Virus record (IMG/VR): IMGVR_UViG_3300022074_000158
Location: 1 to 35,942 of that record
Length of the DNA stretch: 35,942 nucleotides
Direction: 5' to 3' (one strand)
DNA from: a virus
The first letter of the stretch is position 1, and the number at the start of each line of letters is the position of its first letter. Below the pieces are notes generated by a model. That model was not told the DNA's origin. It ran no database searches and saw nothing but the letters and a program-made list of their open reading frames with translations. This document shows positions 1-35,942 of the stretch, one piece after another. Position numbers and translations under genes: made by a program.

Positions 1-1
1 A

Positions 2-487
2 CATCAATTTCAACCACCCTCTACTGACTTTTTAAAAAAATTAGGTTACAGATTTTCTAGAACTTTATTAAACCATGATAATATGCAATCAGAAAATTAT
101 TTATGGAGAGCAGTAGTTGTTAATGCTTTAGAGGATACTATGATAATAAGAGATGATAGAAAGTCTGCTACCTTAAAAACTAATGCTCATTTATGGATAA
201 TTAATAATTGTAAAGATTTTGATAGGGTCTGTGGTTGGGCTATGTTAGATTCCGAACAAGTATCTAATGCTTATAAAAAAGCAGTAGATAGTAAACAAAT
301 TATTTTTAGTAATAGACATTTATACTGGCTAAAATACAATTTTTTATTTAAAAAATTTAAAAGTAATATTGATTCTAGAATGAAGAGAAATATAAAAAAA
401 GAGATGAGAGATGTTAAAAGAGCTGCTTTATATGAAGAGGTGAGCTATGACGTCAACGTACACAACTCACCTGCACTAACGGATTGA
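2..487 (+). CDS. Conserved phage protein of unknown function, 5' end cut by the window
   Basis: The reading frame is open from base 2 and ends with TGA at 485-487. The ATG at 83 has no Shine-Dalgarno sequence, so the true start probably lies outside the window. The visible part has a WRAVVVNALED segment followed by DFDRVCGWAMLD. This pairing (Trp-Ala-Val near the start, then DF..VC..A.LD) recurs in a family of small phage and prophage proteins of unknown function. The C-terminal half is Lys/Arg-rich and predicted helical. It lies upstream of the terminase genes. I am confident that it is a gene and that it is partial. The function is unknown. Confidence 0.75.
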   Translation, partial: HQFQPPSTDFLKKLGYRFSRTLLNHDNMQSENYLWRAVVVNALEDTMIIRDDRKSATLKTNAHLWIINNCKDFDRVCGWAMLDSEQVSNAYKKAVDSKQIIFSNRHLYWLKYNFLFKKFKSNIDSRMKRNIKKEMRDVKRAALYEEVSYDVNVHNSPALTD

Positions 488-500
488 GAATTATAAGTGA

Positions 501-529
501 TTTACAAAACTCAATACAATAAATATGAT
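501..529 (+). promoter_or_regulatory. Putative sigma70-type promoter
   Basis: TTTACA at 501-506 and TATGAT at 524-529 are separated by 17 bases, each one base from consensus. The site lies in the gap after the partial gene ending at 487 and 19 bases before a small ORF with a good ribosome binding site. AT-rich DNA yields such matches by chance, but spacing and placement are right. Confidence 0.5.
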
Positions 530-547
530 AATTTATAGGAGAAGTCA

Positions 548-664
548 ATGAATATTAAACAAAAAATAAAATTTTCTATGTTACTACTATATAGTTATAT
601 ACAAACTTTTTTTAAAAACATAATTGTAAAATCAGCAAAAGTTTTGGGAAAATGGGAAAAATAG
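548..664 (+). CDS. Small hypothetical protein, 38 residues
   Basis: This short ORF begins with ATG at 548, preceded at 536-543 by TAGGAGAA, a good Shine-Dalgarno match, and ends with TAG. The product is basic: a Lys-rich start, a hydrophobic stretch (MLLLYSYIQTFF, about residues 11-22), then a Lys-rich tail. That layout could be a single membrane-inserting helix, but I recognise no family. Its last codons run into the first copy of the AAGTTTTGGGAAAAT direct repeat. Promoter, ribosome site and ORF line up, which is the case for calling it. The alternative is a leader peptide or a chance ORF. Confidence 0.45.
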   Translation: MNIKQKIKFSMLLLYSYIQTFFKNIIVKSAKVLGKWEK

Positions 665-735
665 CAGAAAACATAGTATTACAGAGAAAAAGTTTTAGGA
701 AAGTTTTGGGAAAATTCCTAAAGTTTTGGGAAAAT
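639..735 (+). repeat. Direct repeats AAGTTTTGGGAAAAT upstream of the small terminase
   Basis: Three identical 15-base copies lie at 639-653, 701-715 and 721-735, with a degenerate copy near 690-702 (AAGTTTTAGGAAA). An inverted repeat overlaps them: TTTAGGAA at 694-701 and TTCCTAAA at 715-722, with a 13-base loop. No T-run follows, so this does not look like a terminator. The block ends about 55 bases before the small terminase start. Iteron-like copies here would suit binding sites for TerS (a pac-type site) or an operator. Both roles are inference. Confidence 0.7.
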
Positions 736-791
736 AGAGGACCGAACTCTTGCATTTTTTTAAAAAATAAATTTATTCTATAGAGATATAT

Positions 792-1331
792 ATGCCACAA
801 CGAAGTAAACAGATTAGAACAATTGAAGACTTAACAACAAAACAAAAAAAGTTTATCGATACATTAGTTAGTCAATGGGGACAAATAACAAAAACCGATG
901 CTTTAATAAAAGCAGGATACAAATGTAAAAACAAAGATGCTGCAATGGTGTTAGCCAGTAAGTTAACTAATCCAAATTTAAACCCACATGTTTGTAGATA
1001 CCTAGAACATAAATTAGGAACAGAGAAAGATAAGTATGAAAAAGATAAACTAAGAAGATATAAAACTTTTGAAAGATTACGTGATGGTGCAGAAGCTAAA
1101 GGACAATTTACTGGAGCTATAAATGCAGAGTTTAGATCAGGACAATTAGCAGGACAATTTGTGGAAAAAAAAGAAGTTTTACATAGCACTCTTGAGGGTA
1201 TGAATAGAGAACAATTAGAAAAAAGACTACAAGAATTAGAAAATAAGATAAATGATGGGGGTACAATCATAGATGTTACACCAGAAAAAAAGCAAATCAA
1301 AAAGGTTAAGCGAAAAAAAAATTTGGAATAA
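792..1331 (+). CDS. terS: Terminase small subunit
   Basis: A 179-residue protein with the layout of small terminase subunits. It has an N-terminal helix-turn-helix-like region (LTTKQKKFIDTL, then KTDALIKAGYK and AAMVLASKLT, residues about 14-60) expected to bind the packaging site. A central helical part follows (KTFERLRDGAEAKGQFTGAI, about residues 93-112), as in marine-phage TerS proteins, and then LEGMNREQLEKRLQELENKI, a short coiled coil. Its role is to recognise viral DNA and load the large subunit. The start at 792 follows weak AGAG sequence, so initiation may be weak. Its 3' end overlaps the next gene by 59 bases. The large subunit lies 3.7 kb downstream, with unrelated small genes between them. 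Confidence 0.85.
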   Translation: MPQRSKQIRTIEDLTTKQKKFIDTLVSQWGQITKTDALIKAGYKCKNKDAAMVLASKLTNPNLNPHVCRYLEHKLGTEKDKYEKDKLRRYKTFERLRDGAEAKGQFTGAINAEFRSGQLAGQFVEKKEVLHSTLEGMNREQLEKRLQELENKINDGGTIIDVTPEKKQIKKVKRKKNLE

Positions 1332-1671
1332 ACTTAACCTTTTTCAAAAAGAACATAAAGAGGCATATTTCTGTAAGATAGAAAGCCCTACAATGAACGG
1401 AATACCTGATGTTCATTGTGTTTTTAAAGGTTATATTTTTTGGTTAGAATTAAAAGCTAATCCAGGTAAGAATTATGGAGTTTCAAAATATCAAATTGTA
1501 TGGCATTTAAAATATAGGAGAGCAGGTGGTAATGTATTTATCTTGAATCAACCCTTCGTGGACCGAGCACCGAAACTTCTGGCTGTCGAAGAACCGGGGG
1601 TCGTGCTTCCCGTTCCACATAATTTCATTCCCGTTCCCGTTTTAGATATAATTACTTGGATGGCCAGATGA
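1273..1671 (+). CDS. VRR-NUC-type PD-(D/E)XK nuclease with a repeat-derived C-terminal tail
   Basis: A 132-residue protein. MNGIPDVHCVF (G43-I-P-D46), then WLELKA (E59, K61) and SKYQ (K72, Q74), give the G.PD...E.K...Q arrangement of VRR-NUC / Holliday-junction-resolvase-like nucleases, and the length suits the family. In phages such enzymes may resolve branched DNA before packaging. ATG 1273 is the only upstream start in frame and overlaps terS by 59 bases. From about residue 95 the sequence no longer looks like the family. It is encoded by GC-rich island DNA, and CCCGTT units are read as Val-Pro (PVPHN, IPVPV), so the last 35 or so residues look like an extension acquired with the repeat. 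Confidence 0.75.
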   Translation: MLHQKKSKSKRLSEKKIWNKLNLFQKEHKEAYFCKIESPTMNGIPDVHCVFKGYIFWLELKANPGKNYGVSKYQIVWHLKYRRAGGNVFILNQPFVDRAPKLLAVEEPGVVLPVPHNFIPVPVLDIITWMAR

Positions 1672-1876
1672 TCCTGGAGGCTGGCTGCCATGAGCCAGCT
1701 CCTGATGCCGTTCCCGTTCCCGTTCAAAGCCTACAAAACTGGGGTTTTTTTACAAGACAGGAAATCCGGCCCTGCGCCGCAGCGGGAAAACGCCTCTCAA
1801 AAAGTCCCAGTTTTCTGCGGGTTCCGTGTCACATCTGGCTGGCTGCATGGATCCAGGTCAGGGCAGCATGCGCTGC
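1607..1876 (+). repeat. GC-rich island A with CCCGTT hexamer arrays and palindromes
   Basis: This island contrasts with its AT-rich surroundings. Hexamer units occur at 1607-1616, 1628-1643 (two units) and 1707-1725 (three units). Palindromes include a GGAGGCTGGCT / AGCCAGCTCC hairpin at 1676-1702 with one bulged base, CTGCG-C-CGCAG at 1772-1782, and GCAGC-ATGC-GCTGC at 1863-1876. The core CGCAGCGGGAAAA near 1778-1790 resembles cores in the other islands. The ORFs inside it lack ribosome sites and read the hexamers as Val-Pro, so I do not call them genes. Confidence 0.75.
1735..1814 (+). other. Long inverted repeat forming a 16-bp stem, possible structured RNA
   Basis: The arm at 1735-1750 (AAAACTGGGGTTTTTT) pairs with the arm at 1799-1814 (AAAAAGTCCCAGTTTT) over 16 positions: 14 Watson-Crick pairs and two adjacent G-U pairs. 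The 48-base loop contains a second hairpin, CTGCG-C-CGCAG. No T-run follows the 3' arm. It lies 70 bases upstream of a promoter. It may be a folded transcript, a DNA cruciform or a protein site. The sequence does not decide which. Confidence 0.5.
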
Positions 1877-1886
1877 AAAAAAATTC

Positions 1887-1933
1887 TTGACAGCAGGTGG
1901 TGCCTGTGTAAAATAATCCAATAACTAACGGAG
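1887..1933 (+). promoter_or_regulatory. Sigma70-type promoter plus ACTAACGGAG start-associated sequence
   Basis: TTGACA at 1887-1892 is a perfect -35. TAAAAT at 1909-1914 follows after 16 bases. The leader is short and ends in AACTAACGGAG at 1923-1933, whose GGAG is the ribosome binding site, six bases before the ATG at 1940. The same ACTAACGGAG occurs in front of three further small genes in this region. Confidence 0.75.
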
Positions 1934-1939
1934 AAAATT

Positions 1940-2224
1940 ATGAAAATAACTTTAAACAAAAAAAATTTTATTGAGCAGGTGAGGCAGCATTATCGCTGGA
2001 AGCAGTTTAGCTACGAGGCTTGGGAGCAAATCTTCGAATGGGAAGATGAGATGGGCTCCGATGTCGAATATGATCCAGTAGCGTTTTGTTGCACATATGC
2101 CGAGTACGAATCATTCGAAAAGCTGAAGAATGATTATAATAATATAGAAACGTTTGACGATTTAGAGGGCAAGACGTGGGTGGCTAATTTACCCAAGGGT
2201 CGTGTGCTCATTAGGCAATTTTAA
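1940..2224 (+). CDS. Small conserved phage protein (FSYEA..IFEW..D...DPVAFCC type)
   Basis: A 94-residue acidic protein. The core QFSYEAWEQIFEWED, then VEYDPVAFCCTYAEYES, matches a widespread small phage protein type with the pattern FSYE.L..LF...E......D.IA.CC.Y.E. Its function is not known to me. The two adjacent Cys at about residues 50-51 and the acidic flanks are the constant part. It is expressed from its own promoter with a strong GGAG site, standing alone between two GC-rich islands like a moron. Its base composition is less AT-rich than that of the head genes. The gene is certain. Possible roles include host takeover or inhibition, but nothing in the sequence shows this. Confidence 0.8.
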   Translation: MKITLNKKNFIEQVRQHYRWKQFSYEAWEQIFEWEDEMGSDVEYDPVAFCCTYAEYESFEKLKNDYNNIETFDDLEGKTWVANLPKGRVLIRQF

Positions 2225-2267
2225 TGATTGGCTTTTTGTGTGCTCTTTTTTTATCTTTCTTAGTGTT

Positions 2268-2425
2268 CCCACAATTAACAAGAGTCGTGTTACTTGTGGG
2301 ACTGTGTCTTCTGATTGGTTTAATATTTTAATGCCCGTTCCCGTTCCCGTTTGTTTCATCCCACACATGCGGGTGTGTAAAGGAGCTGGCGTCGCAGCCG
2401 CCGGAGCGGGAAATCAGGATTTGTT
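2268..2425 (+). repeat. GC-rich island B: hairpin, CCCGTT array and CAGCCGCC core
   Basis: A near-perfect hairpin stands at 2268-2300: CCCACAATTAACA, a 7-base loop, then TGTTACTTGTGGG, giving 12 pairs with one mismatch. It lacks a following T-run. Three CCCGTT units follow at 2334-2351, and a core CAGCCGCCGGAGCGGGAAAT at 2395-2414. The CGGGAA of the core is complementary to the TTCCCG of the array about 60 bases upstream. No coding sequence is credible here. Confidence 0.7.
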
Positions 2426-2446
2426 TTAAACAAGATAAAAAAATTT

Positions 2447-2494
2447 TTGACAAACCATTACATATGTAATATAATTATCGGATAACTAACGGAG
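2447..2494 (+). promoter_or_regulatory. Consensus sigma70 promoter plus ACTAACGGAG sequence
   Basis: TTGACA at 2447-2452 and TATAAT at 2470-2475 with a 17-base spacer are an exact match to the bacterial consensus. The leader carries AACTAACGGAG at 2484-2494, six bases before the ATG at 2501. This is the strongest promoter in the window and drives a two-gene unit of 64- and 54-residue proteins. Confidence 0.85.
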
Positions 2495-2500
2495 AAAAAA

Positions 2501-2695
2501 ATGAATGACTTAACAAAATTAATGCTAATGGATCCGCATTTCATACAAGCTATGAAGGACCTTGAAGACAGAGGTTTTATTAAAGTAAAAGGAAATGAGG
2601 GTATTGAAATCGTGGACAAGGAAGGACTCCAAAAATATTACGACAACTTTGGAATAGCTCCTGACCATTTTCCAAAGGTAGATGAAGATGAATAG
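2501..2695 (+). CDS. Hypothetical acidic protein, 64 residues
   Basis: A small acidic protein starting at the ATG six bases after a GGAG site. Sequence features are a short helical start (MNDLTKLMLMDPHFIQAMKDLEDRG), a possible beta hairpin, and an Asp/Glu-rich end (KVDEDE). I recognise no family. It is the first gene of a two-gene unit behind a perfect consensus promoter, and its end overlaps the next start by 8 bases, so the two are probably translated together. Strong independent expression and small size suit an early-acting or accessory protein, which is inference. Confidence 0.7.
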   Translation: MNDLTKLMLMDPHFIQAMKDLEDRGFIKVKGNEGIEIVDKEGLQKYYDNFGIAPDHFPKVDEDE

Positions 2696-2852
2696 CTATT
2701 ATGTAATTCATGTCAATTATGGTAAGAAAACTATTGAAGCTAGTACGACCTACGAGGCGTGTAAAAAATATGCTGACCACTTTGGTCTACGAAGTACCAG
2801 GGGCATAGATGCCTATCTAATGACACAAGCAGTAGATCCTGCAATTTTATAA
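2688..2852 (+). CDS. Small conserved phage protein, 54 residues (YVIHV..KTIEA.TTYEACK type)
   Basis: An ORF from ATG 2688 to TAA 2852, overlapping the upstream gene by 8 bases. The product reads as a beta strand (YYVIHVNYGKKTIEA), a helix (TTYEACKKYADHFGL) and RGIDAYLM. The pattern of aromatic-V.F, KT.EA.T.Y.ACK.A...F.L.S..GI.AYL recurs in tiny phage proteins I have seen in marine phages. Its role is unknown. Translational coupling to the preceding 64-residue protein suggests joint function. Codon pattern and family resemblance support it despite its size. Confidence 0.7.
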   Translation: MNSYYVIHVNYGKKTIEASTTYEACKKYADHFGLRSTRGIDAYLMTQAVDPAIL

Positions 2853-2860
2853 ATTTAATT

Positions 2861-3023
2861 CCCGTTCCCGTTCCCGTTTTGGGTTCGGGTTCGGGTTTTA
2901 ACTTTTAGGATCTGGCTGCGCTGGCCAGGGACGCATGGGAAACTTGTTCCCGTTCCCGTTTCGAAGCACCAGTTAGTTTACTTTTTTTGGTAGTTGTTTT
3001 CCAGCCCGGCGGCACGGGAAATG
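2861..3023 (+). repeat. GC-rich island C: two CCCGTT arrays, GGGTTC array and two cores
   Basis: Three CCCGTT units at 2861-2878 are followed at once by three GGGTTC units at 2881-2895. These can pair as CCCG/CGGG blocks separated by TT-TT mismatches. A GGGAA-acttg-TTCCC hairpin lies at 2937-2951, and a second two-unit array at 2949-2960. Cores at 2921-2943 (CTGGCCAGGGACGCATGGGA) and 3002-3023 (CAGCCCGGCGGCACGGGAAA) resemble those of the other islands. It looks like two copies of the island element side by side. Confidence 0.7.
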
Positions 3024-3075
3024 CAAAAGTTCATTAACTTGCGGTTTGGTCGCAGAACTTGGTAAAAAATAGTGT

Positions 3076-3127
3076 TTGCATTTTATCGGCGAATCCGATA
3101 CAATATAATTTTAACTAACTAACGGAG
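3076..3127 (+). promoter_or_regulatory. Putative sigma70 promoter plus ACTAACGGAG sequence
   Basis: TTGCAT at 3076-3081 and TACAAT at 3099-3104 are separated by 17 bases. A TATAAT overlaps at 3104-3109 without a matching -35. The leader contains ACTAACTAACGGAG at 3114-3127, so the conserved ACTAACGGAG sits at 3118-3127, with seven bases before the ATG at 3135. Confidence 0.6.
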
Positions 3128-3134
3128 ATAAAAA

Positions 3135-3731
3135 ATGGGATTTGATTTGTACGGACTTAATCCAAATTTTAAAAATAAAAAACCTTCCATTGATTGGGAC
3201 AAGAAACCAACAAAGGAAGAACAAGAAAAATTTTTTGCTGACTATAATAAATGGGAGAAAGAAAATCCAGGACATTATTTTAGAAATAATGTTTGGTGGT
3301 GGCGACCATTAGCAGACTTTGTTTTGTGGTTAGCTGATGAAGAGTTTTCAGAAGAAGAAAGAAAAAGATGGCACGACAACGGAGGCTTTAAAGTTAGTGA
3401 AAAAAAAGCTAACCTAATTGCTGACTTGTTAGAAATGGCTATTGAAAAAGGAATGGCAAATAAAGTGGAAGAAGAGAATAAAAGAAAAATGGCTATTGCT
3501 AGAGAACATAATAAAAAGGTTGAAGAGAAACACAAAGAATTAAAAAAAATAGTTGAAGAAAAAACTAATAAAAAAAATCTAGCTCCAGCAGAATTTCCAG
3601 AACCTTTTAAAAGCCAATGGGACGATATACAGAAAATGACAAACTACGATTCGCATTACCCTTTTAGTGTGGACAATGTAAAAGAGTTTATTATTTTTTG
3701 CAGAGCAAGTGGAGGTTTTGAAATTTGCTAG
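3135..3731 (+). CDS. Conserved MGFDLYG protein of unknown function, 198 residues
   Basis: The start MGFDLYGLNP and the later YFRNNVWWWRPLADFV are hallmarks of a conserved protein type found in phages and bacteria with no assigned activity. After the aromatic FRNNVWWWRPL block (about residues 48-60) comes a helical part with SEKKANLIADLLEMAIEKG, then a Lys/Glu-rich coiled coil (about 105-150) and a C-terminal segment including FIIFCRASGGFEIC. Members typically pair these two N-terminal motifs with a helix similar to VS...A..IA..L. The gene has its own promoter, the shared ACTAACGGAG leader and a terminator-like hairpin after its stop, so it is a self-contained transcription unit. Confidence 0.8.
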   Translation: MGFDLYGLNPNFKNKKPSIDWDKKPTKEEQEKFFADYNKWEKENPGHYFRNNVWWWRPLADFVLWLADEEFSEEERKRWHDNGGFKVSEKKANLIADLLEMAIEKGMANKVEEENKRKMAIAREHNKKVEEKHKELKKIVEEKTNKKNLAPAEFPEPFKSQWDDIQKMTNYDSHYPFSVDNVKEFIIFCRASGGFEIC

Positions 3732-3750
3732 AGATTCCATTTCTCTTTTT

Positions 3751-3795
3751 AGAGTGTGTGCTATATCTAGCACTCACTCTATTTATTTTATATTT
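3751..3795 (+). terminator. Hairpin terminator candidate after the MGFDLYG gene
   Basis: AGAGTGTGTGCT at 3751-3762 pairs with AGCACTCACTCT at 3769-3780 over 12 positions with one mismatch, around a 6-base loop (ATATCT). A T-rich stretch (ATTTATTTTATATTTT) follows. The T-run is interrupted by A, so termination may be partial. Confidence 0.6.
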
Positions 3796-3805
3796 TACAC
3801 ATTAG

Positions 3806-3961
3806 TTCCCGTTCCCGTTCCCGTTTCTGTCACAGTAATACTTTACGCTGTTGGTTTAGCAGCCGCCAGGATCGCACGGGAGGGAAACTCCCGTTTGGCA
3901 TTCCCGTTCCCGTTCTCGAAGGTGCTTGGGTAGGTGCATGCTGGCTTCAAAACTCCAGCCA
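3806..3961 (+). repeat. GC-rich island D, in a 357-base stretch without a gene
   Basis: Three CCCGTT units at 3808-3825 and two more at 3903-3914. A core CAGCCGCCAGGATCGCACGG starts at 3860. A perfect ACGGGAG-GGAAA-CTCCCGT hairpin lies at 3876-3894, and CTGGCT-10 bases-AGCCAG at 3940-3961. The rest of 3732-4088 holds the upstream terminator and the downstream promoter. The ORF across 3709-3933 has no ribosome site and mostly reads the hexamers as Val-Pro, so I do not call it. Confidence 0.7.
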
Positions 3962-4020
3962 GAAAAAAACTAACAAAATTTTTTGTTTCAAAAAAAAATG
4001 CAATTAATTAAAAATAATAC

Positions 4021-4082
4021 TTGATTATCTGTTATTTACTGATATATTAGTATATAAGTTTAATCATCAAACACTAACGGAG
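4021..4082 (+). promoter_or_regulatory. Putative extended -10 promoter plus ACTAACGGAG sequence
   Basis: TTGATT at 4021-4026 and TATATT at 4043-4048 are separated by 16 bases, with TG at 4040-4041 forming an extended -10 (TGnTATATT). The leader ends in ACTAACGGAG at 4073-4082, extended by GT, seven bases before the ATG at 4089. It serves the three-gene unit 4089-4927. Confidence 0.65.
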
Positions 4083-4088
4083 GTAAAT

Positions 4089-4424
4089 ATGAAAAAACTT
4101 AAATTAAAAAGTGAGCAACTAACAAAAGAAGAAATAATGATGAATTTTGTTATTGCTGATTCCAACTATAAGAAGTTTAAAAAAGAAAGAAATAAACTTC
4201 TACCATTTGTAAAAGAGATATTAGAAGATACAGACAACAACACTTTTACATTTAAACTTCTACCACATATAAAAGGTTTCATTCAAAAGGTTTCAGTATT
4301 TGCTGAAAGATTTGATACTACTACTTTTAGAAAAGAAAATCCTGCAATTTCAGAACAGTATATGGTAGAAAGAGAATCAACAACAATCATAACTGATAAT
4401 GCTAAAATCGAGGTGCAAAAATGA
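4089..4424 (+). CDS. Hypothetical protein, 111 residues
   Basis: A Lys-rich N-terminal region (MKKLKLKSEQLTKEEIMMNF) is followed by helical sequence and a C-terminal part with AERFDTTTFRKENPAISEQY and a short beta-like tail. The pattern FD...F...NP.. resembles the end of small phage proteins that bind or accompany DNA enzymes, but I do not recognise the family with confidence. It is the first gene of a three-gene unit and its stop overlaps the next start (ATGA). Its GGAGGT site is the strongest of the four ACTAACGGAG leaders. Confidence 0.65.
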   Translation: MKKLKLKSEQLTKEEIMMNFVIADSNYKKFKKERNKLLPFVKEILEDTDNNTFTFKLLPHIKGFIQKVSVFAERFDTTTFRKENPAISEQYMVERESTTIITDNAKIEVQK

Positions 4425-4666
4425 GTGTACTAGATTTAATAAACAATTCTAATTTAGTTACTCAATCAAGAGTAACTGAATTAGCAAACGCAATTACAGA
4501 TGAACAGAGAAAACAAATCAATTACCAATTAATCTGTTCTGCATTAGAAAAGGCGATTGTTGAGATTTATGCTCAATATCCTAATTCTGAAGTAACGAAT
4601 GATTTAAGAAATAAAGTAAATAATTATTTAGCAGAACTACAGATTGTATTACAAGGGAGGAATTAA
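4421..4666 (+). CDS. Hypothetical helical protein, 81 residues
   Basis: A small protein predicted to be all helix (for example VTELANAITDEQRKQINYQL and DLRNKVNNYLAELQIVLQ), acidic to neutral, without Cys or signal sequence. No family is recognised. It overlaps the gene before by 4 bases and abuts the gene after, so it belongs to one co-translated unit with them. Helical proteins of this size in phage operons are often partners of a neighbouring protein, which here would be the 111- or 86-residue product. That is inference. Confidence 0.65.
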   Translation: MSVLDLINNSNLVTQSRVTELANAITDEQRKQINYQLICSALEKAIVEIYAQYPNSEVTNDLRNKVNNYLAELQIVLQGRN

Positions 4667-4927
4667 ATGTATACAAAGGAAGATTTAAAAAGAGATGTTG
4701 AAGAACTAAAGAAAGCAAAAGACGAGTTAGTAAATAAAATAGACGACTACAAAAAAGATTTAGAAATTTATTTATTAGCAATTAAAGTTAAAAAGGTACA
4801 ACAGCATTATAATTATTTAATAAAATCTAAAGCTCAAAAATGGGCTTTAGATTATTGGCAAGGAGTGTACCAAAAGTTAAGAGCTAGACAGGTTAGCTAT
4901 AACCTTAAAAACAAGGCTCAAAGTTAA
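4667..4927 (+). CDS. Hypothetical coiled-coil protein, 86 residues
   Basis: The ATG follows the previous stop directly, with GGGAGG at 4654-4660 inside the upstream gene as ribosome site. The product is Lys-rich. Residues 1-45 form a likely coiled coil (KRDVEELKKAKDELVNKIDD), and the rest is helical with aromatic residues (WALDYWQGVYQKLRA). No family is recognised. It is the last gene before the large terminase and is followed by a degenerate GC-rich island. Confidence 0.65.
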   Translation: MYTKEDLKRDVEELKKAKDELVNKIDDYKKDLEIYLLAIKVKKVQQHYNYLIKSKAQKWALDYWQGVYQKLRARQVSYNLKNKAQS

Positions 4928-4942
4928 TTAGATTGCCGTTAT

Positions 4943-5051
4943 GTGCCGTTCTCGTTCCCGTTTGGTTACGGGTACGGCACTTGCAAGAGCAAGGCTTGGG
5001 CCAAGATAAATACACGCACAACTTTGCAAAACGTCTTGGATCGTGTATAAG
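4943..5051 (+). promoter_or_regulatory. Degenerate island E and putative promoter for the large terminase
   Basis: Nested inverted repeats stand at 4943-4980: GTGCCGT outer with ACGGCAC, CCCGT inner with ACGGG. The palindrome CTTGG-G-CCAAG follows at 4995-5005. CCCGTT is reduced to one good unit beside two altered ones. TTGCAA at 5024-5029 and TATAAG at 5046-5051 with a 16-base spacer could be a promoter. It would place the start of transcription at or near the terL ATG at 5058, where no ribosome site is visible, so the message could be leaderless. Confidence 0.4.
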
Positions 5052-5057
5052 TAAGTT

Positions 5058-6533
5058 ATGAAAGCAGATTTACTTACCACAGATAAACTGAGGCTCGAAG
5101 TAGAAAAGAAATGGATTCAGCACGTAAGACTGTGCCAAGATAACTTTTTATATTTTGTTAAAGAGGTCTGGCCTGATTTTATATATCGTAAAACAAGAGA
5201 CCCTAAGAAACTTGGACATCATCAAATCATAGCAAATGAATTTACAAAGATAGCTTCTGAAAGAAAAGGGAGGCTCATTATAAACATGCCCCCTAGACAT
5301 ACAAAATCAGAATTCGCTTCTGTGTATTATCCTGCTTGGATAATTGGTAAGTATCCAAAATTAAAAATTATGCAAGTATCACACAATACAGAACTTGCAG
5401 TAAGGTTCGGCTCTAAGGTTCGTAACATTATTGACTCACCAGAATATAAACAAATTTTTGGAGATGTGAAACTTCGTGAGGACTCCAAAGCAAAAGGACG
5501 ATGGGAAACTAATCAAGGTGGAGAATATTATGCAGCAGGTGTTGGAGCGTCTATCACGGGTCGTGGTGCAGATTTACTGATCATTGATGATCCACACACG
5601 GAACAAGATTCAATGTCTGATATTGCTATGGAACGTGCGTATGATTGGTACACATCAGGACCCAGACAAAGATTGCAACCTGGAGGCTCGATACTTTTAG
5701 TAATGACACGATGGGCAGAGGATGACTTGACTGGTAGATTACTCAAGGCTCAAACAGAGCCGAAAGCCGATTCCTGGCGCCAGATAAGTTTTCCTGCTAT
5801 TTTGAACTCTGGCAACCCAGTATGGCCTGAGTATTGGGCTCTAGATGAATTAGAAAAAATAAAAGCATCTGTACCGATTCGTAATTGGTCTGCACAATAT
5901 ATGCAAGAACCAACTTCAGAAGAAGGTGCGATTATAAAACGTGAATGGTGGCAACCTTGGGATGGACATGGTGTACCTAATTTGGTGCATGTTATACAAA
6001 GTTATGATACAGCGTTTAGTAAAAAAGAAACTGCTGACTATTCTGCGATAACAACGTGGGGTATTTTTTATCCAGAAGAAGGAGGAGCACCACAAGTTAT
6101 TTTGTTAGATGCTTTCCGTGGCAAGTTTGATTTTCCAGAACTCAAAGTAGTTGCATTACAACATTACAAGTATTGGGAACCTGAAAGTATTATTATAGAA
6201 CAAAAAGCAAGTGGTGAACCTTTAACACAAGAGTTTAGAAGAATGGGTATACCTGTTGTACCATTTGTACCTAGTAAGGGTAATGATAAATTTACTAGAG
6301 TAAATGCTGTAGCTCCCTTGTTTGAAAGTGGTGCTGTGTGGTTTCCATATGGAGAAAAATTTGCAGAAGACGTGATAGATGAGTGTGCTGCTTTTCCTCA
6401 TGGTGCAAACGATGACTATGTGGACAGTATGACACAGGCTATGTTAAGATATAGACAAGGCAGTTTTGTAGAACTATACTCAGATTATCTAGACAATGAA
6501 GATAGACCTCCAAAACAATATAAATATTATTGA
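5058..6533 (+). CDS. terL: Terminase large subunit, ATPase-nuclease
   Basis: The motor that pumps DNA into the prohead and cuts the concatemer. The 491 residues hold an N-terminal ATPase with the Walker A variant MPPRHTKS (77-84), Walker B LLIIDD (173-178) and a coupling motif LLVMTRW (213-219). The C-terminal RNaseH-like nuclease carries acidic residues at D317 (QSYDTAF), E381 (IIIEQKASG) and D452/D453/D456 (NDDYVDS). This resembles the psiM2-ORF9-like TerL group with its PP.H.KS loop. Length is normal and all active-site residues are present. No Shine-Dalgarno sequence precedes the ATG. The partner terS is 3.7 kb upstream, and the portal and its neighbours lie downstream. Confidence 0.95.
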   Translation: MKADLLTTDKLRLEVEKKWIQHVRLCQDNFLYFVKEVWPDFIYRKTRDPKKLGHHQIIANEFTKIASERKGRLIINMPPRHTKSEFASVYYPAWIIGKYPKLKIMQVSHNTELAVRFGSKVRNIIDSPEYKQIFGDVKLREDSKAKGRWETNQGGEYYAAGVGASITGRGADLLIIDDPHTEQDSMSDIAMERAYDWYTSGPRQRLQPGGSILLVMTRWAEDDLTGRLLKAQTEPKADSWRQISFPAILNSGNPVWPEYWALDELEKIKASVPIRNWSAQYMQEPTSEEGAIIKREWWQPWDGHGVPNLVHVIQSYDTAFSKKETADYSAITTWGIFYPEEGGAPQVILLDAFRGKFDFPELKVVALQHYKYWEPESIIIEQKASGEPLTQEFRRMGIPVVPFVPSKGNDKFTRVNAVAPLFESGAVWFPYGEKFAEDVIDECAAFPHGANDDYVDSMTQAMLRYRQGSFVELYSDYLDNEDRPPKQYKYY

Positions 6534-6540
6534 GGATAAT

Positions 6541-6654
6541 ATGATACAAAAAATCAAAAACATATTTAATAAAATTAAAAAAAGATTATTCGGTAAATTA
6601 TGTGAGTGTCTTCCTAAAAAGAAAAAAGGAAGAGGCAGACCTAAAAAGAGTTGA
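6541..6654 (+). CDS. AT-hook-like basic peptide, 37 residues
   Basis: A short ORF seven bases after terL, with GAGGA at 6532-6536 as ribosome site. The product is amphipathic and basic at the start (MIQKIKNIFNKIKKRLFGKL), has two Cys (CECLP), and ends KKKKGRGRPKKS. GRGRPKK is the core of an AT-hook, a motif that binds the minor groove of AT-rich DNA. I have seen similar tiny proteins near terminase genes in marine phages. It may help condense or handle packaged DNA, but this is inference. It overlaps the following TTG start by 4 bases. Confidence 0.65.
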   Translation: MIQKIKNIFNKIKKRLFGKLCECLPKKKKGRGRPKKS

Positions 6655-9600
6655 GTGTGGCTGAAGAAGATTCAGGTATGGGTTTTGGCACAGCTGCCTT
6701 AATAGGAGGTGGTATTGGTGCATTGGTGTTTCGTAGAAACATCGGTAAATTTGCCAAAGATTATTTCGATGACTACAAACGAGTCACGGATCCTGATGCT
6801 TTGTTAAAACAAAAAAAGAAAGCTGAAGCAGATGCAGACTTTCAAGAAGAGTATGTAAATAAATTTGGTGTTGACCCTGACGAAAGGGGCACCAATATTA
6901 TGACACAAAATAGAGACCTTGTTCCACAAGATAAAGTTGATGAGCTTGTGAACCCTGCACCTATGACACCAGGACAAGTAGCTCAACAAGAAGCAAAAAA
7001 TTTTATACAAAGAGATCAACAGATTTTAGCAGACATAAAAAGAGAAGTACAAAAGCCAGGTCAGTCGTTTACATTAGGAGGTCAATCATTTAACAATGAT
7101 TTGTATGGAGTTGGTTCTGTTTTGTATGATGCTGTTGCAAGAAAAGTACAAACTGCTAAACCTATGCCTGTATCTTTTTGGACAAAATTTTTTAAAGATA
7201 AGATACAAGTTGAGTTTACACCTTTTAACAGAAAAGTAGAAACAGTATCTAAAGATGAGATTGCTGATACAAATATTGCTAAGTTCGATAAGAAAGGTAA
7301 TTTAGTTGATGGTTACTTAAAGTATGTATCAGATATGAATATTAATAATAAGTTAGAAGATGAGATACGCATATCTCCTCTGACCATTTTAAATTTAATA
7401 AAAAAAGCTCCTGCAAATAATTTAAGAGTTATAGAATATGATTCAAGGTTTTATGCTGAAGATGCAACAGGTATGAATAATTTTGGTAAAGCCATAGTTG
7501 AGGCTCTTGAAAAAAGAGAGCCTACACTTAAAAAAACAAATCCTAATTTTGGTGATTATGCTAATGCTACTGCAACAGCTAATTCAGTATTAGGAAGCAC
7601 AAGAGTAACTTCTTTACTTAATTTGAAAAAGAAATTAGGACTTAGTACAGGAACTCTCGATACATTAAGAGGTCAAGGTTATAAAATGTCAACTGGCGCT
7701 GACTTGTTTAATAACCCTGGAGTTGGTGTAAGAGATTTAGCTTTTACTTTAAAAAAATTTAAAAAAGACGTAAACAATAATTTATTTAGTCCTGAAGGTG
7801 GAGTAGGACCAGATTTAACAACAAGCGAAAACTTTAAAGCGTTTTTTGATTTACCAGTATCATCTCTTAATTACAAAGGTAAATATAAATTAGATCCTAA
7901 TATGACAATAGGAGAGGCTATAGAAAAATATAACAAAGACTCTGTTAAGTTTAGAGATACTTTAAAAGAGATAGGAAAAACTAGCGGTGTAAATGAGGAA
8001 ACCTTAGCGATAAGAAAAGCTATTTTTGATATGACAAAATCTTATAAAGAGGTATCAAAATTAAAAAATAAATTACCTTTTACTATGTATCCAGATTATA
8101 TTCCTTATCGTTTGTACGGACCAGAAGATTATTTTGAGGCAGTCATTCATGTAGATCCTGCAACAATAAAAGGTGTAAAAAACTATGCTCCAAACTTTCA
8201 AGCAGCTCAAGGACAAGGTCATTATCATAATGATATTTTTGGTCAGCCTATTCAGGGACAAATATTACACTTGAGGGGTGGTATAAGAAAACTAGATAGT
8301 AATGCTAAAAAAGGTATTGGAGATAATGAAACTATTCTTACAGTAGATGAGATACAAGCAGACATAAATCAAAAAGTTCAGCAAGAAATAAAAAGAGAAA
8401 AAAGTAAAATGGCTAAAGATAGATTATATGCTGAACTTGATGCTTTAAGAAATGAAGAAGCTGTGCAAAGAGATTTTACAAAGTTTAAAGACGAGGGTGG
8501 TTTACAAAGATTTCAAACAGAAGAGAGAAGAAGACAAAGAAATAGAAATGCTGGTTTTGACGAAGTATTAACAGACATAGATAATATGAGTGAAGATGCA
8601 AAATTCTTAGCTTATAAAAAATTTAATTTAAGAAATTTAACTGACAAAGAATTTGGAGATTTGACATCCACAGAGTCAAGACTTTTTGGCAAACAGTTTT
8701 TATTTGATGATGATAAAGAACAAGCCATAAGAAAAAATATGTTTAACCTAGGTGATTTAAATTCTGATATGTATAAAGATAGATTACTTACTATAGCAGA
8801 TCAGATGCAAGAACTTACAGCTAAAGGTTCTGCTATGACTAGAGCTGATTTAGATAATTTAAAAAAATTAGAAATAAAATATGAGGACATTAGAGAACTA
8901 ATACCATCTGTAGATAGAAGAGATGCTAGTAAATATACCTATATGCCTTTTTATAAGAAAGAACAATGGGGTCCACTTGGTTTAAAGTATGCGATTAAGA
9001 AAGCAGCAAAAGATGGAGTAGATTGGGTGGGTGTAAATCCTTATGAGTTAGTGCATCATAGAGAGGGTCAAGTATTAGGTAATTTAGAATTTTATGGAAA
9101 CTACAGAGGAGGAGGAGACATATCTAAAAGAGTTAAAGGTTCTTTGTTACCTCGTCAAGTAGAGTATTTAGATAAGTTAGCAGAAAAAAAAGGGTTTAAA
9201 GATGCAGGAGGAGAATTTAAAAATAGTCCTGGTTATTATAAACTTTTAGCAGAAGCAGCAGAAAGACCAGTAAGAGCAAGAAAAGCTTTATCAGGTGAAT
9301 TAAATACTAGATCCGTTATAACTGAAAGAAGTGATCAAAGAAAAAAAGCCTCAGCTGAAGGAGCTACCCTACCAAACTTTTTAAAAAAATTTGCAGCTGA
9401 TTATGGCACCGAAGTTAAAACAGTTAGAGCTGCTAAATCAGATCCAGATAAACCTATCAAAATAATAAAACCAATAAAAGCAATTGACCCTGATACAGGA
9501 AAAGAGTTTAAGTATGATCAACATGTTGCTGCATTTACTAAAGATGAATATGATTCATTAATAGCAGAGTACGGATCTAAAGATAATGTTTTAAGTAAAC

Positions 9601-9794
9601 TTACTGGAGTAACAGGTCAATTAGGAGAAGCAGGAAGTGAATTTAGACCTAGAGTAGTAGAAAGAAGTCCTGGTAAATATTATTATGAAGATTATTATGA
9701 GATATATGCTTTAAAAGTAAAACCTGAATTTGGAGATGTACCTATAAAAGGATATTTTAAAGGTGGACTAGCACAAAACATATTTAAATGGTAA
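6651..9794 (+). CDS. Giant protein with an EIQAD / W..LGLK polyvalent-protein-type domain
   Basis: A 1047-residue protein with TTG as likely start (6651), overlapping the previous stop. Residues 10-27 are a Gly/Ala-rich hydrophobic segment (GFGTAALIGGGIGALVF) that could enter a membrane. Residues 490-580 hold PEDYFEAVIH, HYHNDIF, HLRGG and LTVDEIQADINQK. Residues 766-800 hold PFYKKEQWGPLGLKYAIKKA and DGVDWVGVNPYE. This order matches a domain I know from large polyvalent proteins of phages and plasmids (ENYREL, H.R, EEIQSDW, then W..L.LKR...A...G.D). Its activity is not known to me. The C-terminus ends in GYFKGGLAQNIFKW. Position between terL and portal suggests a virion or ejected protein, but that is inference. 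Confidence 0.7.
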   Translation: MSVAEEDSGMGFGTAALIGGGIGALVFRRNIGKFAKDYFDDYKRVTDPDALLKQKKKAEADADFQEEYVNKFGVDPDERGTNIMTQNRDLVPQDKVDELVNPAPMTPGQVAQQEAKNFIQRDQQILADIKREVQKPGQSFTLGGQSFNNDLYGVGSVLYDAVARKVQTAKPMPVSFWTKFFKDKIQVEFTPFNRKVETVSKDEIADTNIAKFDKKGNLVDGYLKYVSDMNINNKLEDEIRISPLTILNLIKKAPANNLRVIEYDSRFYAEDATGMNNFGKAIVEALEKREPTLKKTNPNFGDYANATATANSVLGSTRVTSLLNLKKKLGLSTGTLDTLRGQGYKMSTGADLFNNPGVGVRDLAFTLKKFKKDVNNNLFSPEGGVGPDLTTSENFKAFFDLPVSSLNYKGKYKLDPNMTIGEAIEKYNKDSVKFRDTLKEIGKTSGVNEETLAIRKAIFDMTKSYKEVSKLKNKLPFTMYPDYIPYRLYGPEDYFEAVIHVDPATIKGVKNYAPNFQAAQGQGHYHNDIFGQPIQGQILHLRGGIRKLDSNAKKGIGDNETILTVDEIQADINQKVQQEIKREKSKMAKDRLYAELDALRNEEAVQRDFTKFKDEGGLQRFQTEERRRQRNRNAGFDEVLTDIDNMSEDAKFLAYKKFNLRNLTDKEFGDLTSTESRLFGKQFLFDDDKEQAIRKNMFNLGDLNSDMYKDRLLTIADQMQELTAKGSAMTRADLDNLKKLEIKYEDIRELIPSVDRRDASKYTYMPFYKKEQWGPLGLKYAIKKAAKDGVDWVGVNPYELVHHREGQVLGNLEFYGNYRGGGDISKRVKGSLLPRQVEYLDKLAEKKGFKDAGGEFKNSPGYYKLLAEAAERPVRARKALSGELNTRSVITERSDQRKKASAEGATLPNFLKKFAADYGTEVKTVRAAKSDPDKPIKIIKPIKAIDPDTGKEFKYDQHVAAFTKDEYDSLIAEYGSKDNVLSKLTGVTGQLGEAGSEFRPRVVERSPGKYYYEDYYEIYALKVKPEFGDVPIKGYFKGGLAQNIFKW

Positions 9795-9803
9795 AGTAAT
9801 TAC

Positions 9804-10088
9804 ATGTCTAAATCAAAAAATATAGAACGTCTAAAATTTGCTCAAGAATTGTTAGAGAGAAAAAAACCACCTCGCATAGACGCTCCTGATTTGTTATCTA
9901 TAGTAGAGAGAAAAAATAGAGCAGCTAGAAGTAATGAAATGAGAAAATTGTCTATGTATCCATTACCCATAGAAGACATATCTATGAGAGAGAGAAAAAG
10001 AGCAAAAACTATATATGCAAAAAAAGGAACTTATGTAAAGTGTCCTAAGAAAAAAGAAATTAGAATTAAAAAAACAAGGCTTACATAA
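9804..10088 (+). CDS. Basic hypothetical protein, 94 residues
   Basis: A Lys/Arg-rich helical protein with the segments NIERLKFAQELLERKKPPRI and SIVERKNRAARSNEMRKLSM, then ISMRERKRAKTIYAKKG and a Lys-rich end. No Cys pair or known fold is seen apart from one Cys near the end. It sits between the giant protein and the portal with one base separating it from the portal start, so it is probably co-expressed with head genes. A DNA- or head-associated role would suit its charge, but nothing proves it. Confidence 0.65.
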   Translation: MSKSKNIERLKFAQELLERKKPPRIDAPDLLSIVERKNRAARSNEMRKLSMYPLPIEDISMRERKRAKTIYAKKGTYVKCPKKKEIRIKKTRLT

Positions 10089-10089
10089 T

Positions 10090-12486
10090 ATGGTAGAAGA
10101 TGATGAAATACTAGAAGAAGAGGTTGTTGAAACAGACGAACCTATTTCTGAAGAAGAACCTGAAATTGAGTTAGGTGAAAATAAAGAAGATGCAGTAGAC
10201 GTGCAGATACAAGAGGGTCCGGTAGAAGATATGGAGCCAGAAGAACCTGAGCAAAATTTTTATGCAAATCTTGCAGAGGAAATGGATGATACAACTTTAG
10301 CTAGATTATCTAGTGAACTTATTTCTGATTTTAAAAAAGACAAAGAGTCTAGAAGTGATTGGGAAAAGTCTTACATATCAGGATTAGATTTATTAGGTTT
10401 CAAAAATAGTGAAGATAGTAAACCATTTATGGGTGCAAGTTCTGTAACACATCCACTATTAGCAGAATCTGTAACACAATTTCAAGCACAAGCTTATAAA
10501 GAATTATTACCTGCTCAAGGTCCTGTAAGCACACAAGTAATCGGAGATGACTCAACAGAAAAAACTGAACAAGCAAATAGAGTTAAAGACTTTATGAATT
10601 ATATGATCACTGAAGTAATGGAAGAATACACTACTGACTTTGATCAATTATTATTTTATCTACCTTTAGCTGGGTCAGCTTTTAAAAAAATATATTATGA
10701 TCAAGTGTTAGATAGAGCTGTTGCAAAGTTTATACCTGCTGAAGATTTAGTAGTTCCATATTATGCAACAGATTTAAAAGACTCAGAAAGAATCACACAT
10801 GTTATTAAGATGAGTGAAAACGAAGTTTTAAAAAAACAACAAGCAGGTTTTTATAGAGACGTTGATATTTTACCCTCAAGACAAGATGATGATGAAATAC
10901 AAGATAAGTATGATGATATTGAAGGAGTTGAGGGATCTGGAGATAGAGATTATCAATTTAATATTTTAGAATTACATGTTGATTTAGACATTGATGAGTA
11001 TGCTATTGAGTCTAAAGAAAAAAATATTAAGATACCTTACATAGTTACAATAGATGAGGGTTCGCAAGAAATTTTATCAATATATAGAAACTATTCTCCA
11101 AATGATGAACTGATGACAAGAAAAGAATATTTTGTTCATTACAAATTTTTACCAGGTTTGGGTTTTTATGGGTTTGGTTTAATACACATGATTGGTGGTT
11201 TATCAAGAACTGCTACTGCTGCACTAAGACAACTATTAGATGCAGGTACTTTATCTAACTTACCTGCTGGTTTTAAGTCTAGAGGAATTAGAATTAGAGA
11301 TGATGACCAACCTTTTCAACCTGGTGAGTTCAGAGATGTTGATGCACCTGGTGGAAATATAAAGGATCAGTTTCAATTATTACCTTTTAAAGAGCCAAGT
11401 GGCACATTATTTAACTTATTAGGGTTTGTAGTGCAAGCAGGTCAAAAATTTGCTGGTACTTTAGACATGCAAACTGGCGAAGATAAGCAAAATAGAGCAG
11501 TTGGAACTACTTTAGCTCTCTTAGAGCGTGGTTCAAGAGTGATGTCAGCTATTCATAAGCGTTGTTACTACTCTATGAGGATAGAATTTAGACTTTTAGC
11601 TGAAGTTTTTGGCACTTATTTACCTCCAAGTTACCCATATGCCATAAAAGGTGCAGATAATTTTATAAAACAAGCAGATTTTGGTCCCGATGTAGACATA
11701 ATACCTGTTGCAGACCCAAATATTTTTAGTTTGTCACAAAGAATTACACTTGCGAGTCAACAATTACAGATTGCACAGTCAAATCCACAAATGCACAACT
11801 TAAGAGAGGCTTATAAACGTGTATATGAGGCTATGGGCACAAAAGACATTGATAAATTATTAAAACCTGAAAAAATACCACAACCAATAGACCCTGGAGT
11901 AGAAAATGCTGGTGCTTTAAGAATGGAAGTACCAAAAGCTTTTTATTTTCAAAATCATGACGCTCATATTGCAACTCATGTTGCTTTTCAAAAGTCAAGA
12001 ATGGTTGAAGTTAACCCAATGGTAAACGCTTTATTGACTGCACATGTTCAAGAGCACATATCTTTTAAAGCCAGAGCACAAGTTATGTTAGAAATTAAAA
12101 CAAATAGACCAGATTTAGTTGAATTAGAAAAAAGAAACTCACAAGCTTACTTAGCTGAAACAGAAAGTATGATTGCAGAACAAATTGGAGCTTTAACTGC
12201 TATGTATGTTGAGGGTGAAAGAGGTAACCAAAAACAAGATCCACTTGTAGCACTAAAAACTAAAGAATTAGATCTAAGAGCTATGGATATACAAAGAAGA
12301 GCACAAGAAAATGCTGCTGATATGCAAAGAAAAACTAATGAGTTTGAGCAAAAAATTGATTTAGAAAAAATGAAACGTGAAGATGCAGAAGAAGCTAGTA
12401 AAGAAAGAATAAGGGTAGCAGATGATAAATTAGATCTTACAGAAATGAAAATTATGAATGAAATGGAGAAACAAGATGATAGGTAA
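10090..12486 (+). CDS. Portal protein, P22-like
   Basis: The dodecameric ring at the capsid vertex through which DNA enters and leaves. The 798 residues start with a strongly acidic tail (about 1-55). The core follows with HPLLAESVTQFQAQAYKELL (about 121-140), then DFDQLLFYLPLAGSAFKKIY and a section with FLPGLGFYGFGLIHMIGGL and ALRQLLDAGTLSNLPAGFKS, all typical of P22-type portals in marine podoviruses. The last 100 residues are a charged coiled coil (REDAEEASKERIRVADDK), comparable to the barrel helix of P22 portal. Length is in the range for this type. The 3' end overlaps the next gene. Confidence 0.9.
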   Translation: MVEDDEILEEEVVETDEPISEEEPEIELGENKEDAVDVQIQEGPVEDMEPEEPEQNFYANLAEEMDDTTLARLSSELISDFKKDKESRSDWEKSYISGLDLLGFKNSEDSKPFMGASSVTHPLLAESVTQFQAQAYKELLPAQGPVSTQVIGDDSTEKTEQANRVKDFMNYMITEVMEEYTTDFDQLLFYLPLAGSAFKKIYYDQVLDRAVAKFIPAEDLVVPYYATDLKDSERITHVIKMSENEVLKKQQAGFYRDVDILPSRQDDDEIQDKYDDIEGVEGSGDRDYQFNILELHVDLDIDEYAIESKEKNIKIPYIVTIDEGSQEILSIYRNYSPNDELMTRKEYFVHYKFLPGLGFYGFGLIHMIGGLSRTATAALRQLLDAGTLSNLPAGFKSRGIRIRDDDQPFQPGEFRDVDAPGGNIKDQFQLLPFKEPSGTLFNLLGFVVQAGQKFAGTLDMQTGEDKQNRAVGTTLALLERGSRVMSAIHKRCYYSMRIEFRLLAEVFGTYLPPSYPYAIKGADNFIKQADFGPDVDIIPVADPNIFSLSQRITLASQQLQIAQSNPQMHNLREAYKRVYEAMGTKDIDKLLKPEKIPQPIDPGVENAGALRMEVPKAFYFQNHDAHIATHVAFQKSRMVEVNPMVNALLTAHVQEHISFKARAQVMLEIKTNRPDLVELEKRNSQAYLAETESMIAEQIGALTAMYVEGERGNQKQDPLVALKTKELDLRAMDIQRRAQENAADMQRKTNEFEQKIDLEKMKREDAEEASKERIRVADDKLDLTEMKIMNEMEKQDDR

Positions 12487-12664
12487 AAAATTTGGACCAC
12501 CACCAACTAAAGGACCAACTCCTCAAGGTATAAGAATCACTATGATAAGTATAGGATCTATTGCAAAACCAGGATGTCCTCATAGAGAAAATGGGGTAAA
12601 AAGTGATATAAAAGGCATAAGTGATATACAAGTAAAAGGTAAAAAATTTATAGGAGTTAAGTAA
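12476..12664 (+). CDS. Small marine-phage protein ending in KFIGVK, 62 residues
   Basis: I choose ATG 12476 because GGAGAA lies five bases before it. An upstream ATG at 12458 has no such site. The protein has a Pro/Gly-rich start (MIGKKFGPPPTKGPTPQGI), a centre with CPHRENG, and an end (DIQVKGKKFIGVK) that matches the end of the 207-residue basic protein at 20609-21232 (IRGIKFTGVK). The pattern CPHR..G....I.G...I.GKKF.GVK recurs in small marine-phage proteins of unknown role. It overlaps the portal by 11 bases and the holin by one (TAATG). Confidence 0.7.
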   Translation: MIGKKFGPPPTKGPTPQGIRITMISIGSIAKPGCPHRENGVKSDIKGISDIQVKGKKFIGVK

Positions 12665-13074
12665 TGGCATTACTAAGTTTAATTGGGCCAGCTACAAAAT
12701 TAATTGGTAAATACATTGATAATAAAGCTAAAAAGGCTGAGTTGGCTTCAAAGCTTGCAAGTATGGCAGAGGAACATGCTCACGAATTAGCTAAAGGTCA
12801 AATAGATATAAATAAAGAACAAGCAAAACATCCTAGCATATTTGTTAGCGGAGCTCGTCCTGCAATAATGTGGGTTTGTTGCTTAGGGCTATTATGGCAG
12901 TTCTTCATTCAGCCGATTGTAACTTATGTTGCTGTTTTATTTAATCCTGATTTCGTTCCATTAAATCTTGAAATGGAGGGTCTCGTAACTTTAGTTATGT
13001 CGTTACTTGGCCTCGGAGCTATGAGATCCTTTGAGAAGTCAAAAGGTATTGCTAGAGAAAATATGAAAAAATGA
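12664..13074 (+). CDS. Holin-like membrane protein, 3TM type
   Basis: A 136-residue protein with a charged N-terminal half (KAKKAELASKLASMAEEHAH) and a hydrophobic C-terminal half. The signature SIFVSGARPAIMWVC leads into membrane segments at about residues 67-80, 82-94 and 106-121 (LVTLVMSLLGLGAMRSFEK), as in the three-segment holins described for gene transfer agents. Holins make the inner-membrane hole that lets endolysin act. The matching endolysin is probably the M15 peptidase at 18020. It lies in the head gene cluster and shares a TAATG overlap with the gene before and an ATGA overlap with the gene after. Confidence 0.8.
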   Translation: MALLSLIGPATKLIGKYIDNKAKKAELASKLASMAEEHAHELAKGQIDINKEQAKHPSIFVSGARPAIMWVCCLGLLWQFFIQPIVTYVAVLFNPDFVPLNLEMEGLVTLVMSLLGLGAMRSFEKSKGIARENMKK

Positions 13075-13283
13075 TGTATGATTTAGATACTTTAACTTTA
13101 ATAAAAAACCAAATAAATAAAAAATTACACGAAATTAAAGAACATCTTATTTATAGTGTAGACACAACTCAAGAACTTTACTATGCTAGAGGTAAGATCA
13201 ATGCTCTTGAAACATTGCTACAGGACTTAAAAGACCTGCAACGAAAGGAAGACGATATATATGATAATGACGAACAAACCTAA
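13071..13283 (+). CDS. Small conserved coiled-coil phage protein, 70 residues
   Basis: A helical protein with LIKNQINKKLHEIKEHLIYS, then a YYARGKINALETLLQDLKDL segment and an acidic tail. The layout (two helices around a Y..Y.RG.I.AL motif) is shared by many small phage proteins next to head genes, with no function known to me. Two ATG codons in tandem (13071 and 13074) are possible starts. The first overlaps the holin stop, which favours coupling. Its 3' end overlaps the co-chaperonin gene by 23 bases. Confidence 0.75.
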   Translation: MMYDLDTLTLIKNQINKKLHEIKEHLIYSVDTTQELYYARGKINALETLLQDLKDLQRKEDDIYDNDEQT

Positions 13284-13692
13284 ATTAATATTACCAAAAA
13301 GTAAAGAAACAAAAAAACCAAACATACCAATGACGAGCAAAGAGCGAGAAGCTTATTACAAAATGCTACCTGATCCAGTAGGATACAGAATTTTAATAAG
13401 GCCGCATGTTCCTAGTAATAAAACTGAAGGTGGAGTTTACCTGTCTGATAAAACACAAGAAACTATGGAAGTAACTACAGTAGTAGGTTTAGTTATTAAA
13501 ATGGGTCCATTGTGTTATCAGGATACAGATAAATTTCCAAGTGGTCCTTGGTGTAAAAGAGGTCAGTTTGTTATTTATGGTAGATATGCTGGAGCTAGGT
13601 TTAAAACAAAATATGGTGAGCATAGGATTTTAAACGATGACGAAATTATAGGAACTATTAAAAACCCCGAGGATGTCCTCGCACTATTTTAA
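13261..13692 (+). CDS. GroES-like co-chaperonin
   Basis: A 143-residue protein with the GroES fold signature: GYRILIRPHV (41-50) as the first strand, a mobile loop with NKTEGGVYLSDKT (53-65) in which GGVYL stands for the GroEL-binding GG(I/V).L, VVGLVIKMGP (74-83), and a late GQFVIYGRYAGARF (101-114) and HRILNDDEIIGTI (121-133). It has about 35 extra N-terminal residues compared with GroES. Phage co-chaperonins such as T4 gp31 recruit host GroEL to fold the capsid protein, and the position before scaffold and capsid fits that role. No GroEL gene is in the window. AGGAAG at 13246-13251 supports ATG 13261. Confidence 0.85.
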   Translation: MIMTNKPKLILPKSKETKKPNIPMTSKEREAYYKMLPDPVGYRILIRPHVPSNKTEGGVYLSDKTQETMEVTTVVGLVIKMGPLCYQDTDKFPSGPWCKRGQFVIYGRYAGARFKTKYGEHRILNDDEIIGTIKNPEDVLALF

Positions 13693-13701
13693 GGAGATAG
13701 T

Positions 13702-14595
13702 ATGGCTGAAAATGCAGTTGAATTAGATACTGACGGAATTGAAGAGAAACAAATAGCGGTTGAAGAAACACAAGCAGATATAAACGACAAACCAGAAGTT
13801 GGTGAAGTTGATTTAGGATATACAGATCCTATAAAAAAAGATACTAAAGCACAAGTGGTTACTAAACAAGGTGAAGAGTCTAATGATGATTTAGTAGACC
13901 ATTCAGAAAAAGTACAAAACAGAATTAATAAGCTTACTAGAAAAATGAGAGAAGCAGAAAGAAGAGAGAGAGCTGCTCTTGATTATGCTAAAGGCTTACA
14001 AATGAAATATTCTAAAGTAGAAAAAGATTTACAAAAAACAGATAAATCATTTGTTGAAGAGTATGAAAATAGAGTTGATGCAGAAACAGACAAAGTTAAA
14101 ACACAAATGAAAAATGCTATGCAAGATCAAGATTATGACAAAATGATGGAAGCAAATCAGAATTTAACTCGTCTGGCTGTTGAAAAAGAAAAAGCAACAA
14201 TGAGAAAAGCAGAAATAGAAGAGTCATTAAAACAACCACAACAAGAAGAACAACCAGTACAACAACCCCCTAGTCCAAGAGCTCAAGAGTGGGCTGATAA
14301 CAATACTTGGTTTGGAAAAGATAAAGTAATGACAAATGCTGCTTTTACTATTCATGAAGATTTAGTTCAAAAGGGGTTTGACCCAGAGTCTGATGAATAC
14401 TATACTGAAATTGACAAACAATTACAGGATAATTTTCCTAGTAAATTTGTGAAAGAAAGACCCGTTCAAACTGTTGCCTCAGCGGGGCGGAAACAGCAAG
14501 GACGCAGAAAAGTGACACTCACTCGGTCACAAGTAGCTATTGCTAAAAAATTAGGAGTGCCATTAGAAGAATACGCAAAATTCGTAAAGGAGTAA
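13702..14595 (+). CDS. Capsid assembly scaffolding protein
   Basis: A 297-residue, highly charged, mostly helical protein. The first 70 residues are acidic, then a long coiled coil follows (KVQNRINKLTRKMREAERRE onward, about 72-175), then a Gln/Pro-rich linker. The C-terminal part has RAQEWADNNTWFGKD and a basic end (TLTRSQVAIAKKLGVPLEEY). The order coiled coil, linker, then WA..N.WFG..K is typical of scaffolds in marine podoviruses and of other phage capsid scaffolds. It would shape the prohead and leave on maturation. Its position just upstream of the head proteins supports the call. AAGGAGAT at 13691-13698 is its ribosome site. Confidence 0.8.
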   Translation: MAENAVELDTDGIEEKQIAVEETQADINDKPEVGEVDLGYTDPIKKDTKAQVVTKQGEESNDDLVDHSEKVQNRINKLTRKMREAERRERAALDYAKGLQMKYSKVEKDLQKTDKSFVEEYENRVDAETDKVKTQMKNAMQDQDYDKMMEANQNLTRLAVEKEKATMRKAEIEESLKQPQQEEQPVQQPPSPRAQEWADNNTWFGKDKVMTNAAFTIHEDLVQKGFDPESDEYYTEIDKQLQDNFPSKFVKERPVQTVASAGRKQQGRRKVTLTRSQVAIAKKLGVPLEEYAKFVKE

Positions 14596-14597
14596 AT

Positions 14598-15068
14598 ATG
14601 ACAGAAAATAAAAATAACAGAACTTTACGCAGTTCAAGTGAAAGAAAAGAAAGAAAAAAATCTTGGACTCCTCCGTCAAGTCTAGATGCACCTCCTGCAC
14701 CACAGGGTTTTAAGCATCGCTGGATTAGAACAGAAACAGTTGGTCAAATGGATACAGGTAATGTATCTAAAAAATTAAGAGAAGGTTGGGAGTTTGTAAG
14801 AGCAGAAGAAGTTACAGCCCAACTTGGAGACCATGACTTTCCAGTGATAGCGGAAGGACAATATCAGGGGTTAATCGGGGTTGGGGGCCTTGTGTTGGCA
14901 AGGATACCTGAAGAAGTAGTTGAAGAGCGCAAGAAGTATTTTAGAAATAAAACTTCAGATCAAGTTAAAGCCGTGGACAATGATATTCTAAGGGAACAAC
15001 GACCAGAGATGCCTGTCAATATTGACAGACAGTCTCGTGTATCTTTTGGTGGTGGTAGAAAGTCTTAA
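14598..15068 (+). CDS. Head-associated protein of unknown role, 156 residues
   Basis: The N-terminus is basic and Pro-rich (KSWTPPSSLDAPPAPQGFKH), followed by WIRTETVGQMDTGNVSKKLR and EGWEFVRAEE, and a GLIGVGGLVLARIPEEVVEE segment. The pattern P...D.P..P.G....W.R....G..D..N...R...GWE.V is common to proteins between scaffold and capsid in marine phages. Its end, RVSFGGGRKS, also recurs in that type. It is probably a virion or prohead component, but its exact role is not known to me. It starts three bases after the scaffold stop, with AAAGGAG just upstream. Confidence 0.75.
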   Translation: MTENKNNRTLRSSSERKERKKSWTPPSSLDAPPAPQGFKHRWIRTETVGQMDTGNVSKKLREGWEFVRAEEVTAQLGDHDFPVIAEGQYQGLIGVGGLVLARIPEEVVEERKKYFRNKTSDQVKAVDNDILREQRPEMPVNIDRQSRVSFGGGRKS

Positions 15069-15111
15069 CTGAATACCATCGTATTATTAACGCCAATAAA
15101 GGAGTTTTATT

Positions 15112-15702
15112 ATGGCAAACGTAGCAGACAAATTTGGTCTTAGACCATACAGATCGTTGAATGGTGCTCCGTGGAATAACGCCCAGAATAGATACCGAAT
15201 TGCGTCAGGTTATGCGGTTAATATTTTTCAAGGTGATTTGGTAATCCCAGTCACTGGTGGAGGTATTCAAAGATTTGATCCTACAAGTAATAGTGGGGGT
15301 GACGCAGTAGTCGGTGTGTTTAACGGGTGTTTTTTTACAGATCCAACAACAAACAAACCAACTTTTAGTAATTTTTATCCTGCAAGCACAGCTGCTTCAG
15401 ATATTATTGCTAACGTCATTGATGATCCAATGACAATTTTTTTAATGAACAGTGATGAAGCTTTTCCTGTAACGAAGATTTTTGCAAACTTCAACGTGGA
15501 TGGTGGAACTGGTAGTACAACAACTGGAATTTCTCAAGTGCAACTTGATGCTTCCACAAACGCAACTACTGCCGCTTTACCAGTACAAGTTATTGATATT
15601 AGTCAAGATGTAAATAATGAAGACACATCTACTACTAATACTAACGTTTTAGTTCGTATTAATAATCATTATTACAAGACTGCAACCACTGGTATAGCAT
15701 AG
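15112..15702 (+). CDS. Virion structural protein upstream of the capsid gene
   Basis: A 196-residue beta-rich protein starting MANVADKFGLRPYRSLNGAP, followed by YRIASGYAVNIFQGDLVIPV and AVVGVFNGCFFTD. This N-terminal pattern (FGLRP...LNGAPWN....Y.I.SG.A..I..GD.V) is common in marine podovirus head proteins placed next to the major capsid gene. A capsid decoration or minor head role is likely. The strong AAAGGAG site eight bases before ATG suggests high expression. No transmembrane or enzymatic motif is present. Confidence 0.8.
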   Translation: MANVADKFGLRPYRSLNGAPWNNAQNRYRIASGYAVNIFQGDLVIPVTGGGIQRFDPTSNSGGDAVVGVFNGCFFTDPTTNKPTFSNFYPASTAASDIIANVIDDPMTIFLMNSDEAFPVTKIFANFNVDGGTGSTTTGISQVQLDASTNATTAALPVQVIDISQDVNNEDTSTTNTNVLVRINNHYYKTATTGIA

Positions 15703-15713
15703 GGAGGTAAAAT

Positions 15714-16625
15714 ATGGCTATTTCAAGATCACAACTTGTCAAAGAATTAGAGCCTGGTTTGAACGCTCTCTTTGGCTTAGAGTATAATAGGTATGAAAAC
15801 GAACATGCCGAAATTTTTCAAGCAGAATCATCTGACAGAGCTTTTGAAGAAGAAGTAATGCTAACAGGTTTCGGGTCTGCCCCAGTGAAATCAGAAGGTG
15901 CTGGAGTCACTTTTGACCAAGCGAACGAAAGTTTTACTGCAAGGTATACACACGAAACTATTGCTATGGCATTTGCTATTACTGAGGAAGCGATTGAAGA
16001 TAATCTTTATGATAGACTAGCAGGTAGATACACTAGAGCACTAGCTAGATCAATGGCAAACACTAAGCAAGTAAAAGCTGCAAACGTGTTAAATAATGCT
16101 TTTGATGCAAACTTTGCTGGTGGAGATGGAGTTGAACTTTGTTCAAGACTGCATCCATTATCTAGTGGAGGAACTTTAGCTAATGAATTAGCAACAGCTG
16201 CTGACTTATCAGAAACATCTCTTGAGCAATCAATGATTGACATTGCTGCTTTCGTAGATGAGAGAGGACTTAAAATTGCGATGCAAGGTGTTAAGTTAAT
16301 AATTCCAAAAGAATTACAATTTACTGCTGAAAGAATATTAAGATCTCCACAAAGAGTAGGTACAGCTGATAATGATATTAACGCTATGGCTTCAATGGGA
16401 ATGATTCCACAAGGTTATAGAGTTAATCATTATTTAACTGATACAGACGCTTTCTTCATTATGACTGATGCTCCAAACGGACTAAAACAGTTTGTTAGAG
16501 CACCAATTAAAACAGCTATTGAAGGAGACTTTGATACTGGTAATGTAAGATTTAAAGCAAGAGAGAGATATTCATTTGGATTCTCCGATCCTAGAGGTAT
16601 TTTTGGCTCACCTGGTGCAGCTTAA
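15714..16625 (+). CDS. Major capsid protein
   Basis: A 303-residue protein with the capsid pattern SQLVKELEPGLNALFGLEYN at the start, AFEEEVMLTGFG (about 43-54), YTHETIAMAFAITEEAIEDN (about 77-96) and LYDRLAGRYTRALARSMANT, then a GGDGVELCSRLHPL loop. The later ANDINAM-like stretch and the Phe-rich end (RYSFGFSDPRGIFGSPG) are usual for this HK97-fold group. It forms the icosahedral shell. A GGGAGG ribosome site lies at 15703-15708. The gene is followed directly by the window's clearest terminator, which ends the head transcription unit. Confidence 0.9.
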   Translation: MAISRSQLVKELEPGLNALFGLEYNRYENEHAEIFQAESSDRAFEEEVMLTGFGSAPVKSEGAGVTFDQANESFTARYTHETIAMAFAITEEAIEDNLYDRLAGRYTRALARSMANTKQVKAANVLNNAFDANFAGGDGVELCSRLHPLSSGGTLANELATAADLSETSLEQSMIDIAAFVDERGLKIAMQGVKLIIPKELQFTAERILRSPQRVGTADNDINAMASMGMIPQGYRVNHYLTDTDAFFIMTDAPNGLKQFVRAPIKTAIEGDFDTGNVRFKARERYSFGFSDPRGIFGSPGAA

Positions 16626-16651
16626 AATTTCTCCTTAATAAACTAAAAGAG

Positions 16652-16675
16652 GGGGCTTACGAGGCCCCTTTTTTT
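16652..16675 (+). terminator. Intrinsic terminator after the major capsid gene
   Basis: GGGGCTT at 16652-16658 pairs with AGGCCCC at 16662-16668 (one G-U pair) around a three-base loop, followed by seven T at 16669-16675 and preceded by an A-rich stretch. This is a textbook rho-independent terminator, 27 bases after the capsid stop. Confidence 0.9.
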
Positions 16676-16688
16676 ATGGTACAATTAA

Positions 16689-16749
16689 TTTACCAAGAAT
16701 TATATAACTGATATAGACTGGCTTGGCAGACACCCTAGAGGACTATATC
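16689..16749 (+). promoter_or_regulatory. Extended -10 promoter with an overlapping inverted repeat
   Basis: TTTACC at 16689-16694 and TATAGA at 16712-16717 with a 17-base spacer, and TG at 16709-16710 giving an extended -10. A 7-base inverted repeat, GATATAG at 16710-16716 and CTATATC at 16743-16749, overlaps the -10. It could be an operator or a leader hairpin. It restarts transcription after the capsid terminator. Confidence 0.5.
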
Positions 16750-16767
16750 TTTAACTAGGAGAAAAAA

Positions 16768-17397
16768 ATGGCAAATACAACTTTTTCAGGACCAGTCAGA
16801 TCTGAAAATGGATTTGAAACTGTATCTAAAAATACAACTACTGGTGCAATTACTATTACCAGCGGAAACAAAATGGCAAATGAGGCCGCAGGGGGTGCTG
16901 GTATCGAGGGCACAGCAGCCACTTATATAACACAAGTTGAAAGATTAAAAAGTGATACATCTACAAATGTAAACATAGTTAAAACCACAATAATGATAGA
17001 TTTAACAGGATTAAATTCTGGTGGAACTGCTGGTGACATTATCGGTAAAGATGGTTCAGGTGTAGCATACATAGGTCAAATAACAACAGCAAACCAAGGT
17101 ACAGTTTTTGGTGTAACTATGGAATGTTTTGAAACACCTACTACTGGTGAAGATGACATTGATTTATATGTTGCAACAGAAGCTACTGGTGTTGAAGACA
17201 CAGCTATTGGTGACTTAACAGAAAATCAATTAGTAAATGGTGGTGCACAGGCAGTTGGTGGAAGAGCTACTAACGTAACAACTTTACCTACTGTTGCTGA
17301 TAAATATTTATATTTAGTTGGTCAAGGAACTACTGCTGGTACTTATGATGCAGGAAAACTTTTAATAACTATAATTGGTTTTGACGCAGCTAGCTAA
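16768..17397 (+). CDS. Virion structural protein after the capsid gene, 209 residues
   Basis: A beta-rich, Thr/Gly-rich protein that opens MANTTFSGPVRSENGFET, a start I associate with small virion proteins placed after the capsid gene in marine phages. The middle has an IMIDLTGLNSGGTAGDIIGK stretch and the end a KYLYLVGQGTTAGTYDAGKL strand pair. No Cys-rich or catalytic motif is seen. It may be a head decoration or fibre protein. It is the first gene after the capsid terminator, with AGGAGAA seven bases before the ATG. Confidence 0.75.
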   Translation: MANTTFSGPVRSENGFETVSKNTTTGAITITSGNKMANEAAGGAGIEGTAATYITQVERLKSDTSTNVNIVKTTIMIDLTGLNSGGTAGDIIGKDGSGVAYIGQITTANQGTVFGVTMECFETPTTGEDDIDLYVATEATGVEDTAIGDLTENQLVNGGAQAVGGRATNVTTLPTVADKYLYLVGQGTTAGTYDAGKLLITIIGFDAAS

Positions 17398-17409
17398 TAG
17401 GAGATTACT

Positions 17410-17718
17410 ATGAACTCAGATATAGGAGCAAAAACTTTAACTAGCACTGGAACCATTCAGTCTGGTAGAACACGTTTGCTGTCTATTTATTATGTAGGTC
17501 ATTCTTCAGCTGGAAGTTTAACTTTTAAAGATGGTGGTGGTAGTGGTACACAAAAGCTTGTGATTGCTACACCTGCTGGAAGTGCAGCTGATCAATATCA
17601 AGTTGATATGCCTTTGGATGGTATACTATTTAAAACGGATATGCACTTGACTATTAGTAACGTAACCTCTGTTACAGTATTTGTAACACCGATTACAGCT
17701 GATACAGATAATGGATAA
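17410..17718 (+). CDS. Small beta-sandwich virion protein, 102 residues
   Basis: The pattern TGTIQSGRTRLLSIYYVGH, then SLTFKDGGGSG and a late SNVTSVTVFVTPI, fits a type of small beta protein common in marine phage structural regions (TG.I..G..R...IY......G...L.DG..G.......P......G..F.....V....V..VTVF). A head or tail decoration role is likely. The 116-residue product at 31626 has a related layout. The next gene overlaps the end by 8 bases. Confidence 0.7.
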   Translation: MNSDIGAKTLTSTGTIQSGRTRLLSIYYVGHSSAGSLTFKDGGGSGTQKLVIATPAGSAADQYQVDMPLDGILFKTDMHLTISNVTSVTVFVTPITADTDNG

Positions 17719-18019
17719 TTACACAGCAGACCTTATTGGTTTAAAAAGGGGAGGCATGCCTCCCCGAAATAAGCAAAACTTTAGACCTACTAAATCTGGT
17801 GCAGGTATGACCAAAGCAGGTGTTGCTGCTTATAGAAGAAAAAACCCTGGATCTAAACTACAAACTGCTGTTACAGGTAAAGTAAAACCAGGAAGTAAAG
17901 CTGCAAAAAGACGTAAATCATTTTGCGCTAGAAGTGCAGGACAGATGAAAAAATTTCCTAAAGCTGCAAAAGATCCTAATTCAAGATTGCGTCAAGCAAG
18001 ACGTAGATGGAAGTGTTAA
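17711..18019 (+). CDS. Cationic protein of the KAAKRRKSFCAR type
   Basis: A 102-residue protein, strongly basic, with SGAGMTKAGVAAYRRKNPGS, then the hallmark SKAAKRRKSFCARSAGQMKK (62-81) and an Arg-rich end (RLRQARRRWKC). Cys residues are at 72 and 102. I have seen the KAAKRRKSFCAR block in marine phages and some large DNA viruses, where it has no known function. With its charge a nucleic-acid-binding or virion-internal role is plausible, which is inference. It begins a run of basic proteins that continues to 21232, interrupted by the endolysin. Its stop is followed directly by the endolysin ATG. Confidence 0.7.
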   Translation: MDNYTADLIGLKRGGMPPRNKQNFRPTKSGAGMTKAGVAAYRRKNPGSKLQTAVTGKVKPGSKAAKRRKSFCARSAGQMKKFPKAAKDPNSRLRQARRRWKC

Positions 18020-18481
18020 ATGAAATTATCAGATAATTTTAGCTTACATGAATTTACAAGATCACAAACAGCTACTAGACATAATATAGATAACACTCCA
18101 AACGACAAACAGATATTTAACTTACGTAATTTATGTGTAAGTGTGTTACAGCCAGTAAGAGATTATTTTATGAAGCCTATGATTGTTAGTTCTGGGTTTA
18201 GGTGTGCAGAACTTAATTTGAAGATTGGCGGAAGTATTAAGTCGCAGCATGTGCAGGGTCAAGCGGCGGACATCGAAGTTTTAGAAGTAAGTAACTTAGA
18301 ACTAAGTGATTGGATACATACTAATTTAAAGTATGATCAATTAATATTAGAGTTTCACAATCCAGAAAAAGATCCTCACTCTGGTTGGGTGCATGTATCT
18401 TATAACACTGATGAAAATAGATATGAATATAAAGAAGCTTATAAAAATAAAGAGGGTCAGACAAGGTATAGGTTAAGATAA
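18020..18481 (+). CDS. Endolysin, M15-family D-Ala-D-Ala peptidase
   Basis: A 153-residue protein with the zinc peptidase pattern of M15 carboxypeptidases (peptidase_M15_3 / VanY-like). SSGFRCAELNLKIGG (57-71) is followed by SQHVQGQAADIE (75-86), giving zinc ligands H77 and D84, and WVHVS with H125 as third ligand. E111 in LILEFHN may be the catalytic acid. Cutting peptidoglycan cross-links at the end of infection is the expected role, together with the 3TM holin at 12664. There is no signal peptide, so export must rely on the holin. It shares TAATG with the next gene. Confidence 0.85.
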   Translation: MKLSDNFSLHEFTRSQTATRHNIDNTPNDKQIFNLRNLCVSVLQPVRDYFMKPMIVSSGFRCAELNLKIGGSIKSQHVQGQAADIEVLEVSNLELSDWIHTNLKYDQLILEFHNPEKDPHSGWVHVSYNTDENRYEYKEAYKNKEGQTRYRLR

Positions 18482-18612
18482 TGGCAATAGGTAGAGGTAG
18501 TATGAGGCAACAAATAACTAAAGGTCCTCAAAAAAGAAAATTTTTAAAAAAGAAAAGAGTAAGAGTTGTGTCAGGTAATAAAAACAAATCTAAGAGCAGG
18601 TTATTTACATGA
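18481..18612 (+). CDS. Small basic protein MAIGRGSM-type, 43 residues
   Basis: Too short for most gene finders. ATG 18481 overlaps the endolysin stop (TAATG), and the ORF ends at TGA 18612. The product is very basic, with GRGSMRQQITKGPQKRKFLK and KKKRVRVVSG. The start M..GRGSM..QI.KG recurs in tiny marine-phage proteins, which supports a real gene. The function is unknown. It belongs to the surrounding run of cationic proteins. Its 3' end contains the -35 element of a candidate promoter. Confidence 0.6.
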   Translation: MAIGRGSMRQQITKGPQKRKFLKKKRVRVVSGNKNKSKSRLFT

Positions 18613-18632
18613 TGCTGTTATTAATTTATTAT
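18604..18632 (+). promoter_or_regulatory. Putative internal promoter before the cationic protein cluster
   Basis: TTTACA at 18604-18609 and TATTAT at 18627-18632 with a 17-base spacer, each one base off consensus. They lie in one of the few gaps in this gene block. An unusually strong AAGGAGGT site for the next gene follows. Chance matches are possible in AT-rich DNA. Confidence 0.45.
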
Positions 18633-18648
18633 TATATAAGGAGGTCTT

Positions 18649-19383
18649 ATGACAAAATTATGTCCAAGAGGTAAAGCAGCTGCTAAAAGAAAATTTAAGG
18701 TTTATCCCAGTGCATATGCTAATGCGTATGCTTCAAAAATATGTGCAGGTAAGGCAAAAGATGACAAAGGTGTAAGAAGAAAAGATTTTAAAGGACCTAA
18801 ACCATCTGGTGGAGGTGGCACAGGTGCTGCTGCAAGAAGAATTAGAAAAGCAAAAAAAGGTGGATCAATGAAAGTATATAAAGCAGGCAAAGGAATGCTA
18901 TTACCTATATTTGGTTTAGCAGGTATGGCTAAATACATGTCTATGAACAGAAAGAAAAGTGGTACAGTTGCACCAAACAAAGGTGCAGTTGATCCTGTTA
19001 CAGGTCAAGGTACAAATCAAACTAACACTGGTAATGTAGAAGAGTTTGGTAAACAAGCAGTAAATACGGTGTTAAAAAATAAAATGGGTGCTAGAAAAGG
19101 TGGTATGAAAGTACAAAAAGCAGGTTTTGGTCTTATGATGTTAATGAACCAGATGAAAAAAGAAGGTAAAAAGAAAGGAAGACAACAAGCTGAAGAAGGT
19201 ATGATGCAAAATCAACAATACCAAAACTTTTTAGCTTCACAAAATAAACCTAATACAACTAATATGAGTATGGGTGGTATGGTACCTACAGCAACAGGAT
19301 CTTATATCAAACAAGATATTGACGGAGATGAGGGTTTTACTAATCCATCTGCTCAAGAGTATTATAAGGATTTATTGGATTAA
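18649..19383 (+). CDS. Cationic protein with CPRGKAAAKRKFKVYPSAYA block and GG-MKV repeats
   Basis: A 244-residue protein. The N-terminal LCPRGKAAAKRKFKVYPSAY with Cys 5, and NAYASKICAGKA with Cys 32, is a short cationic block I know from marine phages and some large DNA viruses, without assigned activity. A repeat follows: KKGGSMKVYKAGKGML, then hydrophobic IFGLAGMAKYM, and later RKGGMKVQKAGFGLMMLM. The C-terminal part has MSMGGMVP and an acidic end. The protein may be virion-internal or DNA-binding, which is inference. It has a strong AAGGAGGT ribosome site. Its stop overlaps the next ATG (TAATG). Confidence 0.7.
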   Translation: MTKLCPRGKAAAKRKFKVYPSAYANAYASKICAGKAKDDKGVRRKDFKGPKPSGGGGTGAAARRIRKAKKGGSMKVYKAGKGMLLPIFGLAGMAKYMSMNRKKSGTVAPNKGAVDPVTGQGTNQTNTGNVEEFGKQAVNTVLKNKMGARKGGMKVQKAGFGLMMLMNQMKKEGKKKGRQQAEEGMMQNQQYQNFLASQNKPNTTNMSMGGMVPTATGSYIKQDIDGDEGFTNPSAQEYYKDLLD

Positions 19384-19664
19384 TGTCTGGTTTAGACAAA
19401 TGGTTCAAGCAAAAATGGGTTGATATTGGAAGTAAAAGAGCTGATGGTTCATTTGCACCATGTGGTAGAAGTAAACAAAAAGCAGATGCAAAAAGAAAGT
19501 ACCCTAAATGTGTTCCTTTAGCAAAAGCTAGAAGAATGTCCGAGGGTCAAAGAAAAAGTGCAATTAAAAGAAAAAGAGCTAAAGCTCAAGGAGTTGGTGG
19601 TAAACCAACGAACGTGAGCACGTTTACAAAGAAATACTATGGTGGTATGATAGACATAACTTAG
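19383..19664 (+). CDS. Cationic protein of the LDKWFKQKWVDI type
   Basis: A 93-residue basic protein. It opens with SGLDKWFKQKWVDIGSK, followed by SFAPCGRSK (Cys 27) and YPKCVPLAKARRMSEGQRKS (Cys 43), then AIKRKRAKAQG. This layout (LDKWF...WVDI....G....CGR......YP.C.P......S...) recurs in marine phages and large DNA viruses, with no known function. It ends with YYGGMIDIT, again containing a GG-hydrophobic motif. It is coupled to the gene before by TAATG. Together with its neighbours it forms the run of cationic proteins. Confidence 0.7.
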   Translation: MSGLDKWFKQKWVDIGSKRADGSFAPCGRSKQKADAKRKYPKCVPLAKARRMSEGQRKSAIKRKRAKAQGVGGKPTNVSTFTKKYYGGMIDIT

Positions 19665-19673
19665 GAGAATAAA

Positions 19674-20609
19674 ATGGGCATAGAGAGAATACCTTTAGAA
19701 GAACTAGAAAAAATGAAGAAAAAAAGAATTAAGAATTTAAGAAAAAAAGGCAGAGCTGGACAACATGAAGATTTTTTGTATGAGCAAGAAGTCACACCAG
19801 CAGAGAAAAAAAGATACAAAGCTGCTGTAAAAATGGGTGATACAGAATATAAATTAGGAACTAAAGGTTATCCAAAACCAAAAGGTCCAAAATTTGGAGC
19901 ACAACCATTTAAAAAATCTGATGGTGGTATATTAGAAAAATTTAAAGCATTCTTAGCATCTGGCGAAAAGCCAAAAGGACAAATAGGCAAAGGTAGTGCT
20001 GATACGATTACAGGTAAAATAAGAGTAAGAAAATCTGTAAAAGAAAAAGAAGCTGAAGCTAGAAAAAAAGGTCAGATTAAAAAAGTTAATGGAAAAACAC
20101 AAAGATATTCAGATTTTGCTACAAAAAAGAATATCGCCACAGGAACTGTTTTTACAGGAGAACCTAGAACTATAGCTGAAGCTAAAAAAAGAGGATCTAA
20201 AACTTTTATTAATAAAAAAGGAAAAAAACTTGCTGCTGTAACAAAAGAGGAACTAGCAAAATCAGGTCTTACTTTAAGACAATATTTAAATAAACAGCAA
20301 GGGAAAACTGCTGTTGGTAGCAAAACAACTAAAGCTAAGAAAAAAGTTGATAAAGAAGCAGTAAGAAAGAAACTAGGAATAGGTAGTAATATAGCTGCTG
20401 GTGGTTCAGATTTATATATGGGTTTAAAATCAGGTGGTATGGGTAATTTAAAACCTGTTCCAGCTGGTAAAAAAGGTAAAGGTTTAAGAAAACTACCTAA
20501 ACCTGTAAGAAACAAGATGGGTTATATGTCAGGTGGTGGTGTTGCTAATGGTTTTGGTAGAGCTGCAATGAGACCTGGTAAAGATCCAAAAAGTATTTCT
20601 AAAACCTAA
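19674..20609 (+). CDS. Lys-rich protein with AAVTKEELAKSGLTLRQYLN motif
   Basis: A 311-residue, very Lys-rich protein. A low-complexity basic N-terminal two-thirds is followed by LAAVTKEELAKSGLTLRQYL (about 195-214), a block I recognise from marine phage structural regions as AAVT.E.L..SG..LR.YLN...G. Three GG motifs (SDGGILEK, KSGGMGN, MSGGGVANG) precede a GRAAMRPGKDPKS end, which resembles that of the next gene product (GRAAIRG). Its function is unknown. It overlaps the next ATG by one base (TAATG). High charge suggests nucleic-acid contact in the head or a scaffolding use, which is inference. Confidence 0.65.
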   Translation: MGIERIPLEELEKMKKKRIKNLRKKGRAGQHEDFLYEQEVTPAEKKRYKAAVKMGDTEYKLGTKGYPKPKGPKFGAQPFKKSDGGILEKFKAFLASGEKPKGQIGKGSADTITGKIRVRKSVKEKEAEARKKGQIKKVNGKTQRYSDFATKKNIATGTVFTGEPRTIAEAKKRGSKTFINKKGKKLAAVTKEELAKSGLTLRQYLNKQQGKTAVGSKTTKAKKKVDKEAVRKKLGIGSNIAAGGSDLYMGLKSGGMGNLKPVPAGKKGKGLRKLPKPVRNKMGYMSGGGVANGFGRAAMRPGKDPKSISKT

Positions 20610-21232
20610 TGCCTAAACCTATAAGAAAATTTAAAAGAAAAGGTATAATGGTTTCTCCTGTGTTTCCAAAGGGATTTCAAGATTTTTCGTATGATAAAAT
20701 GCGTAAAGCTAATCCTTTACCAAAGTTAACTCCTAAACAAAAAAAAATAAATAAAATGATGCAGGAGTATAGAAGAAAACAATCTTTAGAAAGAGATCCA
20801 AGTGGTTTTACTCAATTATTAAACGAAGGCGGTATGCCTGAAAGTAGAATAATTTTACCAAAAAGAAAAACAATAGTTAAACCAGAAGTTTTCAAAGAAA
20901 AAAGTGATACAGGAGTAACAAAAAAGGGCAGTAAAGTTACTGTCGGTAAAAAAATATTAGGAGTTGATGTAATAGGACAAGTGGCTCAACAAAAATATTC
21001 CTCTCCGAGAGGAGAAAGTAAAAGAAGAACTAAAAGTTTTACTGCTCAAAAAAACTTTGGAGATAGAGGTAGTTTTGGTATAGAAGCTTACGATAGCACA
21101 TCTAGTAATCCTATGAATAGGTCAAAAACAAAAGGAATAAAAGGTTCACTCACACTTACTTTTTCTGAAGGTGGTATAGCACGAGGTGGTAGAGCTGCAA
21201 TTCGTGGAATAAAATTTACAGGTGTTAAGTAA
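20609..21232 (+). CDS. Basic protein ending in GGIARGGRAAIRGIKFTGVK
   Basis: A 207-residue basic protein. The N-terminal 60 residues are Lys/Pro-rich (PLPKLTPKQKKINKMMQEYR). The C-terminal half looks beta-rich (a KKILGVDVIGQVAQQKY stretch and GIKGSLTLTF). It ends SEGGIARGGRAAIRGIKFTG plus VK. The ending KF.GVK is shared with the 62-residue protein at 12476-12664, and GG(I/V)A.G.GRAA(I/M)R with the gene before. I do not recognise the fold of the middle part. Its stop overlaps the gp4-like gene by one base, so it is linked to the neck proteins. Confidence 0.65.
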   Translation: MPKPIRKFKRKGIMVSPVFPKGFQDFSYDKMRKANPLPKLTPKQKKINKMMQEYRRKQSLERDPSGFTQLLNEGGMPESRIILPKRKTIVKPEVFKEKSDTGVTKKGSKVTVGKKILGVDVIGQVAQQKYSSPRGESKRRTKSFTAQKNFGDRGSFGIEAYDSTSSNPMNRSKTKGIKGSLTLTFSEGGIARGGRAAIRGIKFTGVK

Positions 21233-21921
21233 TGGCTACATCAGGGACAACTACTTTTGATTTAAATATAGATGATATTATACAAGAGGCTTATGAAAGA
21301 TGTGGTGTAAGAACTAACTCTGGCTACGACTTAAAATCTGCAAGAAGAAGCTTAAATATACTTTTTTCTGAATGGGGAAACAGAGGTGTGCATTTATGGA
21401 AAGTAGAGTTAAAAGCACAAGTTTTAACAGCAGGTACAGCTACATATGACGCTCCTGCTAATGCAAACGATATTTTAGAGGCTTACATTTCTACAACTAC
21501 AACACAAACTGCTAATACTAATGACGTATCTTTAACAAAAATTAGTAGAAGCGAATATGCTGCTTTACCTAATAAAGGTTCAACAGGACAACCAAGTCAA
21601 TATTATATTGACAGACAAACTACTCCAAAAATAACTTTGTATCAAACTCCTGATGCTTCTACTTATACATGTGTCAAATATTATTATTTAAAAAGAATTG
21701 AAGATGCTGGTGCATATACTAATCAGGCAGATGTAGTATTTAGATTTATACCCTGTATGGTTGCAGGTCTTGCATATTATTTATCTATGAAAAGAAGTCC
21801 ACAATTAGTGCAACAAAATAAATTATTATACGAAGATGAATTAAATAGAGCACTAACTGAAGACGGACAAAGAACTTCTGTTTATATTGCTCCTCAATCT
21901 TTCTTTCCACAAGGTGCATAA
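21232..21921 (+). CDS. Head-tail adaptor, P22 gp4-like
   Basis: A 229-residue protein with the helical pattern of gp4-type adaptors: DIIQEAYERCGVR (15-27), SARRSLNILFSEWGNRGVHL (40-59), and TPKITLYQTPDASTYTCVKY in a beta part, then PCMVAGLAYYLSMKRSPQLV and DELNRALTEDGQRTS. In P22, gp4 extends the portal ring and closes the head. Position at the start of the neck and tail genes supports this. The family is common in short-tailed phages. Confidence 0.75.
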   Translation: MATSGTTTFDLNIDDIIQEAYERCGVRTNSGYDLKSARRSLNILFSEWGNRGVHLWKVELKAQVLTAGTATYDAPANANDILEAYISTTTTQTANTNDVSLTKISRSEYAALPNKGSTGQPSQYYIDRQTTPKITLYQTPDASTYTCVKYYYLKRIEDAGAYTNQADVVFRFIPCMVAGLAYYLSMKRSPQLVQQNKLLYEDELNRALTEDGQRTSVYIAPQSFFPQGA

Positions 21922-22301
21922 TGGCATATGCAAAAGGAAAACATGCAAAGGCAATATCTGATAGATCAGGTATGGCTTTTCCATATAATGAAATGGTAAA
22001 AGAGTGGAATGGATCTTTTGTACATAAATCAGAGTTTGAACCTAAACATCCACAAATAAGAAGAAAACATATTAAAGCTGATGCTATAGCTTTAGCTAAT
22101 GCTAGACCTAGACCTAAAGACGATAATCAAGATTTTCTTTTGTATATTAGTAATGGTTTTTTTGCTGAAACAGGAGATTCAGGAATAACTGGTGGTGCTA
22201 GTATGTTACCAAGTAATAGTGATAATATTTTAGGAACAAAACTAACCTCTTTTGAATTAAATGCGTCAATAGGAACTAATTTTAGTGTGGTGATTTCATG
22301 A
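21921..22301 (+). CDS. Conserved neck/structural protein (ISDRSG.AFPY type)
   Basis: A 126-residue protein with the conserved block KAISDRSGMAFPYNEMVKEW, then NGSFVHKSEFEPKHPQIRRK and an ALANARPRP segment. Many phages carry a protein with ISDRSG..FPY.EM..EWNG..VH.SE.E.KHPQ at this place in the neck region. I know no experimental function. The C-terminal half looks beta-rich and less conserved. It overlaps the adaptor by one base and the next gene by four. Confidence 0.75.
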   Translation: MAYAKGKHAKAISDRSGMAFPYNEMVKEWNGSFVHKSEFEPKHPQIRRKHIKADAIALANARPRPKDDNQDFLLYISNGFFAETGDSGITGGASMLPSNSDNILGTKLTSFELNASIGTNFSVVIS

Positions 22302-22948
22302 GTATTACACATTCAGCTTTTTTAACACAAGTTAGAAATTATACTGAAGTAGATTCTAACGTTTTATCAGATACTTTGATTGATCAATTTATCAGAAATA
22401 TTGAGTTAGATATAGCTGGTAAAGTAGATTATGATGATATAAGAGAGTATGCTATCACCTTAAATTCTGGAACTCAAAGATACATAAATATGCCAGATGA
22501 TTTAATTAGCATACGTTCTGTACAAATAATAAGTAACAACACTAGAGACTTTTTAGAAAAAAGGGACACCTCTTTTATCGCTGAATTTAATCCTACAAAT
22601 GCAACAGGTACTCCAAAATATTATGCAAATTGGAATGAATTAACAATAGTTGTAGCACCGGTACCAGATGTTAATTATGAAGTGCAAGTAAATTATATAA
22701 AAGACCCTGATCATTTTACATCAACAACAGATACATTTTTATCAAAGAACCAAGAAAATTTATTATTATATGGTGTTTTAGTTGAATGTTTTAGTTATTT
22801 AAAAGGCCCAGCTGATATGTACAAACTGTACGTAGATAAGTATAATGAAAATATACAGTCATTTATGCTTACACAAATGGGTAAACGTAGACGTGCTGAT
22901 TATGATGACGGGGTTATGAGATTGCCAGTGCAATCACCATCCCCATAA
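22298..22948 (+). CDS. Phage adaptor/connector-like structural protein
   Basis: A 216-residue protein. Helical start with a SDTLIDQFIRNIELDIAGKV stretch, then a beta part including YINMPDDLISIRSVQI and TGTPKYYANWNELTIVVAPV, and a C-terminal helix with YKLYVDKYNENIQSFMLTQM. The pattern of N-terminal helix, a P.D...I......., then YA......L.V.P.P......V.YI..P is common to tail and adaptor proteins that sit next to gp4-type proteins. I infer a role in joining head and tail. It overlaps the upstream gene by 4 bases. Confidence 0.65.
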   Translation: MSITHSAFLTQVRNYTEVDSNVLSDTLIDQFIRNIELDIAGKVDYDDIREYAITLNSGTQRYINMPDDLISIRSVQIISNNTRDFLEKRDTSFIAEFNPTNATGTPKYYANWNELTIVVAPVPDVNYEVQVNYIKDPDHFTSTTDTFLSKNQENLLLYGVLVECFSYLKGPADMYKLYVDKYNENIQSFMLTQMGKRRRADYDDGVMRLPVQSPSP

Positions 22949-22965
22949 CTTATAGGAGAAAAAAT

Positions 22966-23403
22966 ATGGCAATAACAACAAGTGCAGTGTGTAATGTTTT
23001 TAAAACAGATGTTTTAAAAGGCGTTCATAATTTTACAAATCCTGGAGGAAACACTTTTAAATTATCTATGTATACTTCAAGTGCTACTTTAGGTAAATCA
23101 ACTACTTCTTTTACAACTGACAATCAAGTATCTTCACCATCTGGCTATACAAGTGGCGGTAAGGCTTTAGCTGCGGTAACACCAACTTTAAGCACAGATA
23201 CTGCTGTTGTAGACTTTGCAGATTTATCTTTTGTAGGAGTATCACTCACAGCAAGAGGAGCTTTAATTTATAATGATTCAGCTACTGGTGATCCAGCAGT
23301 TGCAGTTTTAGATTTTGGTGGAGATAAAACAGCTACTTCAGGTACATTTACAATACAGTTTCCTACTGCTAATGCTTCAGATGCTATTATAAGAATAGCT
23401 TAA
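22966..23403 (+). CDS. Conserved tail-associated structural protein, 145 residues
   Basis: A beta-rich protein with FKTDVLKGVHNFTNPGGNTF, KLSMYTSSATL, SGYTSGGKAL and ARGALIYNDSATGDPAVAVL, then DFGGDKTATSGTFTIQFP. These blocks (CN.FK...L.G.HNF, FKLALYT..A.L, Y..GG..L, RGALIYN, LDFG.DK) match a very common phage virion protein in marine and other tailed phages. The exact place in the virion is not known to me. A GGAGAA site eight bases before the ATG. Confidence 0.8.
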   Translation: MAITTSAVCNVFKTDVLKGVHNFTNPGGNTFKLSMYTSSATLGKSTTSFTTDNQVSSPSGYTSGGKALAAVTPTLSTDTAVVDFADLSFVGVSLTARGALIYNDSATGDPAVAVLDFGGDKTATSGTFTIQFPTANASDAIIRIA

Positions 23404-23418
23404 TAACAGAGGTGATTT

Positions 23419-24501
23419 GTGACTACTAGAACTTTTACAGTCACAGTAGTAAATGTTAGTGGTAATAATAAATATTTTATTGACGGAGTACAACAAGCCA
23501 CACTAACATTAGCTGAAGGTGGCACATATGTATTTAACTGGTCAGCTGCAACAAGTCATCCATTAAGATTTTCTACTACCTCTGATGGTACACACAGTGG
23601 TGGTAGTGAATACACTACTGGTGTAACAAAAGACGATGTAAATTATCTCACTACTATTCAAGTAGCAGATTCTGCTCCTACATTATATTATTATTGTCAA
23701 TACCATTCAAATATGGGTGGTCAAATCAATACGGAGTTAGCTACAACCTGGGGTTTATTAGCCTGGGGTGATGGAGCATGGGGTGATCAAAATGATACAT
23801 CCATATCGGTTACTGGAGTATCATCTACTTCAGCTGTGGGATCTGTAACGATTGATGCAGAAATAGGTGAAGGTTGGGGTCGAGGAACATGGGGTAACAG
23901 AGTTTGGGGAGGCGCTTATTCTGTTATACCAACAGGCGTAAGTATGACCTCTGCTGTGGGAACAGTTACACCAACTGTATCTGAAACTGTCGCTGTGTCA
24001 GGCGTGTCTACAACATCAGCTGTTGGTAGTGTTACTACTACACAAGGTGTTGAGATTACTCCTACTGGTTTAGGTCTTACAGGTTCTGTAGGTACAGTAG
24101 ATTTTGATGGTGACGCTACAACAGGAACAACAGGTGTAGCAATGACATCAGCTGTGGGTACATCAATAGTTGCTCCAATAACATTAGTAGATGTTACAGG
24201 TGTAGCGGCAACTACTTCAGTTGGAGATGTTACTTTATTAATTACCGGAGTTACTAATGTTACAGGTGTAGCAGCAACAAGTGCAGTTGGTTCTATAACA
24301 CCAGTTTCAGGATATGATGTAACGGGAGTAGCAGCAACAAGTGCAGTTGGCACTCCAGCAGAGGTAACGGGTACTGGAATAGTAGATGATGTTACTGGAG
24401 TAGTATTGACGAGTAATGTTGGAAGTGTAATAATAATAGCATGGAACAGAGTAGATACTGGGACACCAGTTACCTGGACTAAGATAACAACAGCGGCATA
24501 A
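23419..24501 (+). CDS. Cupredoxin-like domain plus nine TGV.(A/S)TSAVG repeats
   Basis: A 360-residue protein with GTG start. Residues 1-105 look like a cupredoxin: GGTYVFNWS, then SHPLRFSTTSDGTHSGGSEY and LYYYCQYHSNMGG. H47, C93, H96 and M99 are placed as type-1 copper ligands, and C-x2-H-x2-M is the short ligand loop seen in amicyanin. Two Trp-Gly patches follow (AWGDGAWGD and WGRGTWGNRVWGG). From about 131 to 340 nine copies of a repeat such as VTGVAATSAVGSV line up, spaced by short linkers. It lies among tail genes, so it is probably a fibre or appendage protein. Copper binding is inference from the ligand set. Confidence 0.8.
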   Translation: MTTRTFTVTVVNVSGNNKYFIDGVQQATLTLAEGGTYVFNWSAATSHPLRFSTTSDGTHSGGSEYTTGVTKDDVNYLTTIQVADSAPTLYYYCQYHSNMGGQINTELATTWGLLAWGDGAWGDQNDTSISVTGVSSTSAVGSVTIDAEIGEGWGRGTWGNRVWGGAYSVIPTGVSMTSAVGTVTPTVSETVAVSGVSTTSAVGSVTTTQGVEITPTGLGLTGSVGTVDFDGDATTGTTGVAMTSAVGTSIVAPITLVDVTGVAATTSVGDVTLLITGVTNVTGVAATSAVGSITPVSGYDVTGVAATSAVGTPAEVTGTGIVDDVTGVVLTSNVGSVIIIAWNRVDTGTPVTWTKITTAA

Positions 24502-24514
24502 AAAAGGATAAAAT

Positions 24515-25429
24515 ATGGCATCTACATACTCATCAGATTTAAAACTGGAACTCATGGCTACTGGTGAAAACGCTGGTACATGGGGAACAAAAACAAATAA
24601 TAATTTAAATTTAGTACAACAAGCAATAGGTGGTTTTGAGCAAGTAACAGTTGGTAGTGGAGCAACAGTTGCACTTGCAATGACCGATGGCACTGTATCA
24701 AACGCAAGAAACATGGTTGTTAAAGTGGCTTCTGTTACCCTATCAGGGGCCACTGTCTTAACAGTTCCTGACAGCATTGAGAAAATGTATATCTTTGATG
24801 TGACAGCAGTTACAAATCCAACAAACTTAACTATTAAAACTGCAAGTGGTACTGGCTTTTCTCCAGACCAACAAAAAATATATTTTGCTTATGCAGACGG
24901 AACGAACATTGTTGAAGTATCATTAGATACTTTAGGTGGTGCAATAGGAACAGCAAGTTTACCAACAGTAACAGTAGCAAAAGGTGGCACAGGATCAACA
25001 AGTGCTAGTGATGCAAGAACTGCATTAGGTTTAGCAATCGGAAGTGATGTTCAAGCATATAATGCTGATACAGTTTTTAAAGATGTAGCAAATACTTTTA
25101 CTGCTGGTCAAAGAGGAGCTACACAAACTGCAAACGCAACTGGTTCAACTACGCTAGACTTCGATTTGTATCAGAACTTCGTCTTGACTTTTACTGGTAA
25201 CGTGACTTTAGCTAATCCTTCTACTGAGTCAGTAGGACAATCTGGTATTATTATGATCATACAAGATGGCACTGGTAGTAGAACATTAAGTTTAGGTACA
25301 GATTATGAAACTGCTGGAGGGGCAGGATTAACTATATCAACTGCTGCATCATCCGTAGATATTCTACCTTATTTTGTTCAAAGTGCCTCTAACATTTTGT
25401 TAGGAACACCACAACTTGCATTTGCATAG
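24515..25429 (+). CDS. Tail fibre protein
   Basis: A 304-residue protein. The start YSSDLKLELMATGENAGTWG, then TKTNNNLNLVQQAIGGFEQV, is a well-conserved tail-fibre N-terminal pattern (L.LELM..GE.AGTWG..TN.N). Beta-rich sequence follows, then TVTVAKGGTGSTSASDARTA, a collar-like motif (GGTG.TSA..AR..LG) common in fibres, and a beta-rich end. It is expected to attach near the tail nozzle and reach out to host receptors, alone or with the following LamG-like and SPRY-like proteins. The start is ATG 24515, with AAAGGA upstream. Confidence 0.8.
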   Translation: MASTYSSDLKLELMATGENAGTWGTKTNNNLNLVQQAIGGFEQVTVGSGATVALAMTDGTVSNARNMVVKVASVTLSGATVLTVPDSIEKMYIFDVTAVTNPTNLTIKTASGTGFSPDQQKIYFAYADGTNIVEVSLDTLGGAIGTASLPTVTVAKGGTGSTSASDARTALGLAIGSDVQAYNADTVFKDVANTFTAGQRGATQTANATGSTTLDFDLYQNFVLTFTGNVTLANPSTESVGQSGIIMIIQDGTGSRTLSLGTDYETAGGAGLTISTAASSVDILPYFVQSASNILLGTPQLAFA

Positions 25430-25441
25430 GAGATATTACTA

Positions 25442-26236
25442 GTGCCAGTTCAAGGTCAATTTTTTCAAAAGTCTGCAAGTGATACTGGGTTTTACTCTTA
25501 TCAAATCGAACAAAGCATGGTTCAAAATCATGGTACAGCAGCTTATTTAAGTAGAACACTTGGAACAGCCACAAGTAGAGATACTTTTACAATTAGTTTA
25601 TGGGTGAAAAGACATACTGAATTAGACAGTAGTTCAAAAACAACAATTTTTACTGGTGGCACAAGTGGTAGCCAATATTCTTTTACTGGTTTTGGTAATG
25701 ACAATGCAATACAAATGGATTTACAAACTACTATGGGAAGTACTGGTTCAACTGATCAACAGTTTGAAGACTTTAGTGCTTGGTATCATTTGTTGTATAG
25801 ATTTGATACTTCACAATCAACACAAGACGATAGAATTAGAGTGTATGTTAATGGAACACAATTGACAGGATTTAATTTAGGTAACGTATCACAAGATGAA
25901 GATGTGCCACATTGGAATGCAGCTGAAGCATTTTATATAGGACAAAAAAACGGAATAGGTCACGCATCTGATGGTACTAATTTATATTACGCAGAGTTTT
26001 TATTTTTTGATGGACAATCTTATGCTCCGACTGAGGTCGCTCAAAGTAAGAACGGAATTTGGATTCCAAAGAATCCGAGTGGTTTATCATTTGGTAATAA
26101 TGGGTTCCATCTGAGATTTGCCGAGGGAGCTATTGGTACAGATAGCAGTGGAAATGGAAATGATTTTTCTGCTACTAATATAGATAATGATAATATTACA
26201 TTAGATTCACCAACCAACGGAGCAGGAAGTACATAA
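25442..26236 (+). CDS. Tail fibre, LamG/concanavalin-like part
   Basis: A 264-residue protein with GTG start at 25442 and GGAGAT upstream. TSRDTFTISLWVKRHTEL, a YHLLYRFDTSQSTQDDRIRV stretch with VYVNGTQLT, and later YAEFLFFDGQSYAPTEVA, show a LamG-like beta sandwich that often binds sugars. The end includes GNDFSATNIDNDNITLDSPT. In the fibres I know of this type, DSPTN is followed in the same chain by NF...NPL, the start of an SPRY-like domain. Here that part is the next ORF, joined by TAATG. So the fibre looks split into two polypeptides. Host recognition is the likely job. Confidence 0.75.
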   Translation: MPVQGQFFQKSASDTGFYSYQIEQSMVQNHGTAAYLSRTLGTATSRDTFTISLWVKRHTELDSSSKTTIFTGGTSGSQYSFTGFGNDNAIQMDLQTTMGSTGSTDQQFEDFSAWYHLLYRFDTSQSTQDDRIRVYVNGTQLTGFNLGNVSQDEDVPHWNAAEAFYIGQKNGIGHASDGTNLYYAEFLFFDGQSYAPTEVAQSKNGIWIPKNPSGLSFGNNGFHLRFAEGAIGTDSSGNGNDFSATNIDNDNITLDSPTNGAGST

Positions 26237-28065
26237 TGACAACTAATTCAAATTTTTGTGTTTTAAATCCATTAGGACAACAAGCTGGTTCAACTGATGT
26301 GTCAAATAGGCAAAATGGTTTTACTGGCAGTAATTTAAAATATACTAATATCAGTAATGAAACCACATTAGGAACTTTTGGAGTTACTTCTGGTAAATGG
26401 TATTTTGAAGTTTACGTAAACAATTTTAATTCTGATAATGGTATGATTATAGGTTGGTGTAATGACTTTTTTAATATAGATACAGAGTTAGGATATAACA
26501 ATATTACACAACCAAGTGGAGCACAAGCATTTGGATTATATTCACAAAATCAAACATGTTTATATGGGCCTGGAAATGGCAGTAGCTCTTATAATAAAAG
26601 TTATGGTAGTGGTACTCCTACTAACGGAGATATAATAAGAATTTGGTTAGATGCAGATAATGGTAGATTTTGGGGTGGATTAAATGGAACAATACATAAT
26701 TCTGGCGATCCTTCTGCTGGTACTAATTGGGGGTTTGGCACTGGAGGTTCTCCACACAATGTAGCTATGACAACACGAAGATTATTTCCAGCCATAGGTA
26801 ATTGGTCTGCTGCTGATGCTGAAGTCACATTTAATTTTGGACAAGATAGTACATTTCTCGGAGCAACTACCGCTGGTACAGAAGTGGATGGAAATGGCAG
26901 GGGTTCGTTCAAATACTCTACAGAGGGGTTTTTAGCCTTATGTTCAGCTAATTTACCAGTTGCTGATGCTATTAGTCCAGCAGAAACTGATGATGATTAT
27001 GTTGGTGGTAAACAATTTGGTATCGTACAATACACAGGTAACTCTACAACAGGACAGTCAATAACAGGATTAGGCTTCAAGCCTGATGTTATCTGGGCAA
27101 AGTGTAGTAGTCATTCCCAAAATAATCAATTATTTCATTCACAAGTTTTAAATAGTAGAAGTCCAACTCCTACTCCATTTATGTTTCAAATGGATACAAC
27201 CTCTCGTATCGATGATACGGCACAAGGTAATAATAATCCTATGATTTCAAGTTTTGATTCTGATGGTTTTACATTAGGCACAAGTGGAAGTGGACCTAAC
27301 GATAACGGAAGAACTTATGTTGCTTGGTGTTGGAGAGCAAAAGCTGCAACAACAGTAACAAACAATGATGGTGCTAGAGAATCAACTATACAAGTAAATT
27401 CTGATATAGGGTTTAGTACAGGAACGTATACAGGAAATTTATCTGGATCTGGTACAGCTACAGTAGGACATGGTTTGGGTAAAGCTCCAGAACTAATCAT
27501 AAGTATGAGATCAGATGGTAACAGCCAAAGAATTTATAGACACGTTGGTTTAGATGATCAAAATTATGTATTACAAGTTGAAACTACTGGATCTCAAACA
27601 AGCAAATCAGGAAATGGCAGTATGTCGGCAGTTAGTGCGACTACCTTTGATACTAATTATACGGATGGATTAAATACAAATGGACATACTTTTATATTTA
27701 TGGCTTGGACATCAATACCAGGTTTCTCAGCTTTTGGTCGGTATCATGGAAACTCCAATGCAAATGGTGTGTACATACATACTGGCTTTCGCCCAAAATT
27801 AGTACAGCTACGAAGAATAGATGGTAGTGGTTCGTTCTTAGTATCTGATGCATTAAGAAGACCATTCAATGATGGTACACATAGAGAACTATATTGGAAT
27901 AGTACAAGTGCAGAAGCTACTGGAGCAGATAGTCACGATGGTGTAGATTATTTTGCTAATGGTTTTAGACTAAAAGGAACTAATGCTGGTTGTAATGGTA
28001 GTGGTAGTGAGTATGTCTACTCTGCTTGGGCAGAAAGTCCGTTCAAATTTCCCAATGCTTTTTAA
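26236..28065 (+). CDS. Tail fibre, SPRY-like and distal part
   Basis: A 609-residue protein starting MTTNSNFCVLNPLGQQ, where homologous fibres continue from the LamG-like domain. SGKWYFEVYVNN, a GWCNDFF segment and GDIIRIWLDADNGRFWGGLN match an SPRY/B30.2-like sandwich (about 50-215). From about 250 FGIVQYTGNSTTGQSITGLG and FKPDVIWAKC begin a second beta module found in many marine fibres, with HGLGKAPELIISMRS as a second copy of the GLG..P...I...R theme. The third, FAFGRYHGN-like (GFSAFGRYHGNSNANG, then TGFRPKLVQLRR), is another copy. It probably trimerises and binds host surface sugars. It overlaps the preceding gene by one base. Confidence 0.75.
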   Translation: MTTNSNFCVLNPLGQQAGSTDVSNRQNGFTGSNLKYTNISNETTLGTFGVTSGKWYFEVYVNNFNSDNGMIIGWCNDFFNIDTELGYNNITQPSGAQAFGLYSQNQTCLYGPGNGSSSYNKSYGSGTPTNGDIIRIWLDADNGRFWGGLNGTIHNSGDPSAGTNWGFGTGGSPHNVAMTTRRLFPAIGNWSAADAEVTFNFGQDSTFLGATTAGTEVDGNGRGSFKYSTEGFLALCSANLPVADAISPAETDDDYVGGKQFGIVQYTGNSTTGQSITGLGFKPDVIWAKCSSHSQNNQLFHSQVLNSRSPTPTPFMFQMDTTSRIDDTAQGNNNPMISSFDSDGFTLGTSGSGPNDNGRTYVAWCWRAKAATTVTNNDGARESTIQVNSDIGFSTGTYTGNLSGSGTATVGHGLGKAPELIISMRSDGNSQRIYRHVGLDDQNYVLQVETTGSQTSKSGNGSMSAVSATTFDTNYTDGLNTNGHTFIFMAWTSIPGFSAFGRYHGNSNANGVYIHTGFRPKLVQLRRIDGSGSFLVSDALRRPFNDGTHRELYWNSTSAEATGADSHDGVDYFANGFRLKGTNAGCNGSGSEYVYSAWAESPFKFPNAF

Positions 28066-28077
28066 GGAGGTGATAAT

Positions 28078-28716
28078 ATGTGGGGTTTAGTAAACGATAA
28101 AAATGAAATAACAGAAATAATTAAAGTTCCTAGGAATATTACAATAAACGATGTAAAACATTCTAGAGATATTTTTGGTGCTTGGTCTTGGTCAGAATTA
28201 AATGCCATAGGTATTTATACGATAGAACCAGGAACTAAGGGTAATGATAGATTTGAGTATACCTCTGGACCAACTTATGTTTTTGATAGTTCAAATAAAA
28301 AAATTACTACTACTTATAAAATTACAGAAAAACCTTTAGACGATGTTCCTGTTACAAATGAAGATGGTAGCAAAGTATTAGATAGTGAGGGTAATCAAGT
28401 AATAGATTATGGTTTGAAAACACTAGCTAAAAAAAGAGCTAAAATTAGAGCATATGCTTTAATTAAAGAGTTTGACTGGCTGGTGCAAAGAGTTACTATG
28501 GATAGTAGTGCAACCATACCTAGTGCAGTAACAACGTATTGTGCCGCAATAAGAAAAGATTGTGGTGATATTTGCACAGCAATAGATGATGCAAAAGATA
28601 TGACAGCTTTTAAAGCATTGTATACTGATGAATTTAATAGTGATGGTTCACTTAAAACTTTAAACAGAATAGATAGGTGGACATCAGATTCTACTGTAAC
28701 TGACTATTTAAGATAA
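28078..28716 (+). CDS. Tail-fibre-associated protein, 212 residues
   Basis: The gene has a perfect ribosome site, AAGGAGGTGAT at 28064-28074, which overlaps the stop region of the fibre gene. The protein begins WGLVNDKNEITEIIKVPRNI and includes FGAWSWSELNAIGIY, which in phage proteins marks a short domain that follows fibres. The C-terminal half is helical (KKRAKIRAYALIKEFDWLVQ, then TTYCAAIRKDCGDICTAIDD), like small fibre-associated proteins and chaperones. A chaperone or a tail-tip attachment role is likely. I cannot choose between them. Confidence 0.65.
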   Translation: MWGLVNDKNEITEIIKVPRNITINDVKHSRDIFGAWSWSELNAIGIYTIEPGTKGNDRFEYTSGPTYVFDSSNKKITTTYKITEKPLDDVPVTNEDGSKVLDSEGNQVIDYGLKTLAKKRAKIRAYALIKEFDWLVQRVTMDSSATIPSAVTTYCAAIRKDCGDICTAIDDAKDMTAFKALYTDEFNSDGSLKTLNRIDRWTSDSTVTDYLR

Positions 28717-28720
28717 TGTT

Positions 28721-30892
28721 ATGCTTAGTGAAGTCCAGATTGTTGGAGGAATAAATAAACAAGTAACACCTACTGGTGCACAAGGTAAGTGGGTTGACTG
28801 TGACAATGTAAGATTTCGCTATGGCTTTCCAGAAAAGATAGGTGGATGGGAACAAACTACCTCTAGTACATTAGTAGGTGTAGCAAGAGATATGCACTTG
28901 TGGAGTGATCTTACTGGTAAAAGATATATAGCTATAGGCACTAACAAAGGATTGTTTATTTATCATGATGGTTCTATGTATGATGTATCTCCTTTAGATA
29001 CAAACATTACATCTTGTACTTTAACTACCACTAACAACTCTGCAACTGTAACTGTCAACAAAGCAGCACATGGGTTAGAAATAGGTGACTTATTTTTATT
29101 TTCTAGTGTTACCCTACCAGGTGGAGGCACTGGTTTTGTAAGTGCAGATTTTACACAAAATACTTTTGAAGTCATAACAAGAACATCAGACACTTTTACT
29201 GTTACAGCAGGTAAGGTAGAGTCTGGTGCTGGTTTTAGTGCTGGAGGTAGTGTAACTTTATCTCCGTATTTTAAAGTTGGTGATGCTGTGCAAGTCACAG
29301 GTTATGGTTTTGGTACTGGCTTATATGGTGGTACAAATCCTACCATAACTAGCACTACGCTTAATGGTGCTTTACTAGATGATGCAAATGGAACGGGCGG
29401 CTCAGGTACTGCAATAACTTTAACTTCTGTGTCTGGTTTTAGTAGTAGTGGTGGCACATTAAAAGTAGGAGAAGAATTAATAACTTATACTGGTGTAGCA
29501 GGTAGCACTGTTACAGGGATTGCAAGAGGAGCTTCTGGATCTACTAGATCTGCTCATAGTGATGGTGCTGTAGTACAAGAAGCCTCTAGCTTTACTGGAT
29601 GGGGTGATGCTTCACCTACTGGTGAAGTAACATTAGAACCAGGGAACTGGTCATTAGATAATTTTGGGCAAATATTAGTTGCGACTGTAAAAAACAATAA
29701 GACTTTTCAATGGAACCCGAGCAGTGCCTCGGCTCTGTCAACAAGAGCTACAGTCATAAATAACGCACCAATACAAAGTGTGATGACTGTAGTTTCCGAC
29801 AGAGACAGACATTTAATACATTTAGGCACTGAAACTACTGTAGGTACAAGCTCTCAAGATAAAATGTTTATACGTTTTGCAGACCAAGAGAATTTTGAGG
29901 ATTACACACCTACATCAGTAAACACAGCAGGAACTTTTAGAATAGATAGTGGCACTAAAATAGTCGGTGCTGTAAATGCAGGTAGTTTTATTTTAATTCT
30001 TACCGATACTTCTGCATACACAATGCAATTTGTTGGTCCACCTTTTACATTTGGCATACAACAAGTAGGAGCTAATTGTGGTTTAATATCACAACATGCT
30101 ATAGTTGCAGTTAATGGAGTGGTTTATTGGATGGGTCAAGCCGGTGGTTTTTATTTATTTGATGGAACTGTTAAAAAAATAAATTGTCAAGTAGAGGATT
30201 TTGTTTTTACTACACAAGATGAAGATGATTTAGGTATAAACTTTGATGCAGCAGATGTAGTGTATGCTGGATACAATTCATTGTTTAGTGAAATAAATTG
30301 GTTTTATCCAAAAGCAGGATCTACGCAAATAGATAGAGTAGTTAGTTACAATTACCAGGAACAACTATGGACTATAGGGTCCTTATCAAGAACAACTTAT
30401 TATGACAAAACTATTTATGATAACCCTTATGCTACAGAATATAGCACTACTGCTATACCTAGTTTTCCTATTATACAGGGTGCTACAGCTACAAATGGAG
30501 CTACAACTTTATATGCACATGAAAAAGGAGTTAACCAAGTAAAAACTGATGGCACTACTACTGCAATCATAGGTAGTATTGAAAGTGGTGACTTTGAGGT
30601 AGAAGGTGGAGGCGGCATACGTGGAGAGTTTTTTATTAAAATAAGAAGATTTATACCAGACTTTAGAGCTCTAACAGGTAATGCTAAAGTTACTATTAAT
30701 TTAAAAGATTTTCCTAGTGATACTGAAGCCAGTAGTAGTTTAGGTCCTTTTACAATATCTTCATCAACACAAAAAGTAGATACAAGAGCAAGAGGTAGAG
30801 CAGCTAGTTTAAAAATAGAAAACATTACTACTGGTGAAAACTGGAGATATGGAACATTTAAAGCAGATGTCCAACCTGATGGTAGACGTTAA
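28721..30892 (+). CDS. Tail nozzle / hub protein, P22 gp10-like
   Basis: A 723-residue beta-rich protein. The start GGINKQVTPTGAQGKWVDCD followed by NVRFRYGFPEKIGGWEQ is the usual start of gp10-type proteins, which form the tail nozzle below gp4. SDLTGKRYIAIGTNKGLFIY follows, as in this family. The region from about 100 to 300 is inserted, Thr/Ser/Gly-rich beta sequence. Later a propeller-like part has DRHLIHLGTETTVGTSSQDK and VNGVVYWMGQAGGFYLFDG. The C-terminal third has beta strands ending in GENWRYGTFKADVQPDGRR. It makes the channel through which DNA exits. Confidence 0.8.
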   Translation: MLSEVQIVGGINKQVTPTGAQGKWVDCDNVRFRYGFPEKIGGWEQTTSSTLVGVARDMHLWSDLTGKRYIAIGTNKGLFIYHDGSMYDVSPLDTNITSCTLTTTNNSATVTVNKAAHGLEIGDLFLFSSVTLPGGGTGFVSADFTQNTFEVITRTSDTFTVTAGKVESGAGFSAGGSVTLSPYFKVGDAVQVTGYGFGTGLYGGTNPTITSTTLNGALLDDANGTGGSGTAITLTSVSGFSSSGGTLKVGEELITYTGVAGSTVTGIARGASGSTRSAHSDGAVVQEASSFTGWGDASPTGEVTLEPGNWSLDNFGQILVATVKNNKTFQWNPSSASALSTRATVINNAPIQSVMTVVSDRDRHLIHLGTETTVGTSSQDKMFIRFADQENFEDYTPTSVNTAGTFRIDSGTKIVGAVNAGSFILILTDTSAYTMQFVGPPFTFGIQQVGANCGLISQHAIVAVNGVVYWMGQAGGFYLFDGTVKKINCQVEDFVFTTQDEDDLGINFDAADVVYAGYNSLFSEINWFYPKAGSTQIDRVVSYNYQEQLWTIGSLSRTTYYDKTIYDNPYATEYSTTAIPSFPIIQGATATNGATTLYAHEKGVNQVKTDGTTTAIIGSIESGDFEVEGGGGIRGEFFIKIRRFIPDFRALTGNAKVTINLKDFPSDTEASSSLGPFTISSSTQKVDTRARGRAASLKIENITTGENWRYGTFKADVQPDGRR

Positions 30893-30895
30893 TGT

Positions 30896-31219
30896 ATGGA
30901 CATTAAAAACATAGTAAGTATTGATCATGAAAATATATGGAAAAGTGATCATACGTCAAATCCTTATGCAATTGTTTTAAACGCAAAAAAAATATGGAAA
31001 TTTACTAAACATGAATGGCCTGATCAATATAAATTTTACTCAGATATGATTAAACAAAATGCAGAAGATTTTAGATGGGGTTTACACAAACAAAAGTCTT
31101 TTAAATTGTTAACCATAAAAGAATACTGTTATTTTATGGCACCACCTGATATAATATACAGAGCTATAAGGAAAGAAGATGGTAAGAAAAACAAAAGATC
31201 CATTAAAAGGAACAGGTAA
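30896..31219 (+). CDS. Hypothetical protein, 107 residues
   Basis: A mixed protein rich in aromatic residues (KIWKFTKHEWPDQYKFYSDM and RWGLHKQKSFKLLTIKEYCY), with a basic Lys/Arg end (EDGKKNKRSIKRNR). I do not recognise it. It starts three bases after the tail nozzle stop and its last 41 bases overlap the next gene. The basic C-terminus is partly a by-product of that overlap, because the same bases encode the conserved start of the next protein. Confidence 0.5.
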   Translation: MDIKNIVSIDHENIWKSDHTSNPYAIVLNAKKIWKFTKHEWPDQYKFYSDMIKQNAEDFRWGLHKQKSFKLLTIKEYCYFMAPPDIIYRAIRKEDGKKNKRSIKRNR

Positions 31220-31472
31220 AAAACCAAAGGGTAGTGGTCGTAGATTGTATACAGACGAAAACCCTAAGGATACAGTACGTATTAAATTTGCGACACCAGC
31301 TGATGCAAGAGCAACTGTTGCAAAAGTAAAAAAGATTTCAAAACCTTATGCTAGAAAAATACAAATATTGACTGTTATGGAACAACGTGCGAAAGTTATG
31401 GGTAAAACGGAAGTAGTAAGAATAGCAAAAGCTGGTAAAGTAGCATTAAAAAAAAGGAAACAAATTGGCTAA
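31179..31472 (+). CDS. Small conserved basic phage protein (TGKKPKGSGRRLYTDENP type)
   Basis: A 97-residue basic protein with TGKKPKGSGRRLYTDENPKD, then a TVRIKFATPADARATVAKVK stretch and YARKIQILTVMEQRAKVMGK. This block order (KGTGKKPKGS.RRLYTDENPKDTV..KF.T..D...T.......KPYARK.QI....EQRAKV) is well conserved across marine phages, yet I know no function. Its size, charge and place beside tail genes are constant. It overlaps the previous gene by 41 bases. Confidence 0.75.
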   Translation: MVRKTKDPLKGTGKKPKGSGRRLYTDENPKDTVRIKFATPADARATVAKVKKISKPYARKIQILTVMEQRAKVMGKTEVVRIAKAGKVALKKRKQIG

Positions 31473-31629
31473 AATTAATACATTTATTCCAGAACCAAAA
31501 GAAGAATATAATATTGAAAACCAAAGATTAATTAATTTAGCCTTAACTCAAATTATACAAAAATTAAATTTTAGTTATCAACAAGAAATTAAAAATGAAC
31601 AACAAGCTTTTGAATATTTTTTATCATGA
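31465..31629 (+). CDS. Small conserved phage protein with TTG start, 54 residues
   Basis: Missed by a length cutoff. TTG at 31465 follows AAAGGAAA and the ORF ends at TGA 31629. The product (AKINTFIPEPKEEYNIENQR, then LINLALTQIIQKLNFSYQQE and a KNEQQAFEYFLS end) matches a small marine phage type with the pattern P.PK.EY...NQR.I..AL..I...LN...QQ...NEQ...WFL or FFLS. Its function is unknown. It overlaps the genes on both sides (8 and 4 bases), which supports coupled translation. Confidence 0.7.
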   Translation: MAKINTFIPEPKEEYNIENQRLINLALTQIIQKLNFSYQQEIKNEQQAFEYFLS

Positions 31630-31976
31630 CAATACAATATAAAAACCAAGGTTTTAAACAAACTGATACAAGTAAAACTACAGTATTTACATGTCCTACT
31701 AATGGAACAGTTATAGTTAAAAGTATTTATTGCGCTAATAATGATGCGTCATCAGCTATTTTAGTTAATATGAATTTTGTTGATTCATCTGATTCTAGCA
31801 CGGAGTATGAATTTTTTAGAGATGACGTGCCAGCTAAATCACAAGTAAACGCTACACCTCAAGGTTTAAATTTAGAGGCTGGTGATGCTATAACTGTACA
31901 AGCTGCTACAGGAAGTAGTAAAATACAAGGCTTAATAAGTTATGCTTTAATAGATCGTTCTCAAGAGAATGGATAA
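31626..31976 (+). CDS. Small beta-sandwich virion-type protein, 116 residues
   Basis: Beta-rich sequence: YKNQGFKQTDTSKTTVFTCP, then a VIVKSIYCANNDASSAILVN stretch, a DDVPAKSQVNATPQGLNLEA segment and AGDAITVQAATGSSKIQGLI. The pattern of a small protein with T..P..T..IV..IY.AN........V......G..Y........P..S........L..GD.I.V........G..SY.LI matches small virion decoration proteins in marine phages. It follows the tail nozzle region and precedes the oxygenase gene, which it overlaps by 8 bases. Confidence 0.7.
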   Translation: MTIQYKNQGFKQTDTSKTTVFTCPTNGTVIVKSIYCANNDASSAILVNMNFVDSSDSSTEYEFFRDDVPAKSQVNATPQGLNLEAGDAITVQAATGSSKIQGLISYALIDRSQENG

Positions 31977-32538
31977 AATCAGTTCTGCTATTTTTAAAGT
32001 AGATCAAGCTTTAGATAAAAAAGTTTGTAAAAACCTGTGTGATCATATAGAGGTAAGTCCTAGTATTAAAGCTACGATGTTAAAAAATGATGGTGATTAC
32101 GTAGATACTAAACATAGAAATGTTTATACTGTTCCTTTAAACCTTAATAACGAACATGATGTTCTATATCAAAAATTAATATTTAAGACCTGTAGTAAAG
32201 CTATTACAAATTATCAAAAGATATTTACAAGTTTACATCAAGAGTTAAAACTAGAATCAATAAATTTATTAAAATATAAAACAGGTAATTTTTATAAAAA
32301 ACATACTGACTCTTTCCATCAAGAAAATAGACAACTTTCTTTTATAATTAATTTAAACGAAGATTATAAAGGTGGAGAATTGATTTTTTATTATCCTAAC
32401 GATAGGCAGTTTGCATACAGTAAAGTAGAATTAAAAACAGGAGATTTAGTTATGTTTCCTAGTAATTTTATGTACCCTCATTCTGTACAACCTATTTTAT
32501 CTGGCACTAGATACAGCATAGTTTGTTGGTTTAGTTAA
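31969..32538 (+). CDS. 2-oxoglutarate/Fe(II) oxygenase, prolyl-hydroxylase-like
   Basis: A 189-residue protein with a complete 2OG-Fe(II) signature. Iron ligands are H112 and D114 in KKHTDSF and H171 in YPHSVQP. R181 in GTRYSIVCWF binds 2-oxoglutarate. GGELIFYYP (135-143) and TGDLVMFPS (157-165) are the expected strands of the double-stranded helix. Such phage enzymes resemble prolyl-4-hydroxylases. They would hydroxylate a protein side chain or another substrate, releasing CO2 and succinate. It overlaps the preceding virion-type gene by 8 bases and opens an accessory cassette with SET and glycosyltransferase genes. Confidence 0.85.
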   Translation: MDKISSAIFKVDQALDKKVCKNLCDHIEVSPSIKATMLKNDGDYVDTKHRNVYTVPLNLNNEHDVLYQKLIFKTCSKAITNYQKIFTSLHQELKLESINLLKYKTGNFYKKHTDSFHQENRQLSFIINLNEDYKGGELIFYYPNDRQFAYSKVELKTGDLVMFPSNFMYPHSVQPILSGTRYSIVCWFS

Positions 32539-32541
32539 TAC

Positions 32542-32570
32542 TTGATTTTTTCTAGTATTTATAGGATATT
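32542..32570 (+). promoter_or_regulatory. Weak promoter candidate for the SET-glycosyltransferase genes
   Basis: TTGATT at 32542-32547 and GATATT at 32565-32570 with a 17-base spacer lie in the 38-base gap after the oxygenase gene, just before a gene without a clear Shine-Dalgarno sequence. Each element has only four bases of consensus, so this is tentative. Confidence 0.3.
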
Positions 32571-32576
32571 GTTTTT

Positions 32577-32777
32577 ATGAAAACAATACAATGCACCTCA
32601 CAAGAAACTTACAGAAATAAAAAGACTAACTTAAGATATGCCTCTAAAGAAGATGCTCAACATGACGTAGACAATCCAAATACAGATACCAAACAAGAGG
32701 ATATAGTGTGCGATGTAAATATTATAGTGCCAAAAGAAGCTTTGTCTATGATAAGTAAAACCAAAGATGAAAATTAA
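32577..32777 (+). CDS. Small conserved acidic protein, 66 residues
   Basis: An acidic protein, MKTIQCTSQETYRNKKTNLR, then a YASKEDAQHDVDNPNTDTKQ stretch and EDIVCDVNIIVPKEALSM. I recall a similar small marine phage protein with YASK.DA..DV.NP.T.TK.EDI..DV.I.VPK..L. It has no known role. Lying between the oxygenase and SET genes, with an 11-base overlap into the SET gene, it probably belongs to the same unit. It may be a substrate or partner, which is inference. Confidence 0.65.
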   Translation: MKTIQCTSQETYRNKKTNLRYASKEDAQHDVDNPNTDTKQEDIVCDVNIIVPKEALSMISKTKDEN

Positions 32778-33084
32778 ATACGACAGGTTTTATTATAATC
32801 CTTTACCAGAAGAATTAATGATAGGTGTAAGTAACACTCATGGACATGGTGTCTTTGCAAAATTTGATTTGCCTAGAAAGTATGATTTAGGTATGAGTCA
32901 TATAAAAATACCAATAATACACGGATATGTTAGAACTCCGATGGGAGGTTTTTTAAACCATAGTGACGAACCAAACTGTCGTTTGTTTATTGATTTAGAC
33001 TGGGATGATTATGTTGTATATAAAGTTATAACGATTAAAAAAATAAAAAAAGGTAAAGAGTTGTTATTGGAGTATGGCTCGTGA
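32767..33084 (+). CDS. SET-domain protein (lysine methyltransferase-like)
   Basis: A 105-residue protein with the core of a SET domain. GVSNTHGHGVFAKFDLP (20-36) is the G.G.FA start, VRTPMGGFLNHSDEPNC (55-71) includes the NHS..PNC motif that binds S-adenosylmethionine, and GKELLLEYGS ends with the Y103 of the catalytic E..Y.Y-type end. SET proteins transfer methyl groups to lysine. The length is close to the minimal SET fold, without the pre-SET and post-SET Cys clusters of eukaryotic forms. The stop overlaps the GTG start of the next gene. Confidence 0.85.
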   Translation: MKIKYDRFYYNPLPEELMIGVSNTHGHGVFAKFDLPRKYDLGMSHIKIPIIHGYVRTPMGGFLNHSDEPNCRLFIDLDWDDYVVYKVITIKKIKKGKELLLEYGS

Positions 33085-34010
33085 TTCCTTCAGGTGGAAC
33101 TGAAATACAACATCGTTTTCTATCACACTATGTTGATGATAATTTATTAGACAATTTTCAAATATGCACATCAATACCAGGTAAAGTAGAATTAAGCAAA
33201 GATAAAATAAATATACTTTGGCAAAAAAATAGTCACAATCAACCTAATATATATCCGTGGTTTGAAGATAAAAGTAATCACGATAAATTTGATTGGTATG
33301 TTTTTAACAGTCATTGGAATTATGAAAAGTATAGATATAGATTTGATATACCTACTAACAAATGTCATGTGATAAAAAATGGTGTAAACAATTTTCCTAA
33401 AATTACACCTTTTAAACATGGTGATATGGTTCGTATGCTTTTTCACGTAACTCCGTGGAGAGGTCTTAATGTTTTACTTGGAGCTATGAGTTTATTAAAA
33501 GACTGTAACGTGCATGTAGATGTGTTTAGTAGTTGTAAAATATACGGAGAGGAATTTGAAAAAGCAAACGACAGTCAATATGAACCATTGTATGAACAAG
33601 CAAGAAAATTAGAAAATGTTACTTACATAGGATACAAAGAACATTCGTTTATACAAAAATATATTTATCGCTATCATATGTTTGCATACCCTAGTATATG
33701 GGAGGAGACAAGTTGTAATGCAGCTCTTGAATCAATGGCTGCTGGATTATTTTGTATAGTTACAAACTTTGGTGCTTTGTATGAAACTTGTTCTGAGTTT
33801 CCTGTATACGTGACCTATGAAAAAGATACTAAGAGACTTGCTAGTAAGTTTGCATCTGCGATACGTCAAGCAGTAAACACGATACACGAGCCAGAGATAT
33901 TTGAACATCTACAAATGCAACAAAACTTTGTAAAAAAATTTTATAGTTGGGATAAGAAAAAGATAGAATGGACAAATTTTTTACAAGGTGCATTGAATGA
34001 AAGAAATTAA
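33081..34010 (+). CDS. Glycosyltransferase, GT-B fold (GT4-like)
   Basis: A 309-residue protein, GTG start at 33081 overlapping the SET stop. SGGTEIQHRFL at the start suits the N-terminal loop of GT4 enzymes. HVTPWRGLNVLLGAMSLL (122-139) marks the start of the C-terminal Rossmann domain. YPSIWEETSCNAALESMAAG (203-222) contains the E-x7-E pair (E209, E217) that binds the sugar nucleotide. It would transfer a sugar from an activated donor to a protein, DNA or glycan. Its N-terminal half is short for GT4, which suggests a compact enzyme. Next to another glycosyltransferase it points to a two-sugar addition. Confidence 0.85.
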   Translation: MIPSGGTEIQHRFLSHYVDDNLLDNFQICTSIPGKVELSKDKINILWQKNSHNQPNIYPWFEDKSNHDKFDWYVFNSHWNYEKYRYRFDIPTNKCHVIKNGVNNFPKITPFKHGDMVRMLFHVTPWRGLNVLLGAMSLLKDCNVHVDVFSSCKIYGEEFEKANDSQYEPLYEQARKLENVTYIGYKEHSFIQKYIYRYHMFAYPSIWEETSCNAALESMAAGLFCIVTNFGALYETCSEFPVYVTYEKDTKRLASKFASAIRQAVNTIHEPEIFEHLQMQQNFVKKFYSWDKKKIEWTNFLQGALNERN

Positions 34011-34779
34011 ATTATTTGTAGCAACACCAGTCCATAGTGATGTATCCATACATTACATGCAATCTATGTTGAAGTTTCAAGCTGAGTGTTTATCTAAAAG
34101 TATTTACATTACTATAGACATGATGAAAAGTTCTTTGGTAACACAAGGTAGAAACACATTAGTGTCTCACTTTTTATCTGACGATTGTACGCATCTTTTG
34201 TTTATAGACAGTGACATATTATTTTATCCTAATTCTATTTTTAAAATGATAGATAAAGATGTTGAGGTATGTAGTATACCTTACCCCATGAAATTAATTA
34301 ATTGGGATAAGGTATTTGAAAAAAATTACGATATATCTAGTATGACAAAATTACAAAAACATACAAGTGGTAATAAATTTCCTGTTAAGATAAAAGATAA
34401 TGAAGATAATGTTTCATTTACTAATGAGATGATTGAGTTAAATTATGCTCCAACTGGCTGTCTTTTGTTAAAAAGAGAAGTGTTTGACAAACTTATAAAA
34501 GCTTACCCTAACAAAATTATACATCAGGAAAGTATGGTAGATGGAAAGATGACAATAAAACCTAACTTGTATAACTTTTTTGACACTCATTATGACGAGA
34601 AACATAAAAGATATTATGGAGAAGACTTCGCTTTTTCTAAATTATGGCGTGATATTGGTGGTAAATGTTATGCTTTGATAACAGAATATATAACTCATGT
34701 AGGAGAATATCAGTATACAGGAAGACTAATAGATGAAATGATACCTGTAGGTATTGATAAGCTCGATAAAAAGAGTTAA
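33997..34779 (+). CDS. Glycosyltransferase, GT-A-like
   Basis: A 260-residue protein. TQGRNTLVSHFLSDDCTHLL, then FIDSDILFYPNSI, contains a DSD (71-73) as the DXD motif that binds the metal and sugar nucleotide. Later APTGCLLLKREVFDKL (151-166), YGEDFAFSKLWRDIGGKCYA (207-226) and H234 fit a GT2-like enzyme in phages that modify their own or host molecules. It overlaps the GT-B gene by 14 bases, so both are made together. The acceptor cannot be read from sequence. Protein hydroxyls created by the oxygenase, virion proteins or host surface glycans are all possible. Confidence 0.75.
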   Translation: MKEIKLFVATPVHSDVSIHYMQSMLKFQAECLSKSIYITIDMMKSSLVTQGRNTLVSHFLSDDCTHLLFIDSDILFYPNSIFKMIDKDVEVCSIPYPMKLINWDKVFEKNYDISSMTKLQKHTSGNKFPVKIKDNEDNVSFTNEMIELNYAPTGCLLLKREVFDKLIKAYPNKIIHQESMVDGKMTIKPNLYNFFDTHYDEKHKRYYGEDFAFSKLWRDIGGKCYALITEYITHVGEYQYTGRLIDEMIPVGIDKLDKKS

Positions 34780-34808
34780 ACTATACTTAACATACTAAAG
34801 GAGTTATT

Positions 34809-35615
34809 ATGGCATTTCCAGTTTTAGCAATGGCAATAGGAGCAGGTATAGGAGGCTTATACACAAAAGCATCAGGTGGCTCTAATCGAGATATGATAAA
34901 GAATATGTTTTTAGGTGCAGCACTTGGAGCAGGTGCAGGAATGGCAGCACCTGGAATGTTGGGTGCAGCTGGAGGTGCAGGCACATCTAGTTATACAGCT
35001 GGTCAAGGTTTAGCTAGCACGTTAGGTTTGTCAGCAGGTAAAGCTAAACTTGCAGGAGCAGCCGCAGTTGCAGCACCACTTATGACACCAAGTGCACAAA
35101 AACCAGAGGGTTTTAAAATGCCATTTAGTGATCAAATGTATGCAGATGAGTATGCTAAAGGGCAAGAACAAGTAAAAGGTTTAGGAGATAGGTTTAATTA
35201 TGACACAGTAACAGGAGGAGATAGACAGTTTCAAAATTTATATAATTACCAACAACCTAATCAAGTTTATGCTTTTTCACAAGGTGGTATAGTTGATGCT
35301 TTACCTAAATATAGAGAGGGTGGAGATGTACAATATTTACCAAGTAAACTTGATCACGATGAAAAAGATGTAAGTAATTATGTTAGAGCAGCAGGATATA
35401 TAGAAGACGCAACAGATATGGCAGATAAAGATAAAGATACTATGCTTGCGCAATTAGCGGATGGAGAATTTGTAAGTAGAGCTGATGCAGTGTTGGGTGC
35501 TGGTATTATGAGCGGAGCTAATCCAAAAGATTTTAAAGATATGAGAAAAAAAGGAGCTAAATATTTTTATAACCAACAAGATCAGTTAAAAAGAATATAT
35601 GACATGGTAAGCTAA
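34809..35615 (+). CDS. Gly-rich protein with C-terminal DGEFV domain
   Basis: A 268-residue protein. The first 90 residues are Ala/Gly-rich and hydrophobic (PVLAMAIGAGIGGLYTKASG, then MFLGAALGAGAGMAAPGML), likely membrane-active or fibrous. A linker includes FSQGGIVDALPKYREGGD, with the GG-hydrophobic motif seen elsewhere in this window. The C-terminal QLADGEFVSRADAVLGAG, then KKGAKYFYNQQDQLKRIYDM, matches an LADGEFV...AV.GAG.......GA...Y.....L domain common at the end of marine phage tail-associated proteins. AAAGGAGT upstream of the ATG. Possible roles are ejection protein or virion-internal protein, which is inference. Confidence 0.7.
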   Translation: MAFPVLAMAIGAGIGGLYTKASGGSNRDMIKNMFLGAALGAGAGMAAPGMLGAAGGAGTSSYTAGQGLASTLGLSAGKAKLAGAAAVAAPLMTPSAQKPEGFKMPFSDQMYADEYAKGQEQVKGLGDRFNYDTVTGGDRQFQNLYNYQQPNQVYAFSQGGIVDALPKYREGGDVQYLPSKLDHDEKDVSNYVRAAGYIEDATDMADKDKDTMLAQLADGEFVSRADAVLGAGIMSGANPKDFKDMRKKGAKYFYNQQDQLKRIYDMVS

Positions 35616-35942
35616 TGAAACTTACTGATGAGATATGGGATCTGTTAGAACCTGCTGCTAAAATAGGAGATAAAGCCACTAGAGAAGATATTGAGAATGG
35701 TTTAAAAAAAGGTGAGTTTCAATTGTTTATAAATAAAAAAAGTGCCGCAATAACTGCATCTATAAAAAATACACTTCGTATTGGCTTAGCAGGTGGCAAC
35801 CTTAAAGATTTAGTAGAGCTTGAAAAAACCATAGTAGAGTTTGCTAGATCTAGATATTACAATTGTGTAGATATTTTAGGTAGAGGAGGATGGGAAAGAA
35901 CTCTACCAGGTTATGAAAAAAAAGCAGTGTTACTTAGAAAGG
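35615..35942 (+). CDS. Conserved phage protein, 3' end cut by the window
   Basis: The ORF begins at ATG 35615, overlapping the previous stop (TAATG), and stays open to the end of the window (109 codons). The visible part has LLEPAAKIGDKATREDIENG, a GLAGGNLKDLVELEKTIVEF segment, and DILGRGGWERTLPGYEKKAV. The pattern of a short N-terminal segment, then a G.L..L...E..I..FA....C....I.GR.GW.R.LPGY, matches a phage protein type found near internal virion proteins and sometimes labelled acetyltransferase-like, without proof. It probably goes on to finish close to the window edge. Confidence 0.65.
   Translation, partial: MKLTDEIWDLLEPAAKIGDKATREDIENGLKKGEFQLFINKKSAAITASIKNTLRIGLAGGNLKDLVELEKTIVEFARSRYYNCVDILGRGGWERTLPGYEKKAVLLRK

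Follow-up and report, generated by a model that had tools for sequence, protein, structure and literature searches.

Between the two terminase genes of a marine phage lies a series of GC-rich islands built on short tandem repeats, which raises the question of what these islands do. The window, a stretch of 35,942 nucleotides, comes from a pelagiphage of the HTVC023P type; its terminase large subunit (TerL, 5058–6533, + strand; PHROG 38, E 2e-118) shares 74% identity with the HTVC023P protein. The phage is kin to viruses infecting SAR11 bacteria. On the upstream side the zone is bounded by a terminase small subunit-like gene (792–1331, + strand) with a weak match to Terminase_2 (E 0.002) and a match to terminase small subunits of PHROG 641/51 (E 3e-5). 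Both flanks are thus as stated in a preliminary description of this DNA, and so is the contrast in base composition: in 500-base windows, GC reaches up to 0.40–0.47 in the island zone against about 0.26–0.30 in the first kilobase.

Exact matches to CCCGTTCCCGTT number ten, lie at 1630–3914, are all on the + strand and occur nowhere else in the window, which confirms that the CCCGTT tracts have a single orientation and are confined to 3.4 kb. With up to two mismatches allowed there are 16 matches against 0.57 expected (the largest of 100 shuffles gave 5), and 14 of them lie within 1630–4962 on the + strand. Tracts were found at all previously listed positions, with the reservations that 1607 is a single hexamer and that the tract at 4945–4962, before TerL, is degenerate. 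All features described below are on the + strand.

Island 1 begins with a tract at 1607–1641 (the single hexamer and then two copies at 1630–1641) and continues with a second at 1707–1724 (GCCGTT CCCGTT CCCGTT) and an inverted-repeat region predicted by folding at 1739–1816, with the core TCCGGCCCTGCGCCGCAGCGGGAAAA; in the fold of 1700–1840, AAACTGGGG pairs with CCCAGTTTT at a z-score of only -0.15. The three copies of island 2 (2334–2351) are predicted to form a 10-bp helix with positions 2404–2413 of the core AGCCGCCGGAGCGGGAAAT (2396–2414). Three further copies at 2861–2878, together with GGGTTCGGGTTCGGG, make up a three-block hairpin with UU/UU internal loops (2855–2905; -24.5 kcal/mol, z -4.9, 0/200 shuffles), followed by TTTTAACTTTT. 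The two copies at 2949 are taken into a TGGGAA-ACTTG-TTCCCG hairpin (2936–2960), seen both by reading and by folding. Island 4 has three copies at 3808–3825, which pair with the core ACGGGAGGGAAACTCCCG in the fold of 3803–3895 (z -2.3); this core and the two-copy tract at 3903 together occupy 3873–3914. Cores downstream of the tracts are therefore present as the preliminary description had proposed, but as a loose family (GCAGCCGCC..GGATCGCACGGGAGGGAAA, CAGCCGCCGGAGCGGGAAA, CAGCCCGGCGGCACGGGAAA, TCCGGCCCTGCGCCGCAGCGGGAAAA) instead of a single shared motif.

Several tracts in the window lie at gene borders, just after stop codons. Gene A (94 aa, 1940–2224; PHROG 9974, unknown function) is followed by a hydrophobic ORF of 35 aa (2224–2331) that stops 2 nt before tract 2334. 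Gene B (64 aa, 2501–2695), with a weak Crp-type HTH match (HTH_Crp_2, E 1e-4, below the gathering score), is followed by a 56-aa ORF (2682–2852) ending 8 nt before tract 2861. Gene C (198 aa, 3135–3731), which matched no Pfam family and served as the family marker for the census of relatives, is followed by a hydrophobic ORF of 26 aa (3725–3805), again with its stop 2 nt before a tract (3808). Similar ORFs to both hydrophobic ones occur in relatives. The degenerate tract at 4945 begins about 17 nt past the stop of ORF 4667–4927. Placement at a border fails for the tracts at 1607–1641, which lie, with no terminator, inside the 3' coding end of a nuclease-like gene (1273–1671; PHROG 2165/93/5702: helicase, endonuclease, Holliday junction resolvase) whose product we read as a VRR-NUC type nuclease.

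Promoter-like sequences in the window resemble the sigma-70 consensus, and the best two within positions 1–9000 lie directly behind islands 2 and 1. Behind island 2, TTGACA-17-TATAAT (12/12; 2447–2475) is followed by an operator-like TTATCGGATAA (2475–2485) and by CTAACGGAG (2486); behind island 1, TTGACA-16-TAAAAT (11/12; 1887–1914) is followed by CTAACGGAG (1925) and gene A. A weaker TTTGCA-18-TACAAT (3075–3104) precedes gene C, with CTAACGGAG at 3119, and gene D lies downstream of TTGATT-16-TATATT with a TG (4021–4048) and CTAACGGAG (4074).

A search of related contigs, suggested in the preliminary description, found islands at matching gene borders in about 20 of them. Because some of the sampled contigs are near-duplicates, the numbers given here are tallies of contigs or of distinct sequences and do not stand for independent origins. 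Few relatives were recovered when the nuclease gene or gene C served as the only protein query, a TerL search of bacterial genomes, which reached no SAR11 genome, returned only two short contigs (one MAG labelled Maricaulis), and a DNA search with island 1 against named phages gave nothing relevant. The exact tract is limited to this zone in all seven 31–57 kb relatives that have it. Arrays around gene C run as CCC in 160 cases and as GGG in 4, and further downstream of the gene C neighbourhood only two C-type arrays were found in 115 kb. The hexamer itself is not conserved: depending on lineage the unit is CCCGTT, CCCGTTT, CCCGT, CCCGCCGT, CCCGTCT, CCCATT or CCCACTT, and CCCGTT, initially taken as the defining unit, is one of several interchangeable ones. 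Within a genome, unit length ranges from 5 to 8, and arrays at different borders tend toward a common unit (CCCGT/CCCGCCGT in L150, CCCGTTT in L181). At the end of the nuclease-like ORF, the same place holds 6-mers in some lineages and frame-breaking 7-mers in others, and elsewhere the arrays follow stop codons, which rules out a conserved coding repeat.

A dispersed mobile repeat had also been suggested and finds partial support. Units are indeed duplicated within islands and recur at differing borders, and there is exchange of the cassettes lying between islands; however, the exact tract is zone-confined in the relatives searched, and neither target duplication nor a mobilising enzyme of REP/MITE type elements was noticed in the zone, the latter without a dedicated search. 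As a candidate for a wider mobile element, the core GGATCGCACGGGNNGGGA gave 14 matches, of which the AT-rich ones come from these phages; the remaining seven contigs (GC 0.51–0.73) are unrelated. Cassette swapping and the duplication of units would also fit recombination linkers, i.e. repeated GC-rich junctions that allow cassette exchange between TerS and TerL, with termination being secondary. Gene content differs between identical borders, the slot of one family (F9) is upstream of gene C or downstream of it depending on the phage, singletons make up 51 of 182 ORFs, and identity between the window and the relative L040 is 95% for gene B, 60% for gene C and 95% for gene D. Nevertheless, the islands themselves diverge fast (identity of 0.55–0.86 between the same two phages), which makes them a poor substrate for homologous recombination, and linkers need neither a strand bias nor a spacing of 2–3 nt from stop codons; we consider this reading possible but unlikely.

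The stop-codon spacing is precise. Of 125 first arrays of islands, 86 lie no more than 12 nt past a stop codon, whereas only 15 of 125 control positions do so; the distances peak sharply at 2–3 nt. Borders, orientation and this spacing are kept among phages whose gene C products are 40–45% identical, and arrays are near-absent elsewhere in the genomes. Both observations argue against functionless by-products of slippage, tandem repeats that build up in GC-rich spacers, to which the fast change of units between lineages and the lack of significant structure in later arrays would otherwise point; such an origin appears improbable.

Folding of the transcript, another of the earlier suggestions, is supported for a subset of arrays. 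In relatives, 20 of the 128 first arrays make up the 5' arm of a strict intrinsic terminator, where 1.1 were expected, and the reverse strand of the same arrays yielded no strict terminators of any sort. For later arrays the yield is 1 of 113, with z-scores near zero. The strict scan found none at any island of the window, though 2855–2905 folds strongly before TTTTAACTTTT, and an Rfam scan of the window gave no matches above the gathering score. Duplexes between tract and downstream sequence have z below -2 in 23% of cases, compared with 2% when the tract is reversed. The arm pair CCCGTTCCCGT/ACGGGAACGGG occurs in L119 and L168, and 3' arms matching a changed unit are found in L145 (CCCGTCCCG/CGGGACGGG) and L269 (CCCGCTTCCCGC/GCGGGAAACGGG). 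A unit-swap test supported matching partners in the case of CCCGTT and gave no such support with the remaining units, of which there are few; general covariation of tract and core was dropped, as partner swaps between unit classes had a mixed outcome. T is enriched 20–31 nt downstream of the tract; apart from this T richness no positional consensus emerged, and a -10-like motif at constant distance from the tract was rejected. At its 3' end, gene C has a covarying, terminator-like 13-bp hairpin with a T-rich tail (3751–3797), in which 95.9% of cells are paired, five pairs changed on both sides and covariation is 0.317 against 0.141 in shuffled controls. Since this hairpin already lies upstream, tract 3808 might not be transcribed.

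We propose, at a probability of about one half, that the islands are transcription-punctuation cassettes, each comprising a terminator-insulator and a promoter. This proposal builds on the position and orientation of the arrays, the turnover of their units, the terminators in a subset and the promoter-like sequences downstream. Each small gene would be followed, immediately past its stop codon, by a tandem C-run array that, when intact, would supply the 5' arm of a hairpin acting as intrinsic terminator (CCCGTTCCCGT...ACGGGAACGGG-T8); alternatively, the array would pair with a G-rich core (CGGGAAA) 40–70 nt downstream. One to three array units would insulate each gene from the downstream host-type promoter driving the next gene, and the zone would thus be a series of separately transcribed cassettes. 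Slippage would alter the repeat unit, and therefore each lineage would come to have its own. We infer termination also for arrays that have no recognisable partner, and tandem copies may act as redundant pairing registers.

Some features of the arrays could be accounted for by recognition in trans, where a phage or host protein binds repeated CCCR units in DNA or in post-stop RNA and the unit drifts alongside the protein. The unit shared between borders in L150 and L181, the sharp post-stop placement and the perfection of partnerless arrays (2334 and 3808 in the window) are consistent with it, but the range of unit lengths in one genome, the wide variability of sequence and the failure to identify a candidate binder make it quite improbable. 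We also put forward, tentatively, a gene-end signal of a new class, in which CCC-type arrays 2–3 nt past stops are read by a trans-acting factor of the host or phage, binding RNA or DNA, and hairpins are only one mode; as the specificity of the factor drifts, arrays of one genome would change their unit together.

TerS-binding pac arrays had been suggested as well; a pac/cos site or an iteron-type replication origin would fit both the location between the terminase genes and the tandem direct repeats. Arrays are, however, lacking in many close relatives, with TerL 85–87% and TerS 62–66% identical, and they occur at all gene borders across 3.4 kb, after stop codons. A different repeat, the TAGGAAA / TTTTGGGAAAA boxes, is conserved immediately ahead of terS in most of the lineages inspected, whether these have arrays or not, and would fit a pac/cos TerS site better; a packaging or origin role for the arrays is very improbable. 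G-quadruplexes are disfavoured because the C runs are too few: at least four G3 runs on one strand, separated by short loops, are present in just 22% of 258 arrays, and window arrays have two or three.

We found no earlier description of such arrays. Judged from sequence, the proposed terminator-promoter cassettes resemble promoter early stem-loops (PeSLs) of T4-type phages in layout and stop-codon-proximal repeats of Xanthomonas in placement. PeSLs combine a terminator stem-loop with a promoter in intergenic, gene-shuffling zones (Arbiol 2010, Comeau 2014, as cited in PMC4503421). As far as PeSLs are described there, the islands share with them stem-loop terminators (in relatives), promoter-like sites (in the window, after islands 1 and 2) and shuffled gene content. 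They differ in that the stem arm is a tandem array whose units are specific to the lineage, in having more than one unit at a border, in their host-type promoters and in the phage group; with an HTVC023P-type TerL and sigma-70-like promoters, the window does not show the early promoters of T4-type phages. The Xanthomonas/Nostoc heptamers GGGAATC / GGGGA(C/T)T, of unknown function, are tandem GGG/CCC repeats with 3–4 nt spacers and a strong bias towards positions that directly follow or overlap a stop codon; stem-loops can arise from inverted copies, and the repeats are chromosome-wide, on either strand, with a preference for four units (G-quadruplex) (PMC4692102). Phage arrays are similar in their tandem CCC-type units and post-stop placement, whereas they have mostly two or three units, keep the C-rich strand as the coding strand, occupy one zone and turn over their unit. 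SAS/ESAS elements of cluster K mycobacteriophages are also repeated, intergenic and associated with small genes, and mark starts with a fixed 13/17-bp consensus (PMC3203893); the islands share these ties and have a conserved leader ACTAACGGAG near starts, but the arrays mark gene ends and have no fixed consensus. A subset of arrays is, by sequence, exactly a canonical intrinsic (Rho-independent) terminator, from which the arrays differ in that their arms are tandem, lineage-specific and kept even where no 3' arm remains.

Cassettes in the variable gene zone of these phages seem to be bounded by islands. Their placement near stop codons ties the repeats of these phages to the Xanthomonas and Nostoc heptamers, which are likewise found by stop codons and are unexplained. 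If the islands are terminator-promoter units, they would reveal a way in which such phages acquire accessory genes and express them singly, and would provide a sequence handle on cassette borders in metagenomes.

The window is a pelagiphage of the HTVC023P type, judging from its TerL: identity is 74% with Pelagibacter phage HTVC023P and 63% with HTVC027P. Other samples yielded the same phage as well: in two of their contigs (L110, L114), zone proteins are 99-100% identical to those of the window. Two phage contigs of this type (L195, L196) lie inside a bacterial MAG labelled Maricaulis, probably through binning contamination.

The dodecamer CCCGTTCCCGTT, not found in a text search of the accessible literature, matches the window 16 times with up to two mismatches (0.57 expected); its ten exact matches are all on the plus strand within 1630-3914. 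The arrays are bracketed by a TerS-like gene (792-1331) and TerL (5058-6533), GC content is elevated across the zone, and small genes precede the islands. The tandem hexamers and GC-raised zone between terminase genes of the preliminary description are thereby borne out. Its tract list holds for the arrays at 1630-3914 and fails at 1607, where there is one hexamer only; the tracts at 1607-1641 are part of ORF 1273-1671, at the 3' end of its coding sequence.

A search of related contigs with TerL 85-91% identical, as earlier proposed, found arrays in about 20, at corresponding borders (those that follow the nuclease gene and genes A, 1940-2224, B, 2501-2695, and C, 3135-3731) and always in gene direction. 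Seven relatives (31-57 kb) have 4-9 exact matches each and one further relative has a single match, all inside this zone. Many other contigs in this identity range are without the exact hexamer; several hexamer-free contigs carry other tandem C-run units at the same place (CCCGTTT, CCCGT, CCCGCCGT, CCCGTCT), and CCCATT and CCCACTT accompany the hexamer elsewhere. Of 79 contigs surveyed in the region of gene C, 49 had CCC-type arrays; 160 arrays read CCC versus four reading GGG, three of the latter being the 3' partner GGGTTCGGGTT. A total of 115 kb of sequence lying further downstream held two arrays. The design is kept in more distant phages (TerL 62-63%). That the arrays are slippage products without function we consider improbable.

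HTVC027P has tandem GCTTGNN heptamers (L194 4925-5070) at the 3' end of its counterpart of the nuclease gene, convergent with its gene C homologue, a parallel array of unrelated unit. In phage 023Pt_psg01 this zone contains, at L193 5880-8100, GCGA/GCAA tetramers in tandem as well as G-rich blocks (GGGGGGCGGGTGGGCCC). CCCGT/CCCGCCGT arrays in L169, and in L150 about 1.0-2.8 kb before TerL, are followed after 6-26 nt by TTATATATAA-like motifs, which may have a promoter or structural role.

Genes between islands vary from phage to phage, one family can occupy different slots, and 51 of 182 ORFs are singletons; between L040 and the window, B and D (the gene after a promoter-like site at 4021-4048) are 95% identical and C 60%. 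It is possible, if rather unlikely, that the islands are recombination linkers.

For 86 of the 125 distinct first arrays of islands, the array begins no more than 12 nt after a stop codon (of open frames of at least 24 codons), compared with 15 of 125 random positions, and the distance peaks at 2-3 nt (TAG-TT-CCCG). Two conserved short hydrophobic ORFs of the window, 2224-2331 and 3725-3805, each end exactly 2 nt before an array; both are unannotated, with proteins of similar length among relatives. A separate covarying hairpin with a T-rich tail (95.9% paired, five pairs changed on both sides) lies at the end of gene C, upstream of its array. Since ORF 3725-3805 overlaps this hairpin, the region appears to be both coding and structured.

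An array forms the 5' arm of an intrinsic terminator passing a strict scan in 20 of 128 first arrays, versus 1.1 with downstream sequence shuffled and none on the reverse strand (for example CCCGTTCCCGT-tttttt-ACGGGAACGGG-TTTTTTTT in L119). Some 3' arms match an altered unit: CCCGTCCCG/CGGGACGGG in L145 and CCCGCTTCCCGC/GCGGGAAACGGG in L269. In the window, array 2861 is predicted to pair with GGGTTCGGGTTCGGG in three blocks with UU/UU loops between them (z -4.9, folding energy -24.5 kcal/mol); predicted pairing with the downstream G-rich core gives z -1.4 at 2334 and -2.3 at 3808. With z below -2 as the cut-off, 23% of tract/downstream duplexes are stronger than shuffles, versus 2% for reversed tracts. 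Later arrays do no better than chance in terminator scan or z-scores, and a unit-class swap test of array partners had a mixed outcome. The suggestion that arrays are transcript folding elements is supported for a share of them.

The two best sigma-70-like sites in the first 9 kb lie directly after island 1 (1887-1914, 11/12) and island 2 (2447-2475, 12/12); weaker ones precede genes C and D, and genes A-D have a common leader, CTAACGGAG. An operator-like palindrome, TTATCSGATAA, recurs within or beside zone promoters (window copy at 2475-2485), with 4-6 sites per genome in the array-bearing relatives searched versus 0-2 for a reversed control, one mismatch allowed. Some sites lie outside the zone, in some relatives several kb upstream of terS. 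These copies suggest a single phage regulator. Keyword searches of accessible papers on this phage group turned up no mention of intergenic repeats, promoters or terminators.

The earlier idea that arrays are TerS/pac recognition sites is unlikely, because TAGGAAA-type boxes directly adjoin terS upstream in most lineages inspected, including array-free ones. The stretch immediately before terS (window 638-735) holds the direct repeats AAAGTTTTGGGAAAAT / TAGGAAAA, which are in part palindromic (AGGAATTATTCCTA) and recur in relatives (L192 3440-3545), with or without CCCGTT arrays; they are a better packaging-site candidate.

The most economical reading of the islands, with a probability of about 0.5, is transcription punctuation: a gene would end at a stop codon just before the array, a terminator-insulator built on the C-run array would follow, and then a new promoter. 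Termination is here inferred from sequence. Two points weigh most heavily against this reading: most arrays stay perfect without a recognisable partner, and gene C apparently has a terminator of its own before its array. Recognition of arrays by a trans-acting factor is a rather unlikely alternative. The island layout works like that of PeSLs in T4-type phages. The Xanthomonas/Nostoc GGGAATC/GGGGAYT repeats, of unknown function (PMC4692102), likewise sit after stop codons; unlike the arrays described here they favour four units, the number required for G-quadruplexes. At least four C runs are present in only 22% of the present arrays. SAS/ESAS of cluster K mycobacteriophages (PMC3203893) mark gene starts, whereas the present arrays mark ends. 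Given the PeSL-like layout and Xanthomonas/Nostoc-like placement, the arrays can be regarded, with these differences, as a variant of an already known kind of element.

Follow-up and report, generated by a model that had tools for sequence, protein, structure and literature searches.

A conserved gene between terminase and portal in marine phages encodes a divergent EIQ[S/A]D domain with a predicted GNAT-like fold

The window, i.e. the whole 35,942-nucleotide stretch of viral DNA that we analysed, encodes a long protein of interest among its structural genes (Table 1). The gene order is terL, EIQAD-domain gene, small protein and portal. With terL and portal on its flanks, the gene is encoded among structural genes, a feature that it shares with virion-carried (ejected) phage proteins. 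Relatives such as L139 begin with MAYEEDSG, so the true start is likelier to be the GTG (MAEEDSG, 1045 residues) than the TTG at 6651. An earlier note had read a series of motifs in this frame, and all of them were located in the translation in the order it gave: PEDYFEAVIH at residue 491, HLRGG at 540, LTVDEIQADINQK at 563, GLKYAIKKAA at 777 and GVDWVG at 789. Its description of a structural locus and of a hydrophobic Gly/Ala segment at the N-terminus held as well.

Table 1. Genes of the locus and parts of the EIQAD-domain protein.
Feature	Position	Strand	Evidence or remark
Terminase large subunit (terL)	5058..6533	+	PF17289 E 4.5e-10; phrog_38 E 1.9e-118
EIQAD-domain gene	6651..9794	+	1047 codons, TTG start; likelier start GTG 6657
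Gly/Ala-rich hydrophobic N-terminal segment, residues 9-27	6675..6731	+	Kyte-Doolittle mean 1.59
N-terminal helical module and probable strand 1, residues 143-264, final part LRVIEYD	7077..7442	+	25-member alignment
YRLYGPEDYFEAVIHVDP strand, residues 486-503, carrying invariant E496	8106..8159	+	model and 25-member alignment
Invariant H524	8220..8222	+	25/25 members
QILHLRGGIRKL strand, residues 537-548, invariant R542 (25/25)	8259..8294	+	strand = model residues 398-409
LTVDEIQADINQK, strand 4 and next turn, residues 563-575	8337..8375	+	strand = model residues 422-430
P766 - WGPLGLKYAIKKAA - WVGVN, helix 3 and strand 5, residues 766-793	8946..9029	+	P766 25/25
GNLEFYG, residues 810-816, opens last long helix region	9078..9098	+	Y815, G816 25/25
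C-terminal tail GGLAQNIFKW, residues 1038-1047	9762..9791	+	G1038, G1039, F1045 25/25
Small basic protein, 94 aa, no assigned function	9804..10088	+	ORF at same place in 23/23 loci examined
Portal protein	10090..12486	+	phrog_1216 E 5.7e-48
GroES-like co-chaperonin	13261..13692	+	phrog_3188 E 2.8e-16
Major capsid protein	15714..16625	+	phrog_371 E 4.7e-19

Past residue 60, the Kyte-Doolittle maximum of the protein is 0.53, well below the mean of the N-terminal segment, and a 19-residue segment reaching at least 1.2 is conserved in 19 of the 23 members with complete N-termini. The N-terminal module is invariant at G143, G155, W177, E203, D206, G221, L223 and P254 in the 25 members; its probable strand 1 corresponds to model residues 119-125, and its counterpart in the classical family, judged by eye, is the FYS..GVK..TK.E module. 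Further on, LTVDEIQADINQK holds E567, Q569 and D571 (each 25/25), and the region from P766 to WVGVN forms a helix (631-648) and a strand (653-656) in the model.

We found the gene to be conserved at this place. When only loci with enough flank were taken (26, 35 and 20 of 43), terL lay upstream in 26/26 and the portal downstream in 35/35. In contigs found by their portal alone, the gene occupied the terL-portal interval in 38 of the 43 loci with both flanking genes; the other 37 of the 80 portal-selected loci were uncounted (terL or portal not found, or excessive overlap of their two frames), and some contigs recur under several locus numbers, i.e. the loci are not all independent. The earlier note would have given up its reading for a gene not conserved beside terL and portal, and these counts bear the conservation out. 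Five of the 43 portal-selected loci are without the gene, which is thus dispensable in some relatives. The gene is under purifying selection, with dN/dS of 0.08-0.39 (6 pairs) against 0.045-0.06 for the portal (3 pairs). Judging from these loci, its product appears to be near-constant in the lineage of HTVC023P-like marine phages. HTVC023P itself has a portal 62% identical to that of the window and collinear terL, portal, GroES, scaffold-like and capsid genes, but its terL-portal slot holds only a 201-aa protein and no EIQAD-domain gene. HTVC027P, also among the nearest cultured relatives, has other genes in the slot. The idea that the 201-aa protein might be another cargo sharing an N-terminal signal was set aside, since by eye this protein resembles the small portal-side protein. 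The Roseobacter phages CRP-901/902 and DSL-LC04 share structural genes too; hence, the HTVC023P-type likeness is one of structural genes and does not fix the host.

The C-terminal part of the protein is, by profile comparison, a homologue of a domain of metagenomic phages that we name here the EIQ[S/A]D domain. The classical family was represented by 84 sequences (set A2): 89 non-redundant candidates minus five (L125, L005, L033, L007, L011) that were very long, N-terminally cut or from a second branch, with L037 shortened. In hhalign, the portal-selected set matched this family with probability 99.6 and E 1.5e-24, and still with 99.2 and 6e-20 when the EIQ motif was masked. The motif-selected set gave 99.1 and 9e-19 (98.4 and 5.6e-15 with the motif masked), and the controls, one reversed and four column-shuffled, remained at probabilities of 0.2 or lower. 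Since the match is still significant with the motif masked and the controls are this low, the likeness to a polyvalent-protein domain is not due to chance. EIQSD relatives are fused to LPD37, LPD39, InPase, LPD38 or ART-PolyVal in three of the four scanned, and a plasmid protein named as LPD23-containing is among the domain's relatives. The masked comparison and these fusions support the earlier suspicion that the domain belongs to large polyvalent proteins of phages. The label "polyvalent" suits the domain, which belongs to such proteins, but not the window protein, which does not have their several effectors: the Pfam scan recognised no domain at all in it, and no second polyvalent domain, which makes it a solo version. 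Neither Pfam nor NCBIfam has a model for the EIQ[S/A]D domain, and the label "endolysin" of the PHROG matched by 79 of the 84 classical members is misleading. Metagenomic phages often carry the domain, one degenerate pattern matching at least 120 contigs, but isolates seldom do: a single classical query found it in 5 of 50,697 phage records.

The family's order of E, H, R, E-x-Q-x-D, P and Y is present in the window protein. E496, H524, R542, E567, Q569, D571, P766 and Y815 are unchanged in 25/25 non-redundant portal-selected members, of which 24 alignment rows are the non-redundant subset of 51 ORFs of at least 450 aa. The counterparts that lie outside the search pattern are nearly as constant among the 84 classical members: E161 in 83, H183 in 82, R195 in 82, P239 in 84 and Y367, which corresponds to Y815, in 84. 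As far as the alignments can tell, these eight residues look like the set of an enzyme. Their place in the fold, as predicted from secondary structure, is given below.

The AlphaFold model of a compact relative (pLDDT 88.0, pTM 0.80) suggests what the fold may be. Its best 50 rows in VIA-align all read as GNAT folds, with Z from 9.9 to 7.4 and up to 143 of the 162 residues of one chain aligned; the tool's stated baseline is a typical best Z of 7-8, falling to 4-5 at rank 50. Foldseek listed GNATs at probabilities of up to 0.96 (the lowest E was 2e-3, and no match reached 0.001), with small phage acetyltransferases directly after the EIQ[S/A]D family itself. The window protein's own model has a pLDDT of 64.5. 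GNATs are its best VIA-align rows (Z 5.6-5.0), and this points only weakly to a GNAT-like fold because unrelated helical proteins reach the same Z; Foldseek gave no useful match with this model. The order of its strands and helices agrees with that of the relative's model. Taken together, a GNAT-like fold is likely for the EIQ[S/A]D domain. The structure prediction proposed earlier as a check is strong for the relative and weak for the window protein, and the function that the earlier note could not name is narrowed to a predicted GNAT-like fold with enzyme-like invariant residues.

A GNAT-like fold does not make the domain a proven GNAT, since it has neither the canonical CoA loop nor a profile match to GNATs. 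The Q/RxxGxG/A acyl-CoA loop before helix 3 occurs in 0/84 classical members, and none was seen by eye in the alignment of the window clade. Comparison with a profile of ten canonical GNATs, retained out of 13 candidate ORFs (from 18 matches), gave probabilities of 0.45 and 0.12, where one half of the GNATs against the other gave 68; no sequence-profile match to GNAT families was obtained for the domain. When A2 was scanned with Pfam and NCBIfam, GNAT matches came up in one member only, L082; a GNAT-like stretch upstream of the domain accounts for them, so that they do not speak for the domain.

The same EIQ[S/A]D domain is found in gp34 of the cultured pelagiphage HTVC028P (QPZ53416.1; classical profile E 1.2e-39), a marine SAR11 phage. 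This protein of 954 aa bears no annotation; all eight residue positions are recognisable by eye, with MQSD replacing IQAD. Its gene is in the structural region, not between terL and portal but between "internal protein A"/gp35 and gp33, a "putative internal virion protein". Searches with single sequences yielded very little. Queried by tblastn against phages, the full-length window protein gave no match, and neither did the homologue L013; against viral contigs the window protein retrieved one identical fragment and nothing else, and against PDB sequences chance-level matches only. An Arthrobacter phage match (H1, E 2) lay in a connector region and was taken as chance, and another window ORF (3135-3731), a candidate member by the classical profile (E 0.024), was dropped as it lacked Pfam support.

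We propose, with slightly less than even confidence, that the whole protein is a virion-carried GNAT-fold transferase of HTVC023P-like marine phages. The C-terminal ~790 residues (about 255-1047) make up a divergent EIQ[S/A]D domain, for which we predict a GNAT-like beta-alpha-beta fold with three large insertions that are helical for the most part. E567, where strand 4 ends, and Y815, at the last long helix or ahead of it, would serve as base and acid of a transferase-type enzyme, with E496, H524, R542, Q569 and D571 lining the active site. The protein would be carried in the head and exit through the portal, the Gly/Ala hydrophobic N-terminus aiding docking or membrane passage, and in early infection would modify a host protein, a tRNA or nucleic acid. 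We consider it reasonably probable that the protein is an enzyme, and regard carriage in the virion as equally so; acyl-CoA is a tentative choice of donor, and another molecule may take its place. GNATs and ARTs are described in injected polyvalent proteins in the parts of PMC5512222 and PMC7824862 available to us. The two GNAT families described in the available text of Iyer et al. 2017 (PMC5512222) are RimI-like, unlike the EIQSD domain, which is without the CoA loop; the main text, in that portion, does not mention EIQSD. A precedent in mode of action is Rac, an N-acetyltransferase of phiKMV-like phages that modifies the host RNA polymerase alpha subunit; the available parts of PMC7824862 and PMC10504331 do not describe its carriage in virions.

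The same structural matches could be read differently. The best rows of the relative's model (Z 9.9-9.0, 11-12% identity) are not phage proteins but the C-terminal domain of M. tuberculosis ICL2/Rv1916 (9obo, 6edw, 6ee1, 8g8k), two of these entries with acetyl-CoA bound. We take the ICL2 domain to be a regulatory, non-catalytic, GNAT-like domain that binds acyl-CoA. GNAT-like folds also occur as structural parts or acyl-CoA sensors, and the protein might be such a non-catalytic element of the head or of the portal vertex, belonging to the inner core or taking part in ejection or assembly. The gene adjoins the portal region in nearly every relative, the CoA loop is missing, and chimallin, a phage shell protein, is listed for the window model at Z 4.6. 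However, a scaffold would hardly require eight polar or functional residues that are invariant in 25/25 diverse members and in the classical family, and the domain also occurs in giant proteins with enzymatic ART-PolyVal and InPase, and away from portals; we hold a structural role to be somewhat unlikely. More distant still would be a different enzyme, e.g. a nuclease with an E-x-Q site, whose GNAT-like arrangement would be superficial. An E-x-Q-x-D strand after acidic residues presumably recalls PD-(D/E)xK-like sites, and the Foldseek E-values are marginal, but the best 50 VIA-align rows, as we read them, all belong to a single fold class and exceed the baseline stated for the tool, and we regard this explanation as very improbable. 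No nuclease or other fold appears in the relative's Foldseek and VIA-align lists, an absence that proves nothing.

The enzyme might also act within the producing cell without being packaged, e.g. by modifying phage DNA, as Mom does, or a head protein during assembly. The order of terL, gene, small protein and portal is as compatible with a step in packaging or maturation as it is with cargo, and Mom-type GNAT enzymes that acylate DNA adenine are described in phages in the available part of PMC7824862. Three indirect observations make this unlikely: the hydrophobic N-terminus is kept in 19/23 members, the HTVC028P homologue sits in a cassette of internal virion proteins, and injection is predicted for the polyvalent relatives (PMC5512222, in the part available).

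For a polyvalent domain that had not been characterised, the predicted fold and the eight constant residues provide a hypothesis of enzyme function open to named point changes. At its boldest, and here we deem it quite improbable, EIQ[S/A]D would represent a novel class of GNAT-fold enzymes that has an active site of its own (E, H, R, E-x-Q-x-D, Y) and no canonical CoA loop, perhaps using an aminoacyl-tRNA or acyl carrier as donor. As infection begins, HTVC023P-like ocean phages would deliver its solo version from the virion, shutting down or redirecting host translation or transcription. If this were true, the delivered domain could be one contributor to the ribosome-deprived state reported for SAR11 cells infected by pelagiphages.

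The motifs that the earlier note had quoted from the ORF 6651-9794 product are all present and in the order claimed. The ORF does have 1047 codons, and it does lie in a structural locus, in the order terL, EIQAD-domain ORF, 94-aa ORF and portal (see table). Alignment with relatives suggests that the true start is GTG 6657. No Pfam, PHROG or NCBIfam model matched the window protein (best PHROG E 0.59). Its hydrophobic N-terminus, also remarked on earlier, recurs in the family: of the 23 members whose N-terminus is complete, 19 have such a 19-residue segment (mean at least 1.2). Near the C-terminus, Gly-Gly-[LFM] (9762-9791 in the window) is constant in the family (GG in 25/25), and GG motifs lie at or near the ends of several other structural-region window proteins (ORFs 19383-19664 and 20609-21232).

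Coordinates of features in the window and in the terL-portal interval of two other contig loci
Feature	Locus	Position	Strand	Remarks
terL	window	5058-6533		upstream of EIQAD-domain ORF
EIQAD-domain ORF	window	6651-9794	+	1047 codons
small ORF	window	9804-10088		94 aa, basic protein; between EIQAD-domain ORF and portal
portal	window	10090-12486		downstream of 94-aa ORF
probable tail-fibre or virion protein	window	26236-28065		DUF7483 domain, E 1.4e-75; SPRY-like domain below curated cut-off
PcfJ-like protein	L203	3421-5898		PF14284, E 5e-9
two uncharacterised proteins	L202	1639-5770		483 and 892 aa

The proposed likeness to a domain of large polyvalent proteins reflects real homology. We call this domain EIQ[S/A]D, with EIQSD in the classical branch and EIQAD in the window protein. 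Profile-profile comparison of the motif-selected window clade with the classical family gave E 9e-19 (5.6e-15 with the search motif masked); one reversed and four shuffled controls each had a probability of at most 0.2. Portal-selected relatives, i.e. not chosen by motif, matched the classical family at E 1.5e-24, and still at 6e-20 with the motif masked.

Searched as a degenerate DNA pattern, [DE]EIQADx[NH]Q matched 14 viral loci. Among them are relatives of the window protein (L003, L004, L006, L013, L016), as well as a second branch (L007, L010-L012, L014, L015), whose 1483-aa protein in L014 is encoded immediately upstream of a phrog_1216 portal. L008 was rejected as a chance match inside a 116-aa ORF. 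The classical pattern, EIQSDWHQ, matched at least 120 contigs. The domain also occurs in HTVC028P gp34, encoded within an internal-virion-protein cassette. Further carriers are a protein of a Pseudomonas plasmid, named LPD23-containing; a 'lysin' gene spanning about 12 kb in a Nostoc phage; and the gene two positions downstream of the portal in an uncultured phage (L206). Polyvalent-type neighbour domains were found in three of the four larger proteins scanned: LPD37, LPD39 and InPase (L119), LPD38 (L108) and ART-PolyVal (L039), with none in L107. No Pfam or NCBIfam model covers the domain in the 84 classical members scanned. As 79 of these 84 segments match phrog_7348, named 'endolysin', annotation pipelines will mislabel EIQSD-domain proteins. 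In one protein (L082 2279-4381), a GNAT-like stretch with an RGKGIG loop is fused upstream of the domain. In the cassette of gp34, gp37 (L017 3577-4038) is annotated 'putative acetyltransferase', yet has no Pfam match.

The AlphaFold model of a compact classical member (L037), built from an 84-row alignment, had pLDDT 88.0 and pTM 0.80. VIA-align gave Z 9.9 to 7.4 over the 50 entries listed; for models that match nothing clearly, the tool itself states a best Z of 7-8 and 4-5 at rank 50. Largely by their titles, we read all 50 as GNAT folds, including the ICL2/Rv1916, AtaT, KacT, TacT, GmvT and LasI rows, which we take to be such. The best-covered example, 8g8k, aligned 143 of 162 residues (3.6 Å, Z 9.7). 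Foldseek was marginal (best E 2e-3, none ≤0.001). Against predicted viral structures it gave 27 matches at E ≤0.001, large phage proteins that are mostly uncharacterised, followed by rows where small phage acetyltransferases were frequent and unrelated PCNA rows interspersed. The model of the window protein (residues 140-1047, 28-row alignment; pLDDT 64.5, pTM 0.60) has the same order of strands and helices around the same motifs. Its structural matches begin with KKT23, NatD, ICL2, Rv1916 and AtaT (Z 5.6-5.0), intermixed with unrelated helical proteins, and Foldseek with this model returned nothing useful. The structure prediction called for in the earlier note thus yielded a GNAT-like fold for the compact relative, but only a weak model for the window protein. 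Hence, support for the predicted fold is good at family level and comes mainly from homology in the case of the window protein.

By predicted secondary structure, the invariant residues of our family would fall within the parts that surround the active site in GNATs: the end of strand 4, the stretch preceding helix 3, and the area where the last long helix starts. These residues (E496, H524, R542, E567, Q569, D571, P766, Y815 and G816) are identical in all 25 non-redundant members, i.e. 24 portal-selected ones and the window; I568 varies (I/V/M/A/L) and A570 is mostly S. Classical counterparts outside the search pattern are E161 (83 of 84 members), H183 (82), R195 (82), P239 (84) and Y367 (84), the last probably corresponding to Y815 by our reading of the alignments. 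A plain GNAT label is argued against by the absence of the Q/RxxGxG/A loop before helix 3 (0/84 classical members), the lack of a significant match in profile comparison with ten GNATs, and a PDB sequence search that retrieved nothing for the domain.

The gene is conserved beside terL and portal. Where contigs were long enough, the 43 motif-found loci had terL upstream in 26/26 and portal downstream in 35/35. Among the 80 portal-fetched relatives retained from 90, 43 had both genes, and 38 of these encode the window-type protein in between; the other five have the small basic protein only (two) or a 179-aa ORF (three). The gene is constrained, yet evolves faster than its neighbours (dN/dS 0.08-0.39 in six pairs, against 0.045-0.06 for portal in three and 0.03 for terL in two). 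It is split in L260 and L200 4848-7206 (506 + 283 and 314 + 454 codons), one a viral contig and the other binned as Maricaulis, by a true break or an assembly error. At 9804-10088 and in 22 other loci, the small basic protein encoded ahead of the portal has a conserved C-terminal tail of two forms, KG.[YF]V.VK.K[LI]GR.KKTR[IV][TY] or KMIKARGGKMVNLKPTKLY, and is kept where the window-type gene is absent (L263, L264). The second form resembles gp30 of HTVC023P, a phage whose structural genes are collinear with the window (portal 62%, terL, GroES, scaffold-like, capsid); there, gp30 is immediately flanked by terL and portal, with no window-type gene.

We consider the window protein most likely a putative GNAT-fold transferase that would be carried inside the head and leave it through the portal for delivery. 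Rac, acting on RNA polymerase alpha, and Mom, acting on DNA, are precedents for such an enzyme (PMC7824862). Because the Q/RxxGxG/A loop is missing, the donor may be other than acyl-CoA. Less probable readings are a different enzyme, an enzyme active in the producing cell only, or a GNAT-like part with a structural role. Polyvalent proteins include two RimI-like GNAT families (Iyer et al. 2017, PMC5512222); the main text of that study does not mention EIQSD. The domain is likewise unnamed in the mainly open-access literature covered on EIQSD, polyvalent-protein or pelagiphage acetyltransferases. The boldest reading of a delivered transferase is motivated by the observation that rRNA can become undetectable in SAR11 cells during infection with HTVC027P or HTVC031P (PMC11066056). 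This gives it no support, because the terL-portal interval of HTVC027P has no recognised copy of the gene, and encodes 483-aa and 892-aa proteins. The same interval holds a 201-aa protein in HTVC023P, a PcfJ-like protein in DSL-LC04, and no protein gene in CRP-902 and Caulobacter phage RW. In related phages, genes for delivered proteins may be swapped at this site.

Follow-up and report, generated by a model that had tools for sequence, protein, structure and literature searches.

Gene content of the locus

The viral record analysed here, a stretch of 35,942 bases called the window below, covers part of the genome of an HTVC023P-type pelagiphage. It includes genes for terminase, portal, capsid and tail, and its late region has about 67% DNA identity to Pelagibacter phages HTVC023P and HTVC027P. 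An island surrounded by structural genes includes a five-gene stretch that encodes a 2OG-Fe(II) oxygenase (OXY), a 66-aa protein (C0), a minimal SET-domain protein (SET) and two glycosyltransferases (GTs), one of type GT-B and one of type GT-A. The genes of the island and its borders are as follows.

31179..31472, + strand: p97, a basic, Lys-rich 97-aa protein (21% Lys, net +22), candidate SET substrate in some phages
31626..31976, + strand: p116, a conserved S/T-rich 116-aa protein, presumed virion protein and upstream border of the variable slot (phrog_1276, 1e-5)
31969..32538, + strand: OXY, a 2OG-Fe(II) oxygenase of the prolyl-hydroxylase type, in the accessory slot (PF13640, 5.4e-20)
32577..32777, + strand: C0, a conserved small 66-aa protein belonging to the chassis, not the slot (123 members in 125 slots)
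32767..33084, + strand: SET, a minimal SET-domain protein (accessory), predicted protein-lysine methyltransferase (PF00856, 2.9e-8; phrog_28741, 5e-23)
33081..34010, + strand: GT-B glycosyltransferase (core), GTG start (PF00534, 5e-12; phrog_2170, 4e-24)
33997..34779, + strand: GT-A glycosyltransferase (core) with a DxD motif (phrog_1574, 7e-33; AlphaFold pLDDT 87)
34809..35615, + strand: open reading frame for a 268-aa protein, ejection- or internal-virion-like by sequence appearance, downstream border

The four enzyme genes singled out in a preliminary description of this DNA are real, each being intact at the coordinates above and encoding the expected catalytic residues. That description had missed C0 (32577-32777, between OXY and SET). 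The overlapping order it reported holds for SET and GT-B (4 bases) and for GT-B and GT-A (14 bases) but not for OXY, which does not overlap SET; OXY overlaps the upstream p116 gene by 8 bases. Nor does the cassette sit at the end of the tail genes: late-type genes continue 3' of it, from 34809 on, and HTVC023P and HTVC027P show the same arrangement, so the cassette lies inside the late block. The 268-aa protein encoded there has no Pfam or PHROG match and is the positional counterpart of HTVC023P gp79. All four enzyme genes are under purifying selection (pN/pS 0.10-0.30 between the window and its near relative L092), and no enzyme contains a membrane segment, defined as a 19-residue stretch with mean hydropathy above 1.5.

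Catalytic motifs and predicted folds

OXY belongs to the 2OG-Fe(II) oxygenase superfamily, having a PF13640 domain with the HxD...H...R signature (HxD at 112/114, H171 and R181, invariant in 45 relatives) and a PHD2/P4H fold. The solved folds nearest to its AlphaFold model (pLDDT 93.7) are P. putida P4H bound to EF-Tu, and PHD2; the modelled fold fits a protein hydroxylase and does not indicate a substrate. PHD2-like oxygenases in marine phages have been noted previously (PMC12774648). SET scores above the PF00856 cut-off and shows the NHxxPN-type motif (NHS at 64-66) and the C-terminal tyrosine (Y103), with N64, H65 and Y103 invariant in 12 relatives.

The GT-B enzyme has the Glycos_transf_1 domain that defines group 1, and is 56% identical to HTVC023P gp77 and 53% identical to HTVC027P gp80. 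The GT-A enzyme combines a GT-A fold (TMq about 0.45 for the model against GT-A enzymes) with a DxD motif, D71/D73, that is invariant in 48 relatives; its match to Anp1 falls below the Pfam cut-off. Searched by sequence against the PDB, neither GT found a match. With the GT-A model as query, the top PDB neighbour is STIV A197; further hits are the collagen hydroxylysine glycosyltransferases LH3/ColGalT1, R699 of mimivirus and the enzyme that glycosylates the PBCV-1 capsid, at TM-scores of about 0.3-0.46 (below 0.5 on the query) and with nucleotidyltransferases interleaved and ranking equally, so that these modelled neighbours give only a weak hint of function.

A fixed glycosyltransferase pair beside a variable slot

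Homologous viral contigs were retrieved with the GT-B, GT-A, SET and oxygenase proteins as queries. Across 128 distinct GT-B genes, GT-A lies immediately 3' of GT-B in 117 of 120 testable loci, and it follows directly in all 103 loci of the sample retrieved with GT queries only. The pair is the core of the island. Upstream of it p116 is found in 125 of the 128 distinct loci, and the arrangement p116-C0-GTB-GTA forms a fixed chassis in nearly all. The phage 023Pt_psg01 retains p54, p116 and C0 without the GT pair, and is a natural empty site for it. C0 had been considered as a partner specific to the GTs and was rejected because 023Pt_psg01 encodes it without them. The p116 protein is one candidate for the sole GT substrate, although its gene also occurs in loci that have no GTs.

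Immediately 5' of the pair, between p116 and GT-B, there is a slot whose content varies. Among genes of 140 aa or longer in the GT-query sample, dioxygenases account for 34 of 39 in the slot and for 131 of 811 in the remainder of the same loci, a comparison to be read with caution because the dioxygenase profiles were built partly from slot genes, which favours recognition of slot members, and because related loci are not independent. The slot dioxygenases fall into 8 clusters (Pfam matches include 2OG_Oxy_3, 2OG_Oxy_5 and JmjC_2), and on the GT-B tree their presence changes at least 13 times. Other cargo comprises a CmcI-like O-methyltransferase, a NodU-type carbamoyltransferase and SET. The complete order OXY-SET-GTB-GTA recurs in 21 distinct loci; SET is found in 21 GT-B loci, each time with an oxygenase nearby, and all of these fall within one 31-row clade of the GT-B tree that also includes loci without SET or without both accessory genes. 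Neither an oxygenase nor SET stands beside the GT pair in 71 of the 90 GT-query loci. The proposal of a modification cassette, for which co-occurrence of the set in relatives had been named as a check, is supported: the four genes do recur together, and dioxygenases are found preferentially beside the GT pair. The slot is the new element; the isolates HTVC023P and HTVC027P already carry the GT pair and oxygenases.

No support for hydroxylation as an obligatory partner of glycosylation

It had further been suggested that the genes form a single pathway, in which Lys or Pro of a phage fibre would be hydroxylated and two sugars added, as in collagen. In the form considered here, the two GTs would build a disaccharide on the hydroxyl made by the oxygenase, for which mimivirus L230/R699 offers a second parallel. 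Such a pathway would agree with an OXY fold nearest to protein prolyl hydroxylases, with LH3/ColGalT1 and mimivirus R699 among the best PDB matches of the GT-A model, and with the recurrence of several dioxygenase families beside the pair; the structural part of this agreement is tempered by the low TM-scores and equally ranked nucleotidyltransferases described above. Four contigs with the GT pair (G006, G008, G009 and G011), gave no hit to PF13640, PF13759, PF13661 or PF08007 although their 54-58 kb approximate the genome size typical of the group; judged by these four families, the GTs appear not to require a hydroxylase. Conversely, 023Pt_psg01 has oxygenases and no GT pair, and oxygenases not adjoining GTs are common in this kind of phage. 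The window holds no collagen-like Gly-X-Y tract beyond chance (two chance four-triplet runs only), which leaves the collagen analogy without its substrate. Taken together, the oxygenase-free GT-pair contigs, the GT-free oxygenase phages and the lack of collagen-like repeats leave an obligatory order of hydroxylation before glycosylation unsupported, and we consider the single pathway unlikely.

Possible targets in DNA and on the host surface

More distant homologues bear on what the GTs might modify. The T4-like phages phiM12, Cr30 and OC encode both GTs at non-adjacent positions, and PF13640, PF13759, PF13661 and PF08007 are all absent from them. In Cr30, GT-B has its homologue inside a heptose operon and GT-A has one among replication genes, between recombination genes and clamp-loader genes, a position comparable to that of agt in T4. 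These positions fit modification of a surface sugar or of DNA and count against a virion protein as target.

If the pair acted on phage DNA, it would glycosylate hypermodified bases, with the oxygenase making the acceptor hydroxyl. The site of the Cr30 GT-A homologue is compatible with this, as are the thymidine-hypermodification genes of HTVC023P-type phages (PMC9599517). The same study places a putative DNA glucosyltransferase of these phages elsewhere, near the DNA polymerase. The cassette occupies the late structural region. OXY has no Pfam match to TET/JBP at E<=1, and the GTs match no DNA-glycosyltransferase family known to Pfam, the T4-type alpha-GT and beta-GT families included. T4-type glucosylation also involves hydroxymethyl-base synthesis, and about 20 kb of the genome lie outside the window. 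A DNA target is, on this evidence, quite improbable.

The heptose-sugar operon of Cr30 would instead suit a pair that alters a host surface glycan and so excludes superinfecting phages. Gtr seroconversion clusters are built differently: here neither GT has a membrane segment, and no flippase-like gene lies between 31969 and 34779. Together with the late-region position and a lytic phage group, this makes a surface target about as improbable.

SET and its basic neighbour

SET recurs with OXY and the GTs in the 21 loci given above. Viral contigs contain many relatives of SET (at least 561 matches), and most of these have no GTs nearby. For this reason SET was rejected as a member of a fixed four-gene system. 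In five further loci without GTs it overlaps an oxygenase gene. A literature search on phage SET enzymes returned nothing relevant.

Gene neighbourhoods raise the possibility that SET works independently of the GTs, with p97 or other packaged basic proteins of its kind as methylation substrates, which would be compatible with the other readings. In the clade of the window, p97 lies upstream in 20 of 20 SET-positive loci with enough sequence, versus 8 of 76 SET-negative loci. In other phages, 10 loci without GTs have SET directly adjacent to p97, on one side or the other, and in L177/L178 the two are 111 bp apart; in the few independent pairs available the two genes co-vary in the same direction and never in the opposite one. 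Against this, only about 3 independent pairs are supported, too few for significance (as also for SET with OXY), in most of the other SET loci p97 is not found within 5 kb, and enrichment of basic neighbours beside SET overall gives p=0.15. The SET phages P-SSM7, P-RSM6, Kolga and AG-345-P14 have no p97 in the whole record. With several SET phages lacking p97 and so few independent pairs, p97 is a candidate substrate and not an established one; a separate role for SET of this kind is rather unlikely.

Relation to described systems

To the preliminary description, no phage system with this combination was known. The GT pair and the oxygenases are known from isolates and from a comparative study. 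HTVC023P gp77/gp78 and HTVC027P gp80/gp81 are the same GT-B/GT-A pair, in the same order and the same late position as in the window, and p116 and C0 are placed alike. Unlike the window, these isolates have no SET, no p97 and no slot oxygenase, their oxygenases lying about 3-8 kb upstream near tail genes. Three glycosyltransferases and eight non-orthologous 2OG-Fe(II) oxygenases have been described from 80 uncultured HTVC023P-type genomes (PMC9599517). The text searched does not name a SET domain, and its section on these genes deals with oxygenases that lie next to ferrochelatases and does not describe a slot beside the GT pair.

Outside this group, GTs of mycobacteriophages (Che8 and others) have been linked to sugars on virion proteins (Freeman et al. 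2023, cited in PMC11256854). There the glycan was found on the capsid protein; in the window the GTs have oxygenase and SET partners. In mimivirus, L230/R699 unite a collagen lysyl hydroxylase with glucosyltransferases on one protein target (PMC9546862). The window resembles this system in pairing a viral hydroxylase with a GT-A enzyme whose model retrieves R699 from the PDB; it differs in having no collagen substrate, a hydroxylase of the PHD2/P4H type, and GTs that also occur without a hydroxylase. SET is, like PBCV-1 vSET (1n3j), a minimal viral SET domain, with a weak sequence match (E=0.27), but vSET belongs to a eukaryotic virus and acts on histone H3, whereas SET belongs to a phage, where there is no histone.

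A proposed late island for virion modification

The reading we prefer, and hold to be about evenly balanced between right and wrong, is a late two-GT module that glycosylates a virion protein, with an exchangeable slot for tailoring enzymes beside it. Intact genes, catalytic motifs, the conserved GT pair, the slot and its enrichment in dioxygenases are observed directly; a virion protein as target is inferred from gene position, the lack of membrane segments and the lack of DNA-modifying families, and late expression and the order of the steps are inferred as well. Expressed late, the two soluble GTs of the overlapping gene pair would attach a short glycan to one of the phage's structural proteins, most probably the product of a nearby gene, for example p116, a tail protein or the internal-type protein encoded downstream. 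(The GT genes are not named in the main text on the HTVC027P transcriptome, PMC12753301.) The slot upstream of the pair would be a cargo site at which related phages exchange tailoring enzymes, most commonly an Fe(II)/2OG dioxygenase that may hydroxylate the same protein or its glycan. Less often the cargo would be a carbamoyltransferase, an enzyme that O-methylates a sugar, or a lysine methyltransferase of the SET type. In the present phage the slot contains a prolyl-hydroxylase-like oxygenase and SET. As a speculation, variation of the cargo may help particles escape recognition by host or surface.

Apart from the Cr30 homologues, two observations run counter to this reading: the presence of DNA-hypermodification genes in HTVC023P-type phages as well (PMC9599517), and the large share of GT-query loci (71 of 90) with neither accessory enzyme beside the pair.

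The finding of several oxygenase families repeatedly beside a fixed GT pair gives a concrete, testable role to some of the many 2OG oxygenases that such phages carry, and because the cultured isolates HTVC023P and HTVC027P carry the pair, that role can be tested now. A bolder, collagen-like version, in which exchangeable hydroxylases create the attachment site, the two GTs build the sugar, and SET, carbamoyl- and methyltransferases diversify the product, is distinctly unlikely; if it were true, the virions of related marine phages would wear different chemical coats.

Glycosyltransferase homologues and slot genes

Three T4-like phages that infect alphaproteobacteria, Cr30 (NC_025422.1), phiM12 (NC_027204.1) and OC (MT028491.1), carry homologues of both members of the glycosyltransferase pair (the overlapping GT-B and GT-A genes) at non-adjacent positions. 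One of the two Cr30 homologues is part of a heptose operon, and the other is surrounded by replication genes. At seven loci on fetched viral contigs (L047, L052-L054 and L056-L058) the pair is followed in tandem by a second GT-A copy, and the Pelagibacter phage isolate HTVC027P carries an additional GT-A-like gene (3493-4185) away from its pair. The variable slot adjoining the pair holds a NodU/CmcH-type carbamoyltransferase at two loci:

L120 7461-8960, carbamoyltransferase
L129 6504-8006, carbamoyltransferase

SET genes of other phages, and genes of the window

At the phage loci L290, L298, L304, L306 and L309, a SET gene overlaps the start of a 2OG oxygenase gene, with no glycosyltransferase pair nearby. 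In the window, genes of note are:

6651-9794, 1047-aa protein, flanked by terminase and portal genes; no PHROG match
13261-13692, GroES-like co-chaperonin (phrog_3188)
17711-18019, small basic Lys-rich protein, DUF6321 type
19383-19664, small basic Lys-rich protein, second type
31179-31472 (+), small basic Lys-rich protein p97

Contiguous homologues of the three basic Lys-rich proteins adjoin the SET gene at L177 and L178.
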